DNA from: a virus
Length of the DNA: 54,721 bases
Virus record (IMG/VR): IMGVR_UViG_3300046010_002013
Coordinates: 1 to 54,721 of that record
Reading direction: 5' to 3' (one strand)
A model generated the notes under the pieces. That model worked only from the letters and a program-made list of their open reading frames with translations. It made no database searches and had not been told where the DNA came from. Made by a program: the position numbers and the translations under genes. Positions within the stretch are counted from its first letter, which is position 1. Every line of letters starts with the position of its first letter. Shown here in pieces: positions 1 through 54,721 of this stretch.

Positions 1-127
1 CTAGTGCAAATTTAGCTGCTGCGTTAACGGATGAAACTGGAAGTGGTGCTGCAGTTTTTGCTACCTCCCCCACTCTTGTAACTCCCGTGCTTGGCACACC
101 TTCTAGCGGTACGCTGTCATCTTGTAC
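1..127. repeat. Terminal overlap of the contig, copy 1
   Basis: These 127 bases are identical to bases 54595-54721. Joining the ends gives a circular map of 54,594 bp and restores one continuous tail-fibre reading frame across the junction. An exact 127-base overlap is what an assembler with k=127 leaves on a circular contig, so I read it as an assembly overlap. The true packaging ends (headful, cos or direct repeats) cannot be read from this. Confidence 0.93.
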
Positions 128-479
128 GGTTGACGGGACAAATGGCGTTGGGTATATCAATATCCCTCAAAATAGCCAGTCTGCCGCCTATACACTTGTT
201 GCTGCGGATGCGGGAAAACATATCTTCCACCCTTCAACTGACGCTAATGCACGGACATTTACTATTCCTGCAAATGGTTCAGTGGCGTACCCAATCGGTA
301 CAGCAATTTCGTTTGTTAACATGACTTCTCAAGTGGTAAGTATCGCAATCACAACAGACACAATGTATTTAGCTGGTACAGGCACAACAGGTACACGCTC
401 ATTAGCGCAATACGGCACAGCGACGGCACTTAAAATGACATCGACAACTTGGATTATTTCTGGTGCGGGGTTGACCTAA
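1..479 (+). CDS. Tail fibre protein, C-terminal part (continues from 54228)
   Basis: This is the 3' part of a gene that begins at 54228 and crosses the circular junction. The first full codon here is at position 3. The joined product is about 281 residues. The N-terminal part has the fibre motif LPLSGGTMTGAI. The part here reads SPTLVTPVLGTPSSGTLSSC, followed by a beta-rich end with FTIPANGSVAYPIGTAISFVN, a short module common in phage fibre and head-fibre proteins. The stop codon overlaps the start of the DUF1566 gene (TAATG), so the two are translationally coupled. The family is clear from low-complexity fibre motifs, but the receptor is unknown. Confidence 0.85.
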   Translation, partial: SANLAAALTDETGSGAAVFATSPTLVTPVLGTPSSGTLSSCTVDGTNGVGYINIPQNSQSAAYTLVAADAGKHIFHPSTDANARTFTIPANGSVAYPIGTAISFVNMTSQVVSIAITTDTMYLAGTGTTGTRSLAQYGTATALKMTSTTWIISGAGLT

Positions 480-1129
480 TGAGTGGGATTCAACAAATGT
501 TAACGGGCGGGACTTATAAACCGGCAGTGCCAACTGTTATTGGTGAGGCATGGGGCGGCGGGTATTATGCAGGTAAAATAGCTGTGGGGGGAGGCGGAGT
601 TGCTACACATTATTTGATTGTCGCGCCTAAAGCATCTGGCGAAAATTCAAGTATCACATGGGGTGTTATCGGAGTGACAACGGGAATAACGTCTGTCATT
701 AATGGACCAACAAACTCTGCGTCATTAGCTGCGCTCGGTGCTGCATATGAAGCAGCTAGATTCTGTGAAAACTTAACAATAGGGGGTTATAGCGATTGGT
801 ATCTACCTGCTAAAAACGAGCTAGAAGTGCTGTATTATTTCTTAAAACCGACTACTGACGCTAACGCTACTTCATCGGGTTCAAATGCTAATGCGGTATC
901 ACCAGAGCCTATTAGCACAAACTACACAAGTGGTTCACCAGCTCAAACAAGCGCGGGTATTGGCTTTAGAACTGGGGAAACAAATGCGTTTGCCACTGGC
1001 TACTATTGGTCTTCGACTGAGGGCGTTGCTAACGCCGCATGGATAGATGACGTCGGCAGTGGAAATCAGATCTACGGCAATAAGGGCAGTAGTAACTACG
1101 TCAGAGCTGTTCGGAGAATCGCTGTGTAA
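479..1129 (+). CDS. DUF1566 (Lcl C-terminal, C-type-lectin-like) tail protein, likely fibre tip
   Basis: The protein has 216 residues. I chose the ATG at 479 because it overlaps the upstream fibre stop codon (TAATG); an in-frame upstream ATG at 449 lies inside that gene. The C-terminal half carries the DUF1566/Lcl signature: GGYSDWYLPAKNELEVLYY, then YYWSSTE, then AAW and a terminal VRAVRRI. This fold resembles the C-type lectin fold used for surface binding. Its place directly after a fibre gene suggests a receptor-binding tip or adhesin. The N-terminal glycine-rich segment (GEAWGGGYYAGKIAVGGGGVA) probably mediates trimerisation or attachment, which is inference. The same fold is used by diversity-generating retroelement targets, but I see no reverse transcriptase. 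Confidence 0.82.
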   Translation: MSGIQQMLTGGTYKPAVPTVIGEAWGGGYYAGKIAVGGGGVATHYLIVAPKASGENSSITWGVIGVTTGITSVINGPTNSASLAALGAAYEAARFCENLTIGGYSDWYLPAKNELEVLYYFLKPTTDANATSSGSNANAVSPEPISTNYTSGSPAQTSAGIGFRTGETNAFATGYYWSSTEGVANAAWIDDVGSGNQIYGNKGSSNYVRAVRRIAV

Positions 1130-1155
1130 ACAGCGTTAATTAAATAGGAATAATA

Positions 1156-1569
1156 ATGCACATACAACTAACAAACATCGACGCAGACACGGGTATTCTT
1201 TGCACAGAAGCACCAATGCGTACAGGACCGGCACTCCCAAATGTAAAGGGATTTCAGTTTATTTTTCAAAACGAATCTGACTTTCCCATCGCGTCGAATG
1301 CTGATGGTTCACTAAGCACAGCACCACTGCTGTATGGAACGTGTGATGATGACGCAGATACAAGCCTTGTTGGCGTTTTAAAAGTGCTTTCAGAAGTTGA
1401 GTTTAATGCAGACAAACAAGCAGAACATCAAGCAAGAAAACCTTATCCTTCTTGGGTAGGTGACTTAGCTACTATGAGTTGGAATCCTCCAGTGCCTTAT
1501 CCGCAAGATGATAAACAATACTATTGGGACGAGCTAACAATTAACTGGGTTGAGGTGATAAATGAATAA
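1156..1569 (+). CDS. Small tail protein, fibre-assembly-like C-terminus
   Basis: The product has 137 residues. The C-terminal third contains PYPSWVGDLATMSWNPPVPYP and YYWDELTINWVEV, a tryptophan- and proline-rich pattern that recurs in small proteins next to fibre genes of aquatic phages and resembles tail fibre assembly proteins. It follows the DUF1566 tip gene and overlaps the holin start by 8 bp, so it sits between adhesion and lysis functions. A chaperone role for the fibre or tip is likely but not proven. No signal peptide or membrane segment is visible. Confidence 0.6.
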   Translation: MHIQLTNIDADTGILCTEAPMRTGPALPNVKGFQFIFQNESDFPIASNADGSLSTAPLLYGTCDDDADTSLVGVLKVLSEVEFNADKQAEHQARKPYPSWVGDLATMSWNPPVPYPQDDKQYYWDELTINWVEVINE

Positions 1570-1753
1570 AATACTTAAAGCGTGGAACTATTTAATGGCT
1601 CGATTAAAAGAGCCTTCTACCTACGCAAGTGTGGCAGCATTAGCTACGATGGCGGGTGTGAATATTGACGCAACGCCTGTTGTGCATGACAGCTTAACTG
1701 CCGCTAGTGTCGTGTTTGGTATGATTGGACTGTTTGCATCAGAAGGTAAATAA
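1562..1753 (+). CDS. Putative holin (small membrane protein)
   Basis: The product has 63 residues. It begins with a charged segment (KAWNYLMARLKEPSTYAS), followed by two moderately hydrophobic stretches, VAALATMAGVNI (about residues 24-35) and AASVVFGMIGLFA (about 47-59). The pattern LKEPSTYASVAALATMAGV resembles small phage holins that precede peptidase endolysins. It lies 1 bp before the M15 endolysin gene. A holin would form inner-membrane lesions that release the endolysin. Assignment rests on size, topology and position rather than on a diagnostic motif. Confidence 0.7.
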   Translation: MNKILKAWNYLMARLKEPSTYASVAALATMAGVNIDATPVVHDSLTAASVVFGMIGLFASEGK

Positions 1754-1754
1754 T

Positions 1755-2108
1755 ATGAGCAATTACTTCAAACCAGAAGAATTTGAGTGTCACTGCGGAT
1801 GTAGCGAAAAAGACGTTAATCCTAAGCTCGTAGAGCTACTTAATCGCATCCGTGAGTCGTTTGGCAAGCCTATTACTATTATGAGCGGTAGAAGATGTGA
1901 AGCACACAACACAAAAGTGGGAGGTGCAAAGCATAGCCAACACGTTTTAGGTAACGCAGCCGACATTAAAGTAAAAGACGTACCGCCCAAAGAAGTGCAA
2001 GAATACCTCATGAAACATTTTGACAGTGATTGCCGAGGTCTTGGACGCTACAATTCTTTTACCCATATTGATGTTCGTGATGGTAAAATCGCACGCTGGA
2101 ATGGATAA
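1755..2108 (+). CDS. Endolysin, peptidase M15 family (zinc D-Ala-D-Ala/L-Ala-D-Glu carboxypeptidase type)
   Basis: The product is 117 residues from the ATG at 1755, which has an AGAAGG ribosome site; a longer in-frame ORF from 1725 would overlap the holin. The M15 zinc ligands are visible: S61-Q-H63 in SQHVLGNAADIKV, with D70, and H104 in FTHIDVRDG. The N-terminus (FKPEEFECHCGC) matches the start of Peptidase_M15_3 proteins. It should cleave peptide cross-bridges in peptidoglycan at the end of infection. Pairing with the upstream putative holin makes a two-gene lysis cassette inside the tail-gene region. There is no signal peptide, so release depends on the holin. Confidence 0.9.
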   Translation: MSNYFKPEEFECHCGCSEKDVNPKLVELLNRIRESFGKPITIMSGRRCEAHNTKVGGAKHSQHVLGNAADIKVKDVPPKEVQEYLMKHFDSDCRGLGRYNSFTHIDVRDGKIARWNG

Positions 2109-2113
2109 CATTT

Positions 2114-2142
2114 TTGTTTTTACATTCATTTAAAAGTATAAT
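2114..2142 (+). promoter_or_regulatory. Candidate sigma70-like promoter for the adaptor/tail block
   Basis: A perfect -10 TATAAT (2137-2142) follows a weak -35 TTGTTT (2114-2119) at 17 bp spacing. It lies in the 93-bp gap after the endolysin and about 60 bp before the next start codon. The -35 matches only three of six consensus bases, so activity is uncertain. Confidence 0.45.
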
Positions 2143-2201
2143 TCAATAACACAGGTGCATGCTGAATCAGCGGCTAATACTACAAAATTTACGGAGTATT
2201 T

Positions 2202-2834
2202 ATGAGCTACAGCATGACCTACGACTCGTTGCTCGTAGACGTTAGACGTTACCTAGAGCGTGGTTTTACGCAAGAAAGCGATCAAATTGTCTACGATCAA
2301 CTTCCTCGACTCATCACAATGGGTGAGCGTCGTATTGCGCGTGAACTTAAAATTGAAGGTTTTATTCGCGCAGTCACAACACCGCTCGCGGCTGGTGTTA
2401 ATGTCTACATGAAGCCAGATAGATGGCGTGACACTGTTAGCATGACTGTTGACGGTACGCCTATTTTTGCGCGTGCTTATGAATACATCAGAAATTACTG
2501 GCCAGATCCTGCTGAAACTGGAACGCCAGCGTATTATGCCGACTACGATTATCAGCATTGGATAATTGCACCTACGCCCGCAACTTCGCAAACATTAGAA
2601 ATTTTATTCTATGAACAAGTGCGATTTCTTGGCGACGACTTTCAAACAAATTGGCTTACCGAGTATGCGCCAGACGTTCTTTTGTACGCCACACTGCTCG
2701 AAGCAACACCATTCCTCAAAAATGATGAGCGGGTGCAAGTTTGGCAAGGTATTTATGATCGAGCTGCTCAAGCACTTAATGGCGAAGATATCAAACGTAT
2801 CATGGATCGCACAGCGAACCGGAGTGAAGCATAA
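2202..2834 (+). CDS. Head-tail adaptor/connector-like protein
   Basis: The product has 210 residues. The N-terminal helical segment VRRYLERGFTQESDQIVYDQLPRLITMGERRIARELK resembles adaptor proteins of podoviruses (T7 gp11 / small tail-tube-type helical proteins). The pattern 'lP.lI..aE.RiaReL' is the recognisable part. The middle is beta-rich (TVSMTVDGTPI) and the C-terminal part is helical again. It precedes a fibre-like gene and the gp10-like tail protein. I infer a role at the portal-tail junction. A second connector-like gene (50434-51414) exists, so the two may form successive rings. Confidence 0.6.
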   Translation: MSYSMTYDSLLVDVRRYLERGFTQESDQIVYDQLPRLITMGERRIARELKIEGFIRAVTTPLAAGVNVYMKPDRWRDTVSMTVDGTPIFARAYEYIRNYWPDPAETGTPAYYADYDYQHWIIAPTPATSQTLEILFYEQVRFLGDDFQTNWLTEYAPDVLLYATLLEATPFLKNDERVQVWQGIYDRAAQALNGEDIKRIMDRTANRSEA

Positions 2835-4033
2835 TGACAACATATACCGACGTATTCGGTGGCGCAAACATTTATCCAAGTGAAATCAGCTACAGCGCGT
2901 TAACGCTTACGGCTGATGTTACGTTAAGCTGGCCAACTGAAACTTCTGCTAGTGACAACCTTGCTACACGAATTATCAACATTTCATCAGCAACCGCTGG
3001 ATTGAGCATATTTTTACCGGATGCTGCAAAAGCGGGAACAGGTGAAACTATACTTTTTAATAACGTTGGTGCGCAAACGATCACTGTAAAAAACGCTAAT
3101 GGGACGCAAATCGTCACTGTTACAAGCGGCACGCTCTGGCAGATTTATTTAACAGATAATAGTACAACCGCAGGTGCATGGGTATCATTGCAATATGGAG
3201 CTAGTCTTTCAATTGCAAATGCTTCTGCGCTCGCCGGAACTGGTATTGTTGCGGTTGGTCCTCTGCTTTCACAGTCTATTCCGATTACATCTTTCAGTGT
3301 TAATTACACTTCAGGCGTTGCAGACAGAGCTAAAATGTTTAATTGGACTGGTGCAGGCGGTACATTAAGTCTTCCAGATCCAACAGTGGTAGGTGATAAT
3401 TGGTTTATCTATTTGCGCAACTCTGGTACAGGTGCAATTCTTGCAGATGCTATCGGAACTACTTTGATTGACGGTTCAGCAAATCTTAGTTTTCAACCTG
3501 GTGAATCAGCAATCATTGCTTCAGACGGAGCAAATTGTTACACGATTGGTTTTGGCCAACCTGCTACTTTTGCTTTTGATTACACGGTTATCGCTGTAGG
3601 TGGTTCTGGAAATTACTCGTTGTCTGGTACAGAATTGAATCGAATTTCTTATCGTTTTACTGGCACGTTAACAGGAAATCGCACAATTATTGTTCCCGCC
3701 ACGGTTCAACAATACTGGGTTGACAACCAATGTACAGGTGCGTACACGTTCACTGTTAAAACTTCTGCTGGTTTAGGCGTGACCATTACGTCTGGAACAC
3801 GATCTATTCTTTATTGTGACGGTACAGACGTGGTTCGTGCTGATACGTTTACTATTTCGTATCCGATTGCAGTTTCACAAGGCGGTACAGGATCAACCAC
3901 TGCGGGTGGTGCTATTCTTAATCTTGGTGCGGGATCTGTTGGTGCTGCTTTATTTGGAGCAGTTACGCAAGCCGATGCGTATTCTATTTTAGGACCGGCT
4001 GCTGTTGGTTCAGTTAATGGTGGTACTTTCTAA
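2834..4033 (+). CDS. Tail or head fibre-like protein with repeated beta modules
   Basis: The product has 399 residues and begins in a one-base overlap with the upstream stop. It is rich in Thr, Ser and Gly and holds several short beta modules of the form 'loop-hydrophobic-LPDP/LPDA-GD-W/F': SIFLPDAAKAGTGETILFNN near residue 55 and LSLPDPTVVGDNWFIYLRN near 180. The C-terminus has the fibre motif AVSQGGTGSTTAGGAILNLG and ends in VNGGTF, an ending almost shared with the fibre gene at 51717-53873 (INGGTF). It is probably a virion-surface fibre or decoration. No enzymatic motif is seen. Confidence 0.65.
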   Translation: MTTYTDVFGGANIYPSEISYSALTLTADVTLSWPTETSASDNLATRIINISSATAGLSIFLPDAAKAGTGETILFNNVGAQTITVKNANGTQIVTVTSGTLWQIYLTDNSTTAGAWVSLQYGASLSIANASALAGTGIVAVGPLLSQSIPITSFSVNYTSGVADRAKMFNWTGAGGTLSLPDPTVVGDNWFIYLRNSGTGAILADAIGTTLIDGSANLSFQPGESAIIASDGANCYTIGFGQPATFAFDYTVIAVGGSGNYSLSGTELNRISYRFTGTLTGNRTIIVPATVQQYWVDNQCTGAYTFTVKTSAGLGVTITSGTRSILYCDGTDVVRADTFTISYPIAVSQGGTGSTTAGGAILNLGAGSVGAALFGAVTQADAYSILGPAAVGSVNGGTF

Positions 4034-6195
4034 TGCCAGAAAAAACAATTGTATTAAAATCAGATGCAGGCATTAAACGTGACGGCACGAAATTTGATGG
4101 TAATAATTATACGGACGGGCAATGGGTTCGCTGGCAACGTGGTCTTCCACGCAAAATTGGTGGTTATCGCGCAACGCAAAAATATTTAACTGAAATTAGT
4201 CGTGGTTTTAGTAACTTTACGCAAATGGATTACATTTATTGCCACAGCGGAAGTCGTAGCATGATTGAACGATTTACAATTGATTACACCGCTAACAGTT
4301 CAATTGTGTCTGATAGAACTCCTCAAGCCTTAGCATCAAGCGGCAATGTAATTTTAACAAGCGGTGCTGCTGGATCAGTTAATATGATCACGGTAGATGG
4401 CGTAAATATCATGTCGGCTCCTGTAGCTTACGCAACTAGTTTAACGGCAACCGCAACTGCTGTTGCTGCAAATATTAACGCATATACGTCTTCGCCAAAT
4501 TATTCAGCAGTCGGTATTGGTGCAACTATAGCTATTGTGTCTGCTGATACTGGATCATTTTCAAACGGTTATGTAGTCGTAGCAACCACAACAACGATAA
4601 CAACTACCACGCAAAATATGAATGATGGATCAAATGCACTAGAAGCAAATGATCTTAATATGTGGATGTTTGATTATCAATATGACAGTTCAACTAATCA
4701 AAATTATTTACTGGCGCATGTATCACCCAATTTGCAACGTATTGCTAATGATGAAGGCGGTCAAATATTCTTTGGTGAGGTTTTAGGCACAGGTATTTTA
4801 AAGTCTATCAATTTACCTCCCGATGCAAATTGCACGGGCGGTATTGTTTCGCTTCATCCTTATTTATTTTATTACGGTACTGACGGTATTATTGGATGGT
4901 CTGTTGCTGGTGAGCCTACAAATTTAACAGATTTTGGATCTGGTGCAGGTCTTGCGCGTGTGTGGGGTCAAAAGATTATCAAAGGATTACCACTTCGTGC
5001 CGGCAGTGGAACTGCTCCTGCTGGATTATTTTGGGCATACGACGCAGTTATTCGCGCTACGTTTACCGGTGGTGCGTCTGTGTTTCAATTTGACGTAGTA
5101 GCCACTGACACTTCTATTATTTCAGAAAACAGCGTGGTGGATTACGACGGTGTGTTTTTCTGGGCGGGTGTTGACCGTTTCTTAATGTTTAACGGTGTTG
5201 TGCGTGAAGTACCGAACACTTTAAATTTAAATTATTTCTTTGATGGTTTAAACAGACGACATAGATCAAAAGTATTTGCATTTAAAGTACCTCGTTACGG
5301 TGAAATTTGGTGGTGTTATCCTCGCGGTGATGCAACAGAATGTACGCACGCGGTTATTTATAACGTTCGTGAAAATACTTGGTATGACACTGCACTTCCT
5401 TCAAACGGACGTTCTGCGGGATCTTTTAACAACTCTTTCGCTGCGCCTATTTTAGCGGGCGGATTTGCCGGTCCGGAAGCTACCGGAGCAACAGGAACAA
5501 TAACGTTAACGGGCGGTTCATCTGGATCTATTGATACCGTTACAGTCGGTGGGGTTCAAATCATGTCTGGTGCTGTTCCTTACAGTACTAGCCTGCTCGT
5601 GACCGCAGAAAATGTTGCTAACAATATCAATAGTTACGGTTCAGATCCAGATTACGTTGCGACTGTAGAAGAAGTCGGCGGAAATCCAGTTATCACGTTA
5701 ACGGCTACGGTAGATGGGTCACGCGCAAATTATCTTGTCGTAGCAGTCACATCAACAACAATAACAGCAACCACTACGAATATGATAGGTGGCACAGATG
5801 ATTTTCGCGTCTGGATTCAAGAGCAAGGCGTTGATGAAATTGATGGAAATTTATTCAGTCCAATTCAATCGTATTTTGAAACAGCAGATTTGTCTGCGGT
5901 GGCGCAAGGTAACAACGAATTTATGCGTATTACGCGCATAGAACCAGATTTTGTGCAAAGTGGGAACATGACTGTTCAAGTAACAGGTAGATCTAATGCG
6001 CGTGCGCCAGAAGTCTACGGTACAACGTTTACTTTTCCAGCAACTGCGCAAGAATCTTGGCAACAGATTGTTATGCTTAAAGAGCAACGTCGTGAGCTTC
6101 GCGTCAGATTTGAGTCAAATGAAATTTATGGTGATTATCAAATGGGTCAAATCATTGGACATGTGTCAATGGGCGACAATACGGTAATATCATGA
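4033..6195 (+). CDS. P22 gp10-like packaged-DNA stabilisation / tail hub protein with duplicated inserted domain
   Basis: The product has 720 residues. The N-terminus (DGTKFDGNNYTDGQWVRWQRGLPRKIGGY) and the centre (GVDRFLMFNGVVREVPNTLN, KVFAFKVPRYGEIWWCYP) match the beta-propeller-like stabilisation proteins of P22-type short tails. Two related domains of about 100 residues interrupt it: one at about residues 104-200 (VNMITVDGVNIMSAPVAYATS) and one at about 486-590 (IDTVTVGGVQIMSGAVPYSTS). Each ends in a threonine-rich strand run and an N-M motif. The protein would plug or extend the portal after packaging. The start overlaps the preceding stop (TAATG). The duplicated insert is unusual and may decorate the tail. 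Confidence 0.72.
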   Translation: MPEKTIVLKSDAGIKRDGTKFDGNNYTDGQWVRWQRGLPRKIGGYRATQKYLTEISRGFSNFTQMDYIYCHSGSRSMIERFTIDYTANSSIVSDRTPQALASSGNVILTSGAAGSVNMITVDGVNIMSAPVAYATSLTATATAVAANINAYTSSPNYSAVGIGATIAIVSADTGSFSNGYVVVATTTTITTTTQNMNDGSNALEANDLNMWMFDYQYDSSTNQNYLLAHVSPNLQRIANDEGGQIFFGEVLGTGILKSINLPPDANCTGGIVSLHPYLFYYGTDGIIGWSVAGEPTNLTDFGSGAGLARVWGQKIIKGLPLRAGSGTAPAGLFWAYDAVIRATFTGGASVFQFDVVATDTSIISENSVVDYDGVFFWAGVDRFLMFNGVVREVPNTLNLNYFFDGLNRRHRSKVFAFKVPRYGEIWWCYPRGDATECTHAVIYNVRENTWYDTALPSNGRSAGSFNNSFAAPILAGGFAGPEATGATGTITLTGGSSGSIDTVTVGGVQIMSGAVPYSTSLLVTAENVANNINSYGSDPDYVATVEEVGGNPVITLTATVDGSRANYLVVAVTSTTITATTTNMIGGTDDFRVWIQEQGVDEIDGNLFSPIQSYFETADLSAVAQGNNEFMRITRIEPDFVQSGNMTVQVTGRSNARAPEVYGTTFTFPATAQESWQQIVMLKEQRRELRVRFESNEIYGDYQMGQIIGHVSMGDNTVIS

Positions 6196-6425
6196 GTATC
6201 AGAGTCACACTTCCAACGCATCTTACACTTCGTGATTGGGCAGATCAGATTACATTGGACTTTGATCCATACGGTGCGTTTGGTCGTCTTGAAGATGAAA
6301 ATAACTGGCAGAACTGGGGTATGCAGTTTGTTAACAATTTAACGCTTAGAGAAAACTTTCCGATCCCATATCAGTTTGATGACTGGCGTGAGTGGGCAGA
6401 GCGTTTTTGTCAAACGGTAGAATAA
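6192..6425 (+). CDS. Small hypothetical protein in the tail block
   Basis: The product has 77 residues and overlaps the upstream gene by 4 bp (ATGA). It is rich in Trp, Asp and Glu: LRDWADQITLDFDPYGAFGRLEDENNWQNWGMQF and DDWREWAERFCQTVE. It has no membrane segment and no motif I recognise. Tight packing between the gp10-like gene and the GNAT-like gene suggests a structural or assembly partner. I do not know its function. Confidence 0.7.
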   Translation: MSIRVTLPTHLTLRDWADQITLDFDPYGAFGRLEDENNWQNWGMQFVNNLTLRENFPIPYQFDDWREWAERFCQTVE

Positions 6426-6426
6426 T

Positions 6427-6873
6427 ATGAAATACATAGGATTTGAACTTGAAGATGAAGCAGAAGAATGGGCGCGTGAGCGTCTTGGACTCGAAAATCC
6501 ACCAGAGTTTTTCCGTGCATTTTCAGCAGTAAACAATCAAGGTGAATTTGTTTGCGTGGTTATTATGACTAATTTTACGTCGCGCAACATCGATTTAACT
6601 ATTGCAATTGACAACAAAAAAGTTAGACCGAGAGAAACGGTTGTAATGTTTAACGAGATATTTGGATTTATTTTTAACAAACTGCATGTTGCTCGCGTCA
6701 CAGGACTCCTGCGCGGAAAGAACACGCAAGCCAAACGGCTAAATGAACACTTTGGCTTTCAGCTTGAAGGCATCATGCGTAAATCGTTTGAAGATGACGA
6801 TGATTTACATATCTACGGATTTTTAAAAGAAGATTATTACAACCATAAGTGGTTTAGAGGGCAAACAAAATGA
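6427..6873 (+). CDS. GNAT-like acetyltransferase-fold protein
   Basis: The product has 148 residues. The C-terminal half shows the acetyl-CoA-binding GNAT pattern: HVARVTGLLRGKNTQAKRLNEHFGFQLEGIMRKSF, where the N-x-x-A-x-x-L-x-x-x-F-G-F-x-x-E-G run is typical of the RimJ-like branch. Small GNAT-like proteins occur in the internal-core region of T7-type and related phages. Here it lies directly before the large ejection-type proteins and overlaps the next start. It may be a virion component or assembly factor rather than an enzyme. Catalysis cannot be judged from sequence alone. Confidence 0.75.
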   Translation: MKYIGFELEDEAEEWARERLGLENPPEFFRAFSAVNNQGEFVCVVIMTNFTSRNIDLTIAIDNKKVRPRETVVMFNEIFGFIFNKLHVARVTGLLRGKNTQAKRLNEHFGFQLEGIMRKSFEDDDDLHIYGFLKEDYYNHKWFRGQTK

Positions 6874-9017
6874 GTGAAATTAGAAAAGTAGTTATGCAAT
6901 TGGTGGAAAATAACTTTCAATTTCATCAAGGTGTTGAGCAAATGGAACAGCAAGTAAAGCGTATGCCAATTGTTCCAGAAGAGCTTGATGAAGCAATTAA
7001 CATGCTTGAGTTTGTTCTTCAAAATCCAGAACAATATCCAGAAGTGCGTACCGCTGCAATCAAAGACGGTGCTATTGACGCTAATATGATTCCAGAACAA
7101 TACGACATGGTATTTGTCGTGTCATTACTTATTGCTTTATATGGATTGCAAGATCGCTTGAAAGTGAGAGGTTACGCTAGAGGTGGTTTAGCAGTTGCTG
7201 CTAGAAAACTTGAATTAGCAGGTCGTGGTGGTGATGATATGCTTGCGCACATTAATCATCGTGAAGCAGAAATGTTAAAACGCATGGGTGGCGAAGGATC
7301 TATCAACCCTACAACTGGACTAAGAGAATACAAAAGTATTTTAAAAATATTTGCGTCTATCCTGCCGATAGCTTTAATGGTTTTTGCTCCTGGGATTGGT
7401 ACTGCTGTGGGTGGTATGCTTTCTGGTGGATTGTTGACCGGTGCGGGTGCGGCTGCTTTAGGTGGCGGAGCTATTGGTGCATTGTCTGGCGGTATTACCG
7501 GTGGTTGGAAAGGTGCGTTGATGGGTGGTGCGGCAGGTGCATTAGGTGGTGGTCTTGGCGGTCAAGTAGGAAGCTCGGCAAGTAGCGCATTAGGTCTTGG
7601 ACTCGGTAAAACAGGTCAAGCAATGCTCGGTAGCGGTATTATCGGTGCGGGTGTTGGTGCGGCTGGTGCTGGAATATCTGGCGGAAATGTTCTTAAAGGT
7701 GCATTAGTTGGCGGTGGTGTAGGAGCGGCTGGCGGTGCTATTGGATCTATGGCTAGCGGTGTCGGTACAGACTCAGCAATCGGCTTAGGTATTAACCGAG
7801 GTGGTCAAGCGTTTGGTAATGCGTTGACAGCAGGTTACAGTCCAAAACAAGCGGCTATTTCCGGTGGTTTAGCTGGTGTTGCCGCTGGATTGCGATTTGA
7901 TCCAGCATCAGCCGGACAACAAAAACTAGACACAGTTAATGAAGGAAATAAACCTGTTAGCTTTGACATGGGCAAACAGTTAAACGCTTCTGACATTAGT
8001 TTAAAACCTTCTGATTCCGTCGTTGATAGTTTAAAACTAGGTAACATGGGAACTGCTGCGCCTGGTGGTGGTCAATATGTAACAGATCCAGCAACAGGTG
8101 CTGAAACATGGGTGCCAAATTCAGCAACCGCAGCTCCATCTTATGATCTTGGATTAAAAGGAAACGCATTTGGATCTAGCGTACCTAGTGGTGGCTACGG
8201 TTTGAACGCAGAAGGTTTTCCGTCTTTCACAGGTGATCAAACTAATTTAAATCCAGCAGTTCAAACTGCATTAAGTCCGCAAAGTGTTCTAGGTGAAGGT
8301 AATTCGATTGGTACTCAATATGTAAATGCTAGTAATGCGCCAAACGGACAGGGTGTTAATGTTTTAGGTGGTCAAACAGGAATAGCAAATTATGTAAATA
8401 ATCCAAATGGAATTTACGGTAATTCATCTCCAGCAGGTCAAGCTGATGCTGGAGCAGTTGCGCAAACACAGCAACAAGCACAAGGCGGCATTGATTGGGG
8501 TAAAGCAGCACTGCTTGGTGGTGGTGCGTTAGCTCTTACATCATTGATGTCTGCTCCAAAAGAAGCGCAATCTGCTGTTTCACAATTATCACCACAGCAA
8601 CAAGAATATTTTACAAAACCAAATGTACCTTGGGATTGGAATAAATTGCAAAATGATGCAAACAAAAACAATCAAAGTTTGTACGACTACATGGCGCAAA
8701 ATTGGAACAGAGTGTCTTCTGGAGCATATAATCAACCAGGTTATGCTGACGGCGGCGCGTTGGGTAATATTGCACGATTTGCTCGCGGTGCAGGTTCTGG
8801 TCGAGATGATACAATTGATGCAAAATTGTCAGACGGTGAATACGTCATTGACGCAGAAACTGTAGCTCTGCTGGGTGACGGATCTAACAAAGCAGGCGCA
8901 CAACGTCTTGATAAAATGCGCAGTGAAATTCGCGCACAAAAAGGTAAATCGTTAGCAAAAGGAAAAATAAGTCCAAACGCTAAATCCCCACTTGCCTACT
9001 TAAGAGGAGCAATGTAA
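6870..9017 (+). CDS. Large glycine-zipper virion protein, putative ejection (internal) protein
   Basis: The product has 715 residues. Residues 1-100 are helical and acidic. Residues about 155-330 form a long alanine/glycine-rich hydrophobic stretch (KIFASILPIALMVFAPGIG, then many GG and GAA steps), which suggests membrane-inserting glycine-zipper helices. The C-terminus has GYADGGALGNIARFARGAG, followed by GRDDTIDAKLSDGEYVIDA and a basic tail, an ending I associate with virion proteins of aquatic podoviruses. It follows the gp10-like gene, where P22 encodes its ejection proteins. I infer that it is injected and helps build the DNA channel across the envelope. Confidence 0.65.
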   Translation: MSEIRKVVMQLVENNFQFHQGVEQMEQQVKRMPIVPEELDEAINMLEFVLQNPEQYPEVRTAAIKDGAIDANMIPEQYDMVFVVSLLIALYGLQDRLKVRGYARGGLAVAARKLELAGRGGDDMLAHINHREAEMLKRMGGEGSINPTTGLREYKSILKIFASILPIALMVFAPGIGTAVGGMLSGGLLTGAGAAALGGGAIGALSGGITGGWKGALMGGAAGALGGGLGGQVGSSASSALGLGLGKTGQAMLGSGIIGAGVGAAGAGISGGNVLKGALVGGGVGAAGGAIGSMASGVGTDSAIGLGINRGGQAFGNALTAGYSPKQAAISGGLAGVAAGLRFDPASAGQQKLDTVNEGNKPVSFDMGKQLNASDISLKPSDSVVDSLKLGNMGTAAPGGGQYVTDPATGAETWVPNSATAAPSYDLGLKGNAFGSSVPSGGYGLNAEGFPSFTGDQTNLNPAVQTALSPQSVLGEGNSIGTQYVNASNAPNGQGVNVLGGQTGIANYVNNPNGIYGNSSPAGQADAGAVAQTQQQAQGGIDWGKAALLGGGALALTSLMSAPKEAQSAVSQLSPQQQEYFTKPNVPWDWNKLQNDANKNNQSLYDYMAQNWNRVSSGAYNQPGYADGGALGNIARFARGAGSGRDDTIDAKLSDGEYVIDAETVALLGDGSNKAGAQRLDKMRSEIRAQKGKSLAKGKISPNAKSPLAYLRGAM

Positions 9018-12000
9018 TGGCAACAGAAGATCAACCATTCGCGGCAAGCACCAGTTTGCTTAAAGATTTAGTAACAGGAACGCCAAACAAAACGCAATCA
9101 TTCAATAAAGTTTTGCAGGGTGAAACACCAGTATGGATGCAGCAAGCTATTTATGATCAAACACAGCTTGCAAAAAACTTTGCGCAAACGCCTTATCAAC
9201 CGTACATGCTCCCTACGCTTGCAGGTTTAACTGATCAACAAAAACAAGCCTACGGGAATATTTCAAGCAATGTTGCTAATGCGGCAACAGGGAAAGCCGC
9301 ATCGTGGCAACCCGATATTTGGAATACGCAATCTGGGATGTTTGATCAGACGAGCAATCAAACGGGTCAAACCCTTCAAACCGATCAAGGTGCGTATTTA
9401 CGAGGTGATTTAGTAGATAAAAATTTAGATGCTGGGCAAGCCACATGGGGTACTGCTGGTGGTTTAAGTCCTCTAACTGCGGCACAAACAGCTTTAAATA
9501 AAGCACAAAACTTGAATGCTTATGACAATAGTAATGATTATTTAAATCAAGCTGCTGGTGTCAATATAGCAAATGCAGGCAATGCCAATTATTTAAACGC
9601 TGCTAAAGTTGATGTTACGGGAACGGCTAACCCTTATTTAAATCAAGCGAGTAACGTTGATATATCAGGAGCATCTAATCCTTATTTAAATCAAGCGAGT
9701 AAAGTTGATGTTACGGGAGCAGCTAATCCTTATTTAAATCAAGCGAGTAAAGTTGATATATCAGGAGCGGCTAATCCTTATTTAAACGCTGCTAAAGTTG
9801 ATGTTACGGGAGCGGCTAATCCTTATTTAAATCAAGCGAGTAACGTTGATATATCAGGAGCAGCTAATCCTTATTTAAATCAAGCGAGTAACGTTGATGT
9901 TACGGGAGCGGCTAATCCTTATTTAAATCAAGCGAGTAACGTTGATATATCAGGAGCATCTAACCCTTATTTAAATAAAATTAACAATTTAGATATAGCA
10001 GGAGCGGCTAATCCTTATTTAAATCAAGCGAGTAAAGTTGATGTTACGGGAGCAGCTAATCCTTATTTAAATCAAGCGAGTAAAGTTGATATATCAGGAG
10101 CTAGTAGCGATTATTTAAATAAAATTAAAGCATTAGATATATCAGGAGCAGCTAATCCTTATTTAAATCAAGCGAGTAACGTTGATATAGCAGGAGCTGG
10201 TAGCGATTATTTAAATAAAATTAAAGCATTAGATGTAGCAGGAGCGGCTAATCCTTATTTAAATCAAGCGAGTAACGTTGATATAGCAGGAGCTGGTAGC
10301 GATTATTTAAATAAAGCGGGCGGTGTTGATATAGCAGGAGCTGCTAGAAATTATTTAAATAAAACAGCCGGAGTAGACGTTGCTAATGCAGGTCAAAATA
10401 GATTCAATCAAGCTGCTAATATTGATATAGCTAACTCAGCAAATTCTTATTTTGATCCTGCTAATAGAAATTTGGTTACATCTTCTCAAGAACGCGCATT
10501 AGCTGCGGCTGATCCATATATGAGAGCAGCTTCCGGAACTGCTGCTTCTGGTGTTCAAGGGTATATGAATCCGTATCAAACCAGTGTTATGGACGCATTA
10601 GCGCAACAATCTGCGCGTAATTTAAAAGAAAATATTTTACCGAACGTGTCTGATGCATTTATCAAAGCAGGTAATTTCGGTAGCGCGAGAATGGGTGAGT
10701 TTGGTAATCGAGCCGTTCGTGATGCAAATCAAAGTTTACAACAACAGCAAGCAGCATTGCTCAATCAAGGTTATGGACAAGCTGTTACAGCCGCTCAAGC
10801 AGATTTATCACGTCAAGCGCAATTAGCTAATATCGCAGGTAACACTGCAGGAACAGATCTCAATCGTCTTACGCAAAACGCTGGTGTGTATACTCAACAG
10901 GGTCAAGTCGCTGGTCAATTAGCTAATCAACAAGCGCAATTATATTCAACTATCGGGCAAAATGAAGGTCAACTAGCGGCACAACAAGCTCAGATATACA
11001 ATCAAGCTGCTCAAACAGCGGCTAACGCAGCGACGCAACAAGGTCAGTTGTATCAAAATATCGGTCAGACTCAAGGTCAATTAGCGACGCAACAAGCGCA
11101 AGCATACAATCAAGCGGGTCAAACAGCGGCTAACGCAGCGGCACAACAAGCTCAGATATACAATCAAGCGGGTCAGACTCAAGGTCAATTAGCGACGCAA
11201 CAAGGTCAGTTGTATCAAAATATCGGTCAGACTCAAGGTCAATTAGCAACACAACAAGCGCAAGCATACAATCAAGCGGGTCAGACTCAAGGTCAACTAG
11301 CGGCACAACAAGGTCAGTTGTATCAAAATATTGGTCAAACACAAGGTCAATTAGCAGGACAACAAGCTCAAATATATAATCAAAGCGGACAAACCGCAGG
11401 TCAATTAGCAACGCAGCAATCTCAGGCTTACAATCAAGCTGCTCAAAACGCAGCTAGTGCGGCAGCACAACAAGGTCAGTTGTATCAAAATATAGGGCAA
11501 ACACAAGGGCAGTTAGCAGGGCAACAAGCTCAAATATATAATCAAAGCGGACAAACCGCAGGTCAATTAGCAACGCAGCAAGCTCAGGCTTACAATCAAA
11601 TCGGACAAACCGCAGGTCAATTAGCAGGACAACAGGGGCAGTTGTATCAAAATATAGGGCAAACTGCTGGTCAATTAGCAGGACAACAAGCTCAAATATA
11701 TAATCAAAGCGGACAAACCGCAGGTCAATTAGCAGGACAACAAGCTCAAATATATAATCAAAGCGGACAAACTGCTGGTCAATTAGCAGGACAACAGGGG
11801 CAGTTATATCAAAATATAGGGCAAACTGCGGCTAGTGCGGCAGCGCAGCAAGGTCAGTTGTATAATCAAGCCGGTCAAGGACAAACAGATGCAGCCGCAA
11901 AACAAGCATCTTTGTACGGACAGCTAGGACAAACCGCAGGTAATTTGACTGCGCAAGATATGCAAAACTACGCAAATATTGGTCAAACACAAGGACAGTT

Positions 12001-12478
12001 AACAAATGCACAGCAACAAAACTTAATCAATCTCGGTCAGCAGCAGACCGCCGCCGGTCAAGCACAACAAACAGCGGGTCTTAACGCTGCGGTGAATGTG
12101 CAAACAGCAACAGCGCAAGATTATCAACGTCAGGTAGGTGCGCTTAACCAGTACGCCAATTTGATCGGTGGTGAACAGCAAATGTTAGCGGCTGACAACG
12201 CAGCACTTGAAGCGGCTGGCGCAGCGCAACAGAGAGATTTACAAGCTGGTTATGATGTATCAAAACAACAATTCTATGCACCGTTAGATTACGCTAGAAA
12301 CAATATTGATTTCTTGAATACACAAATTAAAGGTTTAGCTCCAATCACACCAGTTTCTAATACAACCATCGGATCAACTACAGGTCAAACATACTCACCT
12401 TCACCGTTAGCAACGATAGGCACAGGTTACAACATGTATAAAGGTATGACATCTCCAACAACTGGCACAACAGGATAA
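9017..12478 (+). CDS. Giant two-repeat virion protein, putative ejection/internal protein
   Basis: The product has 1153 residues and starts within the stop of the previous gene. Residues about 175-475 hold roughly 19 copies of a 16-residue repeat with consensus ANPYLNQASNVDISGA. Residues about 642-1001 hold 20 copies of an 18-residue repeat with consensus LYQNIGQTQGQLAGQQAQ, predicted to be helical. A conserved non-repeated segment between them (about 476-630) includes NPYQTSVMDALAQQSARN and GNFGSARMGEFGNRAVRD, known to me from ejection-type proteins of aquatic phages. The repeats are near-identical at the DNA level, so copy number may change by recombination. Its exact virion location is unknown. 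Confidence 0.7.
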   Translation: MATEDQPFAASTSLLKDLVTGTPNKTQSFNKVLQGETPVWMQQAIYDQTQLAKNFAQTPYQPYMLPTLAGLTDQQKQAYGNISSNVANAATGKAASWQPDIWNTQSGMFDQTSNQTGQTLQTDQGAYLRGDLVDKNLDAGQATWGTAGGLSPLTAAQTALNKAQNLNAYDNSNDYLNQAAGVNIANAGNANYLNAAKVDVTGTANPYLNQASNVDISGASNPYLNQASKVDVTGAANPYLNQASKVDISGAANPYLNAAKVDVTGAANPYLNQASNVDISGAANPYLNQASNVDVTGAANPYLNQASNVDISGASNPYLNKINNLDIAGAANPYLNQASKVDVTGAANPYLNQASKVDISGASSDYLNKIKALDISGAANPYLNQASNVDIAGAGSDYLNKIKALDVAGAANPYLNQASNVDIAGAGSDYLNKAGGVDIAGAARNYLNKTAGVDVANAGQNRFNQAANIDIANSANSYFDPANRNLVTSSQERALAAADPYMRAASGTAASGVQGYMNPYQTSVMDALAQQSARNLKENILPNVSDAFIKAGNFGSARMGEFGNRAVRDANQSLQQQQAALLNQGYGQAVTAAQADLSRQAQLANIAGNTAGTDLNRLTQNAGVYTQQGQVAGQLANQQAQLYSTIGQNEGQLAAQQAQIYNQAAQTAANAATQQGQLYQNIGQTQGQLATQQAQAYNQAGQTAANAAAQQAQIYNQAGQTQGQLATQQGQLYQNIGQTQGQLATQQAQAYNQAGQTQGQLAAQQGQLYQNIGQTQGQLAGQQAQIYNQSGQTAGQLATQQSQAYNQAAQNAASAAAQQGQLYQNIGQTQGQLAGQQAQIYNQSGQTAGQLATQQAQAYNQIGQTAGQLAGQQGQLYQNIGQTAGQLAGQQAQIYNQSGQTAGQLAGQQAQIYNQSGQTAGQLAGQQGQLYQNIGQTAASAAAQQGQLYNQAGQGQTDAAAKQASLYGQLGQTAGNLTAQDMQNYANIGQTQGQLTNAQQQNLINLGQQQTAAGQAQQTAGLNAAVNVQTATAQDYQRQVGALNQYANLIGGEQQMLAADNAALEAAGAAQQRDLQAGYDVSKQQFYAPLDYARNNIDFLNTQIKGLAPITPVSNTTIGSTTGQTYSPSPLATIGTGYNMYKGMTSPTTGTTG
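9540..10440 (+). repeat. Tandem 48-bp coding repeat (about 19 units)
   Basis: Each unit encodes 16 residues around YLNQASNVDISGAANP. Two units are one residue short (YLNAAKVDVTG...). Two sub-types alternate, VDVTG and VDISG. Toward the 3' end the units drift to YLNKIKALDISG, then to YLNKAGGVDIAG and RFNQAANIDIAN. DNA identity between core units is very high, which points to recent expansion. Confidence 0.92.
10940..12019 (+). repeat. Tandem 54-bp coding repeat (20 units)
   Basis: Each unit encodes 18 residues. Three sub-types recur: LYQNIGQTQGQLATQQAQ, IYNQSGQTAGQLAGQQAQ and AYNQAGQTAANAAAQQAQ. The Q-rich periodic pattern fits a long helix or coiled coil. Several neighbouring units are almost identical at the DNA level, including a duplicated IYNQSGQTAG unit near 11690-11790. 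Confidence 0.92.
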
Positions 12479-12482
12479 GAAA

Positions 12483-14918
12483 ATGGGATACGAATTAGAT
12501 AAATTGATGAAAAGATTTGGCGTGTCTACAGCGACAGTGCCGCAGTATTCTGGCGCAAAAGCACCGTCAGAAACTGTTATACCAGACGCTAAAGCTAAAT
12601 CAGACGTACTGCTTAACCTAGATAGTAAACCTACTAATAAGTATTACACTGCGCCTATTTCGCCTACTATGCCTATTATGCCTACTGCGCCTGCTGCTTT
12701 TGCGGGAACGACTCCTATTGCACCTGCAAAACTGGGTAAAGGTGCAACCGCAGAGCAAACAGCGGAATACAATGTGTCTAATGCGCAGTATCTTGCAGAT
12801 TTGAATAAATTTAAAGCTGATCAAGATGCCGCAAAAACTGCACAAACTACTTATAATGCTTCATTAAAATCTTATCCGGATTTAATGAAAACGTATAACA
12901 CGGATCTGACTAAGTTTAATACTGACAAAACAACGTGGGATGAGTTGCAACGTAAATACGACTTAGATCAAAAATCGTACAACAACTACGTTGATGAGTA
13001 TAAGAACAGAGTAGCAAGCACTCCTCAATATGACCCATTACCGCAAGGACTCGGACAAACACGTCCAAGCACGTCTATGGGTCAAACATCAATTCCAGTA
13101 ACTACGCCTCCGGTTACACCAGCAATAAACAATGCTGATATTTCGCAATGGGCTAGTAAAAACCCGTACGCAACAATGCAAGATGCTCAAAAATATCAAG
13201 CGTCTAATAATTTGACAAATCGTGATGTGTACAACGCAACTGGAAGTTTTTACGGAAATCAATTAAACCCGCCAAGTTACGGTTCATTATCTAATAATTT
13301 TAATAATTTAACACCGCAACAACAAGCCGACCAATACGCACAACAGCGTAACATCGGTTACACGGATGCTGATATTAAAAGCAAACTAGCTAAGCAGATT
13401 GGATCACCTACGGATGCTAATTGGACTGCTATGCAAAATTTGGCGTTTCCTACAAGTTTACCGGTTTCAAAAGATGTGTTCAACACCAATAACACGCTGC
13501 CAGAAATTGATTACACATATGCACCTAACAGCCAACAGCAGTTAGAGAATCAAGCGATTAACGCAGGATATCAAGGAGATTACACAGACACAGCGGCTAT
13601 GCAAGAATATTTAAACTCACAATATGCCAAAGGCGGTTCAGTTCATCACCTCGCTAGAAAGTATGCGGTAGGTGGTGGCATTGTTTCTGATGTTATGCCC
13701 AATCCAGAAGAAGGTGTGCCGCAACCTGCGCCTGTAGCAACGCAATCAGCACCACAGCAAGACAACCGCATGGCGCAACTGCAAAGTATGATGGAAAAAT
13801 ACGCTACTCCGCAAAATGATTATGCGCAAGAACTTGAAGAAGCTCGCAGAAGATCTAACGTAGAAACAGAAGCGTTTGCCGATATGATTAAAAATGCGCG
13901 TAAATCACCAGAGCGTGAAAACATGAGTCAAGCAGAACGTTATTTTAGATTAGCGGCAGCGTTCGGACAGCCTACAAAAACTGGATCACTAGGTGAAACC
14001 TTAGGTAACGTCGGACAGGCTATGGCTGAAAATTCTAAATCAGAGCAACAAGAGCAAGATCAAGATTTAGAACTTCAAATGAAAGCGCAACAATTAAAGG
14101 CGGCTGGCGCAAAAGAAGATTTAAGCACGCTTCGTGGTCTTGCTGGCGAAAGCATGAAAGATAGACGTGCGTTGATTAGTGAACTGATTAAAGCAGAGAT
14201 ACCTAAAGCGCAGTCAGAAGCAGGTAAACTTGCGTTAGATATGGGCTATCAAGTAGGAACACCAGAGTATCAACAAATTGTATCTACTACGGGTATGCAG
14301 TTACTTCAAGCTAAAATCAATCAAACGCTTATGGGACCTGCGATAGCGGCTCAAAACGCGGCTACTTCCGGTGCGCAGTTGGGTGTTGCTCAAGGTAATT
14401 TAGCTGAAAATCAACAACGTAATGATCTTGAACGTTTAAAATATTTAGATAAACAAAAAGAAGGTGAAAAGCTAACACCTAATGACAGAAAAGTTCTCTG
14501 GGAAAAAGAAGACACGCTAAATAATTTACAAAATGCTCAAAAAATGATTGAGCAAGCGTATGATTTAAATGACATAGCGTACACGGGTAATGTGTTTGAC
14601 GTAGCTAAACAGAAATACGGTGAAACATTCTCGCCAGAAGATCCAACTGTTGTCAACACTGGAAAATTAGTAAATTTATTAAGCACAGAAAGTTTATCAA
14701 GAATGAAAGATGTGTTCGGAAGCAATCCAACAGAAGGTGAACGCGCAGCACAAGCTCAACTGTCTGGCGCGTTAGCAAAAAGCAAAGAAGTTCGTAAAGA
14801 CATTATGTTGAACTACATGGAACAACTTCAAAAACGAATTGCACTTGAAAAAAGAAGGTTAAATCAACTTAGCGAAGGAAAATCTCGTGATTTGCCAAGT
14901 AAAGAGGATGCGCAATAA
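12483..14918 (+). CDS. Large virion protein, putative ejection/internal protein
   Basis: The product has 811 residues. The N-terminal third is proline- and threonine-rich (SPTMPIMPTAPAAFAGTTPIAPAKL), followed by a charged helical run. The centre holds YAKGGSVHHLARKYAVGGGIV (about residues 383-403), an A-x-G-G element also seen in other virion proteins of this phage. The C-terminal half is charged and helical, with likely coiled coils (LEEARRRSNVETEAFADMIKNARK; YMEQLQKRIALEKRRLNQL). It lies in the middle of the ejection-type gene block and its stop overlaps the next start. I do not recognise a catalytic domain. Confidence 0.65.
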   Translation: MGYELDKLMKRFGVSTATVPQYSGAKAPSETVIPDAKAKSDVLLNLDSKPTNKYYTAPISPTMPIMPTAPAAFAGTTPIAPAKLGKGATAEQTAEYNVSNAQYLADLNKFKADQDAAKTAQTTYNASLKSYPDLMKTYNTDLTKFNTDKTTWDELQRKYDLDQKSYNNYVDEYKNRVASTPQYDPLPQGLGQTRPSTSMGQTSIPVTTPPVTPAINNADISQWASKNPYATMQDAQKYQASNNLTNRDVYNATGSFYGNQLNPPSYGSLSNNFNNLTPQQQADQYAQQRNIGYTDADIKSKLAKQIGSPTDANWTAMQNLAFPTSLPVSKDVFNTNNTLPEIDYTYAPNSQQQLENQAINAGYQGDYTDTAAMQEYLNSQYAKGGSVHHLARKYAVGGGIVSDVMPNPEEGVPQPAPVATQSAPQQDNRMAQLQSMMEKYATPQNDYAQELEEARRRSNVETEAFADMIKNARKSPERENMSQAERYFRLAAAFGQPTKTGSLGETLGNVGQAMAENSKSEQQEQDQDLELQMKAQQLKAAGAKEDLSTLRGLAGESMKDRRALISELIKAEIPKAQSEAGKLALDMGYQVGTPEYQQIVSTTGMQLLQAKINQTLMGPAIAAQNAATSGAQLGVAQGNLAENQQRNDLERLKYLDKQKEGEKLTPNDRKVLWEKEDTLNNLQNAQKMIEQAYDLNDIAYTGNVFDVAKQKYGETFSPEDPTVVNTGKLVNLLSTESLSRMKDVFGSNPTEGERAAQAQLSGALAKSKEVRKDIMLNYMEQLQKRIALEKRRLNQLSEGKSRDLPSKEDAQ

Positions 14919-16942
14919 TGGCTACTTTATCTGATTTAGTTTATAACAACGATTATAAAAAATTAGGTCCTGCGCGTGCTGCTATCGGACAAGGTTTAAT
15001 GATGGGTTGGGGTGATGAAGCCGAAGCATGGCTCAGATCAAAACTCAAAGATGATGAATATGAACCCGAACTTAAACAGATTCAAAGTGAATACGGTAAA
15101 TATTCAGCGGAAAATCCAAACACATCAACTGCACTAGAGTTTGCTGGTGGTGCGCTTCCTGCTGTATTTGCTCCAGAAGTGTCGTTGCCAAAAATATTAG
15201 GATCAGCAACCGAAGGTGCGTACAAACGCGGTATGGGATTGGGAGCAGTTCAAGGTGCGATAGCCGGTGCTGGTAATGCAAAAGAAGGTGAGAGATCAAT
15301 GGGTGCGCAATACGGTGCGGCTTCTGGTGCTACGCTTGGAGCGGCTGTTCCTGCATTGATGAGAGGTACGGGTGCAGGACTAGGTTGGCTTAGAGAACGT
15401 TTAACACCGACTGAATCTGTTATTGAAAACCGAGCATTAGGTAAAGTAGCTGAAGCTATAAAAGAAGACGAATTAACACCGAGCAATATAAATCGTACAG
15501 TCATGTATGATCAAGCTCGCGGTATTCCTTCTACGATAGCTAATGCATCACCTTCACTTGTTCATCTTGCTGATACGATGGCGCAACGTAGCGGACCTAG
15601 CGGACGTTTGATTGATCAAGTTTTAAATGAACAGAAAGCCGGAGCGCGTGAACGTACTTATCAACGAGCGCGTGATGAAATATCAACGGGCAATTATTAT
15701 GAAGATGCTCAAAGATTATCAGACGATCTCAGAGCAAAAGCACAACCTTTGTACGACGCGGCTTATGCGCATGGTGAAGTTAATGATCCAGTAATAAATG
15801 AATTATTAACGTCACCTAGATTTCAATCATTTTTCAGAAAAGGTCAGCAGATAGCAAAAGATAAACAGATAGTTGCTAGGGCGAACGGTGAAGATCCATC
15901 TCAATATGAGTTGCGTAATATTTATTCTGCTGATCCAGTTACCGGTGAAACTGTAGTCAGCACTTTGCCAGACGTTAGAACGCTAGATTACATTAAAAAA
16001 GGCATTGATGCGCAAATCACGTCTTTATTTAAAGCAGGAAAAAGCACTGACGCTTCTAATTTAAAAGACATGAGAGAGGTGCTTTTAAATAAATTAGATG
16101 AAACTGTTCCCGCATACAAAACAGCTAGACGCGAGTATGCAGGTGACAAAGAAGTTATTAACGCTATGGAAGCCGGTTACAAAGATTTTCCACATTTAAA
16201 TCATGAAGAAGTTGAAAGCATGATAGGAAATATGAGTCAAGCTGAAAAAGATGCGTTTAAAACTGGTGTGGTTAGAAATATACACAGTATAGTAATGGAT
16301 CCTAGTAACAATATAAATGCCGCAGCTAGAGTTATTAGATCGCCAGAAACGCAAAAAAGTTTAAATGCATTATTTGATAGTCCTGCTCAATTTGATTTAT
16401 TTAAAGCCGCTATGTTGCGTGAAGCTCAACTTTATGACCAAGCTAATCAAATCATGGGTGGTGCGCAAACTGGTCGCAGAATACAAGCTCGTGAGCGTTT
16501 TGAGCAAGGACCGGACGTTGGTGGAGTAGTTTCGGATGCTATTAGAAGTGGTTGGAAAGACTCTCTTATGAATTTAACAACTGACGTTATCAACAGTTCA
16601 CAAATGTCAGATAAAGTAGCTCATAAAGTATCTCAACTTTTAATGTCAAAAGATCCGCATGAAGTAGCAGCGGCAGTGAGAGCATTAGAAAATTACAATG
16701 CAAAAGCAAAAGTTGGCGCAAAAGCGTTAAACAGAGCAGAGTTAGCAGGTGTGGGCGGTATTGGTGCTGCTCAATATTCACCACCTACTTATGAAAGTGA
16801 TGCCCGTCCGTCAATTTATGATGCGTTAGAAAAAAGAAACTCTACTGAATCTGAACAGCCGACACGTCCATCAATTTATGATGCGTTAGAAGCTAGAAGA
16901 AATAAAAACATTCCTGGTGGTAAAATGGGAGCAACTGAGTAG
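14918..16942 (+). CDS. Virion protein, putative ejection/internal protein
   Basis: The product has 674 residues. After a short acidic N-terminus there is an alanine/glycine-rich stretch (about residues 75-160: ALEFAGGALPAVFAPEVSLP, GMGLGAVQGAIAGAG) that could associate with membranes. The rest is charged and helical (LDYIKKGIDAQITSLFKAG; YKTARREYAGDKEVINAMEAGY). Near the C-terminus a decapeptide is repeated: RPSIYDALEKR and RPSIYDALEAR. It is the last gene of the late operon and is followed by a strong terminator. Similar proteins accompany P22-like or T7-like ejection proteins in aquatic phages. A lytic transglycosylase motif was looked for and not seen. Confidence 0.62.
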   Translation: MATLSDLVYNNDYKKLGPARAAIGQGLMMGWGDEAEAWLRSKLKDDEYEPELKQIQSEYGKYSAENPNTSTALEFAGGALPAVFAPEVSLPKILGSATEGAYKRGMGLGAVQGAIAGAGNAKEGERSMGAQYGAASGATLGAAVPALMRGTGAGLGWLRERLTPTESVIENRALGKVAEAIKEDELTPSNINRTVMYDQARGIPSTIANASPSLVHLADTMAQRSGPSGRLIDQVLNEQKAGARERTYQRARDEISTGNYYEDAQRLSDDLRAKAQPLYDAAYAHGEVNDPVINELLTSPRFQSFFRKGQQIAKDKQIVARANGEDPSQYELRNIYSADPVTGETVVSTLPDVRTLDYIKKGIDAQITSLFKAGKSTDASNLKDMREVLLNKLDETVPAYKTARREYAGDKEVINAMEAGYKDFPHLNHEEVESMIGNMSQAEKDAFKTGVVRNIHSIVMDPSNNINAAARVIRSPETQKSLNALFDSPAQFDLFKAAMLREAQLYDQANQIMGGAQTGRRIQARERFEQGPDVGGVVSDAIRSGWKDSLMNLTTDVINSSQMSDKVAHKVSQLLMSKDPHEVAAAVRALENYNAKAKVGAKALNRAELAGVGGIGAAQYSPPTYESDARPSIYDALEKRNSTESEQPTRPSIYDALEARRNKNIPGGKMGATE

Positions 16943-16971
16943 TCACTCCCGCGTTAATTGTACTCTCCTCT

Positions 16972-16999
16972 CCCCCGCTCATGCGGGGTTCTTTTTATT
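16972..16999 (+). terminator. Rho-independent terminator of the late operon
   Basis: The stem CCCCGC (16973-16978) pairs with GCGGGG (16983-16988) around a TCAT loop, followed by TTCTTTTTATT. The U-run lies downstream on the plus strand, so it ends rightward late transcription between convergent operons. It overlaps the last codons of the leftward operon by a few bases. Confidence 0.88.
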
Positions 17000-17234
17000 C
17001 AGCTTCAGCGTCTTCAATTAACTGTTGAGTTATACGTTTTTCATCTTCCTTAGTCAATTTACGTTCAAGCCATGGAGCATGTCTACCTCTGCGGTCATAA
17101 ACTTTAAACTCAATATCGTCCCAACCACCTTTGTAATCCCAGTCACTAGCCCAAGTCGAGTGATCAGGTTCACTATAGTAAGCGCTAACTATTTCTGCTT
17201 TGCAAGGGATACCTTGTACGTTTACGTCAATCAT
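16995..17234 (-). CDS. Small hypothetical protein, end of the leftward operon
   Basis: The product has 79 residues. The start overlaps the upstream stop (TAATG). It has a conserved-looking middle (SEPDHSTWASDWDYKGGWDDIEFKVYDRRGRHAPWLERKL) and an acidic C-terminus. It is soluble, with no recognised motif. Being last in the recombination gene set, downstream of a RuvC-like resolvase, it could be an accessory factor, but nothing in the sequence shows that. Confidence 0.7.
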   Translation of the reverse strand: MIDVNVQGIPCKAEIVSAYYSEPDHSTWASDWDYKGGWDDIEFKVYDRRGRHAPWLERKLTKEDEKRITQQLIEDAEAE

Positions 17235-17710
17235 TATTTATACCTCGTTTCATAAAGCCATCGTGCCATGAGTAACGCCTCTGCTCGATCGCTGTGTTTT
17301 TTAAGATTAATAGGAGCTTCAGGGAACATACGCACAGCTAAAGACCGGCTTAATTCTTTGTCACTCGTAAGTTTGAAGTATTTTTTCCAAGTCGCCGGAG
17401 CAACGTAAACAGTTTCAAAACGACATGCAGCGATAGAAGACCGAGCACATCCGAAGCTATCTCCTAAGCTGAAAATAGAAGATGAACCTTGTCCTGGCAT
17501 CGCGTTGACACGCTCTAAAACAACGCACGTGAACTCAACAGCTGATGCGTGTTCTCTCAATATCGTAATAAGTCCGGCAGGGTCTACCTCGTTTTTAACG
17601 ACGCCAGAACCCTTAGCAACCGTGGGCATGTCTAAAACAGTTACAAACACGCCGTTGCTCAAGACGCCGATAGCGCCGGTGAGTCCTGGGTCAATACCGA
17701 TAGTTATCAT
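17234..17710 (-). CDS. RuvC-like Holliday junction resolvase
   Basis: The product has 158 residues. It shows the RuvC-type RNase H fold signature: IGIDPGLTGAIGV with D7, VVLERVNAMPGQG with E66, and the C-terminal KKHSDRAEALLMA with D141 and E144. A normal RuvC-like phage resolvase is about this size. It would cut four-way junctions to resolve branched replication intermediates before packaging. Its start overlaps the upstream nuclease stop (ATGA), and it belongs to a block with a PD-(D/E)XK nuclease, an SSB-like protein and a Sak4-like ATPase. Confidence 0.9.
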   Translation of the reverse strand: MITIGIDPGLTGAIGVLSNGVFVTVLDMPTVAKGSGVVKNEVDPAGLITILREHASAVEFTCVVLERVNAMPGQGSSSIFSLGDSFGCARSSIAACRFETVYVAPATWKKYFKLTSDKELSRSLAVRMFPEAPINLKKHSDRAEALLMARWLYETRYK

Positions 17711-18546
17711 AACGCCTCGTAATGTTCACAGCCTATGAGCTGTTTATCAATAGGTAGAGTTTCGCTGTCAAGTTCGCAAACCCAAGTGCCGTCAGTGTAA
17801 GGAACACATTGACTGCATGTGCGGCAATTTTTAAGCGGTTCTACGTTTTTAACACACACTTCTTTCATATCACAAAATTTACATCCGAAGCTATTTCCGT
17901 CATCGCTAATACCGGCGGGTCTGAGTCGAGCAGCAACCAGTTTATCTACTTTTTTGAGTAACTTTTCCTGCTCGACTTCGTCACGTTCTATAATTTCAAC
18001 GTGAAGTTTCTCATCATCTTTACACACACCAATGTAAAGCGCTCTGTCAAAATTAGCTAGTTTCATACTGATCTGAACTTGAGCGTAATGTAGAGGTTTT
18101 TCAGACTTAACACCTTTCTTTACTACTGATTCAAAATTCTTTTTATTATGAGTTTTGATTTCAAGTAACATAGCGTCATCGTAACCGCTCACACCTTTAA
18201 TTATACCATCAATTTTAGTTATAAAATGTTTACTGCTGTCTGTGTACTCAAATTGTTTATCGGTTTCTTCATTTTTGTCCCAAACTTGATACCCAGCGCG
18301 TCTCAAATCTTGAACCACTCTATCTTCCTGCCAGTGCCCTGTACCGAACAACCTAAGCATTCTACCTTCAAAGTTTTTTCGGTTAAATCCTCGCCAGTCT
18401 AACCATATGTTACGCGGACATTCTTCACCTATAAACGATGACCCGAGTCTGCCGAGGTAAATGTCTGGTTTTCTGTCTTCTAACTCATAACCGGCGTAAA
18501 TGCGATTGATAACGTCTAGTTCTGGTTTTACTGGTATAGCCACCAT
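17707..18546 (-). CDS. PD-(D/E)XK family exonuclease (Cas4/RecB-like)
   Basis: The product has 279 residues. The nuclease core is visible as KIDGIIKG (motif D), LLEIKTHNKKNF (E-x-K) and HYAQVQISMKLANFDRALYI (the Q-containing helix). A C-terminal cysteine-rich part (CKFCDMKEVCVKNVEPLKNCRTCSQC) could bind zinc or an iron-sulphur cluster, as in Cas4/AddB-type nucleases. It probably resects DNA ends for annealing by the Sak4-like protein. A minus-strand terminator lies between it and the upstream SSB-like gene, so its expression may be reduced relative to that gene. Confidence 0.85.
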   Translation of the reverse strand: MVAIPVKPELDVINRIYAGYELEDRKPDIYLGRLGSSFIGEECPRNIWLDWRGFNRKNFEGRMLRLFGTGHWQEDRVVQDLRRAGYQVWDKNEETDKQFEYTDSSKHFITKIDGIIKGVSGYDDAMLLEIKTHNKKNFESVVKKGVKSEKPLHYAQVQISMKLANFDRALYIGVCKDDEKLHVEIIERDEVEQEKLLKKVDKLVAARLRPAGISDDGNSFGCKFCDMKEVCVKNVEPLKNCRTCSQCVPYTDGTWVCELDSETLPIDKQLIGCEHYEAL

Positions 18547-18565
18547 GTCATGTCTCCTAAGTTAT

Positions 18566-18590
18566 AAAAAGAGAGGGCGTCGCCCTCTCT
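18566..18590 (-). terminator. Rho-independent terminator after the SSB-like gene (leftward)
   Basis: Read on the minus strand, a 9-bp stem AGAGAGGGC/GCCCTCTCT with a GAC loop is followed by TTTTTATA. In plus coordinates the stem arms are 18570-18578 and 18582-18590, with the A-run at 18566-18570. It probably attenuates transcription into the nuclease and resolvase genes. Confidence 0.82.
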
Positions 18591-18602
18591 CCTGAAGCTA
18601 AA

Positions 18603-19076
18603 TTAATCCCAAGGATTACCAGCTTTTGCTGCGGGAGCAGGCGCTGCTGCTTTCGGCGCGGGTTTTGCTGCTGACTCAAACAAAAAAGCGTTGATGCGGT
18701 TACCGTCAGCATAACCATTATTACCTTTCTCAATCGCGACATCTGCTTTAAACGGTTTCTCAAGTAACTTATCAGTGTCGTCTGCGTCTGGTTTACCGCA
18801 TGCAGCAGCCCAAGCTACGATTTGCTGACGACCTATACGCTGCGCTTTCTCACTGGGGTTGTTGATATTGAAATTTTGCCAGATCAATCTACCATCATAT
18901 TGACCTTTAACAACCTCAAATTTAACTTTAATATATGAGCCGTCTCCTTTGCTAGTAGCTTTCTCTTCAGCTTCTACAGCTTTTAGAAAATACTCTCCTG
19001 CGGGAATCGGATCAAATGAACCTTGTGCGCCGGTGTCTGGTGTTACTTCTGTTACGTCAAATCCAAATTTAGCCAT
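18603..19076 (-). CDS. DUF669-type single-stranded DNA-binding-like protein
   Basis: The product has 157 residues. It has the DUF669 pattern: FDPIPAGEYFLKAVEAEEKATSKG, then YIKVKFEVVKGQYDGRLIWQNFNI, then IGRQQIVAWAAACG. An Ala/Pro-rich linker leads to a C-terminal tip ending GNPWD, like the acidic tips of SSB proteins that recruit partners. It has an AGGAGC ribosome site. It sits between the Sak4-like ATPase and the nuclease, fitting a phage recombination module in which it coats single-stranded DNA. Confidence 0.83.
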   Translation of the reverse strand: MAKFGFDVTEVTPDTGAQGSFDPIPAGEYFLKAVEAEEKATSKGDGSYIKVKFEVVKGQYDGRLIWQNFNINNPSEKAQRIGRQQIVAWAAACGKPDADDTDKLLEKPFKADVAIEKGNNGYADGNRINAFLFESAAKPAPKAAAPAPAAKAGNPWD

Positions 19077-19091
19077 GATATGTGCTCCTAG

Positions 19092-19832
19092 TTATTTAAT
19101 GATTGGTAATAATTTTTCAAGATTTTCGATAGTCATCTCAATATCTTCAGGACATGAATATCTATTTTTTGCAGCAAACGCGGGATTTTCTACAAAGTGA
19201 AGCAATCGCTCACCAGTAGTAACGCCGCGTGATTTCTGAGCATTAAAACCTGCATCAGATTTACGAATAATCACTTTAAATGCAGCAAACGCAAGTACGT
19301 CTGCCCACTCTTGTAACAAGGCGTTACAGCGATTAGGTAACTTGGGTTGATAACGATCGTACGGTTCAGTGCGAGGGTCTTCAAATTTAACAACGGCAGT
19401 ATGAGCAATCAAAACTACATTCATACGGCGTTTTGCACGTAATGCGTCTAAACCTTGTAGTATTTCACGGAACTCTTCAGCAACGTACATTTGACTTTTG
19501 CCGAATGCGAGATCTTTTGCGTCATGACTTGACTCAACACCACGAGTGATTAACGGCTCTACTAACCAGTCTACTGAGTCAATGACGACCGTTTTAAAGT
19601 CGTGATCTTCTTTGATCAAAGTTTTAATACTTTCAACGACGTCTTCTATCGTGTTTGCACGCGGAAAACTGACGACATCAAGTGAGTCTAATCCGTCTTC
19701 TGTACTTATAAAAATAGGATTAGGAAATTTACTCGCTAAAGTAGATTTACCGATACCGTGTCCACCGTATATGCAAATACGAGCGGGGACGTCTTGTTTG
19801 CCTTTTCTGAGCGTTTCTTGCCAATTTGACAT
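19092..19832 (-). CDS. Sak4-like RecA-fold ATPase (single-strand annealing/recombination)
   Basis: The product has 246 residues. It shows Walker A GGHGIGKST (residues 23-31) and Walker B TVVIDSVDWL (D85), followed by the sensor-like NVVLIAHTAVVKF. This matches the phage AAA_24/Sak4-like group, usually encoded with an SSB-like protein, as here. It likely promotes annealing or strand exchange in replication and repair. A clear GAGGAG ribosome site precedes the ATG. The distinction from other RecA-fold phage ATPases rests on length, motif spacing and neighbours. Confidence 0.85.
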   Translation of the reverse strand: MSNWQETLRKGKQDVPARICIYGGHGIGKSTLASKFPNPIFISTEDGLDSLDVVSFPRANTIEDVVESIKTLIKEDHDFKTVVIDSVDWLVEPLITRGVESSHDAKDLAFGKSQMYVAEEFREILQGLDALRAKRRMNVVLIAHTAVVKFEDPRTEPYDRYQPKLPNRCNALLQEWADVLAFAAFKVIIRKSDAGFNAQKSRGVTTGERLLHFVENPAFAAKNRYSCPEDIEMTIENLEKLLPIIK

Positions 19833-19857
19833 GTTTGTTCTCCTCTAATTGAAGCGG

Positions 19858-20211
19858 TTAGTCGTCCGCTGTTTCATCATTAAAATTACCACTATTAAAC
19901 ATTTCCCAGTGCTGAGGTACATATTGAAACGAATTACGATCCCAACTCAACACATTAATCGTATCATCTAACTCAGTTATAATCGACATGCAAACGCCGC
20001 AAAGCGTAGGATCGCCGATCATCAATAAATAATCTCCTGCTCTCCAGTCTTTCAAAACTCTACGAGCTTTAGAAATCATATTAGGAGTATTGTACGGTTT
20101 CTTCGGGTTTCCGAATACGGCTCTAAGTACTCCGTATCTTTTAGCGTCTGATAGATCTTTGTTGTTATCAACTTGAACTACGAACACTGTTTTTTGATTT
20201 GTATCATTCAT
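19858..20211 (-). CDS. Hypothetical protein between polymerase and Sak4-like gene
   Basis: The product has 117 residues. Its start overlaps the polymerase 3' end by 8 bp. The sequence is soluble and mixed alpha/beta (KTVFVVQVDNNKDLSDAKRYG; RAGDYLLMIGDPTLCGVCMSIITELDDTINVLSWD), with an acidic C-terminus. The DYLLMIGDP segment looks like a core strand. No family is recognised. Its location suggests a replication or recombination accessory role. Confidence 0.72.
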   Translation of the reverse strand: MNDTNQKTVFVVQVDNNKDLSDAKRYGVLRAVFGNPKKPYNTPNMISKARRVLKDWRAGDYLLMIGDPTLCGVCMSIITELDDTINVLSWDRNSFQYVPQHWEMFNSGNFNDETADD

Positions 20212-22039
20212 TTTTACGTTTCCTAGTTTTCTTAGGTGGAGGAGCTATTAATTGTAATTGCTCTGCTGTTAAATAATTTGAACAACCCACAGCCACCGCT
20301 ATTTTTATCGCCTCTTTAACATACCATTCATAATCTAAATCCTCAGGATGTTTAATTTTATCAAGTAACGTCATACAAGCCTTTGCACCTTCTGTTTTAG
20401 GCACTTTATTACCGTTTGACGCGTATTTTATCGGTTCGTTATCCGTATCTGTAGATTGATACCAACGTACCACTTTACCTAGGTAAACACCGTTTTGCTG
20501 CCCGCCGCCGGTCACGTTACGAGCACTGATGAAATCAGTGAACGGCGCGTTATAAATAGTAGACTCAAAAGATGACCCGTGAGCTAACCATTGACCTACA
20601 GCGTCCGCTGAAACTTGAGCTGTCGGGTTTTTTCTAAGTGATAAGGATGCGTAAATACCTTTAACTTTCAACTGTCTATTTTGCTTGATCGCTATGTAAT
20701 TATTAACGTCTTTCATAGCTAAAGCTCGATAGTAAGTGTACTCAAAGTTAAACTTAGAAATTTTACTAAATTCATCTACTATTTTTTCTACTAACGTTTT
20801 CTGATCTTTTTTAAAGAAGATAGCAATACCGTCAGTATTAGCAGAAAGCGTGACAATTTCTGCTGTTTCAAGCCACTCAATCAACATGAGCAGTGTAAAT
20901 TGCCCTGTCAATGTTACTGCTAGCATCAAATCAGGAGAGTACAACACTGAGTGTTTACTAGCTAGTTTACCGAACGTACCGTTTAACGAAATTTTAAGAG
21001 TAGCGTCCGTCGTTTTATCACCTGATCTTTTAGCTTCAAGACGCTGCTCATAAATTTTACGATACTCATCTACGAACTGTTTACCTAATAACGCAGGGAC
21101 AAATCCGCATTCTAAGATAATACTAGGATAAAAAGAAGCCGCGTCAATGTCACATATGTAATCTTCTCCTGCTATGTGACACACTTTTTTATCGTGAACG
21201 CTATGAACTCCACCTACTCCTAGTTGATAAGAACCCGTACCGAAACTTATAATTTCAGATCCTAAAAACTCAGGTAATTTAACATGACCGGTCACTGGGT
21301 TCATTTCAAAAACATGACTCGCTGTTTTATCTAAAAGCTGTTGAAGTTTAAAAGTTTTAAATTTCAAAAACGAAGGCGGTGTATATTGTATCGTTTCTGG
21401 TATTTTATTCTTAGTATACTTCAAACCCATACTAGTCACGTACGCAGCTTCTGCCATTTGAGCGTCAGATTTACTACGCATATCTACTTTGTACCTACGA
21501 CTCATTTCAACTCTAAGCAACACTTCACTTTCAAGTTGTTTGAGTAATTCTTCAGTCGTGTCAACGTCATTGTGACAATATTCTAATATCTCTGTTTCTT
21601 GATCTTCAGTTATCATGTCAGTATGAGCTATCGGCATGTCTTGTAACTTAGGCATGTGCATTCTTGCGCCATACGCTTTCAAACCGACAAAAGAAGGTGA
21701 CACTTCTATCAAATCTATATTATCTCCCATGACGTCAAATAAATCAAATTTACGCATAGCTTCCCAGTATCTCAAACGATTATTGATCACATCGTCAGCT
21801 ATGCGTTTTATTTCAATTTCAGATCTACCCGCACAAAAGGCAGCTACAATAATGTTATCAAATGATCGACTGTTAAAACCGACTAACGTCTCAGCATTTG
21901 AGTTTATAAATGATTTTAATTTTTCGGGAGCGCCTGTTTCGTGACGCCATAAATCAAACCATTCCCCAGTTTCTATGTTTTTAGCGCAAAACAGAGTCCG
22001 GTTGGGTAACGTCTCCGTATCAAACGCCCACGTACTCAT
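20204..22039 (-). CDS. Family B DNA polymerase with 3'-5' exonuclease
   Basis: The product has 611 residues from the ATG at 22039, chosen because it overlaps the DUF3310 stop (ATGA); the longer frame to 22063 adds only eight residues inside that gene. The exonuclease motifs are FDTET (D7, E9), VGFNSRSFDN (N56, D61) and YCHNDVD (Y154, D158). The polymerase motifs are A: DAASFYPSII (D299); B: KISLNGTFG (K349, N353, with Phe for the usual Tyr); and C: SANTDGI (N401-T-D403-G). In motif C the usual first Asp is Asn, but the second Asp, the main metal ligand, is kept. At 611 residues it is compact, and the C-terminus is basic (KKTRKRKNE). It is the replicative polymerase and may have to copy modified templates. 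Confidence 0.92.
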   Translation of the reverse strand: MSTWAFDTETLPNRTLFCAKNIETGEWFDLWRHETGAPEKLKSFINSNAETLVGFNSRSFDNIIVAAFCAGRSEIEIKRIADDVINNRLRYWEAMRKFDLFDVMGDNIDLIEVSPSFVGLKAYGARMHMPKLQDMPIAHTDMITEDQETEILEYCHNDVDTTEELLKQLESEVLLRVEMSRRYKVDMRSKSDAQMAEAAYVTSMGLKYTKNKIPETIQYTPPSFLKFKTFKLQQLLDKTASHVFEMNPVTGHVKLPEFLGSEIISFGTGSYQLGVGGVHSVHDKKVCHIAGEDYICDIDAASFYPSIILECGFVPALLGKQFVDEYRKIYEQRLEAKRSGDKTTDATLKISLNGTFGKLASKHSVLYSPDLMLAVTLTGQFTLLMLIEWLETAEIVTLSANTDGIAIFFKKDQKTLVEKIVDEFSKISKFNFEYTYYRALAMKDVNNYIAIKQNRQLKVKGIYASLSLRKNPTAQVSADAVGQWLAHGSSFESTIYNAPFTDFISARNVTGGGQQNGVYLGKVVRWYQSTDTDNEPIKYASNGNKVPKTEGAKACMTLLDKIKHPEDLDYEWYVKEAIKIAVAVGCSNYLTAEQLQLIAPPPKKTRKRKNE

Positions 22040-22299
22040 CGGTCTTGATCCACGTATCCGCACATATCTACTAACTCATTTTCAACGCGATTTGTTTCTA
22101 TTTCGATGAGTTTTTCAAGATAGTGTATCGCTTTGTTTAAATCTTGAACAGGATTGCCTTTCAAATAACAACGCTCAATATACTTCGTTGCGCAACCCTG
22201 AAAATAATTTAAATTAAGTCGATTAACACGATCCCAATGCTCTTCTCCGCCTCGTTTGTAATGCGTACCGCCGATTTGTTTTTGATTAGCAGCACTCAT
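22036..22299 (-). CDS. DUF3310 family protein
   Basis: The product has 87 residues and carries the DUF3310 signature: QIGGTHYKRGGEEHWDRVNRLNLNYFQGCATKYIERCYLKG, then LNKAIHYLEKLIEIE. It overlaps the HD gene by 4 bp upstream and the polymerase start downstream, so the three are coupled. In other phages DUF3310 proteins sit in nucleotide-metabolism regions, and their biochemical role is not established. It might bind nucleotides, but this is inference. Confidence 0.88.
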   Translation of the reverse strand: MSAANQKQIGGTHYKRGGEEHWDRVNRLNLNYFQGCATKYIERCYLKGNPVQDLNKAIHYLEKLIEIETNRVENELVDMCGYVDQDR

Positions 22300-22784
22300 G
22301 CTCCGTACTCCTTAATTAAGTTAAAAATCTGCCGTTCTCTACCGTCTAATGACATTTCTTCAGCATAGCTAATGTATCGGTCAAATATAGAGCGCATACG
22401 TTTATTACCTAGTGAAAGTTCACGTGCGCAAAACAAAGCGCCTTGAGCTATATCAGACAATTTTAAAACACGTTTGTCTTCAGCTGACAATTTAGGCATA
22501 TAAATACCGACATTACTCATGAGACGTTCTTCTAACTCATCAACTCTTCCTCCGATACCGAACTCTCTTTTTGCAGGAGAAGGTATGTCACCGGTTTGAT
22601 GCTCTGCAAGGTCATGACAAAGTGCCGCAAATAAAAGGTCACGATCAGCGTCTGGTTTGAAAATCAAACAAAGCATAGCCACGCCGTGTGAATGATGACC
22701 GACAGTTTCAGAAATTAAAGTAGTGACGGTGTGATAACGCTTTACTTCAGCACCTGCGATGATAAAATCTAGTGTTTCTTTCAT
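22296..22784 (-). CDS. HD-domain 5'-deoxynucleotidase (YfbR-like)
   Basis: The product has 162 residues. The HD metal site is visible as HHSHGVA (H33), LCHDLAEHQTGD (H57, D58, E61, D66) followed by PSPAKRE, and a later KLSDIAQGALF aspartate. The spacing is that of YfbR-type enzymes, which remove phosphate from deoxynucleoside monophosphates. It has its own upstream promoter. Next to a thymidylate-synthase-family gene and a hypermodification cassette, it could remove dTMP so that 5-hydroxymethyl-dUMP enters DNA. That substrate is inference; family members act on several dNMPs. Confidence 0.84.
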   Translation of the reverse strand: MKETLDFIIAGAEVKRYHTVTTLISETVGHHSHGVAMLCLIFKPDADRDLLFAALCHDLAEHQTGDIPSPAKREFGIGGRVDELEERLMSNVGIYMPKLSAEDKRVLKLSDIAQGALFCARELSLGNKRMRSIFDRYISYAEEMSLDGRERQIFNLIKEYGA

Positions 22785-22815
22785 AAAGTTCTCCAGTTAG
22801 TAGTTATGTTTAAAA

Positions 22816-22844
22816 ATTATAGTCATGTTTTTACGTAAAAGCAA
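22816..22844 (-). promoter_or_regulatory. Sigma70-like promoter for HD-DUF3310-polymerase
   Basis: On the minus strand a -35 TTGCTT (plus positions 22839-22844) and a perfect -10 TATAAT (22816-22821) are separated by 17 bp, with the HD start codon about 32 bp further on. The palindrome TTTTACGTAAAA (22829-22840) overlaps the spacer and -35, so it may be an operator. The promoter lies in the 61-bp gap after the modification cassette. Confidence 0.68.
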
Positions 22845-22845
22845 A

Positions 22846-23898
22846 TTATTTTCTATCATATGTCGAACTCAAAATAGAATTTACTTTATTCATTTCAACG
22901 CTGTTTTCTAATATACGTTGTTTTTTATCTCGACGATCTATCCACTCAAAAGCAGCACGTCTCCAATCATCTGCTTGTATCTTTGCCGCGTAGCATTTAC
23001 CGTCTCCCACGCCTGTTTTTCTCATTTTACTGATCATAGCTAACGGATGAGCAACTTGCCAGAAAAATGGGTTTGCATACCGAATACGCTCATTAAACGG
23101 GTCTTGACAAAACAGTTCACACTCAAATAAAAACAATTTGTATTCACTATTGAGCAGTATCGGCTTCGGTCTGACGACACCGGTAAGGTAATAGTCATAT
23201 TCTTTTGCGTTCGGCGGTACAGATAAATAATTACCGATGTCGTAAAGCTCAGTGTAAAGGTGTAAATTGTTAGACATTTGACGATAAACACCGACATGCA
23301 TACTCAAAGCAGCTGCTACAAACTCTTGAAGAAAGCTGAAATGAACAGCATTAGCACCATAAGCTCCCCACCAAATGTCGTTACTACGGTTGAAAACCGT
23401 CATATTTAATCTGTTATTGTGGATATCAAATACGATTTGAGTGTTACACGCTTTGTCTTTTGTCTTTTTGTGTAAATCGTCTGAGTCCCACATTTGAATA
23501 ACGGCTTGACGACTGTTGGGTTCACGACGTAGCAACTTTATCACTTCATCAATTTGATCGAATCCAAAGTGTTTACGCCATCGATACCCATAAGCAGCGT
23601 TGAACACTTTTGTGTCATCAGAAAAATCAGCCATTCTTTTATTAAATTGCTGTAAAAATGAAACATCATTACGACCGGCAAGCATCCATATCGACTCCAT
23701 CAAATGGAATATAGGGTTGGCGTCTCTTTTCTTGTCAAATAAAACGCGCTCACAAGGATAACGATACGTCGTCAACACGGTTTCAGGAAACACTAACGCC
23801 GGTCCGTTACGAGTGTCTTCCGGTTTTAAATTAAGCGTTTTGAGATTCCAAAATATCTCACTAAATGCTTGATTAACATTACGAACGTTAATTTCCAT
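22846..23898 (-). CDS. Thymidylate-synthase-family enzyme, likely dUMP hydroxymethylase
   Basis: The product has 350 residues. Thymidylate-synthase features are a catalytic-cysteine region DKACNTQIVF (C151), the phosphate-binding SRQAVIQMW (R130), and RSNDIWWGAYGANAVHFSFLQE (171-192). The Asn near position 183 probably matches the pyrimidine-binding Asn of the family, which favours dUMP over dCMP. The RSND-x3-G-x-Y-G-A-N variant and the neighbours suggest the branch that transfers a hydroxymethyl group to make 5-hmdUMP rather than dTMP. It is the last gene of the hypermodification cassette. A plain phage thymidylate synthase remains possible; enzyme assays or DNA mass spectrometry would decide. 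Confidence 0.8.
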   Translation of the reverse strand: MEINVRNVNQAFSEIFWNLKTLNLKPEDTRNGPALVFPETVLTTYRYPCERVLFDKKRDANPIFHLMESIWMLAGRNDVSFLQQFNKRMADFSDDTKVFNAAYGYRWRKHFGFDQIDEVIKLLRREPNSRQAVIQMWDSDDLHKKTKDKACNTQIVFDIHNNRLNMTVFNRSNDIWWGAYGANAVHFSFLQEFVAAALSMHVGVYRQMSNNLHLYTELYDIGNYLSVPPNAKEYDYYLTGVVRPKPILLNSEYKLFLFECELFCQDPFNERIRYANPFFWQVAHPLAMISKMRKTGVGDGKCYAAKIQADDWRRAAFEWIDRRDKKQRILENSVEMNKVNSILSSTYDRK

Positions 23899-23900
23899 AA

Positions 23901-24818
23901 TTAAAACTCCGTTTCTGGTCTGTATTGTGTTTTTGGTTTACCTTCATTTAAAACTGTTCGACAGTATTTACTGTACTCACACATGCAGTTTTGAACATCG
24001 TGAAGCGTCATGTCATCTATTTCTAAAACATCAAGTATTAATTTAAATATTTGACGTAGTTTTAGATTAAACTCTTCTTGAGTCCAACCAGCGGTCGGTG
24101 CTCTGTTAAACAAATAATTTAAACCGCGTGAACTTCCAGGACCTATCGGAGCGTACGTAAATAGATCATCAGCAAAACATAAATGCTTCGTTGAGTATGT
24201 CAAATCAGCAGCAACTTGACCGGCTATAAATGTACTTATACCGAAGCATCTACTCATAGCGTTCACAAACCGTTCAATCGTAAGACCGTCACCTTGCAGT
24301 GTTTTTTGAATATCATCTGCTTTTAAAACAGCGTCACCGAGTATATATTTTGCCACGGCTCTTGACTTATTGCCTCCTGGCTCCATCTTTGTCGGATAAA
24401 GCATGTACGCGCCGGAATACACTTTGCTGCCGGTTTCTTTTAAAGACTCTAATACTGACTCAAAAAGCTCTGCATCAAACTCAGAAGGCGAACACGGAAT
24501 AACGCTATTTTCCCAAAGAGCCGCGATAGTAGGTGGCCAGTTAATAAGTCTAACGATCAGAAGGGTAAACCACAAATCTGCTCGATCTTCATAAACATCA
24601 ATTATGTTTTCTATGATCCACTTAGAAACACGGTCATCACTACGATGAATGTTAGTAAATTTATATTTATCTAATACGACGTCAGCAGTCCAAGGATGTT
24701 CATACCCGTTTTCACGGGCGATACGTATAGCTTCTCTTTCCCAGATAAAATACAACAACCCTTCAAGAGATCGAACAGTTTCCGGCGTTGGGCGCGGGTA
24801 TGGGCATTCATCTATCAT
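23901..24818 (-). CDS. 5-hmdU DNA kinase helical-domain protein (DNA base hypermodification)
   Basis: The product has 305 residues. The N-terminal region matches the helical (DNA-glycosylase-like) domain of 5-hydroxymethyl-dU DNA kinases: LLYFIWEREAIRIARENG, HPWTADVVLDKYKFTNIH and RSDDRVSKWIIENII. Later conserved parts include AAD near 'IAGQVAADLTYS' and YAPIGPGSSRGLNYL. The family was defined computationally as alpha-glutamyl/putrescinyl-thymine pyrophosphorylase-related and later placed in thymidine hypermodification. It overlaps the P-loop kinase gene by 11 bp. I infer that this protein binds DNA and presents the flipped 5-hmdU to the kinase. In some phages the two parts are one protein; here they are separate genes. 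Confidence 0.8.
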   Translation of the reverse strand: MIDECPYPRPTPETVRSLEGLLYFIWEREAIRIARENGYEHPWTADVVLDKYKFTNIHRSDDRVSKWIIENIIDVYEDRADLWFTLLIVRLINWPPTIAALWENSVIPCSPSEFDAELFESVLESLKETGSKVYSGAYMLYPTKMEPGGNKSRAVAKYILGDAVLKADDIQKTLQGDGLTIERFVNAMSRCFGISTFIAGQVAADLTYSTKHLCFADDLFTYAPIGPGSSRGLNYLFNRAPTAGWTQEEFNLKLRQIFKLILDVLEIDDMTLHDVQNCMCEYSKYCRTVLNEGKPKTQYRPETEF

Positions 24819-25392
24819 TTTCGTATTCTCTAATTATTTTAAGTAAAAGTTCATGAGTGTTTGTGTGATCTATAAGACGCACATCATACCCACCGGCGTT
24901 TTTTAAATTTTTATAACAGTTAACGACAGAGTCAAATTTATCAATCAAATTTTTAGGGTTAAACTCTTTGTCATTACCGGCAGCTAATCGTCTAGATCTA
25001 ACGCGCTCAATACAAAGTTCCTTAGGGGTGTCTAAAAAAGCGTAAACGTCACACTCAGTAGGATGAATCGTTTGTGTCACTTGACCGGCTAAGCCACTCG
25101 CAGAAACTAAAGCACCTTCGTAAATCACATGACCGTACTGATGCGCTCTCATTATTCTATCTGCTATTTCTGCTTGCGTGTTTATAGAGTCAGTACCGCC
25201 GCAAACATTGTCGTATTTACCGATAACGTAAAGTGGAACAAATATACCTGCTTCTGATAAATCTAATCTATAACCGGCTATTTTGTTATTTGTTTTTAAC
25301 ACTTCACTCGGATACGTGTTTATAAACTGACGCACTGCTGTCGTTTTACCAGAACCGAAAGTGCCAGCAACTCGCAATATAATTTGCTTCAT
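24808..25392 (-). CDS. P-loop kinase, putative 5-hmdU DNA kinase
   Basis: The product has 194 residues. Walker A is GTFGSGKTT (residues 10-18). A strand ending VIYEGALVSASGL (about 88-100) resembles the substrate lid/Walker B region, and CIERVRSRRLAAGN (about 127-140) is an arginine-rich lid. The fold is that of nucleoside/nucleotide kinases. Overlaps with the helical-domain gene and with the amino acid:DNA transferase gene indicate a shared pathway: phosphorylation of 5-hydroxymethyl-dU within DNA, activating it for attack by an amino acid. The biochemical role comes from the family context of thymidine hypermodification; the sequence alone shows only a P-loop kinase. Confidence 0.78.
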   Translation of the reverse strand: MKQIILRVAGTFGSGKTTAVRQFINTYPSEVLKTNNKIAGYRLDLSEAGIFVPLYVIGKYDNVCGGTDSINTQAEIADRIMRAHQYGHVIYEGALVSASGLAGQVTQTIHPTECDVYAFLDTPKELCIERVRSRRLAAGNDKEFNPKNLIDKFDSVVNCYKNLKNAGGYDVRLIDHTNTHELLLKIIREYENDR

Positions 25393-26393
25393 ATAAAATA
25401 CTCCGCTCTGTAAGGAACGCCGGTCTTCGTGAAAAACGCAGCTTTCTGATTTAAATTTAATTTGTCTTTACTACATTCTGAGCGTAACCACTCTGGTAAA
25501 TGATCTTCTCTTATCTTTTTGAAAATAGAAGTACAAGAACTCAAACTACGTGAGTCATACCATTCAATACGATCCTGAGCCATGTCGGCGTACACTCCTG
25601 GATATCTTCTACCGTAAAAATGATTTTTAAACGTGCAGAGATTAGACTCTAAAGTAAACCTACCGACATTTTTAACAGTAGGATTAGCTTCGCTAAAATC
25701 ATTTATAAAGTCATCGGCTTCAGATGCTAACCAACTGCACATCTTATTGAAATTTTCATAATTACCGTCATGACTATTAGGTTGGCGTTTGTCCCAGACT
25801 AAATGATCTTGACCGGTCAACAATAGCATACCATTACGATGTGACTTACTACCAGATTTATCTTCAAATAACAGGTCATCACAGTCAGTACCGAAACCGT
25901 TTAAATACACGTACTCTAAATAACTGAAAGAAGAAAGCCTTCCGAAGCTCTTATAACCAGTACTAACCAGTTTCCAAAGTTCTGCATACGATTTACCGGT
26001 CAGCATTTTCTCTTGAGTACCGTGTTCTTCAACGAGCTTCGCATAAGACTTTATAGCGGCTAAAGTGTCTTTCTTTTGATACCGGCGATCAGTGTCAAAT
26101 TGAAGGTCATCCCAGTTCTCATTAAAGAACTTTTCAAAGCTCATCAAACGAGATCCCGCAGGAGGAACATTAGGAAGCATTCCCCAAAGCCGTAATGAAG
26201 TTATAGGGTTTTGTGTCATACCGTTCAAAAAAGCAAACCAGAGCTTTTGTTCATTATCCCATTTAAATATACGCGCTAACTCAGGCATGTAAAGATAAAC
26301 GAGTCCAGGCATGACATCATTGTCTAAATTCATTTTATAGAGCTTGTCAAAATACATCATACGATTTTCAGGTAGTCTGAAATCATCCATCAC
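25389..26393 (-). CDS. Amino acid:DNA transferase-type protein (aGPT-Pplase family)
   Basis: The product has 334 residues (a second Met at residue 2 is an equal start). The N-terminal pattern LPENRMMYFDKLYKMNLDND, PGLVYLYMPELARIFKWD and EQKLWFAFLNGMTQNPITS is the hallmark I associate with the amino acid:DNA transferase family, first named alpha-glutamyl/putrescinyl thymine pyrophosphorylase. Later charged and Trp-rich parts include YLEYVYLNGFGTDCDDLLFED and HLVWDKRQPNSHDGNYENFN. In characterised phages this enzyme displaces the phosphate on phospho-5-hmdU in DNA with an amino acid. Four- to eleven-base overlaps with both neighbours show operon coupling. The amino acid used here cannot be told from sequence. 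Confidence 0.77.
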   Translation of the reverse strand: MMDDFRLPENRMMYFDKLYKMNLDNDVMPGLVYLYMPELARIFKWDNEQKLWFAFLNGMTQNPITSLRLWGMLPNVPPAGSRLMSFEKFFNENWDDLQFDTDRRYQKKDTLAAIKSYAKLVEEHGTQEKMLTGKSYAELWKLVSTGYKSFGRLSSFSYLEYVYLNGFGTDCDDLLFEDKSGSKSHRNGMLLLTGQDHLVWDKRQPNSHDGNYENFNKMCSWLASEADDFINDFSEANPTVKNVGRFTLESNLCTFKNHFYGRRYPGVYADMAQDRIEWYDSRSLSSCTSIFKKIREDHLPEWLRSECSKDKLNLNQKAAFFTKTGVPYRAEYFI

Positions 26394-26577
26394 ATTCTCC
26401 TATTTCAATTAAACCTTCAGGAGTGTTTTCTCCTGATAAAAACCAAATACCGTGATCACCTTTAAAAAACCAAATAGGAACTCCCATAACTTCAATTTGT
26501 TTGAACCAAACCACGTCATCAGCATCTGACGAGTTTCCTTTGTAATGTGTAGCGCTCATAGGAACTTCAGATTTCAT
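26383..26577 (-). CDS. Small hypothetical protein inside the hypermodification operon
   Basis: The product has 64 residues. It is tryptophan-rich and beta-like (DVVWFKQIEVMGVPIWFFKGDHGIWFLSG) with an acidic C-terminus (PEGLIEIGECDG). It overlaps the transferase start by 11 bp and sits 2 bp after the PLP-enzyme stop. I know no family for it. Strict co-location suggests an accessory or regulatory subunit of the modification enzymes, which is inference only. Confidence 0.7.
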   Translation of the reverse strand: MKSEVPMSATHYKGNSSDADDVVWFKQIEVMGVPIWFFKGDHGIWFLSGENTPEGLIEIGECDG

Positions 26578-26579
26578 AT

Positions 26580-27533
26580 TTATTTTCTCGTATAAAAAGG
26601 TTCAATAACTTTCATTTGAGGAGCAGAACCGACAATCCAAAAACCTAAGTTACCGCTGTCAGTTATCTGGTTAGTACCTTTAAGCCAGCGCCACATTTTT
26701 GCTTCATACGTCGGATGAAAATTGATACCGTCAAATGATTCACCGTTAAAATGATCGCTATACTTACTGTAACCGGTGTCATGAAGACTGTAATGATCCC
26801 ATTTGAACGGCAGCTTGTTTAGGTCAACACCAATGTAGTTCAACCGCTCTCTCATCCAGTCACGCTTGTCAGGACCGATACCGACTGTAAATAACTCTTG
26901 AACGTTTTTAGGGTCTCTGATCAACCCTATCATGATACTGGTGAGTGAGTTACAAGACCCTGCGGGTACAATCAACTTCATCACTTCATCAGGTATATTA
27001 GAAATCTGATGAGCGCCTACTTCATGAAATTTACGTACATCTTCTTCTGGGTATCGATCATGAGGAACAGTTATACCGTACTCAACGACTAGCGAACTGT
27101 CCTTAGTTAAATCAGCAACTTTACGCTGCAAGATTGGGTTGTACGGACCAGAAGCGTATTCAAACTCAGCTCCGAAACCGTGCGCTATACGCGGGTTATC
27201 GTGTCTCAACACGGTGTCCGGTTTACTGTAAACGATTTGACGAGCAGGTAAATCATAATGTGAACCTACGATCGCACTCATACTCAACTGAGGAGACTGT
27301 ATGCTTGCTCCGGTCACGATGTGATTTTTACCAGTTTTAAATCTATTAACGTACCAGATCAACTGTCGCATTTTACTACCGTTCGGACCGCCGTAACCGA
27401 GCGGCGCAAAGTAGTCTTCACGTTTGAACCAAACGCCGTTATGATTTTCCCACGGCGTGTAATCAGCTAAATGTTCTTCCCAGCGTACTTTAGTTCTATC
27501 AAGTGAATGAACATCAAAAATTGAACCACTCAT
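26580..27533 (-). CDS. Fold-type II PLP-dependent enzyme (ACC deaminase/TrpB-like)
   Basis: The product has 317 residues from the ATG at 27533, which has a GGGGA ribosome site and overlaps the upstream stop (ATGA); a TTG 33 bp earlier is less likely. The PLP lysine is probably K54 in GPNGSKMRQL, after WFKREDYFAPLGYGG, the layout of ACC deaminase and D-cysteine desulfhydrase. The segment VPAGSCNSLTSI (about residue 205) is a plausible phosphate-binding loop. Within this cassette I infer that it acts on the amino acid attached to thymidine in DNA, for example decarboxylating a seryl group. The reaction is not shown by sequence. Confidence 0.8.
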   Translation of the reverse strand: MSGSIFDVHSLDRTKVRWEEHLADYTPWENHNGVWFKREDYFAPLGYGGPNGSKMRQLIWYVNRFKTGKNHIVTGASIQSPQLSMSAIVGSHYDLPARQIVYSKPDTVLRHDNPRIAHGFGAEFEYASGPYNPILQRKVADLTKDSSLVVEYGITVPHDRYPEEDVRKFHEVGAHQISNIPDEVMKLIVPAGSCNSLTSIMIGLIRDPKNVQELFTVGIGPDKRDWMRERLNYIGVDLNKLPFKWDHYSLHDTGYSKYSDHFNGESFDGINFHPTYEAKMWRWLKGTNQITDSGNLGFWIVGSAPQMKVIEPFYTRK

Positions 27534-27670
27534 ATCATTCCCCAACCAATCATAATAACTCCCCAAGCTAACCTAGCCAGCAACCCAACGAACCAGAAAA
27601 ACATCAAGAACACCGCAACTATTCTCACACCGTCCCAAAGATCTTTAAACCACTCAAGTATTTCTTTCAT
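27530..27670 (-). CDS. Small membrane protein upstream of the PLP enzyme
   Basis: The product has 46 residues. A charged start (MKEILEWFKDLWDGVR) leads into a single hydrophobic segment rich in Trp and Phe (IVAVFLMFFWFVGLLARLAW). Both ends are coupled by ATGA overlaps, upstream with the 79-residue membrane protein and downstream with the PLP-enzyme start, which supports it being real. No family is recognised. A role in the membrane, perhaps lysis timing or exclusion, is possible. Confidence 0.68.
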   Translation of the reverse strand: MKEILEWFKDLWDGVRIVAVFLMFFWFVGLLARLAWGVIMIGWGMI

Positions 27671-27906
27671 TTTACACCTACTTGTAAGTCACCCTTCGCA
27701 CTTCTCTCCATTTCATACACAGTGAAAATTTTACCTTCACTGATAATGAACTCACCGATGTTGGTTTTCACTACTTCTTTATAATTAGCGTGTGAGTAAT
27801 TAACCCAAAAACCGACAAGCACAGCGCCTAAAACAAAACCAATAGCAAAAGCTAAGTATTCTGAACTCGTCATAACCACTTTATTTTTCAACAGATCAAG
27901 GCTCAT
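27667..27906 (-). CDS. Small membrane-anchored hypothetical protein
   Basis: The product has 79 residues. After SLDLLKNKVVMTSSEY, a transmembrane segment LAFAIGFVLGAVLVGFWV spans about residues 19-36, followed by a polar domain (YKEVVKTNIGEFIISEGKIFTVYEME). It is coupled to the downstream 46-residue membrane gene by an ATGA overlap. A single N-terminal anchor with a soluble tail is all that can be said; no family is recognised. Confidence 0.72.
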   Translation of the reverse strand: MSLDLLKNKVVMTSSEYLAFAIGFVLGAVLVGFWVNYSHANYKEVVKTNIGEFIISEGKIFTVYEMERSAKGDLQVGVK

Positions 27907-27915
27907 CTTTATCTC

Positions 27916-28329
27916 CTAAACATTAACTAACATAAATTTACGATCATTTATTTCAATAACAGCTTGCTCACCTTCTTTTGCAGCGGCGTAGAGTTGAGCT
28001 GTCAAACGATCCTGCTGCGCACTGGTCATCCAGTCTTTGTGTTCACACCACATACGGTATGCATTTTTCCAAGTATCCTTAGTGTTAAGACAAATGATAG
28101 TGCGATCTAACTTTAATGACTCCTTCATAGCAGGTCTGATAGAATCATTATTAGGTTTTTCTACTGATTGAGTAGAAGGTTGTTTTGACATCAAATTTTT
28201 AAAAGTTTCTATGCAGCGGCGTTCGGCTGTTTTACGATCACTAAACCTTTTAATAGGTGTCTCATTATTACGATTGTAAAATGCGATCAGCTGCGGGGTA
28301 GTCATACTAGCAAAGCTCAATTCGTTCAT
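27916..28329 (-). CDS. Hypothetical early protein
   Basis: The product has 137 residues. It starts with LSFASMTTPQLIAFYNRNN and RFSDRKTAERRCIETFKNLM, a short helical pattern I have seen in phage host-interaction proteins, then a central Trp-rich helix (TWKNAYRMWCEHKDWMTSAQQDRLTAQLYAAAKEG). The first 45 residues resemble a small DNA-binding or replication-inhibitor domain, but I cannot name it. It has an AGGAG site (TAGGAGAACGAA). Role unknown. Confidence 0.7.
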   Translation of the reverse strand: MNELSFASMTTPQLIAFYNRNNETPIKRFSDRKTAERRCIETFKNLMSKQPSTQSVEKPNNDSIRPAMKESLKLDRTIICLNTKDTWKNAYRMWCEHKDWMTSAQQDRLTAQLYAAAKEGEQAVIEINDRKFMLVNV

Positions 28330-28345
28330 TTCGTTCTCCTAAAAT

Positions 28346-28365
28346 GCGCGGTTGTTACACCGCGC
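28346..28365 (-). terminator. Hairpin between early genes, possible weak terminator
   Basis: The arms GCGCGGT (28346-28352) and ACCGCGC (28359-28365) form a 7-bp GC-rich stem with a 6-nt loop. On the minus strand only four T's follow (ATTTTAGG), so termination would be partial. It separates the first three early genes from the rest of the leftward operon. Confidence 0.5.
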
Positions 28366-28375
28366 TAGATTGTTT

Positions 28376-28513
28376 TTATTTTGCTTTCAATACTGCTAAT
28401 TTTAATGGGCAATCAGGTGTCAAACTTGTTAAATGACAACCGATACCTCCCCAAGTGATGAATCCGAATTCATCAACAGTTCCGACTAAACCGTTTAATT
28501 TAAATGTTTTCAT
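28376..28513 (-). CDS. Small hypothetical early protein
   Basis: The product has 45 residues (MKTFKLNGLVGTVDEFGFI..., ending LKLAVLKAK). It has a GGGAGA ribosome site, and the start overlaps the upstream stop as TAATG, which is good evidence for translation. It contains two cysteines and one Trp-Gly-Gly turn. No family is recognised. Being early and small, it may be a host-takeover protein. Confidence 0.65.
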   Translation of the reverse strand: MKTFKLNGLVGTVDEFGFITWGGIGCHLTSLTPDCPLKLAVLKAK

Positions 28514-28734
28514 TACCATTCTCCCCATGCGCAGTTTTCTTCTTGTTCTTTATGAAGTTTCACGTATGCTCCGAGTTCTTTAATAGCTTGATCATAAGTT
28601 GTTATCGTTTCATCTAACAACTCTAATACATCTTCTTGAGGATAGCATTCTATGATCCAGTCCCACCCTTTCTCATACCGCGCCATAGCGTGGTCATGAA
28701 TTTTTTCAACCCATTTAGTTCTGTTCGCTTTCAT
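28513..28734 (-). CDS. Small helical early protein
   Basis: The product has 73 residues from the ATG at 28734, which has an AGGAG site; a longer frame would overlap the upstream gene heavily. It is helical and charged: WVEKIHDHAMARYEKGWDWIIECYPQEDVLELLDE and a C-terminal EQEENCAWGEW. No family is recognised. Position near the early promoter suggests a role in host takeover. Confidence 0.72.
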   Translation of the reverse strand: MKANRTKWVEKIHDHAMARYEKGWDWIIECYPQEDVLELLDETITTYDQAIKELGAYVKLHKEQEENCAWGEW

Positions 28735-28744
28735 GTCAATTCTC

Positions 28745-28942
28745 CTACACTTTATAATGGACAGGACGTTCGTAACGACCGTCGTTTTCACGGGTAACTG
28801 AGATGAGGCGACCGTCCGCAACGATGCGTACAGTTTCACCGTAAGAAAGGTTCAAGCCAAGTGGCCAAGAGTCGGTAAGATTTTCAGATTCGAGAGATTG
28901 GTTGAGTGTTTCGAACCAATTTTGTTTTGATACACGTTTCAT
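28745..28942 (-). CDS. First gene of the leftward operon, hypothetical
   Basis: The product has 65 residues (MKRVSKQNWFETLNQSLESEN..., with beta-like GETVRIVADGRLISVTREN). A GAGGTG ribosome site precedes the ATG. It lies about 55 bp from the leftward early promoter, so it should be among the first genes expressed. No family is recognised. Confidence 0.72.
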   Translation of the reverse strand: MKRVSKQNWFETLNQSLESENLTDSWPLGLNLSYGETVRIVADGRLISVTRENDGRYERPVHYKV

Positions 28943-28996
28943 TTTACACCTCAGTTATTAGTTATATTGTTGCACACACCTTTCGGCTTGAAAAGA

Positions 28997-29024
28997 ATTA
29001 TACGTACTTTTTTCAGCAAGGCAA
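28997..29024 (-). promoter_or_regulatory. Leftward early promoter
   Basis: On the minus strand a -35 TTGCCT (plus positions 29019-29024) and a perfect -10 TATAAT (28997-29002) lie 16 bp apart. The upstream context GGTTGCCTT and the spacer start (CTGAAAAAAGT) are nearly the same as in the rightward promoter. It should drive all leftward genes from 28942 downward. Confidence 0.75.
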
Positions 29025-29128
29025 CCGTTATTTTTTAAATTAATAAAAATATTTTTAACCGTTTGAAACAAACGTATATTTCTTAGGCTTTCCACGGTTT
29101 AAAAATTTTTAAAAATATTTTTTCTCAT

Positions 29129-29143
29129 CGGCGGCAACCGCCG
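29129..29143. other. GC-rich perfect hairpin in the divergent region
   Basis: CGGCGG (29129-29134) pairs with CCGCCG (29138-29143) around CAA. No T-run follows on either strand, so it is not a classical terminator. It contains GGCAACC, a fragment of the promoter context, and could be an origin or regulator site. Confidence 0.6.
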
Positions 29144-29175
29144 AAAGCACCGAAAAATATTTTTTATTCAAGGGG

Positions 29176-29204
29176 TTGCCTTCTTGAAAGAAGTGAACTA
29201 TAGT
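29176..29204 (+). promoter_or_regulatory. Rightward early promoter
   Basis: The -35 TTGCCT (29176-29181) and -10 TATAGT (29199-29204) are 17 bp apart, 38 bp before the helicase start. The spacer TCTTGAAAGAAGTGAAC is very like that of the leftward promoter. The match supports both as real sigma70-type early promoters. Confidence 0.75.
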
Positions 29205-29241
29205 TTTCTTCCATAACCCATAACTACGAGAGAAATATCAA

Positions 29242-30801
29242 ATGAAATTAAGACCTTATCAACAGAAAGCATGCTCTACAGCCCTAGTATCATTAGTTAA
29301 CGGAGATCATCCTGTTCTTCAATTAGCCACCGGAACAGGTAAATCTTTAATCATCGCGGCTATGGCTGAACACTTTAAAATGCAAAACAAACGTGTGTGG
29401 GTGCTCACTCATATTCAACAGTTAGTTAAACAAAACGCAAAAACTTTTCAAGTATTCACTGGTCACTCGGCAGGGATAGTTTGCGCAGGACTTGATAAAA
29501 AAGAAACGCGCTCAACTGTTACTTACGCTACTATTCAAAGTATCATCGGCGTACTTGATGAAATACCTGATCCTGATTTTATTTTTATTGATGAAGCGCA
29601 TCGTGTACCTCACAATGAAGGCGGTGCTACGCTTTACGCTTCTATTTTAAGTAGGTATCCGAAGGCGCGTCGAGTAGCGTTTACTGCTACGCCTTGGAGG
29701 ATGGACAACGGAATCATTTACGGGGAAGGTGATCATTTTTGGTTTAATGATTTAGTATTTAAATATACTGTACCTGAAGCTGTTGATGACGGATGGCTTT
29801 GTCCTTTGATCGGCGTTGAAACCGCTCATCAATTAAATATAGAAGACGTAAATGTCAATAATGACTTCATTCAATCTGAAGTGAGTGATTTACAAGTTGA
29901 TGACTGGCTTGAGTCAGTTGCTCATTCTATATTAGAACTAGCGAGTAAACGTAAACACATCGCTGTTTACTGCCCGAATATTGCGTCAGCTATGAAAACT
30001 TCTCAAATAATAAAAAGAATCACTGGGTGGGAAACTGATTTTATAGCAGGTAATATCAACACTGTCATGAGAGATTACGTTCTCGGTAAATTTGAGAGCG
30101 GTAAAACGCGAGTTCTTTGCTCAGTTGACATGATAACCACTGGTTTCGATTTTCCTGCTCTAGATTGCATCGCTGTACTAAGACCTACGCTGTCTTCTTC
30201 TCTTTGGGTTCAAATACAAGGTAGAGGAACAAGACTGCATCCTGATAAAAAGAATTGCCTCGTACTTGACTACGTCGGTAACTTACAGCGGCTCGGAGGC
30301 GTTGACATGTATGAAACATACTACCGTCAAGCGCTTGATGAAGAGTTTCCGGTAGAATTACCGGCAGTGCCGACAAAACCTTACGTAAAGAAAGAGAGGG
30401 TGTTTTATCCTGGTGTACGTACGATCAAACCGATCGATCCGATGACTGGGCTTGAGGCAACCGATAATTCAATCATATTAGCAAAGGTGAGTAATGTTAA
30501 TTGCGTTGCGCTTCCGACCCGTAAAAATCCTACTCAACCTGTCGTCCTTGTTCAATACGCGTGCGTTACACCGGAAGGTGCTCGTATTGACGGTTCTACA
30601 TTTATAAACACTGAAAACCCAAAACAATCAGACATCGAGTTTTTCAAAAGGCGATCGCTCGCGGTAAACTTACCGGCTCTTGCTAAGTCTTTATCTTGGC
30701 AGCTTAAAAATGCTCGACAACCTGTTCAAGTTTCTTTACGTAAATCCGGAAAATATTGGAACGTAGTCGAGGAATATTTCGGAGAATTAAATGATAACTA
30801 A
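29242..30801 (+). CDS. SF2 DEAH-type DNA helicase
   Basis: The product has 519 residues. The helicase motifs are in order: Q-like RPYQQKA (4-10), Walker A ATGTGKS (29-35), DEAH (117-120), FTAT (147-150), and motif VI QIQGRGTRLHP (about 326-336). The layout is that of RecQ/UvsW/RadD-type phage SF2 helicases. After residue about 370 a phage-specific C-terminal part follows (VSNVNCVALPTRKNPTQPVV), resembling the accessory domain of RadD-like enzymes. It is the first rightward early gene and overlaps the primase-polymerase gene by 11 bp. It likely unwinds or remodels forks and recombination intermediates. Confidence 0.9.
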   Translation: MKLRPYQQKACSTALVSLVNGDHPVLQLATGTGKSLIIAAMAEHFKMQNKRVWVLTHIQQLVKQNAKTFQVFTGHSAGIVCAGLDKKETRSTVTYATIQSIIGVLDEIPDPDFIFIDEAHRVPHNEGGATLYASILSRYPKARRVAFTATPWRMDNGIIYGEGDHFWFNDLVFKYTVPEAVDDGWLCPLIGVETAHQLNIEDVNVNNDFIQSEVSDLQVDDWLESVAHSILELASKRKHIAVYCPNIASAMKTSQIIKRITGWETDFIAGNINTVMRDYVLGKFESGKTRVLCSVDMITTGFDFPALDCIAVLRPTLSSSLWVQIQGRGTRLHPDKKNCLVLDYVGNLQRLGGVDMYETYYRQALDEEFPVELPAVPTKPYVKKERVFYPGVRTIKPIDPMTGLEATDNSIILAKVSNVNCVALPTRKNPTQPVVLVQYACVTPEGARIDGSTFINTENPKQSDIEFFKRRSLAVNLPALAKSLSWQLKNARQPVQVSLRKSGKYWNVVEEYFGELNDN

Positions 30802-32914
30802 AACGCCTAAGCATATCTGGGCAGTAGACTCTAATGCGCCTACGAACCTAGATTATGCGTTAGCCTATTCTAAATTAAACTGGCATGTTTTACCGGTCTG
30901 GTCTGTTGACATCAACGGGCAATGTAGATGCGGTAAATCTAATTTAGAAAAAGGACACAAGGTCGGTAAACATCCTCACACTGACTTAGCACCTCACGGA
31001 CATCAAGACGCTACTGTAGATGAACAGACAATCAGAGACTGGTGGGCTGTTGATCCTGATGCGGGTATTGGTATTAGTCTTGCTGACTCTGGCTTACTGG
31101 CTCTTGACATTGACCCGAAAAATGGCGGTTATGACTCATTAGAGATATTAGAAGCAGAACACGGGGTAATGCACTCAGACTGTACTGCGATAACTCAGGG
31201 AGGAGGAGAGCACCGGTTATTCACAGCTGATCAAAATATGTCCTACCCAGGAATGCTCGGCGCGGGTCTTGACTTAAAGCATAACGGATACATATGCGTC
31301 ATGCCGACACTCGGACCTTCCGGTGATTATAAATGGGCAGCGGGTAGATCACCTCTCAGTCAGTCAAGACCGGCAAAACCTTCTCCTCTACCTCAACTGA
31401 TTGCGAGTAAAGCTCGTGCGCCGGTTAGTTACAGTCTTACTGAGCGTTCCGGCGTTCCCGTTGCTACTGCTCAAACTTTTGATGATTTACGATCCGCGTT
31501 GAAGTATGTTGATGCTGATGACTATACGACTTGGGTCAATGTCGGCATGGTGCTCAAACCTTATGGAGAAAACGGCTATAAAATATGGACTGAGTGGGCA
31601 AGCGGTAGTGATAAATTTGACGCGGCTGCTCAACGTAAGAAGTGGGAACGTGACATTGACACACCTCACTCAATAACCTATCGATCGATTTTTCGTATGG
31701 CTATTGACAGTGGTTGGGCAGGTAACTCGACTACTGACAAAATAGAAGTAGACGTGCCGAAGCTGCATCCGTTTAGTCTTAAACTGGCAGCGCCGGTCGG
31801 TGTTCATGACGTTACGGTGTTTGAATATCTTTACGATGATTTCATGTCTACCGGCGTTAACGTTATTGCGGGTGCTCCTGGGGTCGGTAAAACGACTTTG
31901 ATTGTACCCATGGCGCTCGCAACCGCGCATCTTTGTCCTTATGATTACGCTCTGAAGCCGTCTGTGCGTCGTAACGTGATCATTATAACTGAGTCTGTAG
32001 TTCAGGTTCAACGGGTGATATACTCCCTTTATAAATGGGGTTACACTGGGATGGGTCCTGAAGACTTTGACGAACGTGTGCGTGTTATATCTGCTCAGAG
32101 ATTAAATCCTGAGTTTGTAGTAAAAGTGTCTGAAGAATATAAAAATTGGACGGTTGAAAATGAAAAGAAAAATGGTGAGATGTATATCGCTCTTCCGCTT
32201 GTGGTGTTTGATACAGCAAACGCGGTATTTGATTTGGAAAATGAGAACGATAACGCTGAAGTAGGTAAAGCTATGGCATACGTCAAGCAGGCGTTCGCTA
32301 ACTTTCCTATTATAATAGTAAGCCACACTTCAAAAATATCAGGCATGACTGAGTCTGATTATTTATCTCCGCGAGGTGCTTCGGCTTGGACTGGTGATGC
32401 TCAAGGTGTTTACACAGTGTTCAAAGACGGAGATTATGAAGAAGCGCCTCGTGTGCTCAAAGCAGTAAAGGTCAGATTTCCTACCGCGTTTCCTGAATTA
32501 GCTTTCGACTTAGTTAGCAATCAAGAAAAACATAAAGACGTCCTAGGTTATGATAAAGAAGTTTGGTTCAGTCACTCTGTCGCCCGTCCTTTGAGATCAG
32601 GGGAAAGGCTGCAGTTAAAAGATGATCGAAAAGAAAAAAGAGAACAAGAGACATGGCTCAATGTTTGTGAAGATTTGATCGACCTCGTACGTCGTGAACC
32701 TCGCATGAGCCGTACGCATTATGAAAGACTGCCGGTCGCTAATGGCGGCGTCAAAGCTAGTCAAGATCGTAAAGAACGTGCGATCAACAGTTTACTTGAG
32801 GATGGCTCACTTGAGCGAATCGAGTTAGAAAAACCGATAGGTCGTGCAAACCATTACCTACGGGTCAACGAAGAAGTAGTACAATCATTTCAACAAAGTA
32901 AATACGGAGTCTGA
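30791..32914 (+). CDS. Primase-polymerase (Prim-Pol) fused to RepA-like helicase ATPase
   Basis: The product has 707 residues. The N-terminal archaeo-eukaryotic primase domain shows ALDIDPKNGG (D106, D108), GGGEHRLF (H141) and AGLDLKHNGY (D161). A CRCGKSNLEKGHKVGKHPH segment precedes it. Residues about 229-305 resemble a PriCT-2 helical domain (LRSALKYVDADDYTTWVNVGMVL). The C-terminal AAA/RecA-like domain has Walker A AGAPGVGKTT (360-369) and VFDTANAVFDLENENDN as a Walker B region. It should prime DNA synthesis and unwind the fork for the family B polymerase. It is a complete replication initiator/primosome protein for this phage. Confidence 0.9.
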   Translation: MITKTPKHIWAVDSNAPTNLDYALAYSKLNWHVLPVWSVDINGQCRCGKSNLEKGHKVGKHPHTDLAPHGHQDATVDEQTIRDWWAVDPDAGIGISLADSGLLALDIDPKNGGYDSLEILEAEHGVMHSDCTAITQGGGEHRLFTADQNMSYPGMLGAGLDLKHNGYICVMPTLGPSGDYKWAAGRSPLSQSRPAKPSPLPQLIASKARAPVSYSLTERSGVPVATAQTFDDLRSALKYVDADDYTTWVNVGMVLKPYGENGYKIWTEWASGSDKFDAAAQRKKWERDIDTPHSITYRSIFRMAIDSGWAGNSTTDKIEVDVPKLHPFSLKLAAPVGVHDVTVFEYLYDDFMSTGVNVIAGAPGVGKTTLIVPMALATAHLCPYDYALKPSVRRNVIIITESVVQVQRVIYSLYKWGYTGMGPEDFDERVRVISAQRLNPEFVVKVSEEYKNWTVENEKKNGEMYIALPLVVFDTANAVFDLENENDNAEVGKAMAYVKQAFANFPIIIVSHTSKISGMTESDYLSPRGASAWTGDAQGVYTVFKDGDYEEAPRVLKAVKVRFPTAFPELAFDLVSNQEKHKDVLGYDKEVWFSHSVARPLRSGERLQLKDDRKEKREQETWLNVCEDLIDLVRREPRMSRTHYERLPVANGGVKASQDRKERAINSLLEDGSLERIELEKPIGRANHYLRVNEEVVQSFQQSKYGV

Positions 32915-32925
32915 AGGAGAATCCT

Positions 32926-33162
32926 ATGAACATAAAACAAATATTTATCGGCATGTCACCATTTTTGAGAGACAGATTTTGCAGTGAGGTGTTTACGCTG
33001 GGCTTAGTCAATGAACTCAATCAAAAACGATTTAACGTGCATTGCCGCCGGTTAGTCAGTCAACACAGAGGAGCGACTAGAACGCTTTATAAAGCACTTT
33101 CAAGATTGAGTTTAGAAGAAAGAACTCGTTTCTTTGACGTCATCAGCGGAGCAGTACAATGA
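32926..33162 (+). CDS. Small basic hypothetical protein
   Basis: The product has 78 residues, begins after an AAGGAG site, and is basic (RFNVHCRRLVSQHRGATRTLYKALSRLSLEERTRFF). It overlaps the next gene by 4 bp (ATGA). Basic helices suggest nucleic acid binding. No family is recognised. Confidence 0.72.
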   Translation: MNIKQIFIGMSPFLRDRFCSEVFTLGLVNELNQKRFNVHCRRLVSQHRGATRTLYKALSRLSLEERTRFFDVISGAVQ

Positions 33163-33587
33163 GTTTATTAACAAACGAACAAATTGACGAAATTATCGAC
33201 ATGGCAACTCAGCAGGATGAGTTTGCCAAAATTTTAAAATTAAAATTTGATCATTGGAACAAAAATCAACATCCATTTAATGTCAATTGGGATGACATAC
33301 CGGAAGAAGTGATTGAAGTTCAAGTTAAGATAGACTGGTTGAGACCAGACACCGGAGATTATTACGAAGAACCGTTCTTCATTAAAATTTATAAACGTCC
33401 GTTACGCGCTCACCCTCACGCCGAAATCATGATGAAATATGCTGAGGTGGCACAAAGACGTGTTGATCCTTGGGTTGAGTTTGAAATCACATTTGATAAA
33501 GATTATGACTGTTGGAGTAGTTGTGATGTTGATATTAGATTTCTTGCTGATGGTAGACGTTACCGACACATTGGAGACAGAGCATGA
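33159..33587 (+). CDS. Hypothetical early protein
   Basis: The product has 142 residues. It has a helical N-terminus (QIDEIIDMATQQDEFAKILKLKFDHWNK) and a beta-rich middle with many acidic and aromatic residues (DTGDYYEEPFFIKIYKRPL; FEITFDKDYDCWSSCDVDIRFLADGRRY). It is coupled by ATGA overlaps on both sides. No family is recognised. Confidence 0.74.
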   Translation: MSLLTNEQIDEIIDMATQQDEFAKILKLKFDHWNKNQHPFNVNWDDIPEEVIEVQVKIDWLRPDTGDYYEEPFFIKIYKRPLRAHPHAEIMMKYAEVAQRRVDPWVEFEITFDKDYDCWSSCDVDIRFLADGRRYRHIGDRA

Positions 33588-33796
33588 AATCAATGACGAT
33601 AAAACAGTTTTTAGAAATAACCGGCATGTCTCAAGCTACGCTCAGACGCAAATTGATTGCGCTTAATGCGTCTCCGGTGGGCGCTACTACTCAAGGTAAG
33701 ACATCTTGGCTTTGGGCGCTTGACGATTTAGAAAAAGCGATGTCATTGGTTAACGTTTACTTGTCCCCTCGCGGACGTCCTAGAAAATACGGGTGA
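33584..33796 (+). CDS. Small DNA-binding protein (HTH plus AT-hook-like tail)
   Basis: The product has 70 residues. The N-terminal MTIKQFLEITGMSQATLRRKLIAL looks like a helix-turn-helix of the winged-helix/MerR-like kind. The C-terminus SPRGRPRKYG contains RGRPRK, which matches an AT-hook core. It could regulate early genes or bind the AT-rich control region. No exact family is assigned. Confidence 0.72.
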   Translation: MKSMTIKQFLEITGMSQATLRRKLIALNASPVGATTQGKTSWLWALDDLEKAMSLVNVYLSPRGRPRKYG

Positions 33797-33799
33797 TTT

Positions 33800-33955
33800 A
33801 TGAGTCTTGAATCATATTTATATGACAAATATATTGACGAGTTGGTGAATATCTTTGAAGAAGTCTTGGATTCGTGGCAAGCTGGTGAGTCAATAGAGGA
33901 AGCTAAACAAATTTACGATAAAGCACGACAAATGCTACCTAAAGATAGAGGATGA
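33800..33955 (+). CDS. Small acidic hypothetical protein
   Basis: The product has 51 residues (MSLESYLYDKYIDELVNIFEE...), acidic and helical, with LDSWQAGESIEEAKQIYDKARQ. Start and stop fit tightly between neighbours, 3 bp after the HTH gene and 3 bp before the next start. No family is recognised. Confidence 0.62.
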   Translation: MSLESYLYDKYIDELVNIFEEVLDSWQAGESIEEAKQIYDKARQMLPKDRG

Positions 33956-33958
33956 GTT

Positions 33959-34294
33959 ATGAGTGAGCAAAAGCCTGTTGGCTATCTATACAAACAGAAA
34001 GATTGTTATGGCGAAATTGAAACAGTGTTTAGCTTTGATAAGCCCTATATCACATGGCATAACGTTACAGATGTCACTCCTGTCTACCTAACACCACCAG
34101 AACGTGAACTTTTGAGTGCTGATGAAATTTTCAGCATTGGATATAGCGCAGGATTTGCTCTTGATCATGTTGAAAATGATGATGGTTATGTCTACGGCTT
34201 TTTAAACGAGTATGGTTATATTGATAATACTTTATATTTTAAGTTTGTCAGGGCAATAGAAAAAGCACATGGCATTGGAGTAGAAAATGAATAA
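33959..34294 (+). CDS. Hypothetical protein with phage accessory N-terminal motif
   Basis: The product has 111 residues. The N-terminal part EQKPVGYLYKQKDCYGEIETVF and DVTPVYLTPPERELLS resembles accessory proteins of many phages, in which a 'TPVYLTPP'-type segment follows a short beta domain. The remainder is acidic and helical (IFSIGYSAGFALDHVEND). It overlaps the next gene by 8 bp. Function unknown. Confidence 0.74.
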   Translation: MSEQKPVGYLYKQKDCYGEIETVFSFDKPYITWHNVTDVTPVYLTPPERELLSADEIFSIGYSAGFALDHVENDDGYVYGFLNEYGYIDNTLYFKFVRAIEKAHGIGVENE

Positions 34295-34514
34295 AGAATT
34301 AGCCCTCCGCACCATAAAACTGCTGTCAGCATTAGAGGCTTATGCCTTTATGATTGAAAAGTTTATGCTAGATTATCTGCACGACGAGCTTATAACACTT
34401 GGGAGTGATTTGGAAAGCATCGTGCTTGATAAGACTATTGAAAACAGTGTGGCTCATGTTGTCACTGAACTTATGAATGCGGGTTGGAAACAGAATGAAA
34501 AGAATAAAACTTGA
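34287..34514 (+). CDS. Small helical hypothetical protein
   Basis: The product has 75 residues and is mostly helical (ALRTIKLLSALEAYAFMIEKFMLDYLHDELITLG; ENSVAHVVTELMNAGWKQNEK). No transmembrane segment is clear. It overlaps both neighbours. No family is recognised. Confidence 0.7.
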   Translation: MNKELALRTIKLLSALEAYAFMIEKFMLDYLHDELITLGSDLESIVLDKTIENSVAHVVTELMNAGWKQNEKNKT

Positions 34515-34686
34515 GTTAGGCGGTAAGTACAAATCTCGCAGTGGGGAAGTGGTTACTATACTTGAAAAGATACGCGGTTTACCGCGTTATCCGTACATCG
34601 GGGATAATAACCAGTGTTACACTTATTACGGTAGGCAAGATGAAAATGACGATACGTCCGGTGATTTGATTGAAGAGATAGGATAA
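34495..34686 (+). CDS. Small basic beta-rich hypothetical protein
   Basis: The product is 63 residues from the ATG at 34495; an in-frame ATG at 34477 adds six residues and is equally possible. The sequence KLELGGKYKSRSGEVVTILEKI followed by NNQCYTYYGRQDENDD resembles a small SH3-like barrel seen in phage proteins of unknown role. It overlaps the previous gene by 20 bp. Confidence 0.66.
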   Translation: MKRIKLELGGKYKSRSGEVVTILEKIRGLPRYPYIGDNNQCYTYYGRQDENDDTSGDLIEEIG

Positions 34687-34688
34687 TT

Positions 34689-35234
34689 ATGTTAGATTTA
34701 ATTGATGATAAAGAGCCGCGTAAAGCTGAAGATTTGAGAGCTTTCTTTAGAACTTGGATTCATTATGATGCTTTTACGGGCGAGTTAACTCGTATCAAAG
34801 GGAACGGTACTAAAAACGGAACCAGACCTCGTCCGCTTTCCGTGACAAAGAAGTTCGGAGGTAGAACTAAAACGGTAGGGTATCATATTTCAATATGCTG
34901 TCGCTCTTACTCTGTTAATAATGTGATCTGGTGCTACGTGACCGGACACTATCCTCATAATGAAATAGTGTACTTTAAAAACGGAGACAAAGAAGACCGC
35001 CGATTTAACAACCTTGAGTTGATGTCAAAGTCAAGACACGCTCACCTCGTTCAAATACGCAACGACCTAGGAGCTACTGAAAATGTCTTTGGCTCTACCG
35101 GTTATATACCGAGGATCATAGTACGCGGTAAACGGGTTAACCTCGGTCGTTTTGACGATGCTCGTGAAGCTCGTATAGCTTATATGAGCGCGAAATTAAA
35201 ACTTAGACAAACACCGGAGAGATTAAATGTTTGA
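34689..35234 (+). CDS. HNH-AP2 family protein with degenerate HNH site
   Basis: The product has 181 residues. The middle aligns by eye with HNH homing endonucleases: NNVIWCYVTGHYPHNEIVYFKNGDKEDRRFNNLELMS, where 'NGDKEDRRFNNLELM' matches the usual 'NGdk.DnR.eNLe'. The His of 'vHRlvw' is Asn, and the His of 'dHinG' is Phe. The C-terminal GYIPRIIVRGKRVNLGRFDDAREARIAYM is an AP2-like DNA-binding domain. Loss of both histidines suggests a non-cutting DNA-binding protein. The origin is probably a homing endonuclease that settled in the phage. Confidence 0.78.
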   Translation: MLDLIDDKEPRKAEDLRAFFRTWIHYDAFTGELTRIKGNGTKNGTRPRPLSVTKKFGGRTKTVGYHISICCRSYSVNNVIWCYVTGHYPHNEIVYFKNGDKEDRRFNNLELMSKSRHAHLVQIRNDLGATENVFGSTGYIPRIIVRGKRVNLGRFDDAREARIAYMSAKLKLRQTPERLNV

Positions 35235-35469
35235 TGAAGAAGATAAAATATGTCGTGTTTGTCAATACTTGAAGCCGGCAGCGCAGTTTTACAAAAGACG
35301 ACACGGTCATCGTCAGAGTGAGTGTCGTGACTGCGCGATTGAACGTAATGTAAAGAATACGGCAGTACGCTACGGTAATACGGAAGGCTCTCTTGATTTG
35401 AAAAGATGCCGTCAATTTTTACAAACACACATCATTACGCCGAAAGGCTGGGAGATGACGCTATGTTAA
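35227..35469 (+). CDS. Small zinc-ribbon-like protein
   Basis: The product has 80 residues. Two CxxC pairs, CRVC (9-12) and CRDC (33-36), flank YLKPAAQFYKRRHGHRQSE, forming a likely zinc site of the type found in phage endonuclease VII-like and HNH-associated proteins. The catalytic part is missing. The rest is basic. It overlaps the upstream gene by 8 bp. Confidence 0.72.
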   Translation: MFDEEDKICRVCQYLKPAAQFYKRRHGHRQSECRDCAIERNVKNTAVRYGNTEGSLDLKRCRQFLQTHIITPKGWEMTLC

Positions 35470-35723
35470 TAACTGAACCTCAATGGATTTTTGCATCGCC
35501 AGAGTCTTATAATACGATACATGAAGTTCCTGCTTATCAACCGTCTTACACGGACATCAAAGCGCCTACTGTTGACGAACGTATCAAAGCGATCACAGAC
35601 ACGTTGATTGAGCTTAAAAAAGAGCGTAAAGAGTTACGCAAAAAGAAGCATCAAAATATAGCGAAAGCTAATTACTATGAGTTGCAACTCAGTTTGATTA
35701 AAAAGGAGAAAGAAAATGGGTGA
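35463..35723 (+). CDS. Small helical, lysine-rich hypothetical protein
   Basis: The product is 86 residues from the ATG at 35463, preceded by GGGAG; an in-frame start at 35406 lies inside the upstream gene. The N-terminus is LITEPQWIFASPESYNTIHEVPAYQPS. The C-terminal half is a lysine-rich helix (LIELKKERKELRKKKHQNIAKANYYELQLSLIKKE), probably a coiled coil. No family is recognised. Confidence 0.7.
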   Translation: MLITEPQWIFASPESYNTIHEVPAYQPSYTDIKAPTVDERIKAITDTLIELKKERKELRKKKHQNIAKANYYELQLSLIKKEKENG

Positions 35724-35808
35724 AATTATTTATTGGGTTACGGTGATCACTATCATCGTTTTCCTGCTCGTTGAGTCTAACATGAGAGATGATGACAATG
35801 GCTATTGA
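35716..35808 (+). CDS. Tiny single-pass membrane protein
   Basis: The product has 30 residues, with a hydrophobic segment IIYWVTVITIIVFLLVE. An AAGGAG site lies 6-10 bp before the ATG, which supports translation. It overlaps its neighbours. Tiny membrane proteins of this kind are common in phage early operons. Confidence 0.58.
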   Translation: MGEIIYWVTVITIIVFLLVESNMRDDDNGY

Positions 35809-35875
35809 TGATATAGCAGCGCTCGTATTTTTATTTTTAGGAACTATCTTAGGAGTACTTTGGATATGTCACTGA
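35798..35875 (+). CDS. Tiny single-pass membrane protein
   Basis: The product has 25 residues (MAIDDIAALVFLFLGTILGV...), nearly all membrane segment. It overlaps the upstream tiny gene by 11 bp and the next by 10 bp. The two adjacent membrane peptides could act as a pair. Support is positional only. Confidence 0.45.
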   Translation: MAIDDIAALVFLFLGTILGVLWICH

Positions 35876-36027
35876 GACAATGGTTTATTAAAAAGGTGCT
35901 ACGCCGTTCTGAGCAGTGTGAACACACTTGGGCATACTATAACAGCCGCAAAATAAAGCAATGCGTCAACTATCCTTGCCGCGTTATTGAGCCGATCGAC
36001 AACGTCATGCCGGCTCACACAAGATGA
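35866..36027 (+). CDS. Small cysteine-containing hypothetical protein
   Basis: The product has 53 residues. It is basic at the start (SLRQWFIKKVLRRSEQCEHTW), with C18, C33 and C38 and H20, which could bind a metal. It overlaps neighbours on both sides (the next ATG overlaps its stop). No family is recognised. Confidence 0.55.
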   Translation: MSLRQWFIKKVLRRSEQCEHTWAYYNSRKIKQCVNYPCRVIEPIDNVMPAHTR

Positions 36028-36188
36028 GCGGGGAAGGCGGTGTGGAATACATTGAATTAAAAAGTGTGAGTGAGGATGAATTAAAATCGTTTAGAAATGA
36101 CGTTCTTGAAGAAGCCGCACTCAAACTTGAAGAAATTGCCACTGCTTTTTGCTTTGCAGACTACGTAAGGCTGTTGAAAAGAAATTAG
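36024..36188 (+). CDS. Small acidic hypothetical protein, last rightward early gene
   Basis: The product has 54 residues (MSGEGGVEYIELKSVSED..., then FRNDVLEEAALKLEEIATAFCFADYV). It is acidic and helical. ATGA overlap with the upstream gene supports it. It is followed by a 405-bp gene-free region that holds the octamer cluster. Confidence 0.58.
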   Translation: MSGEGGVEYIELKSVSEDELKSFRNDVLEEAALKLEEIATAFCFADYVRLLKRN

Positions 36189-36234
36189 GGGCTGTGTGGG
36201 GGCTGTGTTTTGATTGTCCTATTTTTGTATTTTG

Positions 36235-36515
36235 ATCGTTCGGTTTGATCGTTCGAACGATTACCCGAACGAACGATCACTTTCCCGCATAATCTCCGAT
36301 CGTTCGTTTGATTCGTAGGAGGGGGCAATTAGCCCTCCTCCGAAGAACGAACAGAATGATAGCGAACGCTAACGGAGTATAGTTTTGAGGTAATCGTTCG
36401 GGGTAATCGTTCGGTATGTTTTTCTGGTTTTACGTAAGTGATTGTTTTCTGAGTAAAAAGTAATCGTTCGTTCGGGGTGTTCTCTCGAAGAGACGAACGA
36501 TCAAATCCGAACGAT
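36235..36515. repeat. Cluster of ten ATCGTTCG/CGAACGAT octamers (iteron-like)
   Basis: Within 281 bp the octamer ATCGTTCG occurs exactly at 36235, 36248, 36299, 36393, 36406 and 36463. Its reverse complement CGAACGAT occurs at 36254, 36270, 36494 and 36508. Several pairs have 13-14 bp spacing, and 36248-36261 is a perfect palindrome of two overlapping copies. It lies directly upstream of the small terminase gene, so it may be a packaging (pac) site, an operator array for late genes, or an iteron origin. Confidence 0.85.
36318..36338. other. GC-rich hairpin inside the octamer cluster
   Basis: GGAGGG (36318-36323) pairs with CCCTCC (36333-36338), with further GGC/GCC pairing possible inside. 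No T-run follows, so I do not call it a terminator. It splits the octamer cluster in two halves. Confidence 0.5.
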
Positions 36516-36593
36516 TACTTTTCCGTCGCACGGCGGGGTGGGATGCGGAGGAAAAGTCGGAAGTTTTGTTTTTGATTTTTGAGGAGGTATAGT

Positions 36594-37205
36594 ATGGGTA
36601 AGTTGAAAGCTGGGGAAAAAGCGTCAAGTGGTACGGAGTTGGTTGTCGTAAAGAAGAAGCCAGGACCTGCTCCGAAGTATGATCGTGAGGCTTGTGTTGC
36701 AGTTATTTGTGCTGAACTTGAACGGGGTGTGAGTCTGAATCAGGCGGTTAGGGTGAGCGACGGCTTGCCGGCGATCGCGACCTTTCTTACTTGGGTTGAG
36801 GAAGATCCCCGAGGGATTGGCGAAAGATACGCACGTGCCCGTTCAATTGGATATCACCTGCTCGCTGATGAGATCGTTGATCTTTCAAATAAGACGTGCG
36901 AGTGGATTATGATACAGGATCTTGACGCTTACGGTAAGCCAATCTATAGTGAGACCGGCGAACCGCGTCTGAAGCAAGTTCTGATGCCTCTCAACAGTGA
37001 TGTGATTGCGCACACGCGACTTCAAATTGATACGCGCAAATGGATGCTGTCAAAGATGCTGCCGAAAATATACGGCGAAAAAATAACACAAGAGATAACT
37101 GGAACTGACGGTGGTCCGATAACAATGGCGTCAGTGGATTTGAAAAACCTCAGTGATAATGAATTAGCAAATATGCAAACCCTGCTCGCAAAAGCGGCAG
37201 GATAA
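36594..37205 (+). CDS. terS: Terminase small subunit, Sf6-like
   Basis: The product is 203 residues from the ATG at 36594, with a GAGGAGG site 6 bp before it; a TTG at 36579 would swallow that site. It has the Sf6-type pattern: FLTWVEEDPRGIGERYARARSIGYHLLADEIVDL, then SDVIAHTRLQIDTRKWMLSKMLPKIYGEK. The basic N-terminus with KKKPGPAPKYDRE probably helps bind DNA. It should recognise the packaging site and hand DNA to the large subunit. The octamer cluster immediately upstream is a candidate target. The large subunit is separated from it by the structured region and one small gene. Confidence 0.88.
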   Translation: MGKLKAGEKASSGTELVVVKKKPGPAPKYDREACVAVICAELERGVSLNQAVRVSDGLPAIATFLTWVEEDPRGIGERYARARSIGYHLLADEIVDLSNKTCEWIMIQDLDAYGKPIYSETGEPRLKQVLMPLNSDVIAHTRLQIDTRKWMLSKMLPKIYGEKITQEITGTDGGPITMASVDLKNLSDNELANMQTLLAKAAG

Positions 37206-37210
37206 AAGAA

Positions 37211-37822
37211 TAACTTCATCAGCGCAGAAATTACTTAATGGTGATTTATCAATAACTGCGTTGGTGAAGTTTTAATTATCAAGTATAGGCATTGGTTTTG
37301 GATATTTGTCATGTCCGGTAAGATAATTTGACTGGTTACACCAGTGTCTATAGCTTGATAGTTCGCGCATAGCGCATCGGTAATGGCACGACGCTCAGAA
37401 ATAGGAGACTTGGGATTGGCTGAAAGTACGCCAACGAATACTGAGATTACTATCATGACAGCTTGGAAAGACAAGCACTATCAAGTCATAACAGACTGGC
37501 TCTAAGGTGGTCGCGGTCATTAACGTGATGACGCTGACGCTCTATGGTGTAAGTCCTCACCTGTTATGACTTGATAGTTAATGCGTAGGCTGATACGCGC
37601 GGGAATTGACATCGCTTAATTGAACAGGGGAGCATACTAGGTTGCTCACTGGCAGAACCTTCTGCAAGCCGGAGATCAGCACCGGCAACTATCACATTTA
37701 TTGTTATGAAGGATTGAGTATCTTGGTGTCCTCTCGCACCAGAAAAAGACGGGAGAAGTTTTCGCATCGTGTTTCTTGCAACGCTTCTTCGATGTGTGAT
37801 ACTCAATCGCTTGATAACAATT
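37211..37822 (+). ncRNA. Putative large structured RNA between terminase genes
   Basis: This 612-base region has no good plus-strand gene and folds by eye into several strong hairpins. Long stems: 37212-37227 with 37256-37271 (16 bp, two G.U pairs); 37477-37494 with 37561-37578 (18 bp); and 37700-37722 with 37798-37821 (22 pairs with one mismatch and one bulge). Shorter stems include 37331-37345, 37416-37434, 37583-37598, 37630-37647, 37652-37665, 37668-37686 and 37763-37769 with 37790-37796 (one G.U). The G.U pairs would be A.C mismatches on the other strand, so the plus strand is the RNA. Length and phage context recall GOLLD/ROOL-type ornate RNAs, but I cannot confirm any family. Confidence 0.7.
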
Positions 37823-37838
37823 ACTTTTAAAGGTGAAT

Positions 37839-38072
37839 ATGAGATACCGCAGTATTCAGAACCCAACATATCAAATAGAAGCTACTGAGTGGTTAGGAGA
37901 CACAGACCATCCGGTAGTAGTCAATCTCAAACACGGAGACCCGCGAGGCTGGTTTGAGAACTCGTCAGGCTGGCACACCGTTCAAGTAGGTGACTGGATC
38001 GTTGAAGGCGGTAAGAACGAGTATTACCTCGTCAAGCCAGAACTGTTCAAACGAACTTATGAACCTGCCTAA
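37839..38072 (+). CDS. Small hypothetical protein before the large terminase
   Basis: The product is 77 residues from the ATG at 37839, preceded by AAAGGTG; a GTG at 37833 is less likely. It is beta-rich: RYRSIQNPTYQIEATEWLGD, VVVNLKHGDPRGWFENSSGWHTVQVGDWIVEGGKNEYYLVKPELF. The 'VQVGDWIVEGGKNEYYLVKPELF' ending is common in small phage proteins found near terminase or structural genes. Its stop overlaps the large terminase start (TAATG). Role unknown. Confidence 0.78.
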   Translation: MRYRSIQNPTYQIEATEWLGDTDHPVVVNLKHGDPRGWFENSSGWHTVQVGDWIVEGGKNEYYLVKPELFKRTYEPA

Positions 38073-39631
38073 TGAACGTCGCTGAAATGCTTCAACAAGT
38101 AGAGGAAGAGCAGTCGCGTAGATCCGCGTCCGCTTGCCTTTACGAGTTCGTTAAGCAGAGTTGGCACGTCGTTGAGCCAGGAATTCCGTTCATTGCTTCA
38201 TGGCATATTGAAGAGATATGTGAGCATCTTGAGGCGGTCAGTTCCGGTGACATACAACGCCTGCTCATCAATATCCCGCCACGTCATTCAAAGTCGACTA
38301 TTGTCAGCGTCATGTGGCCAGCTTGGGAGTGGATCACTGACCCTGCCCAAAAGTTCCTTTGCGCGTCTTACTCCGGTGGTCTGTCAACTCGTGACAACTT
38401 AAAGACACGTCGGTTGCTTCAGTCACCGTGGTATCAGAAACGTTGGGGACATATGTTCGCCTTTGCCGGTGATCAGAATGCGAAGCAGCGGTTTGAAAAC
38501 GACAAAACCGGATACAGGATTGCGACGTCAGTCGGCGGTACTGCGACCGGTGAAGGTGGTTCACGTCTGATACTTGACGATCCTCACGGCGCTCAAGCCG
38601 CTCAGTCTGAAGCGATGAGGGAGTCAGATCTTGAGTGGTTTGACATGGTTTGGTCTACTCGTTTGAACAATCCGAAGACAGACGCCATGGTCACGGTCAT
38701 GCAGCGGTTACACGAACGTGACATCAGCGGTCATATTATTGAGGACATCAAAGGGTGGGAACATATTTGCATCCCTGCTGAGTATGACGGTAAACGTCGT
38801 AAAACTGTACTAGGTGAGTACGACCCTCGTAAAAAGAAAGGGGATTTGATCTGTCCTGACCGGTTCGGTGAAGCTGAGATCACTAAGCTCAAGCAGTTAC
38901 TCGGTGAGTACGGCTCTGCCGGACAGCTTCAGCAAGAACCCGCTCCCGCTCAAGGCGGTATCCTCAAGACGAAGTACTTCAACCTCTGGCCAGCGGATCA
39001 AGGTCTACCTCCGTTTGAATACATTTTGCAGTCTTACGACTGTGCGTTCACTGAAAAAACGACCGGTGATCCTACTGCCTGCACAGTTTGGGCTGTGTTT
39101 ACGTATAAAGGTGAGCGTAACGTTATGTTGATTGACGCTTGGGATGAACATTTGAGCTATCCAGCATTGAGAGCGAGAGCCGTGAAAGACTGGACTACGG
39201 AGTACGGAGGGATGACTAAGGACTCGCCATACTCACGTGCGAAGCGTCCTGACCGTATATTGATTGAGGCGAAAGCCAGCGGTCAATCATTGCTTCAGGA
39301 CTTACGCCTTGCGAAAGTTCCTGCCGTCGGTTATAATCCAGGTCAAGCTGATAAAATTTCACGCGCACATCAAGCCGCTCCTACTTTAGAACTCGGTTTG
39401 ATCTGGATTCCTGAGTCAAAGAAAAATCCTACTCAAGCCGTGAGCTGGGCATCAGCGTTCATTAAACAATTAGCGAAGTTTCCCGTCGCAGAGCATGACG
39501 ACTACGTAGATACTTTCACGCAGGCAATCATTTACCTCAAGAATGATAACTGGTTTGAGTTACCGCGTGCTCGTGACGTTGATGAACCTCGTGTTAAAAA
39601 CCGTGAGAGGGTAAACCCGTATGCCGTATAA
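38072..39631 (+). CDS. terL: Terminase large subunit
   Basis: The product has 519 residues. The ATPase half has a deviant Walker A IPPRHSKST (68-76) and Walker B RLILDD (165-170). The nuclease half starts with LQSYDCAF (D323) and continues through LIDAWDEHL, with a final acidic site in AEHDDYVDTFTQA. It pumps DNA into the procapsid through the portal and cuts it. Motif order and length are normal. Packaging type cannot be told from sequence, but the Sf6-like small subunit suggests headful cutting. Confidence 0.93.
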   Translation: MNVAEMLQQVEEEQSRRSASACLYEFVKQSWHVVEPGIPFIASWHIEEICEHLEAVSSGDIQRLLINIPPRHSKSTIVSVMWPAWEWITDPAQKFLCASYSGGLSTRDNLKTRRLLQSPWYQKRWGHMFAFAGDQNAKQRFENDKTGYRIATSVGGTATGEGGSRLILDDPHGAQAAQSEAMRESDLEWFDMVWSTRLNNPKTDAMVTVMQRLHERDISGHIIEDIKGWEHICIPAEYDGKRRKTVLGEYDPRKKKGDLICPDRFGEAEITKLKQLLGEYGSAGQLQQEPAPAQGGILKTKYFNLWPADQGLPPFEYILQSYDCAFTEKTTGDPTACTVWAVFTYKGERNVMLIDAWDEHLSYPALRARAVKDWTTEYGGMTKDSPYSRAKRPDRILIEAKASGQSLLQDLRLAKVPAVGYNPGQADKISRAHQAAPTLELGLIWIPESKKNPTQAVSWASAFIKQLAKFPVAEHDDYVDTFTQAIIYLKNDNWFELPRARDVDEPRVKNRERVNPYAV

Positions 39632-42161
39632 TCAACAGATGAGAGCGCTGGATCAACAACCTAGCCTAGCTAAGCTCGCTGAAATGCTTCAATCTACTCG
39701 TAGCGCTGGTAATCAATACTCAGTACCTGATTGGGTTCCGTTGGTCGGAGGATCCGGTGTCGGTGACATGTTCCTCGGTAAATCACCAGAAGAAATTGAG
39801 AACTGGTCTTACGGCAACGCACCTATGCAAGTTCCTGAGATGAGCAGAGTACCTCAATTCAAGAAAGGTCGTGCCCAGTCACTCGCTGATACGGCTATGT
39901 TGCTCTCCGGTCCTGCTGAAAGTACAGCGCGTAACGCTGCTGCCGGTAATGTTGGTATGATTATCAAACCGAAAGGCGGTAATTGGCTTGATGACAATTT
40001 AAAAAGGGTTTTAAGCAGTTACTCTGAACGTACTTCTGAACCTGTTCAAGATTGGGTTCAAAAGAAATTAGGAAGTTATATTAGAAATGAAATGGGAACA
40101 CTTGAAGATCCTATCCGTCGTATAGCTGATGAGTGGCCAGCAAAACAAGAAAAATTATTAGCACCTCAATTAAAGAAACGTGACAAGTTAGAAGATTTGA
40201 TAGCTAAATACGAAGTTGAACCCGTTCCTGCCGGAGTTGATAATCCTGAAGCATGGCGTGCCGCTCGTTTACGTACCTCTCAACGTGATCTTGAAGGTAT
40301 TAATGATGAAATTGATCGTATACAAAATTATAATCCGTTACATTATACTCCTGAAACGCTTCCGTATTTTAAAACTAATAACATGAAAACTAAACGTGTT
40401 AAATCGGGTTATCCGGCAGAAGGTGTCGCTAAATCTGATTTAGCAAAACTTTGGGAACATTACGCTGATGAACAAATACAACCTGACACAGTGGGTGGTA
40501 TGAAAAACTTTGAAGGTTATTTAGATTCTCAACCTTATTTAAAAAACGCTCCTGACGACACTAAAGTTTATACATTAGACGGTGGGGACACCGGTTTTAA
40601 TAAAATAGCTCACGGGTTACAAAAGGCGTTAGATACGTATCCTGTTGAATTACCTCCGGAGTTACGTATAAACCCTGAAAAATTAAACCGTATATCTGTA
40701 CCTCAAGCCGTTGAACACACTGCTAAGATAAATGATTATTTAGCTCAACAAGAAGCTATAGAAAATATGAAACGGTCTCGTAACGAAGCTGTTGTAGATT
40801 ACAAACAATATCCGGACAAAGGGTTGTCATGGGTTGAAATCAAGAACCCAAACAAAGTGTTAGAAGATCCTTATGATTTACCGGAAGACGCACACGAGTC
40901 CGTGTATGAGTTAGCAAGACGTAAGGCACGATCAGAACGTTTAGATCCTGAAAGTGATGATTTCAGATTTAGAGTTGAGGAACTGGTTCCTGAAATAGGA
41001 AGTCGTTGGTATAATGCTGATCTTGTAGGTAAAGCTCTGAAGTATGAAGGAGACACGATGAACAACTGCGTCGGCGGTTATTGTGACCAAGTACTAGACA
41101 ACACATCTCGTATATTTTCATTACGTAACAGTCGGGGTGAACCGCATGTGACGATTGAAACTAGACCGATGGAAGAAGATTTGTATTATAATAAATTGAT
41201 GGATGAGTTACCTCAAGATGAACAAGCTAAATTAACCGTAGATGCTAATGATTACAATTCGGCTAATCCTCATTTAGGTTATAAAGAATCTGTAATAGAG
41301 TTGATGAAAGATCGATACGGACCTCCTAAAGAAAGAATTGTTCAAATCAAAGGCAAACAAAACGCTGCGCCTAATGAAAAGTATTTGCCTGCTGTTCACG
41401 ACTTTGTGCGCTCAAAAGATTGGTCAAGTGTTGAGGATTTAGAAAACACGTTATTAACAGATTTAAATAAAAGTGGAAGTCAAATGCATCCAGAGTTGTA
41501 TAAAGCAGCAACCGACAAATACGGTAGGTTTGTTACTGATGACGAATTAAATTCTCTGCGTGATGAATTTTATGAAAGAAATAAAGACATACCTATCAAA
41601 GGATTCGCTGGCGGCGGTTTAGTCGGTACACCTCCTACGATGTACGATCCTATGAAAGTAGACGACATCGTTGCATCAATCGATGCTCCTCAAGGTTATG
41701 CTGAAGGCGGTTCAGTAGACAAGGACAGTTTGCAGTTAGACAAACCTCAACGCACGCCGAACCATCCTACGAAGTCACACATCGTGAAAACAATGGTAGA
41801 CGGTAAGGAGAAGATCATTCGATTCGGTGAACAAGGTGCTGAAACAGCAGGTAAGCCGAAAGAAGGTGAATCAGACCGCATGACAGCAAAGCGTGAGTCA
41901 TTCAAGGCTCGTCACGCAAAGAACATCGCAAAGGGTAAAAGCAGCGCCGCATATTGGGCGGATAAAGTTAAATGGGCAGACGGCGGTAGTGTGTCTATGA
42001 AAGATCTACCGTTTAATGATCCCGACCAATTACGACTTTATCATCAAGCGATGCAGCATTTCGACGATTTGATTGACAACACGGGCGGTTCAGTAACTTC
42101 TCAGCAAGACGAATTACATCGCAGAGCGATGGCTCATTACGATGATTTAATGGCTGCTTGA
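39621..42161 (+). CDS. PcfJ-like domain protein with virion A-x-G-G motifs
   Basis: The product has 846 residues and overlaps the terminase by 11 bp. Residues about 474-515 show a PcfJ-like motif: LKYEGDTMNNCVGGYCDQVLD and RIFSLRNSRGEPHVTIETRP. Around 670-780 come FAGGGLVGTPP and GYAEGGSVD, then RTPNHPTKSHIVKTMVDGKE and MTAKRESFKARHAKNIAKG, ending SAAYWADKVKWADGGSV, a domain often found in proteins next to portal genes of aquatic phages. The function is unknown. Position between terminase and portal suggests a virion or packaging accessory protein. The PcfJ part may bind or modify a partner. Confidence 0.68.
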   Translation: MPYNQQMRALDQQPSLAKLAEMLQSTRSAGNQYSVPDWVPLVGGSGVGDMFLGKSPEEIENWSYGNAPMQVPEMSRVPQFKKGRAQSLADTAMLLSGPAESTARNAAAGNVGMIIKPKGGNWLDDNLKRVLSSYSERTSEPVQDWVQKKLGSYIRNEMGTLEDPIRRIADEWPAKQEKLLAPQLKKRDKLEDLIAKYEVEPVPAGVDNPEAWRAARLRTSQRDLEGINDEIDRIQNYNPLHYTPETLPYFKTNNMKTKRVKSGYPAEGVAKSDLAKLWEHYADEQIQPDTVGGMKNFEGYLDSQPYLKNAPDDTKVYTLDGGDTGFNKIAHGLQKALDTYPVELPPELRINPEKLNRISVPQAVEHTAKINDYLAQQEAIENMKRSRNEAVVDYKQYPDKGLSWVEIKNPNKVLEDPYDLPEDAHESVYELARRKARSERLDPESDDFRFRVEELVPEIGSRWYNADLVGKALKYEGDTMNNCVGGYCDQVLDNTSRIFSLRNSRGEPHVTIETRPMEEDLYYNKLMDELPQDEQAKLTVDANDYNSANPHLGYKESVIELMKDRYGPPKERIVQIKGKQNAAPNEKYLPAVHDFVRSKDWSSVEDLENTLLTDLNKSGSQMHPELYKAATDKYGRFVTDDELNSLRDEFYERNKDIPIKGFAGGGLVGTPPTMYDPMKVDDIVASIDAPQGYAEGGSVDKDSLQLDKPQRTPNHPTKSHIVKTMVDGKEKIIRFGEQGAETAGKPKEGESDRMTAKRESFKARHAKNIAKGKSSAAYWADKVKWADGGSVSMKDLPFNDPDQLRLYHQAMQHFDDLIDNTGGSVTSQQDELHRRAMAHYDDLMAA

Positions 42162-42189
42162 TCAGCTACTTAATAACAAACAGAGGCAC

Positions 42190-44709
42190 ATGATGGCGAA
42201 GCAATTAGAAGACGATTACGAAGATCAAAACGAAGATGATCAACAGGAAGGTGAAGACGTCGAGTTCGATGAAGATAACACCGAAGTTGAAGACACTGAC
42301 GACGGCGGCGCAATCATACGTCTTGAAAATGAAAAAGATGAGCAAGCTCATTTAGAACACTTCGCAAATATTATTGATGAAGTAGATCAAGGTGAGTTGA
42401 AAATGTCAATTAACGAATTGATTGACAAAATAGCTAACGATAAAGAAGCACGCGAAAAACGTGACAAGCAATACGAAGAAGGTATTCGCCGTACCGGTTT
42501 AGGTGATGATGCTCCTGGAGGCGCTCAGTTCACCGGCGCTAATAAGGTCGTTCATCCGATGCTTGTTGAAGCATGCGTAGACTTTTCTGCCCGTGTTATG
42601 AAGGAGATCTTTCCTGCTAATGGTCCTGTTAAAAGTAAGATTGTCGGTGAGAAAGATCAAACAAAGGTAGAGAAAGCAGATCGTAAAGCAGACTTTATGA
42701 ACTGGCAATTAACCGAGCAGATGGTTGAGTTTCGCGGTGAGCTTGAACAACTCAGTACACAGCTACCGCTCGGCGGTGGTCAGTATATGAAGTTCATGTG
42801 GAACTCTTTACATAAACGTCCGGTGTCTGAGTTTGTACCGATTGATGACGTTTACCTGCCGTTCGCTGCTACTAATTTTTACACAGCGGAGCGTAAAACT
42901 CATGTACAATATATTACTAAGTTTGAATATGATCGTCGTGTTAAAAGTGGTATGTATATTGATGTTGATCTCGGTGTGCCTACTGATCCTGAATTTAGTA
43001 GAGCATCTCAAGCTAACGATAAAATTGAAGGTAGAAAAGACCTTAGTTACAACGAAGACGGATTGCGTACCATTTTTGAAATCTACACATACTTAGACTT
43101 TGGTGATGGTCCTGAACCTTACATACTTAGCGTAGACAAGTCTACTGAGAAAGGGTTAGCGCTTTACCGTAACTGGGAACCGGACGACCCTCAAAAGAAA
43201 GAGTTGGACTGGATTGTTGAGTTTGCTTTTGTACCTTGGCGTGGTGCTTACCCTATTGGTTTGACTCACATGATCGGCGGTTTATCAGGTGCAGCTACCG
43301 GCGCTCTACGTGCTCTACTTGATTCAGCGCATATTCAAAACGTTCCTACTCTGCTCAAACTTAAAGGCGGTCCTGGTGGGCAGACGTTGAACGTACAACC
43401 TACTGAAGTTGTTGAAATGGAAGGCGGTGCGTTGATAGATGACGTGCGTAAATTAGCTATGCCTTTACCGTTCAACGGTCCTTCACCTGTTTTGATGCAG
43501 TTGCTTGGCTTCCTTGTTGATACCGGTAAAGGTGTTGTGCAAACCACGTTTGAAAAACTGTCAGATCAGAATCCAAATCAACCTGTCGGCACTACGATGG
43601 CGTTGATTGAACAAGGTATGGTTGTGTTTAACTCGATTCACTCGCGTTTACACAGCTCAATGACACGTAGTTTGAAGATTTTGCACCGAATCAACAGCGC
43701 ATACCTGACTACAGAAGACATCGAAGCGCAAATATCCGGTATTGATATTGATCCGTCAGACTTTGACGGTCCGATGGACGTTATTCCGGTAAGTGACCCT
43801 GCTATTTTCAGTGAAACACAGCGTTTTGCTCAAATTCAGGCAATTATGCAGCGTTCTCAGCTATATCCGCAGCTATATGACCTACGTAAAGTTGAAGAGA
43901 TGTTCCTCAGAACGTTAAAAGTACCTGACAGCGAAGTATTGAAGCCAAAACCGGCGCAAGATGACATGGATCCTGTGTCTGAAAACGTAGCTGCGGTTAT
44001 GGCGTCACCTATTTACGTACTCCCGTCTCAAGATCACATAGCTCATATCATTACGCACATGTCATTCTTGAAATCACCATTGTTCGGTTCTAATCCTTTC
44101 ATCGCTCAGTCATATTTATTCCCTATGGCTATGCATTTACGTGACCACCTGCTCAATTATTACATGGTTGAGTCACATAACGCTGTAGATAAGGCGCAGA
44201 AAGAAGATTTGATTCAAGATAAACCAGATCAACAAGTACCTATTATGTTGCAAGTTCAACAGTTTATTGAACAGCAAATGGGTAACTTCGGTCAAGAACT
44301 TAATGCAGTAGCTGAAGAAGCTAAAAAGTACATGCCTGAACCTCCACCTCAGCAGTCTGATAATTCTCTTGAGATTGCACAAATTAGCGCAGGGATTCAA
44401 CAAAAAGCGTTGGATCAGAGAGCGCAAACTGATCAAGCAAAACTACAACTTGATCAAGTTAAATTGCAAGCACAAACGCAATCAGAACAAGCAAAAATGT
44501 CAGCACAACAGCAAGAACGTGTTGAAAAAATGCAATTTGAACAAGCTCGTATTTACGCTGAAGATCAAAGAGCTAGAGCTGAAATACAGTCTCGTGAAGC
44601 AATTAACGCGGCTGACAATGAAACTGCTAAAATTATTACCGCCGCAGAATTAGAACATGACAGTAAAACGTCATTGACGACAGGAACCGGCATTAACTTC
44701 AATCCTTAG
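42190..44709 (+). CDS. Portal protein
   Basis: The product has 839 residues; Met at 42190 or 42193 is equally likely. It starts with a very acidic stretch (EDDYEDQNEDDQQEGEDVEFDEDN), and the portal core shows AQFTGANKVVHPMLVEACVDFSARVMKEIFPANGPVKSKIVG and VGTTMALIEQGMVVFNSIHSR. The C-terminal 120 residues are a Q- and K-rich coiled coil (AQTDQAKLQLDQVKLQAQTQ), like a portal barrel. It forms the dodecameric vertex through which DNA enters and leaves. It follows the PcfJ-domain protein and precedes a GroES-like gene. The length is near the upper end for podoviral portals because of both tails. Confidence 0.88.
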   Translation: MMAKQLEDDYEDQNEDDQQEGEDVEFDEDNTEVEDTDDGGAIIRLENEKDEQAHLEHFANIIDEVDQGELKMSINELIDKIANDKEAREKRDKQYEEGIRRTGLGDDAPGGAQFTGANKVVHPMLVEACVDFSARVMKEIFPANGPVKSKIVGEKDQTKVEKADRKADFMNWQLTEQMVEFRGELEQLSTQLPLGGGQYMKFMWNSLHKRPVSEFVPIDDVYLPFAATNFYTAERKTHVQYITKFEYDRRVKSGMYIDVDLGVPTDPEFSRASQANDKIEGRKDLSYNEDGLRTIFEIYTYLDFGDGPEPYILSVDKSTEKGLALYRNWEPDDPQKKELDWIVEFAFVPWRGAYPIGLTHMIGGLSGAATGALRALLDSAHIQNVPTLLKLKGGPGGQTLNVQPTEVVEMEGGALIDDVRKLAMPLPFNGPSPVLMQLLGFLVDTGKGVVQTTFEKLSDQNPNQPVGTTMALIEQGMVVFNSIHSRLHSSMTRSLKILHRINSAYLTTEDIEAQISGIDIDPSDFDGPMDVIPVSDPAIFSETQRFAQIQAIMQRSQLYPQLYDLRKVEEMFLRTLKVPDSEVLKPKPAQDDMDPVSENVAAVMASPIYVLPSQDHIAHIITHMSFLKSPLFGSNPFIAQSYLFPMAMHLRDHLLNYYMVESHNAVDKAQKEDLIQDKPDQQVPIMLQVQQFIEQQMGNFGQELNAVAEEAKKYMPEPPPQQSDNSLEIAQISAGIQQKALDQRAQTDQAKLQLDQVKLQAQTQSEQAKMSAQQQERVEKMQFEQARIYAEDQRARAEIQSREAINAADNETAKIITAAELEHDSKTSLTTGTGINFNP

Positions 44710-44718
44710 GAGGATAAT

Positions 44719-44853
44719 ATGAATGATACAAAAGGCAAAGAAGTACCTATGACTGGCGCTTTCGTAAAGCAACATAAACGTATGGCGGCTGGTGAAAAAG
44801 TAGACGGACAAAAATTACCAGCAGCACCTTCAACGCCGAAAACACCAGTGTGA
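44719..44853 (+). CDS. Small hypothetical protein after portal
   Basis: The product has 44 residues (MNDTKGKEVPMTGAFVKQHK...) and is lysine-rich. A TTAGGAGG site ahead of the ATG makes it a convincing gene. Its stop overlaps the GTG start of the next gene. Small proteins with a 'GAFVKQHKRMAAGE' segment occur after portal genes in related phages. Role unknown. Confidence 0.66.
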   Translation: MNDTKGKEVPMTGAFVKQHKRMAAGEKVDGQKLPAAPSTPKTPV

Positions 44854-45047
44854 ATTTAGAAACGAAATTGTTAAACAAACTCAAAGTAGAACAGCAGACA
44901 TTTGCGGTTGAGGCTTTGAAGCACCCACACTCACGCGATGCCTTTGAGTACGGGTATCGCGTCGGGACAGTTGCCGGATATGAAGCGGCAATTAATGTAC
45001 TTTTAAATCTTATAGAAGAGGATAAACACAGTGACAACGACCTTTGA
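44850..45047 (+). CDS. Small hypothetical protein of the head module
   Basis: The product has 65 residues from a GTG start that overlaps the upstream stop (GTGTGA). The sequence LNKLKVEQQTFAVEALKHPHSRDAFEYGYRVGTVAGYEAAINVL matches a short helical family common between portal and scaffold genes in podoviruses. It overlaps the next gene by 17 bp. Role unknown. Confidence 0.72.
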   Translation: MNLETKLLNKLKVEQQTFAVEALKHPHSRDAFEYGYRVGTVAGYEAAINVLLNLIEEDKHSDNDL

Positions 45048-45441
45048 GAATGCAATGATAGAGGCTTTCCCAGCAGTAGATGCAGGTATTCAGCCTTTCG
45101 GCAGCCGCGTTCTGATTCAGATTCGCACTCCGAAAAAAGTTTCACGCGGTGGTATTATTTTAGATACCGGAACACAAGATACTGAAAAATGGAACACGCA
45201 GGTGGGTAAAGTTATTTCACTCGGACCTCTCGCGTTCAAAAATAGAAATGACATGACACCGTGGCCAGAAGGTGACTGGTGTACCGTAGGTGAGTTTGTC
45301 AGAGTGGCGAAGTACGGCGGTGATCGTTGGGAAGTTAAAGTTCCTGATAGTGATGAGTCCGCAATGTTTGTAATTTTTAACGACCTTGATATTATCGGTC
45401 AAGTCACAGGTGATCCGTTAGCGATCAGAGCATTCATCTAA
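45031..45441 (+). CDS. GroES-like co-chaperonin
   Basis: The product has 136 residues from GTG at 45031. It has the Cpn10/GroES pattern: IQPFGSRVLIQIRTPKKVSRGGIIL (mobile-loop region), VGKVISLGPLAF, WPEGDWCTVGEFVRVAKYGGDRWEV and a closing NDLDIIGQV. The size is larger than bacterial GroES (about 97), as in T4 gp31-like proteins. It would team with host GroEL to fold the capsid protein. No GroEL gene is present. It lies just before the scaffold and capsid genes. Confidence 0.85.
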   Translation: MTTTFENAMIEAFPAVDAGIQPFGSRVLIQIRTPKKVSRGGIILDTGTQDTEKWNTQVGKVISLGPLAFKNRNDMTPWPEGDWCTVGEFVRVAKYGGDRWEVKVPDSDESAMFVIFNDLDIIGQVTGDPLAIRAFI

Positions 45442-45453
45442 AGGAGATGAGTT

Positions 45454-46383
45454 ATGGTAGATGTAATTAGAGAAGATGATGAAGACGTCAATGATGAAAT
45501 TGAAATCATTGAAAACGAAGAAGATTTAAGTGATGAGGCTTATGATGAGCAGATTGCTAGATCTGATGACAATGACGACGTGGAAGACGAGCGTGAAGCT
45601 ATCCGTGAACGTCGTAGAAAAGAAAAACTAGAACGTAAAGAGAGAAAAACACAAGCTATCAGTCGTGATAAACTTGAATTAGACTTTCTGCGCAAACGTA
45701 ATGACGATTTAGAGCGTAGAGTGTCCGTTCAAGAAGTTCGTGCACATCAAACAGACTTAAGCTCTTACGACGCTTACATAGCTCAAGCCGCTCAAGAAGC
45801 GGAAATGGCAGAGCGTGTGATCGCAAAAGCTGTTGAAAGTAGAAACGGAGAAGACGTAGCGCAAGCCTTACGTTACCGTGATCAAGCTATCGCGAAGGTT
45901 CAACAACTTCAATATCAAAAACAACAGGCAGCTCAACAACGTCCGGTGGTGCAACCGAATCAGCTTGATGATTTAACGATGCATTATGCAAAAGAATTCA
46001 TCAATGACAACCCTTGGTATGATGCTCAAGGTCGTGATGAAGATTCGGCGATTGTTATAGCAGTTGATCAAGCTCTAGCAAAAGATGGATTAAATCCACA
46101 GACAGAAGAATACTGGGATGAATTGCGTAAACGAGTTGCGCGCAGATTACCAGAAAAGTTTAAAAAACAACCGAAAGAAAGAGAAGCTCGTGAAGAACGT
46201 ACACCACGTGGAGGTCCCGCCGTAGGATCAGGTCGTGAGCATGCACCGTCTTCTACCCGTAAAGAAATTTACATTAGTCCTGAACGTAAAGCAGCCTTAG
46301 TTGAAGCCGGTGTGTGGGATGATCCGGTGTTACGAATGAAATACGTCAAGCGTTACGCTGAATATGACCGTAATCAAAAATGA
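45454..46383 (+). CDS. Scaffolding protein
   Basis: The product has 309 residues. It has an acidic N-terminus (VDVIREDDEDVNDEIEIIENEEDL), then a charged helical region with coiled coil (RERRRKEKLERKERKTQAISRDKLELDFLRKRNDDLERRVSVQE) and a Gln-rich centre (KVQQLQYQKQQAAQQRP). The C-terminal third includes basic helices (RRLPEKFKKQPKERE, YVKRYAEYDRNQK). The location between the chaperonin and capsid genes and the composition fit a podoviral scaffold. It is preceded by an AAGGAGATGAG ribosome site. Confidence 0.82.
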   Translation: MVDVIREDDEDVNDEIEIIENEEDLSDEAYDEQIARSDDNDDVEDEREAIRERRRKEKLERKERKTQAISRDKLELDFLRKRNDDLERRVSVQEVRAHQTDLSSYDAYIAQAAQEAEMAERVIAKAVESRNGEDVAQALRYRDQAIAKVQQLQYQKQQAAQQRPVVQPNQLDDLTMHYAKEFINDNPWYDAQGRDEDSAIVIAVDQALAKDGLNPQTEEYWDELRKRVARRLPEKFKKQPKEREAREERTPRGGPAVGSGREHAPSSTRKEIYISPERKAALVEAGVWDDPVLRMKYVKRYAEYDRNQK

Positions 46384-46391
46384 TGAATAGC

Positions 46392-46419
46392 TTGCTTTTT
46401 TATTTTTATACAATATACT
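46392..46419 (+). promoter_or_regulatory. Candidate promoter before the capsid gene cluster
   Basis: The -35 TTGCTT (46392-46397) and -10 TATACT (46414-46419) are 16 bp apart in a very AT-rich 67-bp gap. It would add transcription for the three head genes up to the terminator at 48560. Confidence 0.55.
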
Positions 46420-46450
46420 TATTTTCAATCGCTGAATAGGAGCGAATATT

Positions 46451-46981
46451 ATGACAGACGAACGCTTAAAGAAATCCGCTGGTGACAACCGCGACAATCG
46501 TGCGATGACAGATCGTGCAGTTACTCAAAATCGTGAAGTTACAGAAGATGAGCGGGTTGAAATGTTCCGTCAAAGTTTTTTCAACTCCAGTTTACCAGAT
46601 TTACCAAAGATCCCTGGATGGCACTGCTGCTGGTTAACTACGACTAATCCTCGTGACTCTATACAAATGCGTATCCGATTAGGGTATGAACCCGTGAAGC
46701 CAGAAGACGTTCCTGGCTGGGAATACGCAACGCTTAAAACAGGCGACTGGTCAGGATTTATCGGTGTTAATGAAATGTTAGCATTCAAATTGCCGATGTC
46801 TCTATACGAGAAATATATGAGAGAAGCTCATCATGACGCTCCGATGCGTGAGGAAGAAAAACTCACTGACACCGCAGAGTTTTTAGAGCAACAGGCAAAG
46901 TCATCAAAGTCAAGATTGACGCTTGGGGATGGTAATCTAGAAATCGGAGAACATCGGGAAGCTCAATTTGAGCTTTCTTGA
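46451..46981 (+). CDS. Head-module protein between scaffold and cement genes
   Basis: The product has 176 residues. The centre is characteristic: LPDLPKIPGWHCCWLTTTNPRDSIQMRIRLGYEPVKPEDVPGWEY, then GDWSGFIGVNEMLAFKLPMSLYEKYMREAHHDAPMREEEKL. I know this pattern from proteins located between the scaffold and capsid genes in aquatic podoviruses, but it has no assigned function. The acidic, helical N-terminus and its position suggest a head assembly factor or minor capsid protein. Confidence 0.78.
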   Translation: MTDERLKKSAGDNRDNRAMTDRAVTQNREVTEDERVEMFRQSFFNSSLPDLPKIPGWHCCWLTTTNPRDSIQMRIRLGYEPVKPEDVPGWEYATLKTGDWSGFIGVNEMLAFKLPMSLYEKYMREAHHDAPMREEEKLTDTAEFLEQQAKSSKSRLTLGDGNLEIGEHREAQFELS

Positions 46982-47017
46982 CGCAACCTTTTAACTTATT
47001 CCTTTTAGGAGCTAATA

Positions 47018-47620
47018 ATGTCTTCAACTAGCGCACCTTACGGATTTAGACCTTCTTTCCACAACAGTGGTCAGATGCGTCCTAAAGCCTATACAATCGC
47101 AAGCGCATACGCTGCGTCTATTTATTCTGGTGATCCAGTTAAATTAGTCACTGCCGGTACAATTGAACTCGGCACTTCAGACGGTACTCGTTCTGGTACT
47201 GCTGCAGGTATTTCATTACTCGGTATTTTTGCCGGTGTAGAATACTTGGACTCAACTGGTAAACCTACTATCGCTCCATTCTGGACTGGTGGTACTACTG
47301 GTACACAAGTTGTCGCTTGGGTTTATGATGATCCAGAAACGATTTATGACGTTCAATTCGCAAATCCAGGAACAGCGGGAACTGATTCAGTTCAGACTGC
47401 TATCGGTGCTGAATGTGATTGGCGCGTCGCGTCTCCAGGTGGTTCAACATCAACTGGTATCAGCTCAACATACTTAACAGCAGAAGTCGCGACATCTGGT
47501 CAATTCCAGATTACAGGCTATGCATACCTTATCACTGATTCAGCTACTGATGCTTATGTAAACATGACCGTTCGCTTGAACGAATCACAATACAAAGCTC
47601 CAGTTAACAGCGTAAGCTAA
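47018..47620 (+). CDS. Capsid cement/decoration-like protein
   Basis: The product has 200 residues, with a TTTTAGGAG site upstream. Starting YGFRPSFHNSGQMRPKAYTIASAYAASIYSGDPVKL and continuing GIFAGVEYLDSTGKPTIAPFW, AWVYDDPETIYDVQF and TGYAYLITDSATDAYVNMTVRL, it has the beta-rich layout of phage cement proteins that stabilise the shell. It directly precedes the capsid gene. I call it a structural cement protein with moderate confidence. Confidence 0.72.
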   Translation: MSSTSAPYGFRPSFHNSGQMRPKAYTIASAYAASIYSGDPVKLVTAGTIELGTSDGTRSGTAAGISLLGIFAGVEYLDSTGKPTIAPFWTGGTTGTQVVAWVYDDPETIYDVQFANPGTAGTDSVQTAIGAECDWRVASPGGSTSTGISSTYLTAEVATSGQFQITGYAYLITDSATDAYVNMTVRLNESQYKAPVNSVS

Positions 47621-47637
47621 AAGGAGGATATTGAATC

Positions 47638-48552
47638 ATGGCAACTCCAATGAGAAGTACCGATTTTAGATCGGTAGTCGAACCAATCCTTAACGAAGTA
47701 TTTGACGGTGTTTACGATCAACGTGCTGACGAATGGAAACAGGTTTTCAAAGAACAAAAAGGTATTCCCCGTAACTATCACGAAGAACCCGTTCTTTACG
47801 GTTTCGGCGCTGCACCAGAGTTACCAGACGGTATGGCAGTATCTTACCAATCTGGCGGTGTGTTGTTCTTACAACGTTACCTCTACAAAGTATACGGTCT
47901 AGCGTTCAGTCTGACTAAAGTATTAGTAGAAGACGGTGATCATATCCGTATTGGTCAAACATATGCGAAGCACTTAGCGCAATCTTTGATTGAAACTAAA
48001 GAAACTTTATCAGCTAACGTGTTGAACCGCGCATTTAACGGTTCATACGTAGGTGGTGACGGCGTATCTTTAATTTCTACATCGCATCCTATCGTTTCTG
48101 GTACATTTAGCAATCAGTTAACAACGGCTGCTAACTTGTCACAAACTTCTTTAGAACAATTGTTAATTCAGATCCGTAACGCTGTTGACAACAACGGTAA
48201 ACGTATTCGCTTAACACCTAAGAAAATCGTAACAGGTCCTTCAAACGTGTTTCAAGCTGAAGTGTTATTGAAATCAGCATTGCGTGCAGGAACAGCCGAC
48301 AACGACATCAACCCAGTTAAATCAATGGGTTTATTAGCTGAAGGTCAAGCTAACCTTTCTCGTATCACTTCATCTACTGCTTGGTGGATTCAGACTGATG
48401 CACCGGAAGGTTTGAAATTGTTGATGCGTCGTGGTCTTGAAAAATCAATGGAAGGTGATTTTGAAACTGACTCAATGCGCTACAAAGCTACAGAACGTTA
48501 CACTGTCGGGTGGACAGATCCACGCGGCGTTTACGGTACTGCGGGCGTTTAA
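47638..48552 (+). CDS. Major capsid protein, HK97-fold (Mu gpT-like)
   Basis: The product has 304 residues, with an AAAGGAGG site and no propeptide sign. Features of the gpT-like HK97-fold group are LAQSLIETKETLSANVLNRAFNGSYVGGDGVSLISTSHPIVSGTFSN, LLIQIRNAVDNNGKRIRLTPKKIVTGPSNVFQAEVLLKS and the C-terminal VGWTDPRGVYGTAGV. It should form the icosahedral shell. Scaffold and chaperonin genes lie upstream, and a strong terminator follows directly, which isolates the head genes from the next block. Confidence 0.88.
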   Translation: MATPMRSTDFRSVVEPILNEVFDGVYDQRADEWKQVFKEQKGIPRNYHEEPVLYGFGAAPELPDGMAVSYQSGGVLFLQRYLYKVYGLAFSLTKVLVEDGDHIRIGQTYAKHLAQSLIETKETLSANVLNRAFNGSYVGGDGVSLISTSHPIVSGTFSNQLTTAANLSQTSLEQLLIQIRNAVDNNGKRIRLTPKKIVTGPSNVFQAEVLLKSALRAGTADNDINPVKSMGLLAEGQANLSRITSSTAWWIQTDAPEGLKLLMRRGLEKSMEGDFETDSMRYKATERYTVGWTDPRGVYGTAGV

Positions 48553-48559
48553 TTGACGG

Positions 48560-48588
48560 AAGGGAGCTTCGGCTCCCTTTCTTTATTT
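48560..48588 (+). terminator. Rho-independent terminator after the major capsid gene
   Basis: AAGGGAGC (48560-48567) pairs with GCTCCCTT (48572-48579) around a TTCG tetraloop, then TCTTTATTT. The UUCG loop makes a very stable hairpin. It lies 7 bp after the capsid stop codon. Confidence 0.93.
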
Positions 48589-48669
48589 CCGGAAAACAAT
48601 AGGATATGCTGACAGTTCCGGCTGACGACATGCAGACACATATCCACAACTCGCATGTGAGGAATCAAA

Positions 48670-49122
48670 ATGGCTTCAACCACATTCTCTGGACCAGTGA
48701 CGTCTACTAACGGCTTTATTGGCGCAATCACTGGCTTAGAAACAGTTACTACATTAACAGCAGCATCAACATTGACTACTGCACAAAGTAATACAATTTT
48801 CTTTTTAAGTTCTGCAACTGAATTTGTGACAACACTTCCTGCACCTGCGGCTGGTTTGATGTACACATTCATCGTAGGCGCAGCTCCGTCTGGTGCAAGC
48901 TATACAGTTGTTACTTCGGCAAGTGCAAACATCATTAAAGGTCAAGCTGTTAACGCTGCTGGCGTTGCTGGTGATACTGGTACTGCTGACGACACTATTT
49001 CTTTTGTTGATGGACAAGCTGTTGCTGGCGATCAAGTTACTGTTATCAGTGACGGCACATCGTGGTTTGCAAAAGCGTTTTGCGCGGTTGCGGCTGGTGT
49101 GACATTTACACAAGCAAGCTAA
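48670..49122 (+). CDS. Small beta-rich virion protein (head or tail fibre/decoration)
   Basis: The product has 150 residues. It has the same kind of module as the fibre genes: IFFLSSATEFVTTLPAPAAGLMYTFIVGAAPSGASYTVV, followed by QVTVISDGTSWFAKAFC. This recalls head-fibre and tail-fibre base modules. The gene is between the capsid terminator and another hairpin, and has its own short leader (about 80 bp). I infer a decoration protein exposed on the virion. Confidence 0.62.
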   Translation: MASTTFSGPVTSTNGFIGAITGLETVTTLTAASTLTTAQSNTIFFLSSATEFVTTLPAPAAGLMYTFIVGAAPSGASYTVVTSASANIIKGQAVNAAGVAGDTGTADDTISFVDGQAVAGDQVTVISDGTSWFAKAFCAVAAGVTFTQAS

Positions 49123-49126
49123 TTTG

Positions 49127-49148
49127 ATGAGGCGTTAATTCGCCTCAT
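49127..49148 (+). terminator. Hairpin after the decoration gene, likely terminator
   Basis: ATGAGGCG (49127-49134) pairs with CGCCTCAT (49141-49148) around TTAATT, with TTCAATC following. The T-run is weak, so termination may be partial. Confidence 0.7.
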
Positions 49149-49169
49149 TTCAATCAACAGGGGAGCATC

Positions 49170-49580
49170 ATGGCTGACGTAGTAGCATCACAAACATTGC
49201 TTGACGGTGAACGATTGTTTATTGGCAAGTTTACAAATATCTCTGACGGAACGGGTGAAACTGCGGTTGTCAAAATTAATCCATCAACACTTAGCGTGAA
49301 CGCTTATGGTCGCGCATGTAATGGTGTTAAGATTAATAAAATTTGGTCAACCACACATGGCATGGAAGTTCGTATTTTATGGGACGCAACCACAGATGTT
49401 TTTGCATGGATGATTCCGCAAAATACCAATTATCTTATGGATTTTTCTAGTTTTGGTGGTTTGCCTAACAATGCAGGAACTGGATCGAACGGTAATTTGC
49501 TTTTTACAACGCTGGATGCTTCTGCCGGTGATATGTACACAATTGTCATTGAGTGTACTAAAACTTATGCAACGGCTTAA
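49170..49580 (+). CDS. Conserved virion-associated hypothetical protein
   Basis: The product has 136 residues and begins after an AGGGGAGC site. The pattern is VVASQTLLDGERLFIGKFTNISDGTGETAVVKINPS, then CNGVKINKIWSTTHGMEVRILWDATTD and FTTLDASAGDMYTIVIE. I recognise it as a widespread small beta-rich protein in the capsid-to-tail interval of aquatic phages, without known function. It might be a minor head or neck component. Confidence 0.74.
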   Translation: MADVVASQTLLDGERLFIGKFTNISDGTGETAVVKINPSTLSVNAYGRACNGVKINKIWSTTHGMEVRILWDATTDVFAWMIPQNTNYLMDFSSFGGLPNNAGTGSNGNLLFTTLDASAGDMYTIVIECTKTYATA

Positions 49581-49584
49581 AGTT

Positions 49585-49830
49585 ATGAGTAACGAAATGC
49601 AAATCATGCTGTGGAATATTGGGTTATCACTAATAATCACAATTATTGGTGCCATTTTAAAATACAAATGTGATGAACTGACACGAATTAGCATCTTGCT
49701 AAACAAAACTCGCGAAGAAGTAGCGCGTGAATATGTCACAAAAGTGGAAGTTCACACAGAAATTGATCGTTTAATGAGTCGGCTGGAAATTTTAGATGCA
49801 AAGTTAGACAGAATTATAGAAAGGGGTTAA
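49585..49830 (+). CDS. Small membrane protein with coiled-coil tail
   Basis: The product is 81 residues from the ATG at 49585, 4 bp after the previous stop. An N-terminal membrane segment (MLWNIGLSLIITIIGAIL, about residues 7-24) is followed by a charged helix (TRISILLNKTREEVAREYVTKVEVHTEIDRLMSRLEILDAKLDRIIERG) that should coil. The topology could suit a second holin-type or spanin-like lysis factor or a virion anchor. No family is certain. Confidence 0.66.
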   Translation: MSNEMQIMLWNIGLSLIITIIGAILKYKCDELTRISILLNKTREEVAREYVTKVEVHTEIDRLMSRLEILDAKLDRIIERG

Positions 49831-49834
49831 TAAA

Positions 49835-50422
49835 ATGAGTAAATCATTAAAATATGTAACAGAGTTCGAGTTTCCTTCTGACAAAGGTTACACAGGATCA
49901 TGCGCAAAAGAACCTGCAAAAGCCTATGCTAAAGGTGGTTCATGCAGTGGATACGCTAAAGGTGGATCATGCGGTGATAGCAAGATGATGAAAGCAAAAG
50001 GCGGTAAAGTTGTTGAACGTGCTACAGGTGAAAAATACCCAAGTCGTGAAGCAATGGTTCGTCATGAATCGCTTGAAACACCAAGAATGCAACGTGAAGA
50101 AGTGGTTAAACGCCAAGTTGTCAAAGCACCACAAAACCGCAAACGCGGTGAACCTATGATCTCTGAAAAAACTCGTAGAGTTCCTGAAGGAGCGTTGAAC
50201 GCTATCGCTAACGCTCAACCTAATGTTCCTGGTAACGTTATGATGAAAAAAGGCGGTGCGACGAAGTCAGCAGCTTATGAAAAGAAAGTAGGTAAAGTTA
50301 TGGGTGAATTTAAAGCCGGTGACCTACATTCAGGTAGTAAAACAGGTCCAGACGTAAAGAATCCAAAACAGGCAATCGCTATCGCATTGTCAGAAGCTAG
50401 AAACGCTACTAAGAAAAAATAG
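49835..50422 (+). CDS. DUF6496-type virion protein with repeated A-x-G-G motifs
   Basis: The product has 195 residues. The N-terminus has a tandem motif, AYAKGGSCSGYAKGGSCGDSKMMKAKGGK. The middle is basic and charged. The C-terminus matches DUF6496: YEKKVGKVMGEFKAGDLHSGSKTGPDVKNPKQAIAIALSEAR. That short domain is widespread in bacteria and phages, with no proven function. The protein is very basic and could bind DNA or the inside of the capsid. Confidence 0.78.
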   Translation: MSKSLKYVTEFEFPSDKGYTGSCAKEPAKAYAKGGSCSGYAKGGSCGDSKMMKAKGGKVVERATGEKYPSREAMVRHESLETPRMQREEVVKRQVVKAPQNRKRGEPMISEKTRRVPEGALNAIANAQPNVPGNVMMKKGGATKSAAYEKKVGKVMGEFKAGDLHSGSKTGPDVKNPKQAIAIALSEARNATKKK

Positions 50423-50433
50423 GTGTAATCAAC

Positions 50434-51414
50434 ATGGCATACTCTGGTGAAGTTAGCACAACAGTTTTCAACGCAATAAAGGTGGTAGATCATGCCTTCA
50501 GACGTTGTCGTCTCCCTGCTCAGGCTATCACAGCAGAGATGCAAACTTACGCCTTAGAATCGCTATATTTGCTGCTTTCTGACTTAGCAAACATTAAAAC
50601 ACCAAGCTGGTGTATTGAAAAAGTTATCCTGCCAATGTATGAGAATCAACCGATTGTGACGCTACCAAATGGCACAGTTGAGGTTCTCAATCTAAATTAC
50701 AGAACCTTGCAACCGGTCACTGGCTCAGTGGTGTCAACCTCACTGGCTTACACGGTTAATTTCACCACGCAAACCACTGTTGATACTATTGGTATTGAAT
50801 GGAGCGCAAACGCTGTTCCTTTGACATTTCAAGTTAGCACCAATGGCATTGTATGGGTTACAGTCGGAACGTCGTCTGATACCGCTACAGCAGGTCAAAT
50901 AACATGGACAGACATCTCCGGTGCGCTGGCTTATCAATATTTTAGAATCACATCAACTTTGCCAATTTCTTATACTGCAATCACGATGGGTAATTTGCCG
51001 CAAGAGATTCCTCTCGGTCAGTTGAATCGTGATAGCTATGTTAATCAAAGCAACAAAGTTTTTCCTGGTCGTCCGAGCAATTATTATTTTCAACGTGATC
51101 TGCCACAACCTGTAGTTAATTTATGGCCAGCACCGTTCTCAGCGGCAGAGCAAGCGCAATTAATCCTATGGCGGCATCGTCAAATAATGGATACGCAAAA
51201 TTTACAGCAAGATGTTGAGATCCCACAACGCTGGATTAATGCAATTGTTGATGGATTAGCGGCTGCGGTTGCTAGTGAAACACCGGCAGTTGATATGCAA
51301 TTAATGGCAATTCTCACGCAAAAAGCGGCTATCAGTTTGCAACGTGCTTGGGATGGCGACAATGACGGATCACCAATTCAAATTAATCCTGGCATTGGGG
51401 TTTATACACGATGA
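50434..51414 (+). CDS. P22 gp4-like head-to-tail connector with inserted discoidin-like domain
   Basis: The product has 326 residues. The N-terminal helices (TVFNAIKVVDHAFRRCRLPAQAITAEMQTYALESLYLLLSDLANI) and the end (VNLWPAPFSAAEQAQLILWRHRQIMD, then PQRWINAIVDGLAAAVASE) resemble P22 gp4-type tail accessory factors. Between them, about residues 90-185, a beta-rich segment (VDTIGIEWSANAVPLTFQVSTNGIVWVTVG, ALAYQYFRIT) looks like an F5/8 type C domain. The gp4-type part would bind the portal ring and start the tail. The inserted domain may bind carbohydrate, which is inference. Confidence 0.76.
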   Translation: MAYSGEVSTTVFNAIKVVDHAFRRCRLPAQAITAEMQTYALESLYLLLSDLANIKTPSWCIEKVILPMYENQPIVTLPNGTVEVLNLNYRTLQPVTGSVVSTSLAYTVNFTTQTTVDTIGIEWSANAVPLTFQVSTNGIVWVTVGTSSDTATAGQITWTDISGALAYQYFRITSTLPISYTAITMGNLPQEIPLGQLNRDSYVNQSNKVFPGRPSNYYFQRDLPQPVVNLWPAPFSAAEQAQLILWRHRQIMDTQNLQQDVEIPQRWINAIVDGLAAAVASETPAVDMQLMAILTQKAAISLQRAWDGDNDGSPIQINPGIGVYTR

Positions 51415-51713
51415 GCGTATTTCTCGATCCAAGTGGACAGCCAACGTATGGCATTGCCATTTGTGGTCGTTGTTCGCGCAAAATGTTGTTGTCTGAACTT
51501 TCACCGGATCCAAATTATCCTGGTTTGATGGTGTGCAATGAAGATCGTGATGAATACGATCCTTATCGTCTTGCCCCGCGTAGACCGGATCAGATTGTGT
51601 TGCCGTTCAATCGTCCAGACACACCAATTAACACACATCCTGCTGGCGTTATTCAAGAAGCTGGCGATGAATTTTTTATTACCGAGGACGGTAATTTTTA
51701 TTTGGAGATGTAA
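51411..51713 (+). CDS. Small protein with cysteine cluster, next to the connector
   Basis: The product has 100 residues and overlaps the connector by 4 bp (ATGA). CGRC (18-21) and VCNED contribute a C-x2-C...C zinc-like site: IAICGRCSRKMLLSELSPDPNYPGLMVCNEDRDEYDPYRLAPR. This small protein pairs with gp4-like genes in many podoviruses. The C-terminal IQEAGDEFFITEDGNFYLE resembles a fibre-start module. It may be a neck or tail accessory. Confidence 0.75.
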   Translation: MSVFLDPSGQPTYGIAICGRCSRKMLLSELSPDPNYPGLMVCNEDRDEYDPYRLAPRRPDQIVLPFNRPDTPINTHPAGVIQEAGDEFFITEDGNFYLEM

Positions 51714-51716
51714 AGA

Positions 51717-53873
51717 ATGTCTGACGTACCAAGCAATTTAATCCCAACGCGGATAACACAACTGCCAATTGCTCCCGAAGCATCAGAAGACAGTTTGATG
51801 ATGATTGTTTATCAAGGTAATAACTATCAAATCAGAGTCGGAGATCTTTTGAGTGTTGCTGGTGTTCCTACGACAACGCAAGTTATTGCTGGAACTGGAA
51901 TGACCGGCGGTGGTCAATTAACTGGTAATGTGACACTTAGTGTTGCAAATGGTGGTATTACTAGTACACAGTTAAGTACCACAGGCGTTGCTGCTGGATC
52001 TTACGGTGATGCCACAAATATTCCTGTTTTTACTGTTGATTCAACTGGACGGGTAACAGCCGCATCAACGATTGCCGCAACCATTTCTGGCTACGTTCCT
52101 ACCACACGTCAAGTGATTGCTGGCACTGGTTTAACTGGTGGCGGTCCGTTAAACGCAAATGTGACGCTTGCCGCTGATTTATCTGATAGTTTACCTTTAG
52201 CTGGATTGACTACTGGATCGGCTGGCGTTGCCACATCTATGTCACGATCAGATCACAAGCATCCGCAAGTGGATTTATCGAGTGCTAATGAAGTTGAAAA
52301 TATATTAGGTTTAAGTCATGGCGGTACAGCAAAAAGTATTGTACCGATGGCAGGTGCTGTTGTTTGGTCTGGTGCTGACGGTCTTTATGTCAGTCCTGCT
52401 GGTACTGCTGGGCAAGTTTTAGTTTCTGGTGGTGCTTCTGCGCCAACATGGGGTAACACGGTTTTAATATCTGACCAACCTGCTAATGTTGTTTATGCCG
52501 GTCCTGTGAGTGGTGTAGACGCGCCTTCAGCGTTTCGCGCACTAGTTAATGCAGATTTACCTTCGTCTGGAGTGACTGCTAACACTTACGGATCATCAAC
52601 CACAGTTCCTGTTATTACAGTCAATTCCAAAGGTATTGTTACTGGTGTTACGACTTCATCTATAATCGGCACGTTGTCATATCAAGGCGGTTGGAACGCA
52701 TCAACAAACGTACCGGCTTTAGTTTCTAGTGTTGGTACTAATGGTTATTATTATGTTGTTACCACTGCGGGTGCTACAAATTTAAACGGTATCACTGATT
52801 GGGTAATTGGTGACTGGGCAATATTTAATGGTACGGTTTGGCAAAAGATTGATCAGACTAATACGGTCACTTCAGTAAACGGTCAAACTGGCGCAGTTAG
52901 CGTTGGCACGGTGACTTCTGTTGCGATGACAGTTCCAACTGGTTTGTCTATTAGTGGTACGCCAATCACAACGTCTGGAACTTTAGCGTTAACATTTGCA
53001 TCTGGTTATTCAATTCCAACGGACGCTAATCAAACAAACTGGACAACAGCTTACACACAAACACAGCAATGGAATGGCGGTAGTACAAACTTAGTAGCGG
53101 CTACAGGTAGAACATCGCTGGGTGGTACGACGGTTGGTCAAAGCATGTTTACGCTGACCAATCCAAGTGCAATCACGTTTCCAAGATTCAATGCAGATAA
53201 CACGGTCAGTGCTTTAAATGCCGCTGATTTTAGAACAGCTATTGGTGCAGGAACAAGTTCAACAACGGGTACAGTAACTTCAGTAGGCGGTACAGGAACT
53301 GTAAACGGTATCACGTTGACTGGAACAGTGACAAGTACGGGAAATTTAACGCTCGGCGGTACACTTAGCGGTGTTAGTTTAACAACGCAAGTATCTGGTA
53401 CGCTTCCAGTATTAAATGGCGGTACTGGCACAACCACGCCAGCATTAGTAGCTGGTTCAAATGTAACTATTTCCGGAACATGGCCAAACCAAACTATTAA
53501 TGCAACCGCGTCGGGCGGATCTGTTACGACAGTTTCTATTGTCAGTGCAAACGGTTTTGCAGGAACTGTTGCAACCGCTACAACAACACCAGCTATTACA
53601 TTGACAACAAGTATCACTGGTGTTCTTAAAGGTAATGGTACAGCTATTTCTGCGGCTACGTCTGGCACAGATTATAGTGCGGGGACTTCTGCTTTAGCTA
53701 CGGGTATTTTAAAAAGCACAACAACAACTGGTGCATTGACTATTGCTGTTGCCGCAGACTTTCCAACACTTAATCAAAACACAACAGGCACAGCGGCAAA
53801 TGTAACAGGAATTGTTGCAGTGGCTAACGGTGGAACGGGCAACGCTAATGGTATCAACGGAGGCACATTTTAA
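51717..53873 (+). CDS. Large tail fibre protein
   Basis: The product has 718 residues. The N-terminal anchor is SNLIPTRITQLPIAPEASEDSLMMIVYQGNNYQIRVGDLLS, a typical phage fibre start. Repeated fibre motifs follow: VIAGTGMTGGGQLTGNVTLS and VIAGTGLTGGGPLNANVTLA, then MSRSDHKHPQVDLSS and several GTVTSV and GGTG runs. The end INGGTF is almost the same as that of the gene at 2834-4033. It should form the receptor-contact fibre or its shaft. The receptor cannot be judged. Confidence 0.85.
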   Translation: MSDVPSNLIPTRITQLPIAPEASEDSLMMIVYQGNNYQIRVGDLLSVAGVPTTTQVIAGTGMTGGGQLTGNVTLSVANGGITSTQLSTTGVAAGSYGDATNIPVFTVDSTGRVTAASTIAATISGYVPTTRQVIAGTGLTGGGPLNANVTLAADLSDSLPLAGLTTGSAGVATSMSRSDHKHPQVDLSSANEVENILGLSHGGTAKSIVPMAGAVVWSGADGLYVSPAGTAGQVLVSGGASAPTWGNTVLISDQPANVVYAGPVSGVDAPSAFRALVNADLPSSGVTANTYGSSTTVPVITVNSKGIVTGVTTSSIIGTLSYQGGWNASTNVPALVSSVGTNGYYYVVTTAGATNLNGITDWVIGDWAIFNGTVWQKIDQTNTVTSVNGQTGAVSVGTVTSVAMTVPTGLSISGTPITTSGTLALTFASGYSIPTDANQTNWTTAYTQTQQWNGGSTNLVAATGRTSLGGTTVGQSMFTLTNPSAITFPRFNADNTVSALNAADFRTAIGAGTSSTTGTVTSVGGTGTVNGITLTGTVTSTGNLTLGGTLSGVSLTTQVSGTLPVLNGGTGTTTPALVAGSNVTISGTWPNQTINATASGGSVTTVSIVSANGFAGTVATATTTPAITLTTSITGVLKGNGTAISAATSGTDYSAGTSALATGILKSTTTTGALTIAVAADFPTLNQNTTGTAANVTGIVAVANGGTGNANGINGGTF

Positions 53874-54223
53874 TGACAACAATTGAAGATTTAATAGACA
53901 AAATGTTTGAAAGCAGGAATGCTGCTCATATTGAACACTGGAAAACTAAAAATGGCGAAGTTCATCGTGCGCTTGGATCTTATTATGATGATGTTATCGA
54001 AATGACTGACAAGCTCGTTGAAGCGTATCAAGGAACGTTCGGCATCGTTGGTGATGTTGACGGTGAGGTTGATGACGTTACGCGGTTAATACATGATGAT
54101 ATAATTTGGCTTAACGAAAACAGAAGCAAGATTGCAAAAAATATTCCAGCACTTGAAAACATTATTGATGAGTTGACTGGATTACATATGACAACGCTTT
54201 ATAAATTAGAAAATTTGAGGTAA
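53873..54223 (+). CDS. Helical hypothetical protein between fibre genes
   Basis: The product has 116 residues and overlaps the fibre stop by one base. It is acidic and almost fully helical (IEDLIDKMFESRNAAHIEHWKTKNGEVHRALGSYYDDVIEMTDKLVEAYQG). Its size and fold recall Dps/ferritin-like or starvation-type phage proteins seen near fibre genes, where the segment 'AHI.HW.T.s...H.alg.yYd.v...tD.lvE.yqG' is frequent. I infer a four-helix bundle. Function unknown. Confidence 0.76.
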   Translation: MTTIEDLIDKMFESRNAAHIEHWKTKNGEVHRALGSYYDDVIEMTDKLVEAYQGTFGIVGDVDGEVDDVTRLIHDDIIWLNENRSKIAKNIPALENIIDELTGLHMTTLYKLENLR

Positions 54224-54227
54224 CAAC

Positions 54228-54721
54228 ATGGCTCAAACAGGCTATACACCAATACAACTTTACCGCACGACCACTGCCGCTGCTGCTCCTTTGGCTGCTA
54301 ATTTAAACGCGGGTGAGCTTGCTATCAACATTAATGATGCTGATATGGCTCTTTATGCTGAAAATCAATCTGGCGTTGTTAAACGATTGATGAACAATCC
54401 TGCTGGTTTAAAATATCCTACGGTGGACGGAACAAATGGGCAAGTTATAAAAACTGACGGAGCTGGTAATCTTTCTTGGACTGCTGGTGCATCTGGATCA
54501 TATTTGCCGTTGTCTGGCGGCACGATGACGGGTGCGATTACGTTTTCGGCTGGTCAATTTGGAACAAATGTTAATACGTTTTTATCTACGCCATCTAGTG
54601 CAAATTTAGCTGCTGCGTTAACGGATGAAACTGGAAGTGGTGCTGCAGTTTTTGCTACCTCCCCCACTCTTGTAACTCCCGTGCTTGGCACACCTTCTAG
54701 CGGTACGCTGTCATCTTGTAC
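54228..54721 (+). CDS. Tail fibre protein, N-terminal part (continues at 1)
   Basis: The gene starts at 54228 and runs off the window; it continues at 1 and ends at 479 once the ends are joined, giving about 281 residues. The N-terminus TGYTPIQLYRTTTAAAAPLAANLNAGELAININD is a typical phage fibre start, followed by VIKTDGAGNLSWTAG and LPLSGGTMTGAI. Bases 54595-54721 are the overlap already present at the start. It belongs to the fibre cluster with 51717-53873 and the DUF1566 tip. Confidence 0.87.
   Translation, partial: MAQTGYTPIQLYRTTTAAAAPLAANLNAGELAININDADMALYAENQSGVVKRLMNNPAGLKYPTVDGTNGQVIKTDGAGNLSWTAGASGSYLPLSGGTMTGAITFSAGQFGTNVNTFLSTPSSANLAAALTDETGSGAAVFATSPTLVTPVLGTPSSGTLSSC
54595..54721. 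repeat. Terminal overlap of the contig, copy 2
   Basis: Identical to bases 1-127; see that entry. It should be removed once when the sequence is circularised. Confidence 0.93.

Follow-up and report, generated by a model that had tools for sequence, protein, structure and literature searches.

The window, meaning the whole 54,721-nucleotide stretch of phage DNA analyzed here, contains seven leftward open reading frames (ORFs) between positions 22846 and 27670, all on the minus strand. Read leftward from about 27670, these are a 46 amino acid ORF, a PLP enzyme, a 64 amino acid ORF, an amino acid:DNA transferase (ADDT), a P-loop kinase, an HMUDK_hel protein, and a thymidylate-synthase-family (TS) enzyme. 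All seven are present as the initial annotation described them, and Pfam and PHROGs searches placed the same five that it had recognized in families. These five core genes mostly overlap or abut one another. The overlaps it listed are there (11 bp between the HMUDK_hel and P-loop genes, 4 bp between the P-loop and ADDT genes, and 11 bp between ADDT and the 64 amino acid ORF), and the one correction concerns the start of the PLP gene.

Genes of the cassette

The TS-family gene (22846..23898, minus strand) probably encodes a dUMP hydroxymethylase for 5-hmdUMP synthesis. The protein matches phrog_5131 (E=1e-101) and PF00303 (82 bits), is 44-45% identical to M6 gp58 and PaMx11 gp51, and retains Cys151. 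Where the CMP hydroxymethylase MilA has Asp, the window protein has Asn183; this Asn is conserved in M6, ViI, and PaMx11 and is the residue expected in a dUMP-type enzyme. That the enzyme hydroxymethylates and does not methylate is suggested by its gene company.

The HMUDK_hel gene (formerly aGPT-Pplase1; 23901..24818, minus strand) encodes a helix-rich protein that matches PF18723 (E=8e-44), is 34% identical to M6 gp55, and keeps all family-invariant residues. Its AF2 model is confident (pLDDT 92.5). The best PDB matches to the model are 8z2m/8z2n (the PaMx11 glycinyltransferase), followed by OGG1 and MagIII, with weak E-values of at least 0.15; they hint at, and do not prove, an HhH-glycosylase/ADDT-like fold that flips bases. 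A search of bacterial genome contigs recovered no relative. We predict that this protein is probably the partner of the kinase that recognizes 5-hmdU in DNA.

The P-loop gene (24808..25392, minus strand), with the Walker A motif GTFGSGKT, is predicted to encode a 5-hmdU DNA kinase of the HMUDK1 type. It matches PF18748 (HMUDK_HMUD1; 31.7 bits, cut-off 27) and phrog_800 (E=6e-18), to which M6 gp54 and ViI gp67 also belong. PF18748 misses the kinases of phage phiW-14 and contig L065 and is therefore too narrow, so a nine-member kinase alignment was used before a kinase was called undetected. Homologs across the clade (including those of L027, L035, and L062) are either about 61-100% or 41-49% identical to the window protein. 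The kinase falls into two types and the neighboring genes do not, which suggests gene replacement in place.

The ADDT (25389..26393, minus strand) is of the ViI (gp247) type. It matches PF18724 (63.9 bits, cut-off 26.2, E=2e-17) and phrog_3271 (E=2e-63). The profile searches thus put both this protein and HMUDK_hel (PF18723) in hypermodification families, as the initial annotation had supposed. A family profile search of the PDB led from the ADDT to the solved transferases 8z2m and 25qc; single-protein PDB sequence searches gave no useful match for the ADDT, HMUDK_hel, the PLP enzyme, or the kinase. In the ADDT tree the window protein lies on the ViI side, on a long branch (support 98/94) and apart from the M6/PaMx11/Pam3 glycine clade, and the window ADDT forms its own clade beside ViI and a mycobacteriophage protein; given the long branches, this fine placement is unsure. 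The identity to ViI gp247 is about 27%, so use of the same amino acid as in ViI is not proven.

The PLP gene (26580..27533, minus strand; the ORF was listed to 27566) encodes a fold-type-II enzyme of the ViI gp226 type, with a match to phrog_3650 (E=1e-77) and none in Pfam. The ATG at 27533 (317 amino acids) is a likelier start codon than the TTG at 27566, because relatives begin at Met12 of the window protein and this ATG and the stop codon of the 46 amino acid ORF overlap exactly as ATGA. The Schiff-base Lys65 in NGSK and the PAGS-NS binding loop are invariant and are shared with ViI. The AF2 model (pLDDT 74.8) matches D-cysteine desulfhydrase and ACC deaminase. Enzymes of fold type II catalyze many reactions.

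The two small ORFs appear not to belong to the core. The 64 amino acid ORF (26383..26577, minus strand) has no Pfam or PHROGs family match and was matched only in L010, L011/L015, and L012/L016. The hydrophobic 46 amino acid ORF (27530..27670, minus strand), for which the closest relatives alone gave matches, is probably not core.

Conservation and genome context

A scan of IMG/VR with the window PLP enzyme returned 79 loci. All five core genes occur together in 65 related IMG/VR loci and are collinear in 64 of these; comparison of the window with its relatives gives dN/dS values of 0.02-0.14 across the five genes, which are all under strong purifying selection. With this many loci, this collinearity, and these low ratios, the arrangement is far beyond chance. 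The five families, their shared order, and the purifying selection together argue for a genuine operon for thymidine hypermodification, as initially proposed, and it is highly likely on these grounds that the locus carries out thymidine hypermodification of some kind.

Downstream of the cassette, an HD-domain gene, a DUF3310 gene, and a DNA polymerase form a conserved module. The HD-domain protein (22296..22784, minus strand; PF12917 YfbR-like, E=5e-9) resembles 5′-deoxynucleotidases, is probably a nucleotide-pool enzyme, and is syntenic with M6 gp59 and PaMx11 gp52. The polymerase (20204..22063, minus strand) ends the module. It is most similar to polymerases that carry a B-family annotation, some of them from CAjan-like phages, and not to the M6 polymerase; the module therefore adjoins unrelated polymerases in different phages.

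Positions 1-127 are repeated exactly at 54595-54721. Circular assembly with a k-mer of 127 would be expected to leave a terminal repeat of this length. The genome is therefore probably complete with a circular map, and gene absences carry weight. No match to radical SAM enzymes (PF04055) was found in the window by a search that was positive in all 14 control genomes, in agreement with the absence claimed initially. A search for HMUD2 (ViI gp243, PF18747) recovered it from ViI and Vibrio K356 but from neither the window nor any of ten relatives, which are 50-102 kb long.

Comparison with characterized phages

The cassette is a hybrid, judged by gene order and family membership: it resembles M6 in its order, TS, kinase, and HMUDK_hel, and the ADDT and PLP enzyme belong to the ViI gp247 and gp226 families. 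It is syntenic with the clusters of M6, YuA, PaMx11, and Pam3, including the HD gene and polymerase beyond. The Pseudomonas phage M6/YuA cluster, which makes 5-NedU, shares with the window the gene order, the separate P-loop and HMUDK_hel genes, the TS, the HD gene, and the polymerase. The M6 ADDT and PLP enzyme fall in phrog_6364 and phrog_7093, whereas those of the window fall in phrog_3271 and phrog_3650. M6 also has gp53, annotated as a photolyase, which we take to be a radical SAM enzyme. Neither a radical SAM enzyme nor a glycine-type ADDT, the two marks of the M6-type route to 5-NedU, is found in the window.

Salmonella phage ViI makes 5-NeOmdU with gp67, gp160, gp226, gp243, and gp247. 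The window shares its ADDT and PLP families, and gp67 and gp160 are the counterparts of the window P-loop kinase and HMUDK_hel. In ViI these genes are dispersed around the genome, unlike those of the window, and the ViI PLP enzyme has 424 amino acids compared with about 317. The ViI-type pairing of ADDT and PLP enzyme is thus present in the window, but HMUD2 is not. Pseudomonas phage PaMx11 has the P-loop gene (gp49), HMUDK_hel (gp50), TS, and HD gene in the same order as the window; it differs in its glycine-type ADDT (gp46; PDB 8z2m/8z2n) and in an FAD-dependent oxidoreductase (gp47) that replaces the PLP enzyme.

Variation among related loci

About 11 loci encode a 245-256 amino acid protein upstream of the ADDT (for example L131:4235-4972, L084:10960-11727, and L080:3461-4219); in loci that have both PLP and ADDT, its gene lies between them. 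It has no Pfam or PHROG family and is a candidate extra tailoring enzyme, with an EPFGG...DFP pattern similar to motifs of SAM methyltransferases. A sister group (L131 and L134-L142) has the ViI-type ADDT, kinase, HMUDK_hel, and TS and no PLP gene, with 43 kb searched in one case. In L136 a 2OG-Fe(II) oxygenase gene lies between those for ADDT and kinase. The kinase directly adjoins TS in L049 (5265-5861) and L065 (8739-9338), both of which are fragments. A run at L080:347-5675 comprises a ParB-like gene, a TET/JBP oxygenase, a second short ADDT, PLP, a 252 amino acid protein of no assigned family, ADDT, and a P-loop protein. This run has the TET/JBP oxygenase and no TS, so thymine would be oxidized in the DNA itself.

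Predicted pathway and product

We predict, with a probability of roughly 85%, that the five-gene locus is a post-replicative hypermodification operon with the following four steps. The TS-family enzyme would convert dUMP to 5-hmdUMP, the HD nucleotidase would adjust the pool, and the phage polymerase would build 5-hmdU into DNA. The P-loop kinase would then convert 5-hmdU in DNA to 5-phosphomethyl-dU, helped by HMUDK_hel, which may bind or flip the base. The ViI-type ADDT would swap the phosphate for an amino acid, most likely serine. Finally, the PLP enzyme would trim the amino acid, most likely by decarboxylation, to give 5-(2-aminoethoxy)methyl-dU (5-NeOmdU) or a closely related product. 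Thymines modified in this way would shield virion DNA from host nucleases, and the phage very probably places an amino-acid-derived group on the thymines of its own DNA and so resists them. Base-modification levels and nuclease resistance are documented for the DNA of M6, ViI, and phiW-14 (PMC6449724, PMC11721090). The initial annotation went further and had 5-hmdU replace T. Full replacement is not inferable from the locus; in ViI DNA, 5-NeOmdU takes the place of about 43% of T, and roughly half of the T is left unmodified (PMC6449724).

5-NeOmdU itself is the best single guess for the product, at about even odds. An aminoethoxymethyl-type product had been proposed for the lack of a radical SAM enzyme. 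The ViI-type ADDT and PLP enzyme make this product plausible, but the lack of a radical SAM enzyme is not a sufficient reason, since other routes without one exist (the FAD enzyme of PaMx11) and the window lacks HMUD2. With HMUD2 absent, the route in the window cannot be the full ViI set; in ViI, this second kinase is reported to be required for the product.

Somewhat short of even odds, the same pathway with one kinase may lead elsewhere: the ADDT would attach an amino acid other than serine or form another linkage, and the PLP enzyme would act by elimination, racemization, or transamination to give an undescribed thymidine derivative. This would fit the absence of HMUD2 from the window and ten relatives, the separate ADDT clade beside ViI and the mycobacteriophage protein, the PLP model, whose nearest structures are not decarboxylases, and the sister loci that have the same ADDT type and no PLP gene. 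Against it, active-site residues are common to the window PLP enzyme and ViI gp226, and ViI-like phages whose product is known to be 5-NeOmdU have ADDT and PLP enzyme together (PMC6449724, PMC11721090).

The role of HMUDK_hel

The initial annotation drew attention to a kinase split into two genes. Separate genes are the usual arrangement, seen in M6 (gp54, PF18748, and gp55, PF18723), YuA (gp13/gp14), PaMx11 (gp49/gp50), ViI (gp67/gp160), and phiW-14. We rejected the split as a novelty, as it also occurs in Pam3, RHph_I72, and all IMG/VR relatives examined.

The accompanying picture, in which the P-loop protein and HMUDK_hel are halves of one enzyme and neither is active alone, appears doubtful. 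It would account for the 636 amino acid P-loop and HMUDK_hel fusion of Bacillus phage SBSphiC and for the adjacent, overlapping positions of the two genes in almost all loci. That fusion is the only one found, with no fused ORF among the HMUDK_hel loci of IMG/VR. Several arrangements speak against two halves: the genes lie far apart in phiW-14 and nACB2, and in ViI gp67 (PF18748) and the PF18723 protein of orf00160 are about 50 kb apart. L049 and L065, both fragment contigs, carry kinase, ADDT, PLP, and TS, and HMUDK_hel is missing from its place between the kinase and TS genes. TS, glycosyltransferases, and HMUDK_hel are encoded by Brevibacterium phage LuckyBarnes and Microbacterium phage Zayuliv, in whose whole records neither the kinase alignment nor ADDT found a match.

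The HMUDK_hel proteins of LuckyBarnes and Zayuliv retain nearly all family-conserved columns (F54, N56, R59, D62, D205, GPG226-228, and CE-x2-KY). Among the loci compared, HMUDK_hel (PF18723) lies beside TS and glycosyltransferases (TAGT / phrog_842) at L159:3914-4768, L158:3388-4254, and L147:7932-8918, and no 5-hmdU kinase or ADDT was detected on these three contigs. The family-conserved residues are largely intact in L158 and L159. In L147, HMUDK_hel and TS adjoin glycosyltransferase and sulfotransferase genes, and its 36.9 kb gave no kinase match. A 2022 study of pelagiphages placed aG/PT-PPlase1 near a glucosyltransferase (PMC9599517).

From its distribution, the HMUDK_hel family is not kinase-specific. 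Since HMUDK_hel with its key residues adjoins base glycosyltransferases in phages with no detected kinase, viewing it as half of a kinase may be mistaken. We tentatively suggest that HMUDK_hel is a free-standing protein with an ADDT/HhH-glycosylase-like fold that handles 5-hmdU DNA, by recognizing or flipping the base, for differing writers, and that the window clade is a one-kinase variant of the ViI route, possibly with an undescribed product. If so, its partners would be P-loop kinases here and base glycosyltransferases in LuckyBarnes, Zayuliv, and L147.

It is very improbable that the operon is an inactive remnant or serves only dTMP supply, given the low dN/dS of all core genes, the order kept in 64 loci, and the intact catalytic motifs.

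Significance

The general kind of system and the shuffling of its parts in viral metagenomes are already known; Lee and colleagues reportedly described shuffled hypermodification genes there in 2021/22. The permutation found here appears to be new. Details of the hypermodification pathways belong to the core biochemistry (Lee 2018, Lee 2021/22, Iyer 2013, Wen 2024), and one of these works may already draw this exact permutation. Dozens of uncultured phages keep the ViI-type tailoring enzymes, ADDT and PLP enzyme, on an M6-type chassis without HMUD2. This clade makes both the need for HMUD2 in a ViI-type product and the role of HMUDK_hel testable with at most five proteins, and parts of the cassette could yield new DNA-labeling enzymes.
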